A DNA stretch of 32,282 nt from a virus, in the IMG/VR virus record IMGVR_UViG_3300048091_000072, positions 1 through 32,282 of that record; one strand, written 5' to 3'. This document shows positions 1 through 32,282 of this stretch, piece by piece. Numbering within the stretch: the stretch's first letter is position 1; every line of letters begins with the position of its first letter. Under the pieces are notes generated by a model. That model was not told the origin of the DNA and did not search any database. It saw nothing but the letters and a program-made list of their open reading frames with translations. The translations under genes were made by a program, and so were the position numbers.

Positions 1-25
1 AAAAAGCCTTGGCGTGTGCCAAGGC
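1..25 (-). terminator. Rho-independent terminator after the first lipoprotein gene
   Basis: Perfect 8-bp inverted repeat GCCTTGGC / GCCAAGGC with a GTGT loop. On the minus strand it is followed by five T residues. It lies about 45 bases after the stop of the minus-strand gene ending at 72, which fits termination of that gene. Confidence 0.8.
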
Positions 26-71
26 GTTTCTACAGAAGTTTTATACCGCTTTAGGTTGCACGACTCGCAAG

Positions 72-311
72 TCAGAAATTGCATGTGTATTGATATTCGA
101 AGGGGAAGAATACTGTATCGACCACCAATGAAAATGGCGCGTCGATCAGTAAAAAGGGAATCAACTTGCCTTTGGATGTACCGACTAACCACCAGTCGAG
201 CCGAACACCGATGTAGGGGCATCGATGCTTGTCATAATCCATCCGCATGGCCGTTGCTGCACAGCCGCTTGAGCTGGCAATCAACACCAGTAACATCAGT
301 TTGCGAAACAC
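72..311 (-). CDS. YceK/YidQ-type (DUF1375) small lipoprotein
   Basis: A 79-residue predicted outer-membrane lipoprotein. Residues 1-17 form a short signal peptide ending in a lipobox-like SSSGC, giving lipidation at Cys17. The body contains PYIGVRLDWW and the C-terminal IDAPFSLVVDTVFFPF, which match the usual YceK/YidQ pattern (Y-x-G-x-R-x-D and lDxPxSxxxDTxxxP). The start is GTG at 311 with AAGGA about six bases upstream. It is transcribed after a close paralogue (410-616) and ends before the terminator at 1-25. It lies on the host side of the tRNA-Pro remnant, so it is probably chromosomal. The family function is not known. Confidence 0.8.
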   Translation of the reverse strand: MFRKLMLLVLIASSSGCAATAMRMDYDKHRCPYIGVRLDWWLVGTSKGKLIPFLLIDAPFSLVVDTVFFPFEYQYTCNF

Positions 312-409
312 TTAACGTCCTTATTACTTATTGATATTGAGCTGCGTAAACGGGGTTGCAGATGACATTCCCTCTACGACAGGCCACCTACACACGGTAT
401 TCCTCGCCA

Positions 410-616
410 TCAGTACCAACAAAAAGGTAGTGAAACGGTATCCGCCACGAAGGTGAAAGGTAAGTCGATAAGTGCGAAAGGGCCGATAAACTGCGCAAGC
501 TGATACTCAGCCTCAAGCCCGTCGTAGCAATCATAACGTCCATAGGTCACAGCCCCGAGCCATGCGCAGCCGATGAGCTGTGACGAGACCAATAGCAAAA
601 TGAGCTTCCGTAGCAC
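410..616 (-). CDS. YceK/YidQ-type (DUF1375) small lipoprotein, paralogue
   Basis: A 68-residue predicted lipoprotein with the same architecture as the gene at 72-311. It has a hydrophobic signal MLRKLILLLVSS, a lipobox LIGC at residues 14-17, then LAQFIGPFALIDLPFTFVADTVSLPF, which carries the family signature lDlPfTxxaDTxxxP. The start is GTG at 616 preceded by AAGGACATTAC, nearly the same leader as its neighbour (AAGGACGTTAA). The pair is therefore a tandem duplication that kept its translation signals. The middle of the protein has diverged. Probable host gene, function unknown. Confidence 0.75.
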   Translation of the reverse strand: MLRKLILLLVSSQLIGCAWLGAVTYGRYDCYDGLEAEYQLAQFIGPFALIDLPFTFVADTVSLPFCWY

Positions 617-811
617 GTAATGTCCTTATAACCTTCTGATGCCCGGGGGGGGGTAGACGCTATCGCGAAAAGTTAGTCACCCTCTCCATGGCTTACTCAC
701 CGAGCAACGCACTGGTACTCCTCTGTGGGTGAAGTAGAGTAATACGCCGACTACCGAGGTCGATCGTAAGGACAATGAGAAATCTCAACCAGATTGGAAT
801 TGGCAAGATGC

Positions 812-997
812 ATGAAGCACGCAGGCGAGGATGCAGATCTGATGGACTTTATTGATTTCGTGGGAAATCTTTGCAGCGCATTCAGTAACTATCAAGGCTA
901 TGAAAAGCCTCGCCGCGTGTTTACCCGAAGATTCGTTGCGTTCTGCGTATTTGTGGCTGTGTTTGAGCTGATTGCGCTGAATCTTTACTACGCATAG
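812..997 (+). CDS. Small hypothetical protein with one C-terminal membrane segment
   Basis: A 61-residue ORF starting at ATG 812; a TTG at 794 is also in frame. The N-terminal half is polar and the C-terminal 20 residues (VAFCVFVAVFELIALNLYYA) are a clear hydrophobic segment, suggesting a tail-anchored membrane protein. I see no strong ribosome binding site. It lies between the lipoprotein genes and the tRNA-Pro terminator on the host side and is convergent with nothing. No family is recognised, and a chance ORF is possible. Confidence 0.35.
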   Translation: MKHAGEDADLMDFIDFVGNLCSAFSNYQGYEKPRRVFTRRFVAFCVFVAVFELIALNLYYA

Positions 998-1090
998 TCG
1001 GGATTGAATTTGAAGGATTCAGCAAAGATCGCTTGGCCGGAGCGAATCCAGATCTTATTAAGAAACTGCCGTGTAGTTTCGCGCGGGTAC

Positions 1091-1117
1091 AAAAAAGCCG
1101 ATCTATCTGATCGGCTT
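1091..1117 (-). terminator. Terminator of the interrupted tRNA-Pro gene
   Basis: A 9-bp perfect stem AAGCCGATC / GATCGGCTT with a five-base loop. On the minus strand a run of six T follows. It sits 27 bases beyond the CCA end of the tRNA-Pro remnant, as expected for the native terminator of that tRNA. This indicates that host DNA lies to the left. Confidence 0.85.
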
Positions 1118-1143
1118 ATGTGTCTGATTTCACTCAGGAATAA

Positions 1144-1194
1144 TGGTCGGGACGGAGTGATTCGAACACTCGACCCCTAGCACCCCATGCAAGC
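1144..1194 (-). other. Prophage attachment site: 3' remnant of tRNA-Pro(GGG)
   Basis: Read on the minus strand, the segment gives an anticodon arm with loop ATGGGGT (anticodon GGG), a variable region, a complete T arm containing GTTCGAATC, the acceptor strand CGTCCCG, a discriminator A and CCA. This is the 3' half of tRNA-Pro(GGG). The 5' half (acceptor complement and D arm) is absent: the bases to the right do not pair with the acceptor strand. One base in the 3' anticodon stem (CTAGG where CAAGG is expected) breaks a pair. tRNA genes are classic tyrosine-integrase targets, and the phage genes begin immediately to the right, so this is best read as one att end. The complete tRNA should lie at the other end of the prophage. 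Confidence 0.8.
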
Positions 1195-1385
1195 GGACTG
1201 ATCTACAGCCCGCCAAACCCAAGGCTTCGCGCCGGGCGCTCGCTGCAACGATGCCCAACCGTGCGCAACCGTGTTTTACAAAGTCACTCGGAAAGTCACT
1301 GAGCCTTTTTGGCACCATCCCCGGCGTTCTGCCGAACGAACACCATTCCAAAACCGCATTGCTTGCTTCTGCGCACCCAATATTT
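1195..1385. other. Non-coding prophage end with two pairs of short direct repeats
   Basis: No credible gene lies between the tRNA remnant and the acyltransferase stop. CAACCGTG occurs twice at 1256-1263 and 1266-1273 (10-bp period). AAAGTCACT occurs twice at 1280-1288 and 1292-1300 (12-bp period). Short direct repeats near a phage att core are typical of integrase arm-type sites, but that role is inferred here. Confidence 0.45.
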
Positions 1386-2783
1386 TCAGTCGCTCATAAT
1401 GACAATCTTGTGGGGATAGCCTGACGCTTCACCACTTAGAATTTCCCCGTTGAGGCGCACATTCAAATAGGGGCCTGACGCTTCGGCGCTTACGATCTCT
1501 CGAACGTCCGAACCTCCAAGCGTCACTCTCATACCAGTCTGATAGGTCGCAACGTTCGCTTTGCTCGAAGTCACCAGGAAAGATGCATTATGCCTACCTA
1601 CCCCACCATTCCAATTATCATCGGTAATATCGTAAGGCGTATTATTGGGTAGATTCTGAACATTTATTAAATATGCAACCGTAAAAATCGGCAGAATCAT
1701 ATAGAACAAGAAGGCCATTTTAGGAATTTTGTTTTGCCATGCTTTCTCTGTGTTTTCCTCTGGCGACATAAATGATTTTGAGTGCCTAAAGCGAGAAACT
1801 TTCCGCTCAACCAATAAATAGATTATCAAGCCCACAACAATAGATACCAAAGACACCAGAGTACCTAGACTTATAAAATCTTTTATCAGCGAATATCCTG
1901 AGAGAACTTCTCTAAGCCAAATCAAAATCGGATAATGGACAATGTATACAGGATAAGAAAGCTCTCCTATTAATCGATCAACCTTATTCTTTGCCGTATA
2001 CTTAAAGAGAACTGGCATCGCCATTGCAAAAAACAATACCCCCCATAAAGGAATATTCTTTTGCGCGAACGAAAGGAGGATAAGCGCGACCACACCATAA
2101 AGATAGTTTGGTTCGGATTCACTCCTTGACAGGTGGTATGCAAGAGCGCCAGCGCCAAAAAAAGCAAATGAGGAAGGGTAAAAAAAATAGTTGAATGAGT
2201 ACAGCTCAACTGGCCTTATGAAACTGGCTCCAGGGAATGGGAACTCTATTAATTTCAAGAATAATAGATACACAGCCCCAGCCAGTACGAAACCAAATGT
2301 CTTGATCTTACTCTTTAGAATGAAGGGCGCAACAAGATAAAACCCCAATTCCACAGCCAAAGACCATGCGGGGATATTCATTATTAGCCTGTTAGGATCC
2401 GCACACTCACCGCTGATGGTAACAATACAGAAGACATGGGACAGATCCTGCCCAACAATGAATAAATTCTGAAAAACATAAATTAACTTTGAAAGCGGAG
2501 TCAGCGAATCAAAGAAATTCGCTATCGCTGTATAGCCAACCGCTAGTGACAAGGCGATCCCAATATAATATGCCGGAAACAACCGAAGCACTCTGCTCTT
2601 GTAAAACTGAAAATTGCTAACAGTTTTATACTGCGCATTCAGCACCATCGCCATATAAAAACCGGAGATGATGAAGAAGAAATTAACTGCGTTCCATGCA
2701 CCTATCCCGCTCATGCCGAATACTGTTGTCCCAGCGTGCCCGGCGATAACAGAGAGCGCAAGAAAAAGCCTTAAAAGTCCCAT
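1386..2783 (-). CDS. Acyltransferase family 3 membrane protein, probable O-antigen acetylase
   Basis: A 465-residue integral membrane protein of the OafA/acyltransferase-3 family, which transfers acyl (usually acetyl) groups to surface polysaccharides. The N-terminal signature LRLFLALSVIAGH carries the conserved Arg5 and His16 and is followed by NFFFIISGF. About ten membrane segments occupy residues 1-370. Residues 370-465 form a hydrophilic tail containing DDNWNGGVGRH and repeated EASG motifs, probably periplasmic; it is not part of the core family fold. The start at 2783 has GGAAAG seven bases upstream. The gene is visibly richer in A+T than the tail genes and sits next to the attachment site, typical of a lysogenic-conversion cargo gene. 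The most likely role is O-antigen modification that blocks reinfection. Confidence 0.8.
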   Translation of the reverse strand: MGLLRLFLALSVIAGHAGTTVFGMSGIGAWNAVNFFFIISGFYMAMVLNAQYKTVSNFQFYKSRVLRLFPAYYIGIALSLAVGYTAIANFFDSLTPLSKLIYVFQNLFIVGQDLSHVFCIVTISGECADPNRLIMNIPAWSLAVELGFYLVAPFILKSKIKTFGFVLAGAVYLLFLKLIEFPFPGASFIRPVELYSFNYFFYPSSFAFFGAGALAYHLSRSESEPNYLYGVVALILLSFAQKNIPLWGVLFFAMAMPVLFKYTAKNKVDRLIGELSYPVYIVHYPILIWLREVLSGYSLIKDFISLGTLVSLVSIVVGLIIYLLVERKVSRFRHSKSFMSPEENTEKAWQNKIPKMAFLFYMILPIFTVAYLINVQNLPNNTPYDITDDNWNGGVGRHNASFLVTSSKANVATYQTGMRVTLGGSDVREIVSAEASGPYLNVRLNGEILSGEASGYPHKIVIMSD

Positions 2784-3005
2784 GTAAAACTTTCCGCTGT
2801 TTTAAGGCTTTGACTGAGTTGCCGGCAGCCTCCATTGCCAGGTTTGATTTTACATTAATAATTCACCGTTCAGCGACATTTCAGTAGCGCCTCCATGAGC
2901 CATAGCGCACTGGAACATAGCGATCCAAACCTGCAGCTCGTCGACTAATTCTCGCCTGCTGGTCACGCCTCAATTACTGTACATGCAACCAGTACTCAAC
3001 AAGGC
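2784..3005. other. Divergent intergenic region
   Basis: 222 bases separate the minus-strand acyltransferase from the plus-strand coiled-coil gene. An A+T-rich patch at about 2842-2868 contains a minus-strand TAAAAT (2847-2852) that could be a -10 element for the acyltransferase. No convincing -35 is seen, and no further gene. Confidence 0.3.
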
Positions 3006-3344
3006 ATGCCCGTGAAACCGCTAGACATTGAAGACACCGACGATTGGCTCGGCAACCCGACCCCGCTCGAAACCTGCCGGCACCAGTTGCGGATGTACGA
3101 GAACGAATTCGAAGCGCTCACAATCAAGCTGGAGCGAGCTCTGGAAAATATTCAGGGGTTGGTCCGAGACAATGACGAACTCACGCAGGAGAGAAATTCT
3201 CTCAGGGCAAAGCTTCAGTACGCCGAGGGGGATTTAATGAGCGAAAAGCGAAGATTTGCGGACGTGCAGTACCAGGGAGAGCATCTCTTCCGAGAAAATC
3301 AACGCCTGCTCAGGGAGCTTCGTGATATCGAGGAGGAGGAGTGA
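3006..3344 (+). CDS. Small coiled-coil protein of unknown function
   Basis: A 112-residue acidic/basic protein. From residue 28 on it is almost entirely heptad-like helix (for example ALTIKLERALENIQGLV and DNDELTQERNSLRAKLQ), a strong coiled-coil prediction with no catalytic motif. It starts at ATG 3006 with a short AAGG close upstream, so the ribosome site is weak. It is on the plus strand, convergent with the endolysin gene, whose stop lies 13 bases away. The codon pattern and lack of low-complexity artefacts suggest a real gene. Possible roles (spanin-like, regulator, chaperone) cannot be distinguished; it lacks a membrane segment or lipobox, which argues against a spanin. Confidence 0.6.
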   Translation: MPVKPLDIEDTDDWLGNPTPLETCRHQLRMYENEFEALTIKLERALENIQGLVRDNDELTQERNSLRAKLQYAEGDLMSEKRRFADVQYQGEHLFRENQRLLRELRDIEEEE

Positions 3345-3357
3345 GCCAGGCTCGGAC

Positions 3358-3780
3358 TCAAGGCACATCCTTGAAGAAGACGTGGTGCCCTAGCTTCAGC
3401 GTCTGCTTCGCCTTTGCCGCCCAAGCCGGCGCCTTGATGCTGGTGGCGTAATAGTGAGTGGCGCCGCCGGTGGGATCCGGCACCTTGCCGTCGATCACCT
3501 GGTCGGCAGCGATCCAACATTGCGCCAGTTCACGGAACGGAATCTGCTTCACGTCGATCAGGAACTGATAGTTAGGGTCGGACTTGTTCCAGCAGCTGAA
3601 CTGGTACGGCTTCTGGCAGACGCCGGCATAGCCTTCGCCCCACCACGACTTTTCCTTTCCGTCGAACACGCGGTTGCGGATCGTCCAAGCTACGGCAATC
3701 TGCCCCGCCGTCCCCTCGCCTCGCGCCTCACCCCACAGCGTGCGCGCAAGGATGTCGCGGTCTTTTTCGGTTGCAGTCAT
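3358..3780 (-). CDS. SleB-type cell wall hydrolase, probable phage endolysin
   Basis: A 140-residue protein of the Hydrolase_2 (SleB/CwlJ) family, lytic enzymes acting on peptidoglycan glycan strands. The N-terminal LARTLWGEARGEG carries the conserved catalytic-type Glu18. It is followed by AVAWTIRNRV, a YAGVCQKPYQFSCW segment and the C-terminal ATHYYA, all usual for the family. There is no signal peptide, so export would depend on a holin. I chose ATG 3780 over the in-frame TTG-type start at 3810 because GGAG lies seven bases upstream. The gene follows a strong hairpin with a U tract (3794-3822). The holin-like gene is about 27 kb away in the window, so the lysis genes are split between the two ends of the late region. 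Confidence 0.85.
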   Translation of the reverse strand: MTATEKDRDILARTLWGEARGEGTAGQIAVAWTIRNRVFDGKEKSWWGEGYAGVCQKPYQFSCWNKSDPNYQFLIDVKQIPFRELAQCWIAADQVIDGKVPDPTGGATHYYATSIKAPAWAAKAKQTLKLGHHVFFKDVP

Positions 3781-3793
3781 GTTTTTCTCCAGG

Positions 3794-3822
3794 CAAAAAG
3801 AAGCCCGCACGATGGCGGGCTT
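3794..3822 (-). terminator. Intrinsic-terminator-like hairpin just before the endolysin
   Basis: 8-bp stem AAGCCCGC / GCGGGCTT with a six-base loop, followed on the minus strand by a T-rich CTTTTTG and then directly by the GCCTGGAG ribosome site of the endolysin. It would end late-operon transcription or attenuate endolysin expression. Confidence 0.65.
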
Positions 3823-3848
3823 GGGTAGAATGTTGGACTGAATATATT
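3821..3848 (+). promoter_or_regulatory. Candidate promoter for the plus-strand acyltransferase
   Basis: TTGGGT at 3821-3826 and TATATT at 3843-3848 with a 16-bp spacer, in an A+T-rich tract upstream of the ATG at 3886. The -10 hexamer is identical to that proposed for the plus-strand gene at 23620. Confidence 0.4.
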
Positions 3849-3885
3849 TTTAAAACTTTAAACGAAGCATAAGGACGTGGGCCGC

Positions 3886-5034
3886 ATGACAAGCAACAAC
3901 GTTAAATACATCCGCGGACTCGATGGCCTACGTGCAATATCGGTTATTTTAGTAATTCTCTTCCATTACTCCAGCTATTTCCCTGGAGCTTTTAGCTCTT
4001 CGTACTCCCTGCTTCCTGCAATTGGAAAAGCACTTTCAATCGGCTGGATTGGCGTAGATATATTTTTTGTTATTTCTGGATTTCTAATCACAACGATGCT
4101 GATTAGAAATCCAATAAAGTCCACAAAAGAATATCTCACTTTCATACAGCGTCGCGCAAAGCGCTTGCTACCTGCATATTTCTGCTGCGTCGTTGTTATT
4201 TTGTTAGGAGCCACATTCATCTATCCAGACGCAAAGATTATCAGCAATCAATATCTACTCTGGACCATGTCATCAAACATATCTACGCTATTTGGTGATA
4301 GGTCGGCATTGGGCGGAATACACTTTTCAATGTTTCATTTTTGGTCCTTGGCGCTTGAGTGGCAATTCTATATCACCTTTCCACTGGCACTAACACGAAT
4401 TAAATCACCTCGTACAGCAGCATTGATAGCAATCGCGCTTGCACTTGTGTCCAGGGTAATCTTGATATATTTCAGCCCTTTAAATTATGACAACGCGATT
4501 TATTCATTTACGTTTTGCAGAGGTGATGCGTTGGCGGCGGGGGTATTCCTGGCAACATTATCGCCATCAAAGAGCGCCCTTAAAACTTATTTAGTCGGCG
4601 CTCTAGGCGTTTTTTTGTTTACCGCCATGCTTTTCGCACTTGCAATTAGCAACATCCCATTCAAAGCGACTCTTTGGCTGCAAACAGTTGGATATACCGC
4701 GATCGCGATTTCAATTGGAATGTTCATCTACTTTGTACTAAATTACGCGAACGAATCATCGACAATCAGGCTACTTGAACTTCCGGCAATAACCGCTATC
4801 GGCCGTGCTAGCTATAGCCTCTATATATGGCATCTTCCGTTTTATCCAATTATCGTAGCCAAATCCAGGGTGCTTTTCTCTGATCCACAAAGCCAACTTA
4901 TCTTCTCAGTCGGAGTCGCAACAGCTACCACTTGGATTTTAGGCGCGCTGTCGTACAAATATATTGAGTCAAAATTCATGTATTCAAGAGTTAGTGCAAT
5001 CTCGAGCAGTGAGGAAAAAATAGCGAGGATTTAA
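3886..5034 (+). CDS. Acyltransferase family 3 membrane protein, second O-antigen modification gene
   Basis: A 382-residue OafA-like acyltransferase. The N-terminal signature YIRGLDGLRAISVILVILFH includes Arg16 and His27, followed by GWIGVDIFFVISGFLIT, both diagnostic for the family; about ten membrane segments follow. There is no C-terminal SGNH esterase domain, so this is the short form. ATG 3886 is preferred to GTG 3877 because AAGGA at 3871-3875 is too close to the latter. The gene is A+T-rich and reversed relative to the tail operon. It ends two bases from the fibre-assembly gene stop (5036) and has its own candidate promoter, so it is a cargo gene inserted between the tail-fibre and endolysin genes. 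It shares the family, but little direct similarity, with the acyltransferase at 1386-2783. Confidence 0.85.
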   Translation: MTSNNVKYIRGLDGLRAISVILVILFHYSSYFPGAFSSSYSLLPAIGKALSIGWIGVDIFFVISGFLITTMLIRNPIKSTKEYLTFIQRRAKRLLPAYFCCVVVILLGATFIYPDAKIISNQYLLWTMSSNISTLFGDRSALGGIHFSMFHFWSLALEWQFYITFPLALTRIKSPRTAALIAIALALVSRVILIYFSPLNYDNAIYSFTFCRGDALAAGVFLATLSPSKSALKTYLVGALGVFLFTAMLFALAISNIPFKATLWLQTVGYTAIAISIGMFIYFVLNYANESSTIRLLELPAITAIGRASYSLYIWHLPFYPIIVAKSRVLFSDPQSQLIFSVGVATATTWILGALSYKYIESKFMYSRVSAISSSEEKIARI

Positions 5035-5035
5035 A

Positions 5036-5371
5036 TTAATCGGGCTTCGATGGCCAGTCAGGCTCGGATAGCCAGCCATCACGGTCTGGAGTTTTACTCA
5101 AGGCGCTTCGATAGCGCTTCCACGCCTTCCACTTCGTTAGATCTTCTTCGGTGATTTCGCCTATATCATAATCATCCTGAAGGGGCTGGATGATCTTATT
5201 GGCCTCATTAAGTCGAGAGTCAAGGTCGATTTTTACGTCCGCCTCGGCTTGTTGTTGTTCGGCCAACAACAGAAGCCACTCAGGCAACTCATCAACGTAG
5301 CTTTCGCCTTCAGCAAGCTGCCAGTCTTCTTGAATGTTCCTCCAGCCCTTGCTGGTGATCGCGTAAGGCAT
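5036..5371 (-). CDS. Tail fibre assembly protein (chaperone)
   Basis: A 111-residue protein. The C-terminal part LTKWKAWKRYRSALSKTPDRDGWLSEPDWP is characteristic of small tail fibre assembly proteins in Pseudomonas and enterobacterial phages (Caudo_TAP-like), which help fibres fold or trimerise. The middle region is helical and acidic. ATG 5371 is used rather than an upstream in-frame start at 5404 because GGAGA lies eight bases upstream and the tail-fibre stop is only one base away (TAA-A-ATG), the usual coupling of fibre and assembly genes. Confidence 0.75.
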   Translation of the reverse strand: MPYAITSKGWRNIQEDWQLAEGESYVDELPEWLLLLAEQQQAEADVKIDLDSRLNEANKIIQPLQDDYDIGEITEEDLTKWKAWKRYRSALSKTPDRDGWLSEPDWPSKPD

Positions 5372-5372
5372 T

Positions 5373-6530
5373 TTATCTCTCCATTCCGTATGCGCGCACG
5401 TCAAGCGTGCTTCCGCCTGTTGTTACGGCCGAGTTATGGCTGTAAGCCATTTTTTGGGCAGAGTCTGTGAAGGCAGTCGCAACGTATCTATTCCCGGCAG
5501 CACAGCTTAGTTGAATGACAGCGCCCAACCCAACGCTCAAGGTTCCACCTGCCACGGGACCATACACCGCAAGACGACATGAACGGCTCGTCGGAGGAAC
5601 CACTGGCGACATGTCTACTGCAGTAGAAACTGTGGCCGTTCCGTTGCTCAATGATGAATAGAGAGCCGATGTGTCGGCGTAAGCAATCATGCCCTCAACA
5701 ATTAAAAAAGGCCTGAAGCCCGCCGGCCCAACTCTGAGCGCGGCGATAAAGCGCATTGAATTGTCACCGGTTTTTGTTCTTGCTGCTCCGAGATAAGGTG
5801 CGGAAGGCGGTGTATTCGAAAAATTTAGATCCGGCGTGCCGAAGTTATCGAAGAGATATACGTAGTACCAAGTATTTGTAGCGGGGGCTAGACCAGATTT
5901 CACTATTGGCGACGATACTTTCAGCGTCTTGCCCGCGCCAGGAATATATGCGGCGCCTGTGTCTATCCCGATGGAGTTTGCGGAATACCAGACTGGTAAC
6001 AATCCTTCGATATAGCTTTCTGCCACTCCGCCCTGCTGCGAGGTGATCGGCTTCGTCAGCGCAGACAGCTCAGTGATATCGGCGTTAACGCCTGATTTCG
6101 CAGCGACAAGCGTGGCGCGAGCTGCTGGTGCATCCGCGTCGTTGAGCAATCCTTGAATGAAAGCGGATAAATCCGTGATTCCAGTGCCGCCCTTGCTGGG
6201 CGGCAGAATGTCGTAATTGCCAGTGGTACCGAGCAAAGCAAGTTTATCGCCGTAGTCGTTGAGGATGGCGCGTACCTGATCGGACAGGTCCTTCTGATAA
6301 CCCTGCACCGGCATGATGGAGTAGAAGCCGTCGGCAACTGTCGGGCCTTCGTAGTTCGGCGAGATCGACAGGGCGGTATTGCTTGCGATGTTGGTCACCT
6401 CATACCAGCGACCGTCCGGACCGCGAAAGCCGTCGCCGACCCGGCTGTTGGCGATGAACGCAGTGCCTGTGCCGATCACCGCGTTGGAATTTTGGGTGAC
6501 AGAGACCGTTCCCGTCTTGTACCAGGGCAT
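5373..6530 (-). CDS. Tail fibre protein
   Basis: A 385-residue predicted distal tail fibre. The first 75 residues (MPWYKTGTVSVTQNSNAVIGTGTAF and following) form the N-terminal domain seen at the base of many Pseudomonas phage fibres. Residues 85-140 include QKDLSDQVRAILNDYGDK and a GGTGITDLSAFIQGLL fibre repeat. The remaining C-terminal 200 residues are Ser/Thr/Gly-rich and beta-structured, as expected for a receptor-binding tip. GGAGA lies about seven bases before ATG. It sits after J and two small tail proteins, with its assembly protein next. Receptor identity cannot be read from the sequence; given the two O-antigen acyltransferases, lipopolysaccharide is a reasonable guess. Confidence 0.8.
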   Translation of the reverse strand: MPWYKTGTVSVTQNSNAVIGTGTAFIANSRVGDGFRGPDGRWYEVTNIASNTALSISPNYEGPTVADGFYSIMPVQGYQKDLSDQVRAILNDYGDKLALLGTTGNYDILPPSKGGTGITDLSAFIQGLLNDADAPAARATLVAAKSGVNADITELSALTKPITSQQGGVAESYIEGLLPVWYSANSIGIDTGAAYIPGAGKTLKVSSPIVKSGLAPATNTWYYVYLFDNFGTPDLNFSNTPPSAPYLGAARTKTGDNSMRFIAALRVGPAGFRPFLIVEGMIAYADTSALYSSLSNGTATVSTAVDMSPVVPPTSRSCRLAVYGPVAGGTLSVGLGAVIQLSCAAGNRYVATAFTDSAQKMAYSHNSAVTTGGSTLDVRAYGMER

Positions 6531-6554
6531 TGTGTATCTCCAGAGATGAAAGGT

Positions 6555-7217
6555 TCAGGACAGCAATTTGGCGCAGAGAAACGGGCGGTGGCCCTGATTG
6601 GTCCACGCAGTGAAAGCGAGGCTGTACATCATGATTCGGCCGTTGGCGTAATCGACGCCGAGCGCACAACTACCGCCGCTACCGTCGTTATGACAGGCCA
6701 TGGTGAAGGGGTTTATAGATACGTACTCCCCTGCTCCAAGCGCTTTGTTGATGCCCCAGATATATCGGCGACCAACGCTCAGTTGCTCCGTGCCTATATA
6801 CGTCCAGTCTCCCGCCGCGAATGTCACGATGACCGCTGGCGCACCGCTGTCATAACAAAGCGAACCGTTCTGATCCCATAAGCGAAGACCGTAAGAGGCG
6901 GTGCCCATCGATGCCCATGCCGCAACGAAATACTGACCGCTCAACGACTCATTGACCTTTGAGGCATTCATCGAAAACCCCGTCCAGTTGCCCGGCCCTC
7001 CGGTGAACCAGACCGAATACGGAACCTGAATTACTCCCGTCTGATCCGGTCGAATGAAAACAAGTGGCGGATCTTGGCTCGTTACTGCGCGAGGAAATGT
7101 CGCCGTGGCGTTGGCCGTCCCTGAATACGATCCCCGCGTCAACATACAAAGCCGTGGAGCCTCCGAGTCGATTTGCACGAAAGCGTTGTCATTGATGCTC
7201 TGAAAACCGTAACTCAT
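6555..7217 (-). CDS. Phage tail protein, probable tail-tip or side-fibre component
   Basis: A 220-residue protein beginning MSYGFQSINDNAFVQID. It is rich in aromatic residues, Gly, Ser and Thr with alternating beta pattern and no signal peptide. ATG 7217 overlaps the previous stop by four bases (ATGA), showing translational coupling with the 118-residue protein upstream. I recognise this only by position: small beta-rich proteins between J and the fibre gene are common in Pseudomonas lambda-like phages. No enzymatic motif is visible. A virion structural role is inferred. Confidence 0.6.
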   Translation of the reverse strand: MSYGFQSINDNAFVQIDSEAPRLCMLTRGSYSGTANATATFPRAVTSQDPPLVFIRPDQTGVIQVPYSVWFTGGPGNWTGFSMNASKVNESLSGQYFVAAWASMGTASYGLRLWDQNGSLCYDSGAPAVIVTFAAGDWTYIGTEQLSVGRRYIWGINKALGAGEYVSINPFTMACHNDGSGGSCALGVDYANGRIMMYSLAFTAWTNQGHRPFLCAKLLS

Positions 7218-7570
7218 GTTGCGTACCTGATTGCGTAACCCTTCGCGACAACCCTTGTTCCGATCGTCGAAGCTGTAGCCGATGGATTTCTGAAACTAAC
7301 GACAACCTGCCCCACTGATACCGTCACATAGGGATATGATTTGCTGTTCCCTAATCCGTCAGTTTCTGACGATTGAACGTCCTGTGCCCTGGCCGGGATG
7401 ATCATGAACACGCAGTTGGCCGGGTTGAAACCCGGAATGTTCAGCGTGTAGCTGGGAACGGACCCACTGAAATCGATGACACCCTGCCAAATCACTTGAT
7501 AGGTGAAGCTGTTGGTGTCCATCGCGAGCTGACCACTCTCGTTAAAGACACGCAGTCCAAATAGCGCCAT
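7214..7570 (-). CDS. Small tail protein downstream of J
   Basis: A 118-residue beta-rich protein starting MALFGLRVFNESGQLAMDTNSF. The phrase GLRVFNESGQLAMDT resembles WGLRLWDQNGSLCYDS in the next gene (6555-7217), so the two neighbours may share a small repeated fold used to build the tail tip. It follows the J stop by three bases and overlaps the next gene by four. Function is inferred from position only. Confidence 0.6.
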   Translation of the reverse strand: MALFGLRVFNESGQLAMDTNSFTYQVIWQGVIDFSGSVPSYTLNIPGFNPANCVFMIIPARAQDVQSSETDGLGNSKSYPYVTVSVGQVVVSFRNPSATASTIGTRVVAKGYAIRYAT

Positions 7571-7573
7571 TGA

Positions 7574-10500
7574 TTACCCCAGATAGCCGAGACGAACGCG
7601 CAGCACATTGTTGGCGTCGTAGACCGAGACGTTCAGTGAGTTGATCACCAAGCGCCCTTGTCCTGGAACGATGCCGTTAATTTCGAGTGTGCCGTCTTTG
7701 TTGAGGATCCAGCCTTGCTGGCCGGCGATGTAGTTGGTGGAGCTGATGTAGCTGCCGATCTTGGCATTGGTGATCGTCCCATCTTGGATGAACGCTGAGT
7801 TCATGAACACCTGCCCACCCTGAACTGCGAACGGCACCGCGATGGCACCGCCCGCAATGGTGTTGACGATGGCGAAACGGTCGGCACTCACCAGGAACTG
7901 GCTCTGCAAGCCTGCCCCTGTGTTCTCGATGCCAAGCCCGATGCCAGCCGCGACGTACTGCCCATTTGCCGTGACCTGCATCTTCACCGACCACATCGTG
8001 CTCAGCTTGCCTGCCGTATCCGCGTAGGCCGTGGACGTCTGCTGAATGGCCGCCGAGTTTTGCCCGACGGAAACATTTAGCTGGTCGATCTTCGTCGCAG
8101 TCGCCGATTCGTTCGTGGCCACCACCTCTTCCAGTTCGGTGATGTTCGCCGCGTTCTCTCCTATTTTTGCGTCGAAAGTTGTTACGCGCCTTGCCATTGC
8201 TTCGTTCTCGGAGGCTCGAACCTTCGATTCGGATGCGATCGCCGCTGTATTGGTGTAGCTCTTGACCGCGTCCGCAAGATCACCAGCGCCGTCATCGTCT
8301 CGGTAAGAGGCGCGAAGAGCTTCGAAGGCCGTGGCTTGGGCAGTAACAACGCCATCGATCTCGATGATCTCGGCGGTGTTTGTCGCCACCTGCTGCGCAA
8401 GGCCGTTCGCTGTTTCCACCGTCTGGCCAACGTCGAGCCAGTACAGCGGGTTTGGCGGTGGCATGTTGAGCGGTACCGGGCCAGTGGCCTGATAGATCCG
8501 CTTGCCCTGCACTACGAGGTCGTACTCCTCGTAGGTGGCTTCGGGGTCGTAGCCCTTCAAACCATCCAGCGCATCGATCTGCGCCTGCAAGCCTGGGATC
8601 TTGTCGATCTCGTCTCGCAGGTCCTGGCCAAGCTCTGTTTCCGTGATTTGGCCGGCGATCATTTCAAGAATGGCGGCCGCGTCCGAACTGGACTGGCCCT
8701 GCACGCCAAGCCCGATCGGATACCACGGACCAATGTTGCCGATCTTGTCGACGATTCGGCCCCAGAAGTAAAAGGTCACGCCGGCGCGCAGGCCAAGCAT
8801 GGAGAAATCACTCTGCGGATAGGCCAGGTCTGTCAGCTTGGTCGCGGCATCCAGTTCAGTAGTCGGCCCGTACCAGATCTCCGTGCGCTGGCTGTCCTCG
8901 GCGCCAGCAGGGAAGCCCCACTTGAGATAGATGCCGAACAACAGCGGTGTAGCGGTCAGGTAAGCCAGCGCCGGCGGCAGCCCCTGCTTACCGCTTAGGT
9001 TGGTCAGGATCGAGTTGCGCCATGGCGACGTGATGTCGAACGCGCTCACCGCACGAACGCGGGCCACGTAGGCGCCAGCGTAGATTCCGACGACGTCGAC
9101 GTTGGTCATGCCGGTACGCTGCAGCTTGATCCAGTTGCCGCTGTCCTTGCGCCATTCAACGTCGTAGCCGACAGCGCCATCCACGGCCGGCCAGGTGATC
9201 GTCATGGTGGCTACGGCCAGCCCCTGCACAATCGATGAAGTCGACGACAGCGAAACACTCGCCGGCGCCGGAACTACGGTAATTGGGATCACGCTGATCG
9301 GGCGTTCTTCCAGGCGCGCGCCGGTGTCGATGAAAGCGAACTTGCTCGGCTCGAACTGGAGCGCGCTGATTTCGTAGTCACCCTCGGTGGTGCGCTTGGT
9401 GCGTAGCACGCGGTACAGCGGTATGGCCAGATCATCAGCGTCGAGCGCCCATTGCAACTGCGCTACCGGCGGTTCGCTGTAGGCGACCGTGACGGTCACG
9501 GCGCGGCCGTTGACGCTCTGCACGGTACGACCTTCTGCGCGTCCGCCCGGCAGGTTGATGATCAGCCGGTCGCCTGCCTTGGCCTGGGTATCGCGATCGA
9601 GCGTGATCACCCGCCCCGCCACCGCCGAGATCCGGCCGCCCACTTCGCGGCCAGCGAGCAAAGAATCCGCCACCGGGATGATGTGCCCAGGCAACGGAAT
9701 CACGCCCTCCATGCCGGTCTTGAACGACACAGTGCGGTCTTGGTTGTTGCTGAGGATTGCCCACTTGCCACGGCGCTGGGCCTCTGAGGCCCGCGTGCAG
9801 CCAATGGCGCTCAGCTCGGTCGGACGGTCGCCGTAACGGCGTTGCAGATCCAAGTCAGCGAATGGGATGACATCGGTATCGTAGTTGTTCGCCGGGTTGT
9901 CGTAGCTGACCAGCGCCCGGGTGTAACGGGTCTTCGCCGATGCGCTGCCATAGGAGAACTTTCCGTCGATGACGTTGGCACGGGTGAAGACGTAGTCGAA
10001 GTCCTGCGCACGCGGCATGTCCGCCTGCATAACCAGTTGACCTTGCGCCCAGTACGTCATGCCTCGGTAAATCGCCGAGATATCACGCAGCAGCGACCAG
10101 GCATCAGCCTTGCCCTGCAGGTTCATGTCGCAGAGAAAGCGCGGTTCCTGCCCACCGAGTCCGTTCGGTACCAGCTGGTCGCAATACTGGGCGATTCGGT
10201 ACAGCTCCCACTTGTCGACCATGAACGGCTTGATGCGTTTGCCCAGGCCAAACCGATCTTCGGTGCAGATGCCGTAGGTGATCCACGCCGGGTTATTGGT
10301 CCAGGCCGATTTCATCGAACCGTCCCACGTCCCGGTGTAGGTGCGCAGAATCGGGTCGTAGTTGCTCGGCACCATCCAGCGACGGGCATTGCACTCAACA
10401 GTTACGGCCGGAATGTTGGTGAATTGCTCGGCGTCGAATTCGATGTAAAGCAGCGCGGTGTTCGGATAGCGCAGCTTGGCGTCGATGATCTCAGTGATGC

Positions 10501-11137
10501 CGGCGATCAGCATGGTGTCTGCGATCTTGTTGGTGTTCTGATTCGGTGTCAGGCGGCGAACACGGATCTGCCAGCCGGTGGTGGCGTCAGGCAGATCGAT
10601 GCGGTGCGAGCGCTCGTAGCGCGTGGTGGTCTTGCCGTCGACCGCACCCGGATAAACCTGCTGATAAGCGCCACCGTCGGTTGCCAAATCGATCGCGTAT
10701 TCGATGCGGTAGCCGCCTACATTGCTCTCGTCGTCCACTCGTTGCAGAGCTGGCCAAGCGAAGCGGATGCGCACGGCCGACAACTGGGTGTTGGAGATTG
10801 AGCGCACCCAAGGCGAATCGCTACGCAGCTCGACGTTCAGCGACGTTTCACTCTCAACCGCCGGAATACCCGGAATATAGGTCTGATCCACCGAACCCGG
10901 CCGCCAATCCCACTTTACGTTCGGGAAGTTGTAGTTGCCGCTGGCATCGCGAATCGGCGTGTTGTCCAGATAGATGTTGTAATCGGTCGGAACTTCGTCG
11001 AACTCACCTTCGCCCACGGCGATCAGCAGCTTTGCCAGGTTGGTCGAGCGCAGGCTGTCGCTGGCTTCGGTCGGCGACTTCGGCTTGCTGCTGCCGCCCT
11101 TCTCGCCGCTGATATCGATATGTGCTGCTGCGCCCAT
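7574..11137 (-). CDS. J: Host specificity protein J, central tail-tip/receptor protein
   Basis: A 1187-residue lambda gpJ homologue, the central fibre of the tail tip that contacts the receptor. Residues 1-600 form the conserved hub region (starting HIDISGEKGGSSKPKSPTEA). Residues about 620-712 and 714-812 are two fibronectin type III-like domains (for example ITWPAVDGAVGYDVEWRK). Residues about 859-902 (EEYDLVVQGKRIYQATGP to YWLD) resemble a small carbohydrate-binding fold. A helical linker follows, then a DUF1983-type C-terminal region at about 1030-1120 (DRFAIVNTIAGGAIAVPF, FMNSAFIQDGTITNAKIG). GGAGG lies six bases before ATG, directly after a terminator-like hairpin (11154-11177). Length and order after K and I match lambda. 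Confidence 0.93.
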   Translation of the reverse strand: MGAAAHIDISGEKGGSSKPKSPTEASDSLRSTNLAKLLIAVGEGEFDEVPTDYNIYLDNTPIRDASGNYNFPNVKWDWRPGSVDQTYIPGIPAVESETSLNVELRSDSPWVRSISNTQLSAVRIRFAWPALQRVDDESNVGGYRIEYAIDLATDGGAYQQVYPGAVDGKTTTRYERSHRIDLPDATTGWQIRVRRLTPNQNTNKIADTMLIAGITEIIDAKLRYPNTALLYIEFDAEQFTNIPAVTVECNARRWMVPSNYDPILRTYTGTWDGSMKSAWTNNPAWITYGICTEDRFGLGKRIKPFMVDKWELYRIAQYCDQLVPNGLGGQEPRFLCDMNLQGKADAWSLLRDISAIYRGMTYWAQGQLVMQADMPRAQDFDYVFTRANVIDGKFSYGSASAKTRYTRALVSYDNPANNYDTDVIPFADLDLQRRYGDRPTELSAIGCTRASEAQRRGKWAILSNNQDRTVSFKTGMEGVIPLPGHIIPVADSLLAGREVGGRISAVAGRVITLDRDTQAKAGDRLIINLPGGRAEGRTVQSVNGRAVTVTVAYSEPPVAQLQWALDADDLAIPLYRVLRTKRTTEGDYEISALQFEPSKFAFIDTGARLEERPISVIPITVVPAPASVSLSSTSSIVQGLAVATMTITWPAVDGAVGYDVEWRKDSGNWIKLQRTGMTNVDVVGIYAGAYVARVRAVSAFDITSPWRNSILTNLSGKQGLPPALAYLTATPLLFGIYLKWGFPAGAEDSQRTEIWYGPTTELDAATKLTDLAYPQSDFSMLGLRAGVTFYFWGRIVDKIGNIGPWYPIGLGVQGQSSSDAAAILEMIAGQITETELGQDLRDEIDKIPGLQAQIDALDGLKGYDPEATYEEYDLVVQGKRIYQATGPVPLNMPPPNPLYWLDVGQTVETANGLAQQVATNTAEIIEIDGVVTAQATAFEALRASYRDDDGAGDLADAVKSYTNTAAIASESKVRASENEAMARRVTTFDAKIGENAANITELEEVVATNESATATKIDQLNVSVGQNSAAIQQTSTAYADTAGKLSTMWSVKMQVTANGQYVAAGIGLGIENTGAGLQSQFLVSADRFAIVNTIAGGAIAVPFAVQGGQVFMNSAFIQDGTITNAKIGSYISSTNYIAGQQGWILNKDGTLEINGIVPGQGRLVINSLNVSVYDANNVLRVRLGYLG

Positions 11138-11153
11138 GCTTTCCTCCAGGCAT

Positions 11154-11177
11154 AAAAAAACCGCCTCATTGGCGGTT
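11154..11177 (-). terminator. Terminator-like hairpin between I and J
   Basis: 7-bp stem AACCGCC / GGCGGTT with a five-base loop. On the minus strand a run of seven or more T follows, and then ATGCCTGGAGG, the J ribosome site. It is a complete intrinsic terminator in the middle of the tail operon, so J expression must rely on read-through or antitermination. Confidence 0.75.
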
Positions 11178-11195
11178 GCTGTGCTGCTGTCCTGC

Positions 11196-11804
11196 TTACA
11201 CTTTGTCTTCGGCGTAGATAGACGCTGAGATGATCATTCCTCCCCACCGTCGTCTGCCGATGCAGATCGGCACAGGGTTCCCGCTAGCCGTGGTGTTTTT
11301 GGCGCTGCCAAAAGCGTAGGACGGAGAGTTTTCGGGGGAAGCGCTTTGCTTCAGGCCTGAGGCTTGGGGGCTGAGCATTTGAATGACGCCGCCGATCGCC
11401 ATCGACGCGCCGGCCGCATACAAAAACGGCGATGCGGCTGCAAACGGAGTGAATGACAGTACGTAGGCTGCGGCGATCATCACTGTACCGATGATGGTCT
11501 GCAGCCCGCCGGCGCGCTTGCTCCCGGAAATCACCGGAACAATGCGAATTTCACGCGTACCACCGAGATCGAATCCGTCCATTCCGATGTTTGCGCGATT
11601 CCGGAAGATCGCAAACTTCAGTCCAAGGCGCTCCAATCGTTTAATTTCCTCGGCGAAACCATCAACGGTCGCATTGAGCGCACGGAACACCTCCGCGGCC
11701 GATCCGCCGTCGAGAAGGAATGGCTTGCTTCGAAAAAACTTCTTCGCAAGCGAGCCGGACAACATGACTTTCGTCATTGGCGTGTAGGTAATTGCTGAGC
11801 ACAT
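11196..11804 (-). CDS. I: Tail assembly protein I
   Basis: A 202-residue lambda gpI-type tail assembly protein required for tail-tip formation. Residues 1-100 form the conserved domain (MTKVMLSGSLAKKFFRS, FRALNATVDGFAEEIKR). A hydrophobic Gly/Ala-rich membrane-like stretch follows at about 100-140 (TIIGTVMIAAAYVLSF and AAGASMAIGGVIQMLSP). The tail contains YAFGSAKNTTASGNPVPICIGRRRWGG, typical of this family. ATG 11804 is preferred to an in-frame TTG at 11816 because GGAG overlaps the latter. It lies between K and J as in lambda, but separated from K by two extra genes. Confidence 0.88.
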   Translation of the reverse strand: MCSAITYTPMTKVMLSGSLAKKFFRSKPFLLDGGSAAEVFRALNATVDGFAEEIKRLERLGLKFAIFRNRANIGMDGFDLGGTREIRIVPVISGSKRAGGLQTIIGTVMIAAAYVLSFTPFAAASPFLYAAGASMAIGGVIQMLSPQASGLKQSASPENSPSYAFGSAKNTTASGNPVPICIGRRRWGGMIISASIYAEDKV

Positions 11805-11821
11805 GCCATTCTCCAAGCAAT

Positions 11822-11842
11822 AAAAAACCGCCCGGAGGCGGT
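11822..11842 (-). terminator. Terminator-like hairpin before tail gene I
   Basis: 6-bp stem ACCGCC / GGCGGT with a CGGA tetraloop, followed on the minus strand by six T and then TTGCTTGGAG, the ribosome site of gene I. It starts five bases after the lipoprotein stop (11847), so it can terminate that cargo gene while also sitting in the tail operon. Confidence 0.75.
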
Positions 11843-11846
11843 CTGT

Positions 11847-12269
11847 TCAGAGAGTCGTGGGCAGTATGTCGATCTGCCCATCGCCCCCGGTGAAAACTCG
11901 GTATTTCTTGACCGCGCCGCCTTTCACGACCGCTTCCCGCTCCACTCGGGCTGCACCCATGGAGCAGATGCCAGAGCCGGTGTAAGCGGCGCCAACTGAA
12001 ACCGAATCAGGCGGCAGATAGAAAGATGCCTTCTGACCCGGGTCGAGCTTGGCGGCTTGTTTGCCATCGATAAAAACGGCCATTGAACAAAGGCTTCCGG
12101 TCTGCCCAGAGTCGCGGATCACTTGCAGTGTCCCATATGCCCCTGATGGCTTGGCCTGGTAGGCCGACAGCTGACTGGCCGGCGCCTGCTTGGCTTCATT
12201 GGAAGGCGTCGGCGAAGTCGCACACCCCGCCAACAACGCTACCGCCAGCGCTCCTACGATCAGTTTCAT
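11847..12269 (-). CDS. Phage-encoded lipoprotein between tail genes K and I
   Basis: A 140-residue lipoprotein. The signal MKLIVGALAVALLAGC ends in the lipobox LAGC with Cys16. A Pro/Ser/Ala linker follows, then a beta domain containing YGTLQVIRDSG, SMAVFIDGKQAAKLDPG and KASFYLPPDSVSV. This pattern (short ligand-like strand, FIDG, L-x-x-G, LPPD) resembles DUF2846/PEGA-like periplasmic lipoproteins. ATG 12269 has AGGAG eight bases upstream; an upstream in-frame start at 12335 would bury the signal peptide. A lipoprotein inside a tail operon may act in superinfection exclusion by binding the receptor, as Cor-type and Llp proteins do, but that is inferred. Confidence 0.75.
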   Translation of the reverse strand: MKLIVGALAVALLAGCATSPTPSNEAKQAPASQLSAYQAKPSGAYGTLQVIRDSGQTGSLCSMAVFIDGKQAAKLDPGQKASFYLPPDSVSVGAAYTGSGICSMGAARVEREAVVKGGAVKKYRVFTGGDGQIDILPTTL

Positions 12270-12343
12270 GAAGGTCACTCCTGTGGAAATGCTGGCAATG
12301 TAACACCCGCTGGAAGCGTGCAAAAATTTGTGCACCGAAAGGG

Positions 12344-12742
12344 TCAGGGTGCTGCTGTCTGTCCGTGAGGTCTCGCAGGAACCGACTCCATATAGGCTTT
12401 TATGCAGATCAGCTTCGCCGACTTCATAAAGTCCTTAAGATCGTTCTGCCTTTCTTCAGCAGTGTCTCGTACGGGGTAGGTAAGCACCATTCGTGACAAA
12501 CTTTCCCGCATGCTTTTTCTCGCCGCTGATGGCACTTCATATTGGTCCCGATCAAAATAAGGCGGCTCATTTGCCTGCCTACCGAGCATTATCGCGCCAG
12601 CGTCGAGGGCTAGTTGCGAACAATGGTCTATTTCGCCACGACTAAAAACTATCTTCCCACCGTCATCAGTCCAAGCCATTGCAGATGGGGAGCCGAGCAA
12701 AACAGCGCATGCAAGTGCAGTAGTTAGAAGCTTGTCGATCAT
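12344..12742 (-). CDS. Secreted protein of unknown function between K and the lipoprotein
   Basis: A 132-residue protein with a clear Sec signal peptide MIDKLLTTALACAVLLGSPS ending in AMA, cleavage before Trp23. The mature part is helical and contains two cysteines (DHCSQ and LICIKA) that could form a disulfide. ATG 12742 is preferred to a possible start at 12817 that overlaps the K stop, because only the former exposes the signal peptide, although the ribosome site (GGA) is weak. No family is recognised. With the following lipoprotein it forms a two-gene envelope-directed insertion inside the conserved K-I-J block. Confidence 0.65.
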   Translation of the reverse strand: MIDKLLTTALACAVLLGSPSAMAWTDDGGKIVFSRGEIDHCSQLALDAGAIMLGRQANEPPYFDRDQYEVPSAARKSMRESLSRMVLTYPVRDTAEERQNDLKDFMKSAKLICIKAYMESVPARPHGQTAAP

Positions 12743-12816
12743 TGCGATCCATCGTCTGAAAAAGATGAGATTATCACTCGACGGTCTTTGCCTCCACCAC
12801 GGAGAACTCTCCAACA

Positions 12817-13581
12817 TTATGTGTTTAATTCTGCCCCCCTGTGCCTGAGAATCAGGCGCGTACGGTCGAGCCACGGACCGCCCCAAATGATGATTTCGCT
12901 GGGCCTACCGTACAGGTGATGCAGGAGAAACGGGCCGGGGCCGAACGTCGCGGCATCCTCGCCGGGCAAAGCCGGATTGGTGCCGAGGAAGATCCCAGCG
13001 TGATTTGGGTAAACGGTGCGCCCTACTTCCATAACGATCATGTCGCCGCGCTGTGGCTGGTCGACGCGGTAGAAGCCGGCTGCCTCGTAGTTCGCTTCGT
13101 ACAGGCTGGTGTTGTCCTTGCTTTCCCACCAACCATCGGCGCGCTTGAAAGCTTCAAACTCCAGCCCCAATTCGCGCTTGTACCAGTCTGCGCAGACCTG
13201 CCAGCAGTCCCACGCGCCGTGGACGAAAGGCCGCTTCAGTAGCGGCACCTCGCCGGAAGGTATGACCGTCCGAAGATCACCTTCGGGCCAGCTCAGGATG
13301 TGCCAGGGCAACGCAGTCGCTTCGCACATAGCGAGGTCGCGCGGCGAAGGTCGGCTGTTGGCATCCGGATGCGAATGAACTACGCCGATCACCTCGCCGA
13401 AGTCCTCGCCCGCTGCGTATACCTCCGGATCGATCCGGAATTCCTCGTTCGGTTCTGTGGAGACGTTGCGACACGGGTAGTACTGCTGTTTGCGGCCCAC
13501 GGCCAGCAGCAGCCCGCAGCACTCTTTCGGGTACTCGGCGGCCGCATGCGCCTGGATCGCGTTCAAGATGTGCTTTCGCAT
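12817..13581 (-). CDS. K: Tail tip protein K: JAMM peptidase plus NlpC/P60 domain
   Basis: A 254-residue lambda gpK homologue with two domains. The N-terminal MPN/JAB domain has the full zinc-peptidase set: Glu20 (YPKECCG), His69 and His71 (VVHSHPD) and Asp82 (HxHx10D). The C-terminal half is an NlpC/P60-like domain with Cys126 in HGAWDCWQ and His194 in YPNHAGIFLG. These enzymes are thought to process tail-tip proteins and cleave peptidoglycan during DNA entry. The gene follows L by one base and is intact. The position between L and I matches lambda. Confidence 0.93.
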   Translation of the reverse strand: MRKHILNAIQAHAAAEYPKECCGLLLAVGRKQQYYPCRNVSTEPNEEFRIDPEVYAAGEDFGEVIGVVHSHPDANSRPSPRDLAMCEATALPWHILSWPEGDLRTVIPSGEVPLLKRPFVHGAWDCWQVCADWYKRELGLEFEAFKRADGWWESKDNTSLYEANYEAAGFYRVDQPQRGDMIVMEVGRTVYPNHAGIFLGTNPALPGEDAATFGPGPFLLHHLYGRPSEIIIWGGPWLDRTRLILRHRGAELNT

Positions 13582-13582
13582 G

Positions 13583-14332
13583 TCAGCTCCGTGCGATCAA
13601 GGAAACAGCAGGGAAGCCACCGAACGGCAGCGGGTTGCCCTCACCGAATCGAGGAATGCAGCCCCTGCCCAGTGTGGCGTCGCACTCGTCCAATTCAGGG
13701 TTATCGGTGACAACGCCATTCTTGGTCACGTACGGGCCGGTGTAGCCGCAGTTCGGCCCGCGGTAGCCGCCGGTGAGGCACCAGTGGCAAAGCGTCGTGG
13801 CCTGCCGCCCAATCGACTCATTGCCAACATCGCCCGGGCTGGCCAGCTCCCAACTGACGTTTTCCCCGTCCTCGTTCGTCTTCTGGTCGATGTACCAGAC
13901 CTCGATCGTCTCTTGGGTTGGGTCTGCCGTCGGATTGCCTCCCGGAAAATTTGCAGCGTCGAGGTAGCTGCCGAGCGTGTGCCGCATCGTCAGCTTGAAC
14001 TCGAGCAGATCTTCGAACGCCAGACAGAGTGCGGTGATGCGCCCGTTGACGTTGCCAACCGACAGTGTCGGCCGAACCGCAGTGCCGTCGCCATTGGCCT
14101 CGATGCCATCGATCTGCATGGGCCAAGCGCTGTACTCGTTGCCCTGCCAGTAGATGGCCTTCGCGGGTAATTGATCGGCATTGTCGCCGGCGGCAATTAA
14201 CTCGGCCGGCGTGTGCGGTATTGCATGCCCGTGGAAGCGCAGTACGTCGGCACCATATTCCGTGCCGTCCAACTCAAAGAGCAGCACTTCGCTGCCAGGT
14301 TCAAGAACCTGGATGTCACTGATCAGCGGCAT
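13583..14332 (-). CDS. L: Minor tail protein L, iron-sulfur tail-tip protein
   Basis: A 249-residue lambda gpL homologue. The C-terminal region carries the cysteine set Cys182, Cys185, Cys195 and Cys217/Cys225 (LCHWCLTGGYRGPNCGY, DECDATLGRGC). In lambda gpL this region binds a [4Fe-4S] cluster. The N-terminal domain (EPGSEVLLFELDGTEYGADVLRFHGH) is the usual tail-hub fold. It lies nine bases after the M stop and one base before K. Confidence 0.92.
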   Translation of the reverse strand: MPLISDIQVLEPGSEVLLFELDGTEYGADVLRFHGHAIPHTPAELIAAGDNADQLPAKAIYWQGNEYSAWPMQIDGIEANGDGTAVRPTLSVGNVNGRITALCLAFEDLLEFKLTMRHTLGSYLDAANFPGGNPTADPTQETIEVWYIDQKTNEDGENVSWELASPGDVGNESIGRQATTLCHWCLTGGYRGPNCGYTGPYVTKNGVVTDNPELDECDATLGRGCIPRFGEGNPLPFGGFPAVSLIARS

Positions 14333-14341
14333 GGTTGCCCC

Positions 14342-14680
14342 TTATGGTTTGAATGCCCGCTCGAATGTGGCGGTGAGTTTGAAGACCTCGCCGCCCATTG
14401 GTATGGGAGCGGGATTTTTGCAGGTGAACAGTCCGAGTTCGCCGAGCGGCGTTGTCCAGAGAAACGCCTTCGCCCCGGCGTGCCGGTCGAGGAACGCCAT
14501 GATCTGCTGCACCTTGGCCTTGTGGCCGACGCAGGTGATCGGATAGGAGTCCTCTTTGTTGTTCGGGCCGTCGCCGACGTTCTGCGCATAGCCGTTGCCA
14601 AACTTCGAGGTGCGCACCCGATAATTGATATCGGGCGTTTCCCCGCGCTCGGTTGGCCAGGTGAATTTCTCGATGGCCAT
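14342..14680 (-). CDS. M: Minor tail protein M
   Basis: A 112-residue phage minor tail protein (lambda gpM family) that joins the tape measure/tube to the tip. Diagnostic stretches are FTWPTERGETPDINYRVRTSKFGNGYAQ and FLWTTPLGELGLFTCKNP. ATG 14680 shares its A with the tape measure TAA stop (TAATG) and has GGAGG upstream. An in-frame start at 14728 would add a non-family extension inside the tape measure gene, so it was rejected. Confidence 0.92.
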   Translation of the reverse strand: MAIEKFTWPTERGETPDINYRVRTSKFGNGYAQNVGDGPNNKEDSYPITCVGHKAKVQQIMAFLDRHAGAKAFLWTTPLGELGLFTCKNPAPIPMGGEVFKLTATFERAFKP

Positions 14681-17600
14681 TAGGCCCTCCCATTTGCGCG
14701 TCTGAAGCTGGCACCACCCGGCTGCCAAGAATCGGCCACGGCTCTTTCCGCCACGGCGCGCATTTGTGTTTGGAGATTTTTCGACAAGGCCTGCTGGTCA
14801 ATCTGCATGCCTTCGGAGCCTCGATCCTGCGTCACCACCGTTACCGGTGCGCTGATGCTGATTGCAGTCCCGGAGCCACCGCCGGCGGCGAGAACACCCA
14901 GCTTGCCGCTGGAAGTCCGGGTCAGCGGCATGATCGCCTCCGGCCCCGCCTCACCCATGACACCCGCCCGGCCTCCGGCCATCCCGAAGGCGGTCGGCGC
15001 ACTGACAATGCTGTTGGTGAAGGCGCCGCCGTTGGCGAACATCTGCACACCCGACGACCACGCACCGCCGAGCGCCTGCGGGAAGTAGGTGCTGGAGTAA
15101 CCTGCCGAGGACGCGCCGAGATTCGAAGACGTTGCACCGGCAGAACCAGCCGCCAGCCCGTTACCGCCGCCTCCGCCAGTGAAGTAACTGGTGGCAGCGC
15201 CGACGAGACTACTCAGCAGCGCCGAACTGGCCTGTCGAGTTGCTATCCGCGCCATGTCCGCCAGAATCGACTTGGTGAAGTCAGCAAACGAAAGCTTGCC
15301 GGTCATGGCGAAGTTGACGACCGCGTCCTCCATCGAGCTGAAGGCATTGCTGAACAGGGTTTTCGTCTGGCCGGCAATGTTGCTCGCCGAGTCCAGATAG
15401 TTGGCCCAGGCCGATGTCGCGCCCTTGGTCCAATCACCCTGCGCCGCCTCAACATCCGCGTAGTTCTGGCGAATCTGGTCGGTTGCGACCTTGTTCGCAT
15501 CGGCGAGAGCCTGCGACTTACGGGCGAACTCTTCCTCCGACATATTCCGCGACGGATCGGACTTCTGATTTGCCAGTTCCAGCGACTGCTGAGCGAACCG
15601 ATCCTGCTGGCTGTTCAACTCACTGTTGAGCGCGTTCTGGCGATCGCCCTGACCGACCCCGAGAACGGCTCGCTGCCCTGCCAGCTCCAGCGCTCTCTGC
15701 TGCTGAGCCAGGGCCTGAACGTAGGTAGTGATCGAACGCTCTTGTCGGGCGAGACGGCCGGTTTCGTTCGCGGCCAGAACCTCAAGCTGGGTGTCTGCTT
15801 CCTTCTGCGCCTTGACCATGCCAGCGCGCGCGTCGGCGATCTTCTGGTCCAGTTGGATGCTTTGCGCGGCAGAAGTGGTCTTTTTCGCCTTCGCGGTCTC
15901 CAGCGCGGCGATCTCCGCCTCGTAGGCCGCGGTGACCTCGTCTCGCTCGTTGCCGATCTGCGCTTCGCGTTTCAGGGCATAGTCGGCTTGAGAAACGAGT
16001 CCAGCCTTCTGCGCGGCGTCCAGTTCCTTCTGGGCGTTTTTGTACTCTTCGCTGATGGCTGCCAAGTTGTTCTTGGCGTTATTGAAGCAGGTCAGATCGA
16101 CCTGTGAACCAGCCGCTTTCGAATCCTTGAACTGGTCGTTGATGTTCGCCAGGTTCTTGTCGATCGCGGCCTGATTCAGGCGCGGGTCGTTGGGTGCGAC
16201 CTTGCGGATGTCTTCGAGCTGCCGCTTGTACTCCTTGATCGCCTCGGTGCGCTTCTGCTCATTCGTCCACGCCGACTTGGTGAGTGCGTCGATCTTCGCC
16301 ATCGACGAGACAGCATCGCCCTGGGCTTTAGCCTGCTCACCCTGCCATTTGGCGATATCCGCTTCAGCAGCCTTCTGGTCCTCAAGCATGTTGAGTCGAT
16401 TCTGGTAGAGATCGATCATCTCCTGCTTGTTCTGGAACAGGCCGACATCACCGGACTGAGCCCGGGATAGATCCCGTCGAGCCTGCTCGATATCGGCGCC
16501 GATATCGCTACGCCCGATGTTTTTCAGCCCGTTAGCAGCCCGAGCAACTGCGTTGTAGCCTTTCTCCCAGAAACTCAAGTTTTCCAGGATGCGCGGGGTG
16601 CGCTCGTTGATCGCGTCGGCGAAAGATTCAGTTGCCAGCTTCACAGCGCCAGCATGGTCGCCCTGCTTTTCCAGCGCAGTGATCTGCGAGTAAACCGAGG
16701 CGGTCAGGTAGTTATATTGCTCATTAAGTGCGGCAGAGGCTTTGACCGGATCGTCGGCGAGCTTGGCGAACTCCGCCACTGTTTCGCTTACGGCCTTGCC
16801 AGTTGCTTCCTGCATCGAAACGGCTGCTTGGGTGATTCCAGTGAAACTCTCGCCCGCGATCTTGCCGTTGCCCGCCAGCAGCGCCAGAACTTCAGCCGCT
16901 TGGCCGGTGGTGCCAACTGTGGCGCTAACTTGACGCGCCATGTCGCCAAGCTGGCCAGCGCTGACGCCAGCATAGTTGCCTGTCAGGATCAGCGATTTGT
17001 TGTAGCTGTCCTGCTCCTCACTGCCCTTGTAGAAAGCATATGCCAGACCACCCACAGCGGCGGTGGCCAGCGCCAGTGGCCCCAGGATCGCAAGCAAGCC
17101 TGCTGCACCCTCACCCGCACCAGCTCCCAACTGCGCAACCGCGCGCACGCCGCTCCCCCAGTCGCCCGAGGACAGCGCATTCCCCAGTTGCACGACGTTT
17201 TCCTGCGCCTGGCGCGTGCCGAGGCGCAACTTGTCGAAGCCGGTGGTGGTTTTGTTGAGTTTGTCGTAGTCCTTGTCGATCTTGCTCAGGGCGGTGTTGT
17301 ACTCGTCCTGGCTGATTCGGCCGGCATCCAGATGCTTGCCCAGCTGCTCGACCTGGGTATCCAGTTTCGCCAGCGCAGCGCGGGCCGGGTCAATGGCGCC
17401 CAGCAGGCTGTTCAGTGCCTTCTGCTCATCCATGGTCGACTTGGCCAGCGCTACCTGCTGCTTGTCTAGCTGCGCCGAGATCTTCGCGGCCTCAGCCTCG
17501 CCATAGGCGCCGGTCTTGGTCAGCTTCGCCAGAGCATCGCGCTGTTTGGCAAGGTCCTGTGTGGTCTTGGCGTTGGTAGAAAGCGACTTCTCCAGCGCCT

Positions 17601-17730
17601 GCATTTCGTTCATCAGCGAAACGGCGGACTGCTCGGCCCGGCCGCCGGCCTTCGCCATTTCATCCAGGCTCGTTTTGGCCTCGATCGCATCGGCCGAGTC
17701 GATCTTGACGCCGAGTTCTGCAATGTTCAT
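14680..17730 (-). CDS. Tail tape measure protein
   Basis: A 1016-residue lambda-type tape measure (gpH-like) that sets tail length and passes with DNA into the host. The N-terminal 170 residues are coiled coil (AKAGGRAEQSAVSLMNEMQ and following). A hydrophobic Gly/Ala-rich segment lies at about 205-235 (GLLAILGPLALATAAVGGLA). Long helices fill 440-740. The lambda tape-measure C-terminal domain is at about 785-850 (FADFTKSILADMARIATRQ), followed by a Gly/Ser-rich region with GEAGPEAIMPLTR. It follows the chaperone pair and a small hairpin at 17750-17765. By the usual rule of about 1.5 angstrom per residue, the tail would be about 150 nm (inference). Confidence 0.95.
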   Translation of the reverse strand: MNIAELGVKIDSADAIEAKTSLDEMAKAGGRAEQSAVSLMNEMQALEKSLSTNAKTTQDLAKQRDALAKLTKTGAYGEAEAAKISAQLDKQQVALAKSTMDEQKALNSLLGAIDPARAALAKLDTQVEQLGKHLDAGRISQDEYNTALSKIDKDYDKLNKTTTGFDKLRLGTRQAQENVVQLGNALSSGDWGSGVRAVAQLGAGAGEGAAGLLAILGPLALATAAVGGLAYAFYKGSEEQDSYNKSLILTGNYAGVSAGQLGDMARQVSATVGTTGQAAEVLALLAGNGKIAGESFTGITQAAVSMQEATGKAVSETVAEFAKLADDPVKASAALNEQYNYLTASVYSQITALEKQGDHAGAVKLATESFADAINERTPRILENLSFWEKGYNAVARAANGLKNIGRSDIGADIEQARRDLSRAQSGDVGLFQNKQEMIDLYQNRLNMLEDQKAAEADIAKWQGEQAKAQGDAVSSMAKIDALTKSAWTNEQKRTEAIKEYKRQLEDIRKVAPNDPRLNQAAIDKNLANINDQFKDSKAAGSQVDLTCFNNAKNNLAAISEEYKNAQKELDAAQKAGLVSQADYALKREAQIGNERDEVTAAYEAEIAALETAKAKKTTSAAQSIQLDQKIADARAGMVKAQKEADTQLEVLAANETGRLARQERSITTYVQALAQQQRALELAGQRAVLGVGQGDRQNALNSELNSQQDRFAQQSLELANQKSDPSRNMSEEEFARKSQALADANKVATDQIRQNYADVEAAQGDWTKGATSAWANYLDSASNIAGQTKTLFSNAFSSMEDAVVNFAMTGKLSFADFTKSILADMARIATRQASSALLSSLVGAATSYFTGGGGGNGLAAGSAGATSSNLGASSAGYSSTYFPQALGGAWSSGVQMFANGGAFTNSIVSAPTAFGMAGGRAGVMGEAGPEAIMPLTRTSSGKLGVLAAGGGSGTAISISAPVTVVTQDRGSEGMQIDQQALSKNLQTQMRAVAERAVADSWQPGGASFRRANGRA

Positions 17731-17749
17731 CGACTCACCTTGAATAAGT

Positions 17750-17765
17750 GCCCGTGATTACGGGC
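17750..17765 (-). other. Hairpin between the chaperone frame and the tape measure
   Basis: 6-bp stem GCCCGT / ACGGGC with a four-base loop, overlapping the TAA stop of the second chaperone frame. No U tract follows, so it is not a terminator. It may limit ribosome or nuclease passage, or read-through translation. Confidence 0.45.
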
Positions 17766-18461
17766 TGTTTTCCCTTTCCTCCGCCATTACGCGCAGGGCT
17801 TCGCCTTCCAGCACTTGAAGGTCAGGAAAGATTTCAGCGAGTTTCTTTTTCTTGATGCCGAGGAATTTGGCGACGTCGCGAATGCAGTTGTAATCGAGGC
17901 CGATTGCGCCTCCGGCGCCGACCCGCCACTGCGTGGAAATTCGATTGAACAGGAGAAAGGCCGGCCAGTTGCATGGCCAGACCTCTACATCGTCACCCGA
18001 CAAATCGGCAGCCGTCAGCCCAAGGATTGCCAACTGCTCAGCAGATGGCCCGCTTTCGTACAACGCTGCGGCTGCCGCCCTCAGTTTCCCAGCCGGGCCT
18101 GATTGAATGCGCTCTGGTAGGCATTCACCACCGCTTCAGCAGTTCCCTGGCATGACTTCACAAGGGCAAGGATGCTCTTGTCGTCGAACGTGTCATCGAA
18201 GCCCCAGCCATCGACCAGATCCTTGATCTGCTGCACCTGATACTCGGTTTCGGCAGCAACGACATCCGACAATGTGGTGCCTTCCCCGAATCCCTCGCGC
18301 ATTTCCTTCGCTTTCAGGTTCCACTCGTCGAACAGAGCGGCGAGACCCGGGCGATCGCGATACTTGAAAGTGAACTCGATTGCCTCGGGCTCACACCCAA
18401 CGATTGGAATGTGCACGATGGCTTTGAACGTAGGGTTCTGAGCGATCCTAATCTTTGCCAT
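17758..18461 (-). CDS. Tail assembly chaperone -1 frameshift product (G-T fusion)
   Basis: The 126-codon upstream frame ends in CTG GGA AAC TGA. The heptamer GGGAAAC (18084-18090) has the X XXY YYZ layout in the zero frame and is almost the lambda G-T slip site (GGGAAAG). A -1 slip bypasses the TGA and continues through CTG AGG GCG and on into the second frame, which is open to 17758. The result is a fusion of about 234 residues. The second frame (GPSAEQLAILGLTAADLSGDDVEVWPCNWPAF and following) resembles DUF1799-type tail chaperone partners. Its only independent start would be TTG at 18063 with no good ribosome site, so expression by frameshift is more likely. In lambda the G-to-GT ratio controls tail assembly on the tape measure, the next gene here. 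Confidence 0.8.
18081..18461 (-). CDS. Tail assembly chaperone (G-like, zero frame)
   Basis: A 126-residue phage tail assembly chaperone, the unshifted product of the overlapping pair. It begins MAKIRIAQNPTFKAIVHIP and has a central acidic helical region (LFDEWNLKAKEMREGFGEG) followed by a C-terminal helix. Its position between the tail tube and the tape measure is the standard one. It ends in QARLGN immediately at the slippery heptamer and TGA. It probably binds the tape measure protein to keep it extended before tube polymerisation. Confidence 0.85.
   Translation of the reverse strand: MAKIRIAQNPTFKAIVHIPIVGCEPEAIEFTFKYRDRPGLAALFDEWNLKAKEMREGFGEGTTLSDVVAAETEYQVQQIKDLVDGWGFDDTFDDKSILALVKSCQGTAEAVVNAYQSAFNQARLGN
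18084..18090 (-). promoter_or_regulatory. Programmed -1 ribosomal frameshift site
   Basis: On the minus strand the heptamer reads GGGAAAC, grouped G GGA AAC in the zero frame and followed directly by TGA. Slippage re-pairs the tRNAs on GGG and AAA, allowing near-full pairing. The stop codon next to the site may add a pause. Confidence 0.8.
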
Positions 18462-18470
18462 GAGAAGTCC

Positions 18471-19130
18471 TTATGCGCCGGCCAGGTAACGGAGCGAGCG
18501 AGCAGAAAGCCCGATGCTGATGGTTCGCGTCATGACGTTGTTTCGCTCCATCGTCGGATCAGGAGTGATGCTCACATAACCCGGGTAGAGGATCTGATCG
18601 CCATTGCGCAACTTCATGCGCACGACAGCCAGCTCTTTGGTGTCATCGAAGCCTTCGACCGTCTCGACGTATTGAGCGGTCGGCTGATCCTCCACCACGA
18701 TGGTGATCGTGGTCGGGTTGCGGTTGGTTGGAAATTGTTTGTCGTCGTCATCTTCCAGGTAGCCGACAGTTTGGTATTGCTGCTCGCCGCCGGAGGATGT
18801 GAAAGAAGTGACTTTCGAGATCTGCGTCCATCCAGACACCGGGATCACGGAGCCAGAACCTGCGCCGACAGTGAATTTGTCAGTGTTGGTGGTATTGAGA
18901 CCGGCCAGCGCAAAGGCATCAGCGGTAACGCCGGACGCCTTTACTGCGCGGTCATTAATCAGCGCCCAGCCGGAGTTGATCAGCAAAACGTCGCCGTTTT
19001 CAATGTCGTGCCCTACAGAGGCAGCAACCGGCGGCTTGGCGTTGGTCGGGGCGGTGAAAGCGACGGCGGTCCCCATAATGCTGGCGATCTCCAGCACAGC
19101 GCCGTTCGGCAGCGGAAAGCGTGCGGCCAT
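18471..19130 (-). CDS. Major tail tube protein
   Basis: A 219-residue beta-rich protein between the tail terminator and the chaperone pair, the normal place of the tail tube subunit in siphoviruses. Features include a Gly/Asn-rich N-terminus (PNGAVLEIASIMGTAVAFTAPTN), a central loop-rich domain (VIPVSGWTQISKVTSF) and a C-terminal tube-fold portion (AVVRMKLRNGDQILYPGYVSI, then MTRTISIGLSARSLRYLAG). GAGGAAA lies upstream of ATG. The sequence type is that of a single-domain tube protein without a C-terminal Ig decoration. Confidence 0.82.
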   Translation of the reverse strand: MAARFPLPNGAVLEIASIMGTAVAFTAPTNAKPPVAASVGHDIENGDVLLINSGWALINDRAVKASGVTADAFALAGLNTTNTDKFTVGAGSGSVIPVSGWTQISKVTSFTSSGGEQQYQTVGYLEDDDDKQFPTNRNPTTITIVVEDQPTAQYVETVEGFDDTKELAVVRMKLRNGDQILYPGYVSITPDPTMERNNVMTRTISIGLSARSLRYLAGA

Positions 19131-19151
19131 GGTGTGTTTCCTCTTGAATGC

Positions 19152-19165
19152 CCGCCTGACGGCGG
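19152..19165 (-). other. Hairpin upstream of the tail tube gene
   Basis: 5-bp G+C stem CCGCC / GGCGG with a TGAC loop, filling the 39-base gap before the tail tube ribosome site. No U tract. It could stabilise or separate the highly expressed tail tube message. Confidence 0.4.
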
Positions 19166-19169
19166 TAGG

Positions 19170-19598
19170 TTATGCCCCAGCGGGCGGTTGATCTGCGACA
19201 CCTGCGTAGGTGAAGCTGGCCGGGACCGTATAGGTCGCCGACTCAGTGATGGTTGGCCCCTGATCTACTGGTTCAGTGATGAGGCCATCGAACCCGTTGC
19301 GGGCCAGTGGCGTGTCTACGCGAAAGAGCCGCGTCAGCTCTTCAACGAGCGTCTCTGCGGTGGCCATGGCCTGGGCAGATGGACAAACGATGCTGATCTG
19401 ATAAACACCGGCGTATTCGTAGGCGTCCCCGCCGAGATAACGGCAGGTGGTGCTGGCTGGAAGCTGAAAGGCCCGCAGATAGGTTTCAGATGGATTCGGA
19501 GTAAATGGCTGATTCGAGTAGGCCACTCGTATTGGGCGCGCAGCCGACCATGCGGCCAGCTTCGTTTCGATGGCCTGACGGGCGCGTGCGTGACTCAT
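19170..19598 (-). CDS. Tail terminator protein
   Basis: A 142-residue protein resembling DUF4128 tail terminator proteins (the lambda gpU role), which cap the growing tail tube and join it to the head. Typical features are the helical N-terminus ARARQAIETKLAAWS, the strand with YQISIVCPSAQ, the helix AMATAETLVEELTRLF, and the strands ITESATYTVPASFTY. ATG 19598 overlaps the previous gene by four bases (ATGA). Order (after the gp10-like gene, before the tail tube) agrees. Confidence 0.78.
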   Translation of the reverse strand: MSHARARQAIETKLAAWSAARPIRVAYSNQPFTPNPSETYLRAFQLPASTTCRYLGGDAYEYAGVYQISIVCPSAQAMATAETLVEELTRLFRVDTPLARNGFDGLITEPVDQGPTITESATYTVPASFTYAGVADQPPAGA

Positions 19599-20191
19599 AC
19601 CTGATTGTTCCTGATGGCCTCCTGCACGATCTGCTGGAAGCGAGCCACGGTTACCCGAACCATGCCGCCGGGGGCCTGAGTGGAATGGCCAAACTCCAGA
19701 GGAATCGCATAGGGCAAGTTGTTGATGATGTAAGCCATCTGGCCGGCAGTGAAATCGCTCATCGCGGCAACCAGCGCGGCGGTAGTCTCGGCGCCGCTCG
19801 GGTCAACCTCGTCGAACGTGACGCTCTCGACCACGCCGAGGGAAATGTGCCAGTTCGCGCGGAACCTGCCGCCGACGTAGCCTTCAGGCGCCTTGATGTC
19901 CATGCCGTCGTTGAGCTTGCGGCCCTTCTTCAGTCTGCCGCCCTTCGTGAGGTTGGCAGGGTCACTGCGCAAAGCGCTGTTGTGGTCGTCTACAGACTTG
20001 TTGTACTGGGTCGCTACAGCATTCTGCGCCCAGATCTCCGGGTTACCCACTGGAGACATGCGGATCAGGCTGCTGCCGACCTCGATGATGATCTCGCGCA
20101 CACTGGCGTCGATGGCTTCGCTGGTCTGGGTGGCAAACTCGGCAAGGCTCAGAGCGAAGCTGCCGGACTGACCAGCGCCTGCGCGGCTCAT
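19595..20191 (-). CDS. HK97 gp10-like head-tail joining protein
   Basis: A 198-residue protein. The C-terminal YIINNLPYAIPLEFGHSTQAPGGMVRVTV is the hallmark of HK97 gp10-like tail completion proteins (FxxxLPYAxxLEyG and PGGM motifs). The middle (RLKKGRKLNDGMDIKAPEG, then GGRFRANWHISLG) also fits. It overlaps genes on both sides by four bases, so it is translationally coupled within the connector cluster. It acts at the head-tail joint during assembly. Confidence 0.82.
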   Translation of the reverse strand: MSRAGAGQSGSFALSLAEFATQTSEAIDASVREIIIEVGSSLIRMSPVGNPEIWAQNAVATQYNKSVDDHNSALRSDPANLTKGGRLKKGRKLNDGMDIKAPEGYVGGRFRANWHISLGVVESVTFDEVDPSGAETTAALVAAMSDFTAGQMAYIINNLPYAIPLEFGHSTQAPGGMVRVTVARFQQIVQEAIRNNQV

Positions 20192-20559
20192 GCCCTCACC
20201 TGGAGTTCATAAAGGATCGGCGTCCCGGCGGGATTCACCTCTTTCAACGGCGGCACAATTGACCAGGTGCGCCCCTGAATGATCACTTTGTTCAGCAGAT
20301 CCGGCACCCATTCCAGCCCCTGCGCGGCGATCTTGAGCTTCTTGTCGCCCTGTATGATGAGGCTGTTGTTCTGGAATTCTTGGCCGGTGAAGTCGAGCAG
20401 GATGCCTTGGGCGGTCTGTTCAATGGTGGAGCCCGACGTGTTGCCACCGGTCTCAGGGTCGTACTCGCCCGGTTCGGCCTTGCTGATGGTTACGGGCTGG
20501 CCGAACTGCGTAATTAACCGCAGAGCGGTAGCGGCCGTGCGGTCGTAGAACGCATTCAT
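20188..20559 (-). CDS. Head closure / head-tail connector protein
   Basis: A 123-residue protein located between the adaptor and gp10-like genes. It contains GQPVTISKAEPGEYDPETG, AQGILLDFTGQEF and VIIQGRTWSIVPPLKEVNPAGTPILYELQVRA. The conserved R-x-W-x-I-x-P ending with a strand is seen in small head closure proteins of many siphoviruses. Function is assigned from position and pattern. It overlaps the next gene by four bases. Confidence 0.7.
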   Translation of the reverse strand: MNAFYDRTAATALRLITQFGQPVTISKAEPGEYDPETGGNTSGSTIEQTAQGILLDFTGQEFQNNSLIIQGDKKLKIAAQGLEWVPDLLNKVIIQGRTWSIVPPLKEVNPAGTPILYELQVRA

Positions 20560-20561
20560 TG

Positions 20562-21065
20562 TCAGGCCCTTACAGCAAAAAGGCCTCGTTTGGCCAAGTA
20601 ATCGGCGAACTGGGTTCGGCTTGGGCGATCTGGTGCGGCCGGCAATAGCCTGCCGCTTTTGTTGCTGATCGGGGCGTATTCAACATCAACCGCGCCTTCG
20701 ACTCGCTCGCGAATTACCGCCCCCTGACGCTGATCGACCGGGTCGATATCGTCGGTGTGGATCTCGGCAGCCAGCGCCATTTGGCCGTACTGGATCCGCG
20801 CCGGCAGGTAGTTGTCAGGCTTGATCTCGTAGTCCAGCTCGACGCCGCGGCGCGGCCAGGACAGTGCCTGCTCGCTGCTGGACTTTCGCCCTTTCCACGT
20901 CATGCCATCCATTGCAAGCGCGGCCCGGCGCAACAGGGCTTCCTGTGCTGGCACTTCCGCCGGGATGGTCACGCCGAACTTCACGGCGTACATGGCCAAG
21001 TCTTCGGCGGATGCGTAGCTTTCGGCGTCAGGCTTGCCGGTACCGTCCTCAATGATGAGAGTCAT
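20562..21065 (-). CDS. Head-tail adaptor, DnaT-like ssDNA-binding family name
   Basis: A 167-residue protein with the pattern of the family often labelled putative DnaT-like ssDNA-binding protein: an N-terminal G-x-PDAESYAS motif, a helix with ALLRRAALAMDGM, then the W-x-GRKSSSEQALSWPRRG motif. In phage connector clusters these proteins act as head-tail adaptors on the portal, so the database name is misleading. It is the first connector gene after capsid. Confidence 0.82.
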   Translation of the reverse strand: MTLIIEDGTGKPDAESYASAEDLAMYAVKFGVTIPAEVPAQEALLRRAALAMDGMTWKGRKSSSEQALSWPRRGVELDYEIKPDNYLPARIQYGQMALAAEIHTDDIDPVDQRQGAVIRERVEGAVDVEYAPISNKSGRLLPAAPDRPSRTQFADYLAKRGLFAVRA

Positions 21066-21122
21066 GAATCAGCTCGCTGTGATGTTTTGGATCGGATGCC
21101 ACGTCACCGGGCACCCGGACTG

Positions 21123-21698
21123 TTACGCCTGCTGCAGATCAGCTACTGCCTTTTCCAGCGATTCTACCGAAGCATTCGCTCGATACGGCACATTGGCGGC
21201 GTCGAGTTGCGCCTTGAGGCTTGCGATCTTCTCGGCATTGTCGACCGGTTCCGCTATTGCCTTGAGGCGTGCGACTTCAGCGCGGAGCGATTCAACCTCA
21301 CCAGTCAGATTGTCACGTTCACCCGCGAGCGTTTCAAAGCCTTCGTGAATGGCTTTCAGTGCACCGAACAAGCGGATCGGCAGTTCGCCGGCGCCCGGGT
21401 GTGCCAGTTCGGTCAGACCCTCGGCAGCCTCGATCAGCAACACGATGCCGTCACGCTCCGCATTCAGCTTGTCGATCAGCCCCTGCAGCGCAGCGTGATC
21501 ACCACTATCGGCGATCAGCAGCACCGATGCCGATTCAATCTGCCGCACCGTCACCTCCGGCACATCATCGGCCTCGCCATCGCGACTCTCGGTGATGTTC
21601 GCGTCGATGATGCGCAGCCCGTGTTCCTTCGCCAGCGCTTTCACGTCTTCCCGGTACTGGTGAAACGGTCCGGGTAGATACCAGATTTTGTTGCTCAT
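21123..21698 (-). CDS. Hypothetical head-region protein with C-terminal helical (HeH/LEM-like) end
   Basis: A 191-residue protein between the major capsid and adaptor genes. The N-terminal 80 residues (KIWYLPGPFHQYREDVKALAKEHGLRIIDANI) look like an alpha/beta fold. Residues 120-155 are coiled coil (LAGERDNLTGEVESLRAEVARLKAI). The end (KIASLKAQLDAANVPYRANASVESLEKAV) resembles the HeH/LEM-like helix-turn-helix found at the C-terminus of many phage head proteins. GGAG lies before ATG, after a long hairpin at 21712-21738. The role is unknown; a head completion function is possible. Confidence 0.6.
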   Translation of the reverse strand: MSNKIWYLPGPFHQYREDVKALAKEHGLRIIDANITESRDGEADDVPEVTVRQIESASVLLIADSGDHAALQGLIDKLNAERDGIVLLIEAAEGLTELAHPGAGELPIRLFGALKAIHEGFETLAGERDNLTGEVESLRAEVARLKAIAEPVDNAEKIASLKAQLDAANVPYRANASVESLEKAVADLQQA

Positions 21699-21711
21699 GA
21701 TTGCATCTCCG

Positions 21712-21738
21712 CCAAGCCGGGCACACGTCCCGGCTTGG
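21712..21738 (-). terminator. Strong hairpin after the major capsid gene
   Basis: 10-bp perfect stem CCAAGCCGGG / CCCGGCTTGG with a seven-base loop between the capsid stop (21750) and the next ribosome site. There is no U tract on either side. It likely blocks 3' exonucleases and so raises capsid mRNA stability, or acts as a partial terminator. Confidence 0.5.
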
Positions 21739-21749
21739 ACATTACGGGG

Positions 21750-22718
21750 TTACTTGGAGGCGTCACCGATCAGGGCCACACCGGCGGTGTGCTTGATGCT
21801 GGTAGCGGTCTTATCCCAGTTGGTACCGGTCGCCAACTCAGCGTCGGTTGGCGACTTGCCGCCGGTGGTGGTGTCCCAGGTGTAACCCTTCAGACCCAAG
21901 CCGAAGGTGTAATCAGTTTGGAGCGTGGTTTCGATGCGCTCCTTGCCGTTGGTGGTCTGGACGTTGCTGATGATGTCGCGGCCGTCGTGGACCAGCGCAG
22001 CGCCTTGCACCAGGGAGAGGATGACTTCCTTGTTCGGAGTGCCGGCCTGCATCAGCGCAGGGGCATCCGTCACAACGGAGATCTTGCCGAGGATATCCAC
22101 TACACGAACGTTGCCCGCTTGGAACAGCTGCTGCTGGTTCGCCAGGTTCTGGCCGACCAGCTTGTGGTAACTGGTGCCCTGCATCACCTGGGTGACCAAG
22201 TTCTGACTGGCGTCGCCGAACTTCGCATGCGCGTTGTTCAGGCCGGCGTAGGTGATGCCTGCGGTCGCCGATACATCGTTGACCGCGGAGGCTTGGGCCG
22301 TGATTGCTGCCACCAGCGCCGCGATCGCAGTGTTCAACTGATCCTTCAGCAGGATTTCAGCGAACGCGCGGCTCGCGACTTCGATACCTTGCGCTGTTGG
22401 GCGCTCCAGCCAGGTCATCTGCGATGGCTCATAGCGGATCGGACCGAAGCCGCCGGCGACCTTCACCGAAGTGTTCTTCAGCTCGGTCAGGTCGGTGGCA
22501 GCAACGGCGGCGTTGGCGCTGTAGCGGTCCACGCGGCGCTGGGCAGCAGCAAGAGTCTGGAAGAACGACTCTTGGAGGAAGTCGCCAGTGAAGCCGTCCG
22601 GGGAAAGCACAATAGCGCCCCGGCTCGCAGCGTTGAACGCGGCGAGATATTGATCCAGCGTCTCGAGAGTCGCCGGCATGATGTATTCGTTGAAAACCTG
22701 CATTTGCGACAGGGACAT
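21750..22718 (-). CDS. Major capsid protein
   Basis: A 322-residue protein directly after a scaffold-like gene. It starts MSLSQMQVFNEYIMPATLETLDQYLAAFN and contains SFFQTLAAAQRRVDRYSANA, a long central helix EILLKDQLNTAIAALVAAI and C-terminal beta strands (TLQTDYTFGLGLKGYTWDT). Size, order (scaffold before, connector genes after) and helical-then-beta pattern suit an HK97-fold coat protein. There is no obvious protease gene or cleavable delta domain, and the separate scaffold agrees with that. AAGGAA lies before ATG. Confidence 0.85.
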   Translation of the reverse strand: MSLSQMQVFNEYIMPATLETLDQYLAAFNAASRGAIVLSPDGFTGDFLQESFFQTLAAAQRRVDRYSANAAVAATDLTELKNTSVKVAGGFGPIRYEPSQMTWLERPTAQGIEVASRAFAEILLKDQLNTAIAALVAAITAQASAVNDVSATAGITYAGLNNAHAKFGDASQNLVTQVMQGTSYHKLVGQNLANQQQLFQAGNVRVVDILGKISVVTDAPALMQAGTPNKEVILSLVQGAALVHDGRDIISNVQTTNGKERIETTLQTDYTFGLGLKGYTWDTTTGGKSPTDAELATGTNWDKTATSIKHTAGVALIGDASK

Positions 22719-22730
22719 GAGTTATTTTCC

Positions 22731-23438
22731 TTACGATTGAGGGAGATCTGGGAACCGGATTGCGATTGCAGCCGTGCGTTCCTCTTTGGTACCGCCGATT
22801 TTTCCTTTCGGGGCCCCGCCCCCACCACCTGCACCGCCGGCCCCGCCGCCCGATGCCTTGCTACCCGCGATCAACGGCGCGAACGCCGCGTCATTCGCGA
22901 TTTCTGATTTCAACTCGTCCAGCGTTGCCGCCGAGAGCTTGCCCTGTGCGTCGAGGACGACCACAACAGGCTTCCCATCGCGCTGCTCGACGCTCAGACG
23001 GCGCTCGATGTGCGGCAACAGGGCTTTTGCGCTGCCTTGCACTGCCAGTGCAGACGCGATGTCAGTAGCGGTACGACCGACAGTCAGATCCCGGATCTGC
23101 CCGCTCAGCGTTCCACGCTCCTGTTCCAACATGCCGTTCAGCTCAGCTTCGCGGCGGGTAAATTTTTCAGTCCAAGAGCGTTCGAGCTCTTCGACGTTGC
23201 CGGACTTGCGAGCGGCTTCTTCACGCTCAAGGCGCGCTGCATCTTCAGCTTCGCGCGCCTTCTTCTCGGCGGCTTTCTTCTCGCCGAGCAGCTCATCAAC
23301 CTTGGCCTTCAGGCCGGATACATCTTCTTGCTGCGGCAGACCTTCAATGCCGAGTACGAACTTGCCGTCCTTCTCGGTGTAAAGAGCGCGCACGGCTTCA
23401 TCTACCCCTTCCAGGGTATCCAGTTGGAATTTCAGCAT
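22731..23438 (-). CDS. Capsid scaffolding protein
   Basis: A 235-residue protein immediately upstream of the capsid gene. The N-terminal 40 residues form a small globular part (LDTLEGVDEAVRALYTEKDG). Residues 45-110 are a highly charged coiled coil (KKAAEKKAREAEDAARLER). The C-terminal region has a helical segment (TATDIASALAVQGSAKAL), a Gly/Ala-rich stretch of about 25 residues and a basic end (PKGKIGGTKEER) suited to capsid binding. This layout is typical of phage scaffold proteins that organise coat assembly and leave before packaging. GGGAG lies upstream of ATG. Confidence 0.85.
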   Translation of the reverse strand: MLKFQLDTLEGVDEAVRALYTEKDGKFVLGIEGLPQQEDVSGLKAKVDELLGEKKAAEKKAREAEDAARLEREEAARKSGNVEELERSWTEKFTRREAELNGMLEQERGTLSGQIRDLTVGRTATDIASALAVQGSAKALLPHIERRLSVEQRDGKPVVVVLDAQGKLSAATLDELKSEIANDAAFAPLIAGSKASGGGAGGAGGGGGAPKGKIGGTKEERTAAIAIRFPDLPQS

Positions 23439-23462
23439 TGGTTGTCTCCCAGAGACTTATGT

Positions 23463-23477
23463 GCAGGCCCTGCCTGC
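23463..23477. other. Short hairpin before the scaffold gene
   Basis: 6-bp stem GCAGGC / GCCTGC with a CCT loop, lying between the scaffold ribosome site and the divergent plus-strand cargo gene. It is one more of the hairpins found in nearly every larger gap of this operon. Confidence 0.4.
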
Positions 23478-23537
23478 GGGTTTTGCCTGTTAAAAGGCGA
23501 TGTTGGAGAGGAATTTTCCTAAAAGGAGCAAAATGCC

Positions 23538-23566
23538 TTGAAGGAGTGCTCATGGAGCGGTATATT
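23538..23566 (+). promoter_or_regulatory. Sigma-70-type promoter of the plus-strand gene at 23620
   Basis: TTGAAG (-35, 23538-23543) and TATATT (-10, 23561-23566) with an ideal 17-bp spacer. It is placed 54 bases upstream of a start with a perfect ribosome binding site. This is the best promoter-like sequence seen in the window. Confidence 0.7.
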
Positions 23567-23575
23567 TTACTCACT

Positions 23576-23593
23576 GAGCGAAATAATTCGCTC
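23576..23593. promoter_or_regulatory. Palindromic operator next to the cargo-gene promoter
   Basis: GAGCGAA / TTCGCTC 7-bp inverted repeat with a four-base centre (ATAA), beginning ten bases after the -10 element and covering the probable transcription start. A related half-site GGAGCG lies in the spacer at 23554-23559. The arrangement suggests repression by a dimeric regulator, possibly the gene product itself. Confidence 0.55.
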
Positions 23594-23619
23594 CTTAAGC
23601 GACCCATAGGAGGTCAAAG

Positions 23620-24216
23620 ATGCAAAACCATCAGGTCATTTATGATGCGAACAAGAAACCACTTTTCGTCGTCATCCCCTACGACGACGAATACAAACGG
23701 GCGTTCGGGATTGAGCCATCGTTGAATACGCTGAGCGCTACGCACGGAATCCCGCTGACGATTACTCTCCCAAACGCCGGAGCTGGTGCAACCATCGACC
23801 TCCCTCGATTCGTCGAATACTGGGTGCGCTGTGGAATCCAAAGCCTTCCGATCAATAAGCGGGCTAAACCGCTTCGTGAGTTCGAAGGTCGGGAGCGGTT
23901 CTCGCTCGAGGCTCTGATTCGGACCTGCTTCATCAATGAGCCGTACCGGAACACGATGCAGGCGGTCAACGAGGTCACCGACCAGTTGATCAGTACCGGT
24001 CTGTTTCGCGAGGTACGCTTCAACCAGGCACAATTGATGCCTGGAATAATCTTCGATCGCGAGCAGGCCATCTTGCAGGCAGCGATCCAACCGTACTCGC
24101 GGACAGTGAACTGCCTCGAAATCGTTTATGAAAAGGCAGTCGAGTTCTGTAACCAGCATCCGACACCGAAAGAAAAAAAAATCGACTCCCAGTGGTTCAA
24201 TCGAGATCGTTCTTGA
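23620..24216 (+). CDS. Plus-strand cargo gene of unknown function (Phd-like N-terminus)
   Basis: A 198-residue protein opposite to the surrounding head genes. The start has a perfect AGGAGGT six bases upstream and its own promoter and palindrome. The first 30 residues (HQVIYDANKKPLFVVIPYDDEYKRAF) resemble the start of Phd/YefM-type antitoxin domains (VIYDANGKPxxVVIPxxEY). The remainder is helical without a recognised motif; FSLEALIRTCFINEPYRNTMQAVNEV could be a DNA- or protein-binding helical unit. It has nine consecutive A near its 3' end (24173-24181). It could be a prophage regulator, antitoxin or anti-phage factor expressed in the lysogen. The family is not recognised and the role is open. 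Confidence 0.8.
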   Translation: MQNHQVIYDANKKPLFVVIPYDDEYKRAFGIEPSLNTLSATHGIPLTITLPNAGAGATIDLPRFVEYWVRCGIQSLPINKRAKPLREFEGRERFSLEALIRTCFINEPYRNTMQAVNEVTDQLISTGLFREVRFNQAQLMPGIIFDREQAILQAAIQPYSRTVNCLEIVYEKAVEFCNQHPTPKEKKIDSQWFNRDRS

Positions 24217-24224
24217 CCCCTTGA

Positions 24225-24252
24225 GGCGGGGTGTTGCTGACCAACCCCCGCC
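24225..24252. terminator. Strong hairpin between convergent genes
   Basis: Stem GGCGGGG-GTTG / CAAC-CCCCGCC with one bulged T and a five-base loop, in the 45-base gap between the plus-strand cargo gene (stop 24216) and the minus-strand head gene (stop 24262). There is no U tract, but its strength and place suggest a bidirectional transcription block or mRNA end. Confidence 0.5.
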
Positions 24253-24261
24253 GCTTGGCTT

Positions 24262-25347
24262 TCAAAGACCCGCGTTGTTGAAAGCAAGCGGTTCGAGTTT
24301 CTTCATTTCTACTAGCGTCAGCGGCGAAAAATTGCGATCAAGCTGCAGTTCTGCAAAGCGCTCGACACTCAACCCTCCTTCGCGGAACAACTTCGCCCGA
24401 ATCGGGCCGATAGCCCTGTCTTGAAACGCCGCCGGCTGCTGCTTGAGCCAGTCGTAGTAGCTGAGGTCCGCCCTCACCTGCTGCGCACCGCTGTCGCCGA
24501 TGGATGCCCGAGTCGCGCCCTCGGCGAATAGCGCGCTGAAGCGAGTCACCGCCACCACCGTCGAACGGCAGTTGATGTGGATCGGCGGCCTCGGCCCCTC
24601 GGTCAGCTTGAACCGACGCTTGTCGAGCGTCCGGCACTGGCTGGTCGTCTTTGAATCCAGCGTACTGACCCACTCCACCGACGGCACGACATCGGAGTTC
24701 GCTTTCAGCGTTTCCATGCGTGCCTGGGTGGCAACGTGCTGCACCGCCGTTCGCACGATGGCGCCAGCGTTGCGGTTGGTCGTGGCCAAGATGCCGTCGT
24801 TGTACTGCAGCGCCTTGGTGCCGCGAATTTTCTTGATGATCTGGAAGTTGGTCTGGCCTTCGAAGAAGCCCTGCCGGATCGCGCCTGTGAGGCGTTGTCG
24901 CTCCATGGCGGTGAAACCATCAATGAACGACTTGAGCAGCTTCCCGCCGTCGGCACCGCGCACACTGAGCGGGTTTGTGAGGATTGCCGCCCTGATTGCT
25001 GCAGCACCTGGCACCGCCGCATCGAACGACACACCTACCGGTGCCGCCCGGGTCAGGCTGGTTGCTTCAAATTCGGCCTCGTAGTTGGCGATATCCACCA
25101 GGTCGAGGTTCAGCTTCTCGCTGTACCGATCGAAGATGCCCAGCAGCAGACTATCAACCTCGCTCAGCAGCCGCTCCAGGCGGGCGACGGTGTAATCCGT
25201 CAGATCCGCCCGGGTCAGCCGCTCACGAATCGAGCGGTCGATCTCCTTGAGGAAAGGTGCGAACTTCGCCACCTCCCCCGACTTCAGTTGCTCAAGGAAG
25301 ACGGCGTGCCGAATCGTGGCATCAAGGATCGCTTGGTTTGCCGCCAT
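24262..25347 (-). CDS. Phage head morphogenesis protein (SPP1 gp7 / Mu F-like)
   Basis: A 361-residue minor head protein. The C-terminal part holds the SPP1 gp7/Mu gpF signature: TSQCRTLDKRRFKLTEGPRPPIHINCRS (Cys, DKR, PP-x-H-x-NCRS). The N-terminal 200 residues are helical with TNFQIIKKIRGT before it, as usual. Such proteins ride on the portal and enter the procapsid. It overlaps the end of the portal gene by 26 bases, and GAGG lies upstream of the start. The C-terminal 80 residues include SYYDWLKQQPAAFQDRAIGP, also common in the family. Confidence 0.9.
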   Translation of the reverse strand: MAANQAILDATIRHAVFLEQLKSGEVAKFAPFLKEIDRSIRERLTRADLTDYTVARLERLLSEVDSLLLGIFDRYSEKLNLDLVDIANYEAEFEATSLTRAAPVGVSFDAAVPGAAAIRAAILTNPLSVRGADGGKLLKSFIDGFTAMERQRLTGAIRQGFFEGQTNFQIIKKIRGTKALQYNDGILATTNRNAGAIVRTAVQHVATQARMETLKANSDVVPSVEWVSTLDSKTTSQCRTLDKRRFKLTEGPRPPIHINCRSTVVAVTRFSALFAEGATRASIGDSGAQQVRADLSYYDWLKQQPAAFQDRAIGPIRAKLFREGGLSVERFAELQLDRNFSPLTLVEMKKLEPLAFNNAGL

Positions 25348-26785
25348 TTAGGTTTGCCTCGTCGTCGTCATCCAGATCCGGCCCGGTGCTTTGTGCTTCG
25401 AGTTCACCCCGAATTTCATCGTCCGTTTTCTCCGGATTGATCACGCCTCGATCGCGCAGGTACTGCCAGAAGTCGCCCTCCGGCAGCTTCCCGCCCTGCA
25501 CTGCGTTGAACAGCGCCGCCAGGATCGTCGCGTCCAGAGTGATCTGGCTGAAGTCTTGGTTGAGTTTGTAGACCACTTCGCCGGATGCATTCACGAATTC
25601 AGCCATCCATTCCAGGCACTGGCTGTAGGCCTCGCTGACGTTGCTGACCACCAGCGACAGAACGCTGTGTTCGGCGGCGCTGTCGTTGTCGGCCTGGGTT
25701 GCGGTCTTCACCGCGCTGCCGCGCTCAATCAGCCGGGCACCGAGCGAAACCATGTCCTGCTTCTTGGATTCCATCGCCTCCTTGGCCACCGTGTTCGGCT
25801 GAGCCTGCCAAACCCCGCAGGTGCCGTTTACTGGAAGCATCCAGGGTGCGCGGGAGCCGAGGAAGATGCCGCTTTCCTCCATGTGATCGCGCCACTGCTC
25901 ATCGAGACCGGCCATCCACGGCTGAGGCTGGCCCACCAAGTAGGCAGCTTCTTCGTAGTCCGCACTGTTGCGGTAATGGCCGATGTTCACCTCAGCCATG
26001 TCGTACAGCGGGGCGTCGTCGATGGTGGTGTCGTTGTTCTCGCTGCCAACGAATTGGAACGGGATCACTTGCCACGGTCGACCCAAGCCATTCAATGGGG
26101 TGAATGGCGCGACCTTCTGAGTTGTCGCACTTGAACCCTCCTCCCACACCTCTTGCGTGTACTGGCCGGAGACATCAAGGCGCAATACCCGGTATTGCAC
26201 GACCTGCTCACTACCGAAACCATCGTCGGTATCGACGTCGACCGTTTCGCGCAGCACGACAAGGCTCAACAGGTGCTGTCCGCCGACTTGGCGGGTCTTC
26301 CAGTTGATAATCGACTCCGCGGTGTAGCTGGCGATGTTCGCTCGGGCGCGACCGGATAATTCGTCGGCCCTGCTGACAGTTCCAGCCTCGACCGCGGCGT
26401 AATCGACCAGCAGCCCGTGACGCCCCACTTCGAGCAGGTGGCCGATCACCGACTGGGATTGTTGGTAGACGCTCACGCCCTGCCCGTCGATATCCTTTGC
26501 AACGTAATCGAGCGCGCCGGGAACAGTCAGGGTTGGCCAGGTGCGGAATACTGCGCCAACCAGGCTGTGCTTGGTACGGCCGGTGGCGTTGTAGAACACG
26601 GCTCGCTTCTTGTACGCCTCGTAGCGCTGCTTGTTGTCCTCGCTGGTGTCGGCCGCGTTCGGCCTTGGCAGGTAACGGTCACCGGCAGCCTTGATGGTTT
26701 CCGACCCTTTACAGACGTCGCGCACCAAGCGCCAGCGGTACTGTGCCGCCTTGTACTCGGGACGAGTAAAAGTGACGTCCGTCAT
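25322..26785 (-). CDS. Portal protein (DUF4055 family)
   Basis: A 487-residue portal protein of the DUF4055 type, forming the dodecameric ring for DNA packaging. The N-terminus MTDVTFTRPEYKAAQYRWRL, then KRAVFYNATGRTKHSLVGAVF and GRHGLLVDY, are family features. The C-terminal 60 residues are acidic (DDEIRGELEAQSTGPDLDDDDEANLN). ATG overlaps the terminase TGA (ATGA), with GGAG eight bases upstream. It is flanked by terminase and head morphogenesis genes in canonical order. Confidence 0.9.
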   Translation of the reverse strand: MTDVTFTRPEYKAAQYRWRLVRDVCKGSETIKAAGDRYLPRPNAADTSEDNKQRYEAYKKRAVFYNATGRTKHSLVGAVFRTWPTLTVPGALDYVAKDIDGQGVSVYQQSQSVIGHLLEVGRHGLLVDYAAVEAGTVSRADELSGRARANIASYTAESIINWKTRQVGGQHLLSLVVLRETVDVDTDDGFGSEQVVQYRVLRLDVSGQYTQEVWEEGSSATTQKVAPFTPLNGLGRPWQVIPFQFVGSENNDTTIDDAPLYDMAEVNIGHYRNSADYEEAAYLVGQPQPWMAGLDEQWRDHMEESGIFLGSRAPWMLPVNGTCGVWQAQPNTVAKEAMESKKQDMVSLGARLIERGSAVKTATQADNDSAAEHSVLSLVVSNVSEAYSQCLEWMAEFVNASGEVVYKLNQDFSQITLDATILAALFNAVQGGKLPEGDFWQYLRDRGVINPEKTDDEIRGELEAQSTGPDLDDDDEANLNGGKPSDP

Positions 26786-28083
26786 CGAGCGACTCCCATT
26801 TTCATTGAGGTGACCGGTTTAACGATCGGGTACTCGCGGTGAATGAAGTAACCGCCGCCGTCGTTGGCGTGGTCGTTGCCTTGGCTCTTGTCTGGCTCGC
26901 CATTGGGCGCCCAGATCTGCTGTTCGAGACCGTCGGCATATGTCGGGCATGTAAACGCGTTGACCAAGTAGCGGCGCTCGCCCTGCGCATTGCAGAACAT
27001 GGCGTTCATGGCGTTGATTCGGTCCTTCACCGGTGGGTTGGCCGCCGGCGCGATGACCGTGAAGCCTGCCTGCTTGAGCATGGCGATATCGGTGAGGCTC
27101 GCATTGACCGACTTACGCGAATCACCGGAGGCGTCCGGGTAGATCCGGATCTCGCAGGTCTTCTTGTAGTCGTTGCCGGTGTGTTCCCAGTACCGCTCCT
27201 TGATGCGACGAATCATGTCCGGCGTGTCGTAGCCATCCATCAACTCGTCCACGGCTCGCGGTAGGCCTTGGTCACGTTTGACGTGGGTGATCGCGGCCAT
27301 TTTGCCGACGTTGAAGTCCATGCCGATGAACAGCGGCTCGCCAGCCTGCACAGTGTCGAAGCACTGGTTCAGCTTGCGGTCGTAAGCGTGGTAGATCGAT
27401 CCGGACGTCAGGTTGACGAACTGTCCGTTCAGGTACGCGCGGATCAGCTGCTCGGGGTATGACTCCATCAACGAAGCGATGTAGTCGTCCGGAAGGTTCA
27501 GCTCGTTGTCGAAGGTGCTGGCCTGGATCAGCCCATACATTTCCTTCAGCGCCGGCTTGTCGCGCAACTGCTTCACGAACTGGAGAAATACGAACTTGAA
27601 GCCTTCCGGCGTTGTGGTCACGTCCACGCCGTTTTTCAGCCCGGGGATGTTGTACCGCATCCGAGCAATAATCTTGCGCCAGGCTTGCTGCGCCTTGATC
27701 GACGTCAGCACATCCAGCTCATCGACCAGAGCGTGACCAATCTTGAAGCCCACGATGGTCTGCGGCTTCTCCATCGAGCGACAAATCACAGTGCCGCGAT
27801 ACTGCCGGCCGCTGTAGATGTGAACTTCATGGTTCGCCTGGTTGATCTTGGTCTTCAGCCCCCAGTCGCAGGCCACCTCCTCCATCGTTGGATAGAAGAT
27901 GTCTCGAATCTGCGGGTAAGTCGGTGCGAAGTAACCAGCGTTGACGCCGGGCCACTCCATGAAGTGCTTGCTGAGCGCCGAGCAGCCGACCCAGGTCTTT
28001 CCGGAGCCGAAACCAGCAACGAATGCGCGAAACTTGTGAGGCAACAGGAGGAACTGCGACTGCGGAACGTTAAGGCTCGGCAT
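26782..28083 (-). CDS. terL: Terminase large subunit
   Basis: A 433-residue packaging ATPase/nuclease. Walker A is GFGSGKTW with Lys29. A Walker B-like HALVDELD lies near residue 118. The RNase H-type nuclease domain has MDFNVGKMA near residue 250 and IYPDASGDSRKS further on. It cuts concatemeric DNA and pumps it through the portal. I chose ATG 28083 (GAGGA seven bases upstream, 14-base overlap with the small subunit) over ATG 28098, which lacks a ribosome site. Compact size and sequence suit the Terminase_6-like group; headful versus cos packaging cannot be decided here. Confidence 0.92.
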   Translation of the reverse strand: MPSLNVPQSQFLLLPHKFRAFVAGFGSGKTWVGCSALSKHFMEWPGVNAGYFAPTYPQIRDIFYPTMEEVACDWGLKTKINQANHEVHIYSGRQYRGTVICRSMEKPQTIVGFKIGHALVDELDVLTSIKAQQAWRKIIARMRYNIPGLKNGVDVTTTPEGFKFVFLQFVKQLRDKPALKEMYGLIQASTFDNELNLPDDYIASLMESYPEQLIRAYLNGQFVNLTSGSIYHAYDRKLNQCFDTVQAGEPLFIGMDFNVGKMAAITHVKRDQGLPRAVDELMDGYDTPDMIRRIKERYWEHTGNDYKKTCEIRIYPDASGDSRKSVNASLTDIAMLKQAGFTVIAPAANPPVKDRINAMNAMFCNAQGERRYLVNAFTCPTYADGLEQQIWAPNGEPDKSQGNDHANDGGGYFIHREYPIVKPVTSMKMGVAR

Positions 28084-28531
28084 TCGGCTTCCTCGCATCC
28101 ACTACGTCGACCTGAATGCGCGTCGGGATTGCCGGTTCGTCGTCAGGCTCATCCTTCCGGTGGCGATTGACGTAGACGTCGCCGACTTCCTTCGCGGCCT
28201 GCTCAAGGATCTGCATGGCCAGGCCAATGTTCTTCAGCGACTCGGCCTTCTCCACAAACCGGTTCATCGCACGAAGGCGGAATGCTCGGTTGGCGATCGG
28301 GATCTCGGCGGTTTCTTCGCGAAAGCGCTTGCGGGTATCTTCAAACACCGCTTTCCACTTCACGCCAAGGTCACGGCCAGCGTGTTTCGTTGGGTCGTAC
28401 TGTTCGCACTGCTGGCGTGACACTTCGACGCCGAATGTTTCCTTGACCGCCTGCACTACCTGAGTCGGCGTATCAAAGCAGGCCAACGCCTGCACAATGA
28501 AGCGCTTCACCTCATCTTTCAGGGCTGCCAT
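28070..28531 (-). CDS. terS: Terminase small subunit (DUF2280 family)
   Basis: A 153-residue DUF2280 protein. The N-terminal helix-turn-helix part DEVKRFIVQALACFDTPTQVVQAVKETFGVEVSRQQCEQYDP is the diagnostic section for phage DNA recognition. A helical oligomerisation region follows (RFREETAEIPIANRAFRLRAMNRFVEKAE) with an acidic tail. It lies just before terL and overlaps it. It would recognise the packaging site and form a ring that hands DNA to the large subunit. Confidence 0.9.
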   Translation of the reverse strand: MAALKDEVKRFIVQALACFDTPTQVVQAVKETFGVEVSRQQCEQYDPTKHAGRDLGVKWKAVFEDTRKRFREETAEIPIANRAFRLRAMNRFVEKAESLKNIGLAMQILEQAAKEVGDVYVNRHRKDEPDDEPAIPTRIQVDVVDARKPNAEP

Positions 28532-28563
28532 ATGGGTTTATTCCGTCAAGGTCCTGTCAAGGA

Positions 28564-29187
28564 TCAGGCCGACTTGAGCAGACAGGTTCCGCAGGCCCTC
28601 GATATGTTCAATTTCCCTACCTCGGCAGGATTGTTTGCAGCGTCCACCAGTTCTTGAACTGCCGGGCTTGCACCATAGCGCCGGACCACACCGACGAACT
28701 CTTCAACGTCGTGTCCGCGCATCTCAAGCTTGGGCAGTCCTTCCTGGGTGAACGCTGGCTGACCGTACTTATCGGTCGCTTGGGCGATGTGATAGAGCTC
28801 ATGTTCGATGAGGGCGCAGAAATCAGCGTCGGAGCAGTCGGCGCAGTAGTCGGCAGCCAGAGTGATGATGTAGGCCGGCACATCGCCGAACCAATCGCGC
28901 ATCTGCTGTTCCATCCGGGCCTTCTGCCAGCCACCAGCACGGAACGCCACCTGTTCGGCCTGTCCCACCACCGTACGCCCCTTCTTCGTGAAGGCAGCAG
29001 ACGCCCACATCACACGAATGTCCGCGTCGATCAGATGGGCGTGATCTTCATTGTGAATGCTGCCGGTGTCAGCAAGGATCTGGGACTGCAGCCACTCCCA
29101 CACCTCGGGAGCCGGGGTCAGGCGAATACCAAAGTCCGATTGCTCTGATAATTCGATAAGCGACAAGGGAGGGTATGGCCTATCCAT
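28564..29187 (-). CDS. Putative phage metallopeptidase
   Basis: A 207-residue protein of the putative phage metallopeptidase family. The zinc motif HELYHIAQ gives His129, Glu130 and His133. Upstream AFTKKGRTVVGQAEQV and downstream PKLEMRGHDVEEFVGVVRRYG are family hallmarks, the latter probably supplying the third ligand. The C-terminus has a CGTC pair. It sits directly upstream of terS, as in many Pseudomonas and Burkholderia prophages. The substrate is unknown; possibilities are virion maturation or a host factor. AGGGTG lies before ATG. Confidence 0.82.
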   Translation of the reverse strand: MDRPYPPLSLIELSEQSDFGIRLTPAPEVWEWLQSQILADTGSIHNEDHAHLIDADIRVMWASAAFTKKGRTVVGQAEQVAFRAGGWQKARMEQQMRDWFGDVPAYIITLAADYCADCSDADFCALIEHELYHIAQATDKYGQPAFTQEGLPKLEMRGHDVEEFVGVVRRYGASPAVQELVDAANNPAEVGKLNISRACGTCLLKSA

Positions 29188-29201
29188 GGATCACCCTGAG
29201 C

Positions 29202-29230
29202 TTGAAATAGTGGCTAATTGCCTGTATTTG
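29202..29230 (+). promoter_or_regulatory. Candidate promoter for the plus-strand lipoprotein
   Basis: TTGAAA (29202-29207) and TATTTG (29225-29230) with a 17-bp spacer, 36 bases upstream of the lipoprotein ATG. The -35 is strong, the -10 partial. Confidence 0.45.
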
Positions 29231-29265
29231 TGTGCGCCTTTTTATTCGTAAGGACACTTATCCGC

Positions 29266-29712
29266 ATGTTTTTTGCTCATGTTCGCCCCGCTGCAGCCTG
29301 CCTGCTTGCTGCCACAACTCTTTTCGGATGCGTCGCTATTCCAGAAGAGACCTGGACCAACTTGGGTCCGTCTAATCTCGTCACCGAGGCTGGAAAAATT
29401 GTTTGCTACACAGATGCCAACATTATTGATGGCAAACGGATTGTAGGCACTCTGTGCGCCACTCCGCGCTCGGGCTTCCTGAGCGATGGCGAGCCACAAG
29501 TTCTCGCAGGGGTGAATTACCGTCAACCGTTCCGAATAGACCTCAGCAAAGCCACAAAGGGCGAACAACTGCCATTCGGTGACAAGACGGGGCTTCTTGA
29601 ATGCGAGCCAGATGAGGCCGACGGGGAAAAGTCCACCCCAGTGAAATTCTGCAAGGTAACAATCAATGGACAGGCTCTAGTCAGCGCTAAGATTACCTTC
29701 GCATACAAGTAA
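29266..29712 (+). CDS. Plus-strand lipoprotein cargo gene
   Basis: A 148-residue lipoprotein. The signal MFFAHVRPAAACLLAATTLFGC has a lipobox LFGC with Cys22. The mature domain contains four further cysteines (KIVCYTD, GTLCATP, LLECEPD, VKFCKVT) that could form two disulfides in the periplasm, and ends in strands (INGQALVSAKITFAYK). ATG 29266 has AAGGA eleven bases upstream; earlier in-frame starts would hide the signal. It is reversed relative to its neighbours, has its own candidate promoter and is followed by a hairpin at 29721-29743, so it is an independent cargo unit. Superinfection exclusion or envelope protection is plausible but inferred. Confidence 0.8.
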   Translation: MFFAHVRPAAACLLAATTLFGCVAIPEETWTNLGPSNLVTEAGKIVCYTDANIIDGKRIVGTLCATPRSGFLSDGEPQVLAGVNYRQPFRIDLSKATKGEQLPFGDKTGLLECEPDEADGEKSTPVKFCKVTINGQALVSAKITFAYK

Positions 29713-29720
29713 CTAAGCCA

Positions 29721-29743
29721 AAGCCGCACTAATCCTGCGGCTT
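29721..29743. terminator. Hairpin after the lipoprotein gene
   Basis: 8-bp perfect stem AAGCCGCA / TGCGGCTT with a seven-base loop, eight bases after the lipoprotein stop and just before the convergent gene stop at 29746. There is no real U tract. It could end transcription from both sides weakly. Confidence 0.5.
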
Positions 29744-29745
29744 AC

Positions 29746-30000
29746 CTACCCTTCCCCGCCATCAAGCAGCACATCAACCAGCTTCTGCTCACCCAAGCGC
29801 ATGGCACCCAAGCACTGCAGATCGTCGCACTTGGGACCAAGCCCGAACACCGTCACTTCGCCTTTCGGCCCCATGAGGGTCAGCGCTCCAACAATGCATT
29901 CGGGATGCACGCCAGCATCGAGATCATCAGCGATCTTGCGCAGCGTCTTGGCAGCACCGCGCCAGCCCTCACGCTTGAACTCAACGAGCTTTGCGGTCAT
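29746..30000 (-). CDS. Small phage protein of unknown function
   Basis: An 84-residue protein starting MTAKLVEFKREGWRGAAKTLRKIADDLDAG. The helical N-terminus is followed by a beta part (CIVGALTLMGPKGEVTVFGLGPKCDDLQCLGAMRLGEQKLVDVLL). ATG 30000 overlaps the previous stop by four bases (ATGA) and has AGAGGG upstream. The pattern of an N-terminal amphipathic helix followed by a VFGLG strand recurs in small proteins of prophage early regions. No activity is known. It is the last gene of the overlapping cassette that begins with the Acb2-like protein. Confidence 0.7.
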   Translation of the reverse strand: MTAKLVEFKREGWRGAAKTLRKIADDLDAGVHPECIVGALTLMGPKGEVTVFGLGPKCDDLQCLGAMRLGEQKLVDVLLDGGEG

Positions 30001-30185
30001 GCCGTTACCCTCTGGAACCACTCTTCAATGATCCGGCGCACTACCGTCTCGGTCAGGATGGCTGATGGCTCTTCACCGGCGATCACTGAGCGCACCAGGT
30101 GACAGGGCAGAACATGGACACCGTCCTCAGCCGTTACCGTCAGGTGCGGGCGCTGATCAGCAATGTCGTGGATGTCTGCGGTCAT
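29997..30185 (-). CDS. Small phage protein of unknown function
   Basis: A 62-residue acidic protein MTADIHDIADQRPHLTVTAEDGVHVL and following, with a short beta N-terminus and a helical C-terminus (TVVRRIIEEWFQRVTA). It overlaps both neighbours by four bases (ATGA), so it is co-translated with them. No recognised domain. It belongs to the small-gene cassette with the Acb2-like gene. Confidence 0.65.
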   Translation of the reverse strand: MTADIHDIADQRPHLTVTAEDGVHVLPCHLVRSVIAGEEPSAILTETVVRRIIEEWFQRVTA

Positions 30186-30373
30186 GCCTTCACCATGTTG
30201 TGGGTCTGTGCGTGGGCGTGCCCGTGCAGTTCCGCGACGATCAGGCCTTGAGGTAGACCGGCAGCCTTGGCAGCGTCGATGGCCTTGGCGATCGCGCTAT
30301 CCATCTCGGTCAGCGCCTTGTTGATGTCCTGGCTCAGCGGTAGCGCGTGCCGCAGGCGAGTTACGTCGCCCAT
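30182..30373 (-). CDS. Small helical phage protein following the Acb2-like gene
   Basis: A 63-residue protein. It starts at MGDVTRLRHALPLSQDINKAL, with ATG 30373 overlapping the TGA of the Acb2-like gene, and ends with QGLIVAELHGHAHAQTHNMVKA. The last 20 residues hold four His residues (HGHAHAQTH), possibly metal-binding. A central helix has an Ala-rich repeat (SAIAKAIDAAKAAG). Tight coupling suggests a shared role or shared regulation with the Acb2-like protein, but the function is unknown. Confidence 0.65.
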   Translation of the reverse strand: MGDVTRLRHALPLSQDINKALTEMDSAIAKAIDAAKAAGLPQGLIVAELHGHAHAQTHNMVKA

Positions 30374-30603
30374 CAGTTGAAAGGGTCGGCGGGTTTGGCG
30401 ATCGAGCGAACGAACCACATGAAGCCCTGCTGGAGATTGGTCTTGGCCAACGCCAGCAGCCGAGGATCAACACCTTCAATCTGGCCGATCTGCTTGAACA
30501 GTTCGCCGGCGTCGGCTTCCAGAGCCTTGATCGAGTTCATGCCGTCGATTTCGGACTGGGTCAGATCGCGGTAGCCGGTGATCTTCTTGTGCTGGTTATC
30601 CAT
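30373..30603 (-). CDS. acb2: Acb2-family anti-CBASS protein (cyclic nucleotide sponge)
   Basis: A 76-residue protein matching the Acb2/Tad1 hairpin-type family (T4 Vs.4 and Pseudomonas phage Acb2). Recognisable features are NQHKKITGYRDLTQSEIDGMNSIK at the N-terminus, and LLALAKTNLQQGFMWFVRSIA followed by P-x-x-PF at the C-terminus. Tyr11 and Lys26, reported as important for cyclic dinucleotide binding by Acb2, fall at exactly these positions. Acb2 oligomers soak up the signals made by CBASS cyclases and so prevent effector activation. The gene is shorter than T4 Vs.4 in the loop between the helices. GAGGA lies eight bases before ATG; upstream is an array of TCGCGA palindromes. Confidence 0.88.
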   Translation of the reverse strand: MDNQHKKITGYRDLTQSEIDGMNSIKALEADAGELFKQIGQIEGVDPRLLALAKTNLQQGFMWFVRSIAKPADPFN

Positions 30604-30620
30604 GCTGCTTTCCTCGTCGC

Positions 30621-30662
30621 GTGTCGCGACACAATTTTCTGATTCGCGAAACGTGTCGCGAC
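30621..30662. promoter_or_regulatory. Array of TCGCGA palindromes upstream of the Acb2-like gene
   Basis: Three palindromes with a TCGCGA core lie in the gap upstream of the start at 30603: GTCGCGAC at 30623-30630, TTCGCGAA at 30643-30650, GTCGCGAC at 30655-30662. The first is extended to GTGTCGCGACAC (30621-30632). The outer two could also pair as RNA (10-bp stem). It may be an operator cluster or a leader structure. Confidence 0.55.
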
Positions 30663-31010
30663 TTACTTACCTCGCCTCTCTATACCGCCCGGCGCCTTGT
30701 CGCACCGCATGCAGTGCTCACAGTTCAGCGTCCGGCAGAGCCAGGCCTTCACCCGCTGCCACCAGATGACCATGAAGATGTGACGCATACCGGCCAAGGC
30801 CAGTGAGACGTGCAGCGTGATCCCGGCAGTGGTCGGCCCCATGATGAAGATGTTCTGGTTTCGGCTCATCACAACAAAACCGCTAATGGCGATCGCCGAA
30901 TAAATCAGCTTGCCGATGACGCCGTCCCGCACTCGACCGCTCAGAACACACCAGGTCGCCCATAAGGCAATCAAGCCGCAGGCGATGGAGTTGATCAGTT
31001 CAAGATTCAT
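30663..31010 (-). CDS. Small membrane protein, possible second holin or antiholin
   Basis: A 115-residue protein with three predicted membrane segments at about 6-24, 33-50 and 58-80 (IACGLIALWATWCVL, KLIYSAIAISGFVVM, TLHVSLALAGMRHIF). The cytoplasmic C-terminus has Trp, Arg and a cysteine cluster (CRTLNCEHCMRC). ATG 31010 overlaps the holin stop by four bases. The three-segment size fits a class I holin or accessory holin; it may alternatively be a membrane regulator. The Cys cluster is unusual for a holin and could bind metal. Confidence 0.65.
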   Translation of the reverse strand: MNLELINSIACGLIALWATWCVLSGRVRDGVIGKLIYSAIAISGFVVMSRNQNIFIMGPTTAGITLHVSLALAGMRHIFMVIWWQRVKAWLCRTLNCEHCMRCDKAPGGIERRGK

Positions 31011-31345
31011 GGTGGATTGCCTCCCCCGAACCGCTGGCGAATGAGCGCCCACAGATCAGCGGCTTTTATGGCTCGGTTGATGGCCGCGAGCAGCGATCCG
31101 CCGAAGGTTCCGAGCAGGAAGCCAATGCCCGCGACGATCTTCGGCTCGGTCACACCCAAGTAGGTGCTGACCATGCTCGTCAGGTACAGAGAGCAGGCAA
31201 TGCCGGTGACCAGAAAGATCATCCAAGCACGCCAGTCGGCCAGATCGTCTTTGTGCCACCAGCTTGCGACGACAGCGCCGACCAGTCCTGCGATCAGCAA
31301 TTCAAACCTGTCGATCTTGTCGAGCAGGCGCTGCAATAACTCCAT
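31007..31345 (-). CDS. Putative holin
   Basis: A 112-residue membrane protein. The amphipathic N-terminus MELLQRLLDKIDRFE leads into a first segment LLIAGLVGAVVASWW. Two more hydrophobic segments follow (MIFLVTGIACSLYLTSMV and IVAGIGFLLGTFGGSLLAAI), with a short basic tail. Size and topology fit class I phage holins that release the endolysin. ATG 31345 has GGAG eight bases upstream. It is unlinked to the endolysin (3358-3780) but lies next to another small membrane gene, as in many Pseudomonas siphoviruses. Confidence 0.7.
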   Translation of the reverse strand: MELLQRLLDKIDRFELLIAGLVGAVVASWWHKDDLADWRAWMIFLVTGIACSLYLTSMVSTYLGVTEPKIVAGIGFLLGTFGGSLLAAINRAIKAADLWALIRQRFGGGNPP

Positions 31346-31430
31346 GCGCTCGACTCCGTGGGTGCATGTGAATAGGTCGGCGTCCGCTGCACTCCCAGCT
31401 CGGGGCAATGGGTGTGGGGAGCCGAAAACG

Positions 31431-31457
31431 AAAAAGCCCCAGCGAGTGCTGAGGCTT
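31431..31457 (-). terminator. Terminator after the com-linked gene
   Basis: 10-bp stem (one G-T pair) AAGCCCCAGC / GCTGAGGCTT with a four-base loop, followed on the minus strand by five T. It separates the com unit from the holin gene. Confidence 0.75.
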
Positions 31458-31474
31458 GAAATTTGGTTAGGAAA

Positions 31475-31500
31475 GGGCCGCGTTAGCGGCCCCTCTTTTT
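31475..31500 (+). terminator. Plus-strand terminator-like hairpin
   Basis: 7-bp stem GGGCCGC / GCGGCCC with a GTTA loop followed on the plus strand by CTCTTTTT. It sits just after the stop of the minus-strand gene at 31499. It could block antisense transcription or, on the minus strand, act as a second 3' hairpin. Confidence 0.6.
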
Positions 31501-31819
31501 AAGGCAACAGGTCGTAGGTCACACAAGCGCGGCTCGGGCCGCTGTTCGAAGTGATCCAAAGGCCATAACCAGGCGGCAGTTGGATTGGATACGAAAGATT
31601 CTGAGAGCCACTACCCAAAGTCATCAAGACGGGCTTGCCAGAATAATCAGATCCATTCAACGGAGCCACGGTACCGGTGATGAGACCGGATAGAGCACTG
31701 CCGCTCACAGACGCGGTTCGAATTACGGCACCTGCGACGTTGTCAGCCGGCTTGATAATTGCGCTTACACCGTATGTGTCCGAAGTGAAGAATTTTGCAC
31801 CAACAGTTACTGCTTCCAT
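31499..31819 (-). CDS. Unknown beta-rich protein coupled to com
   Basis: A 106-residue protein beginning MEAVTVGAKFFTSDTYGVSAII and ending LPPGYGLWITSNSGPSRACVTYDLLP. It is almost entirely beta pattern with Gly/Ser-rich turns, no signal peptide and no catalytic motif, similar in character to small phage virion proteins. The ribosome site AAGGTG lies seven bases before ATG, only 12 bases after the com stop. In Mu this position belongs to mom; this protein is not a Mom homologue as far as can be seen. It may be a decoration protein or a translation target of Com. Confidence 0.65.
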   Translation of the reverse strand: MEAVTVGAKFFTSDTYGVSAIIKPADNVAGAVIRTASVSGSALSGLITGTVAPLNGSDYSGKPVLMTLGSGSQNLSYPIQLPPGYGLWITSNSGPSRACVTYDLLP

Positions 31820-31831
31820 TTTTTACACCTT

Positions 31832-32014
31832 TTAAGTCGAATGATTGTTCGCGGAGGATTCCGCTTTCATGTCGCTCAAAGGCGATCGCTCGAGGCTCGT
31901 GGCCTTCTCATGATTCAACGTCCCGCATCGGGAACATTTGATCTGGAGCTCGGTAAACTCACCCACGCGGGCGAGAAGTCTGTTGCATTTTCCACATCTG
32001 CATTCTTTCAACAT
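31832..32014 (-). CDS. com: Com-like zinc-ribbon translational regulator
   Basis: A 60-residue protein matching Mu Com: MLKECRCGKCNRLLARVGEF followed by LQIKCSRCGTLNHEKA, with two CxxC pairs (Cys6/Cys9 and Cys26/Cys29) forming a zinc ribbon. Mu Com binds the leader of mom mRNA, melts a stem-loop and permits translation of the DNA modification enzyme. The C-terminal 25 residues here are Ser/Asn-rich. ATG 32014 is preferred to an in-frame TTG at 32020. No mom is seen in the window; the gene directly downstream (31499-31819) is of another type. Confidence 0.85.
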   Translation of the reverse strand: MLKECRCGKCNRLLARVGEFTELQIKCSRCGTLNHEKATSLERSPLSDMKAESSANNHST

Positions 32015-32158
32015 CTGCAAGTCCGTTTGATTTTCTGCTAGGCTCCGCCCCGCTCGCGCGAGCAGTGAGGGCCTTGGCTGGCTTGCAGGCTCTATCTGCG
32101 ATCTGGCGTCTCTTTTGGGTGTTAGCGCACCCTCTGGAGTCGCCCTCTCTTTTTTCCG
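32015..32158. other. Com leader region up to the IS element
   Basis: G+C-rich non-coding sequence upstream of com. It includes a 12-bp perfect palindrome GCTCGCGCGAGC (32052-32063) and pyrimidine-rich tracts. No reliable promoter or gene is seen; the small minus-strand ORF running through it continues into the IS and is not a credible gene. Confidence 0.4.
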
Positions 32159-32188
32159 TGTCTAGTCCTGAAATAGGTTTACACCTAT

Positions 32189-32282
32189 TCACCCTAACGC
32201 CCGATGCACCGCATCGGGCGTTTTGTATTTTAAGGAAAGGTGCGGCCGCTCTTGGTTGTAGATCGTAATAGCCTCCCGCACC
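32189..32282 (-). CDS. IS3-family transposase, C-terminal fragment (cut by window edge)
   Basis: The last 30 codons of a transposase: VREAITIYNQERPHLSLKYK then TPDAVHRALG and a TGA stop. The YNxxRPHxSLxxxTP motif is the hallmark of the end of IS3-family OrfB (DDE/rve) transposases, the catalytic part of the OrfAB product. The remainder lies outside the window. Its 3' end contains a perfect 12-bp inverted repeat (32196-32222). Confidence 0.9.
   Translation of the reverse strand, partial: VREAITIYNQERPHLSLKYKTPDAVHRALG
32196..32222 (+). terminator. Hairpin inside the transposase 3' end
   Basis: 12-bp perfect stem AACGCCCGATGC / GCATCGGGCGTT with a three-base loop, followed on the plus strand by TTGTATTTT. 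It would terminate transcripts entering the IS on the plus strand. Confidence 0.6.

Follow-up and report, generated by a model that had tools for sequence, protein, structure and literature searches.

A candidate antitoxin-derived autorepressor encoded by a moron among the head genes of a Pseudomonas siphoprophage

An inserted gene between the MuF and scaffold genes

The DNA analysed here (the window) is a stretch of 32,282 nucleotides of the IMG/VR virus record IMGVR_UViG_3300048091_000072. Its head genes are all read from the minus strand and comprise a gene at the TerS position (phrog_546), TerL, a gene at the portal position (named 'portal' from its position and its homology to relatives) and the genes of a MuF-like protein, the scaffold and the major capsid protein. 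Between head genes, an earlier note made from the sequence alone had placed a plus-strand gene for a 198-residue protein, and such a gene is indeed found there, flanked by the MuF and scaffold genes:

24262-25347, minus strand: MuF-like head gene, flanking the moron gene
22731-23438, minus strand: scaffold gene, flanking the moron gene on the other side
23620-24216, plus strand: 198-aa protein P0001 of the phrog_20342 family (ATG at 23620, TGA at 24216), antisense to the structural operon
23477-24261, no strand: whole inserted moron, 785 bp, delimited by empty sites in relatives and a GC shift

The open reading frame is a real gene under purifying selection, with a dN/dS of about 0.09 (range 0.08-0.17; 0.08-0.10 between the window gene and orthologues 87-91% identical to it). 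P0001 matches phrog_20342, a family of unknown function in PHROGs v4, over its full length (E 3.7e-76), and searches with P0001 in Pfam, NCBIfam and PDB sequences gave nothing meaningful. Pseudomonas prophages contain relatives with 43-91% identity, and these lie in the same slot wherever the slot is readable. The family model matches 15 of 398 Pseudomonas genomes, several of these matches being partial or of another architecture, and a relative of the capsid protein is present in 30 of 398. With tblastn, P0001 had no match in named phages or in plasmids, nor had the 155-aa form of the family in named phages, and none of the papers found describes this cargo family.

The boundaries of the insert were read from two of the 30 genomes with a capsid relative, in which it is absent (L138 and L143; capsid 97-99% and MuF 90-95% identical). 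In both, the gap between the MuF and scaffold genes is 39 bp and the MuF stop directly meets the conserved CAGGCAGGGCCTGC leader of the scaffold gene, whereas in the window this leader lies beyond the moron gene; the insert therefore spans about 23477-24261. It holds one gene only, with MuF and scaffold on its flanks, and its GC content is 52.2% versus 60-61% in the flanking genes. Insertion between adjacent genes, own signals and a shifted GC content are the usual marks of morons and are seen, together with hotspots, in lambdoid phages and Burkholderia prophages (PMC2920897). Here, the 39-bp empty site shows that the neighbouring genes are adjacent in relatives, a promoter and operator of its own are apparent from sequence and conservation (see below), and the GC content is unlike that of the phage genes. 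Judged on sequence, the insert is a textbook example of a moron, and the place that it occupies between MuF and scaffold of Pseudomonas siphoprophages is a cargo hotspot.

Unrelated cargo occupies the same slot in L135, L137, L139 and L149, where it encodes proteins of 175-203 residues in sense or antisense orientation. Read by eye, these proteins start with apparent membrane (hydrophobic) segments. Membrane segments are common among superinfection-exclusion proteins, and the slot proteins of these four loci are candidates for this activity. In Pseudomonas phage PS-1 the slot holds a KilA-N-like protein (KilA-N by eye; 'transcriptional regulator' in the record), and no gene is annotated in it in Oceanospirillum phage GJ44 and Pseudomonas phage R656.

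Promoter and operator-like palindromes of the moron gene

The signals surrounding the coding sequence are the following:

23538-23566, plus strand: sigma-70 type promoter TTGAAG-17-TATATT, from a promoter scan; kept in the seven closest relatives
23548-23558, no strand: operator-like site O1, GCTCATGGAGC, within the -35/-10 spacer
23569-23579, no strand: operator-like site O2, ACTCACTGAGC, right after the -10 at the predicted start site, 21 bp from O1
23576-23593, no strand: palindrome GAGCGAA-ATAA-TTCGCTC (arms 23576-23582 and 23587-23593), composed of the right half of O2 and the left half of O3
23590-23600, no strand: operator-like site O3, GCTCCTTAAGC, degenerate, in the 5' leader, 21 bp from O2
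23608-23614, plus strand: ribosome binding site AGGAGGT, 5 nt before the ATG
24225-24252 (about), plus strand: 3' hairpin, probable terminator without a clear T-run here, from folding against shuffles and from relatives

The promoter and the ribosome binding site are those described in the earlier note. TTGAAG-17-TATATT is the sole promoter-like match across 22-26 kb of the window, where 0.7 matches are expected by chance; the single match alone is thus at about chance level, although the element is conserved in relatives. The 3' hairpin is present (z = -2.6; 3 of 200 shuffles fold equally well), but the window has no clear T-run after it; a T6 follows the hairpin in the relatives L003 and L008. 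Rfam returned no RNA family match. In silico, the sequence supports an autonomous gene designed to be expressed separately from the late operon.

O1, O2 and O3 are GCTC-nnn-GAGC sites at a spacing of exactly 21 bp, with close relatives keeping only the GCTCCTT half of O3. The GAGCGAA/TTCGCTC palindrome previously taken for the operator is present, but as part of this array and not as a single site: taken by itself, it reaches only a marginal p of about 0.06 in a test with dinucleotide shuffles, and it was rejected as a stand-alone operator. It is a phase-shifted reading of the three sites. Paired changes preserve it in L002 (GAGTGAA..ATCACTC) and L004 (GGAGCA..TGCTCC). A pair of sites 21 or 22 bp apart is found in all nine clade members, including L006 and L040 (about 43-54% protein identity), which carry two perfect sites forming a dyad with 14-bp arms. 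When 2000 dinucleotide shuffles were made for each of the nine sequences, a pair at 21-22 bp arose once for the window sequence and never for the other clade sequences, figures that are descriptive because the motif was derived from the sequences tested.

Elsewhere in the window there is no second pair of sites 21-22 bp apart (at most one mismatch each), and in three host genomes operator pairs lie essentially at the gene's own promoter, with a few GC-rich matches in addition. Single sites with at most one mismatch number 31 in the window versus 23 expected, a count reached by 6 of 100 shuffles. With neither a clear site excess nor a second tandem pair in the window, a global regulon was rejected.

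Different palindromes occupy this position in other clades, namely ATTGTA/TACAAT, TTTCGTTTA/TAAACGAAA and TTTATTTGGTTT/AAACCAAATAAA. Against shuffles these are significant in L068, L071, L056, L048 and L041, and the same test gave no significant dyad at the promoter of L046, L057, L063 and L042. Mapped on the protein tree, the operator type requires three changes, the minimum possible, an agreement that is partly expected from linkage.

Domains of P0001 and their kinship

Two parts of the protein can be distinguished:

23620-23709, plus strand: N-terminal antitoxin-type beta-beta-alpha module, residues 1-30, from AF2 and outside profile matches
23743-24177, plus strand: C-terminal winged-helix-like domain, about residues 42-186, from two AF2 models and extended HicB antitoxins

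AF2 was run on P0001 (pLDDT 79) and on a 155-aa relative (pLDDT 86), and the two models agree in architecture: a linker modelled with low confidence (about residues 31-42) separates a beta-beta-alpha N-module from a winged-helix-like domain. P0001 is thus predicted to join an antitoxin-type N-module to a winged-helix-like C-domain, a combination that is named by no library. Its neighbours in VIA-align are mostly winged-helix structures (MarR, PadR, ArsR, FoxO and pol III winged helices) with Z scores of only 4-5, which supports a common winged-helix arrangement rather than a family. Foldseek gave no match below E 0.1, and the BFVD fold search gave nothing. Both models make the new regulator suggested earlier plausible through their winged-helix-like C-domain, and neither predicted structure clearly matches a known virion protein.

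The first residues had been compared with Phd-type antitoxins. Their antitoxin-like character is supported in silico but not the assignment to Phd proper: PhdYefM (PF02604) did not match P0001 at E<=10, nor did it appear when 42 family members were scanned at E<=0.5. The N-module resembles RelB-like of Pfam (best E 0.02). When 369 gammaproteobacterial genomes were searched with a profile, four matches besides the seed were obtained, all limited to the N-module and all in antitoxin-like ORFs adjoining a short ParE/RelE-type ORF. Three antitoxin-like proteins, each from a locus of its own or represented by a near-identical copy, were scanned with Pfam, which recognised HTH_3 in all of them and ParE_toxin in both toxins scanned beside these matches. 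The E values range from 2e-4 to 9e-4 per genome, with about 0.4 chance matches expected overall, and the matches are convincing because of the uniform ParE/RelE-type context. By these comparisons, the N-terminus of P0001 is closer to Xre-type antitoxins of ParE/RelE systems and to RelB-like than to Phd proper.

P0001 and the Xre-type antitoxins of ParE/RelE-type pairs have in common the N-terminal QFIxDxxGxPxFAVIPYxxY module and, likely, autoregulation. However, these antitoxins possess HTH_3 and a toxin neighbour, whereas P0001 has no Pfam match to HTH_3, is predicted to carry a winged-helix-like domain instead and lacks an adjacent toxin. Short palindromes over the own promoter and a beta-beta-alpha N-terminus are also features of Phd/YefM antitoxins, from which P0001 is set apart by the missing PhdYefM match, the lack of a Doc/YoeB partner and the extra winged-helix-like domain; moreover, the palindrome spacing is 12 bp for YefM (PMC4803016) versus 21-22 bp for the operator-like sites of P0001. 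A Pseudomonas protein encoded at L030 1486-1812, in which the N-module is fused to an Xre HTH and which has no obvious toxin neighbour, represents another apparently solitary antitoxin-like gene.

The C-domain of P0001 is also present on HicB-type proteins with HTH_26 in Pseudomonas prophages (L078-L085, L036-L039). In L079, such a protein is encoded directly downstream of a 69-aa HicA (HicA E 1.4e-12), and the leaders of several other extended-HicB loci encode the same HicA end. These extended HicB antitoxins (phrog_497 plus C-domain, e.g. L078-L085) resemble P0001 in their C-terminal domain and antisense placement, but differ in having a HicB plus HTH_26 N-terminus, in lying beside hicA (shown for L079) and in their location, which in related prophages is close to the holin/terminase junction. 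In L086-L100 the match is confined to the HicB-HTH part and does not include the C-domain. P0001 itself has neither the HicB N-terminal domain nor the HicA partner by which HicB antitoxins are recognised, and only the C-domain is common. The putative recognition helix of this domain (YxNTMQAxxxV) is nearly invariant across clades with different operators, and so it cannot set specificity alone. Either the N-module or the wing would determine specificity, or a conserved face of the C-domain would bind something other than DNA.

Candidate roles of P0001 and other observations in the window

We consider it likely that the moron gene encodes a solitary transcriptional autorepressor derived from an antitoxin. 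The self-repression that the earlier note had raised as possible is well supported in silico by the tandem operator-like sites on the gene's own promoter: P0001 probably binds this palindrome ladder and thereby limits its own expression. HicB and YefM antitoxins repress via palindromes, one of them overlapping the -10 (PMC11594946, PMC4803016), and the arrangement proposed for P0001 follows the same logic. Dimers of P0001 would occupy the short palindromes, which are separated by two helical turns, from a single side of the helix, and cooperative binding would deny RNA polymerase access to the -35/-10 and start-site region. In the lysogen, autorepression would thereby fix the amount of P0001 at a low level, independently of the phage late operon. 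We infer that the gene most likely serves to supply, at a steady level, an antitoxin-like regulator whose target belongs to the host or to a rival phage; the buffering of a ParE/RelE-type toxin would be one example. As there is no adjacent toxin, any partner would be encoded elsewhere.

It is possible, though we doubt it, that the main job of this solitary antitoxin is the neutralisation of a host or competitor toxin (anti-addiction or anti-abortive infection), with DNA binding reduced to the housekeeping autoregulation of type II modules. The N-module common to antitoxins of ParE/RelE-type pairs and the occurrence of the C-domain on HicB-type antitoxins, beside HicA in L079, are consistent with this role, and phages are described as acquiring antitoxins with which they counter TA systems (PMC11594946). 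However, no cognate toxin gene lies in the slot and none was identified in the window, and the constant C-domain is common to families with different toxins. If the antitoxin side were true, prophages would carry antidotes without toxins.

A wider scheme can be drawn for the autorepressor, which we regard as unlikely in its full extent. P0001 would belong to a family of cargo regulators in which antitoxin N-modules (Xre/ParE- or HicB-type) have been swapped onto one winged-helix-like domain and operator types have diversified, providing a second immunity-like or toxin-buffering circuit from one capsid-gene slot across phages with different structural modules.

The existence of at least four operator types that track the protein tree, in one slot of phages whose portal, MuF and terminase genes differ, would fit a regulator of immunity or competition, in which the lineage-specific operators are heteroimmunity types and a resident copy represses incoming phages with the same module; the KilA-N-like regulator of phage PS-1 in this slot points the same way. 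Such a function appears improbable: the sole operator pair in the window is at the gene's own promoter, and since the sites were found at no essential phage promoter, a superinfecting phage under such repression would have nothing but its moron silenced.

The defence function put forward earlier is not supported, and an anti-phage effector is very improbable. The position in a cargo hotspot, where unrelated cargo of the same slot starts elsewhere with apparent membrane segments (by eye), would suit it, as would a weak match to PDC-S57 (E 0.0025), the sole one in PADLOC. However, this model matched one of four family members examined and not the three others, no catalytic or membrane domain was found, and the fold points to a regulator. 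In Pseudomonas, PDC-S57 matches part of mostly long ORFs. Finally, a minor virion or assembly protein, as the location between head genes might suggest, is extremely improbable and was rejected on the opposite strand, the own promoter and the empty sites in near-identical phages, and no virion match was obtained in PHROGs, PDB or BFVD.

With autorepression as the preferred reading, an unnamed phage family becomes a testable regulator with mapped operator candidates. Moreover, one domain is common to solitary prophage regulators and HicB-type antitoxins, and the interval from MuF to scaffold in Pseudomonas prophages is identified as a cargo hotspot.

Several other features of the window were recorded. 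On the minus strand, the scaffold leader contains two hairpins, GCAGGCAGGGCCTGC at 23444-23456 and GTCTC-TGG-GAGAC at 23463-23477, the second of which holds the likely Shine-Dalgarno. Paired changes preserve both of them in other clades (GTTCCCCTGGAAC and AGAGGCCCGGCCTCT in L062), suggesting a translational control element for the scaffold. At 31835-32020 (minus strand) lies a gene for a Com-like zinc-ribbon translational regulator (phrog_6417, E 4e-21), and no mom gene was recognised in the window. The 207-aa protein encoded at 28564-29187 (minus strand) falls into phrog_513, 'transposase', but contains a HELYH (HExxH-type) motif; it is more like a metallopeptidase, and the label is probably wrong. 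Near the tail end, 1386-2783 (minus strand) and 3877-5034 (plus strand) encode, by eye, acyltransferase-3 (O-antigen acetylase-like) lookalikes, which are possible lysogenic conversion genes.
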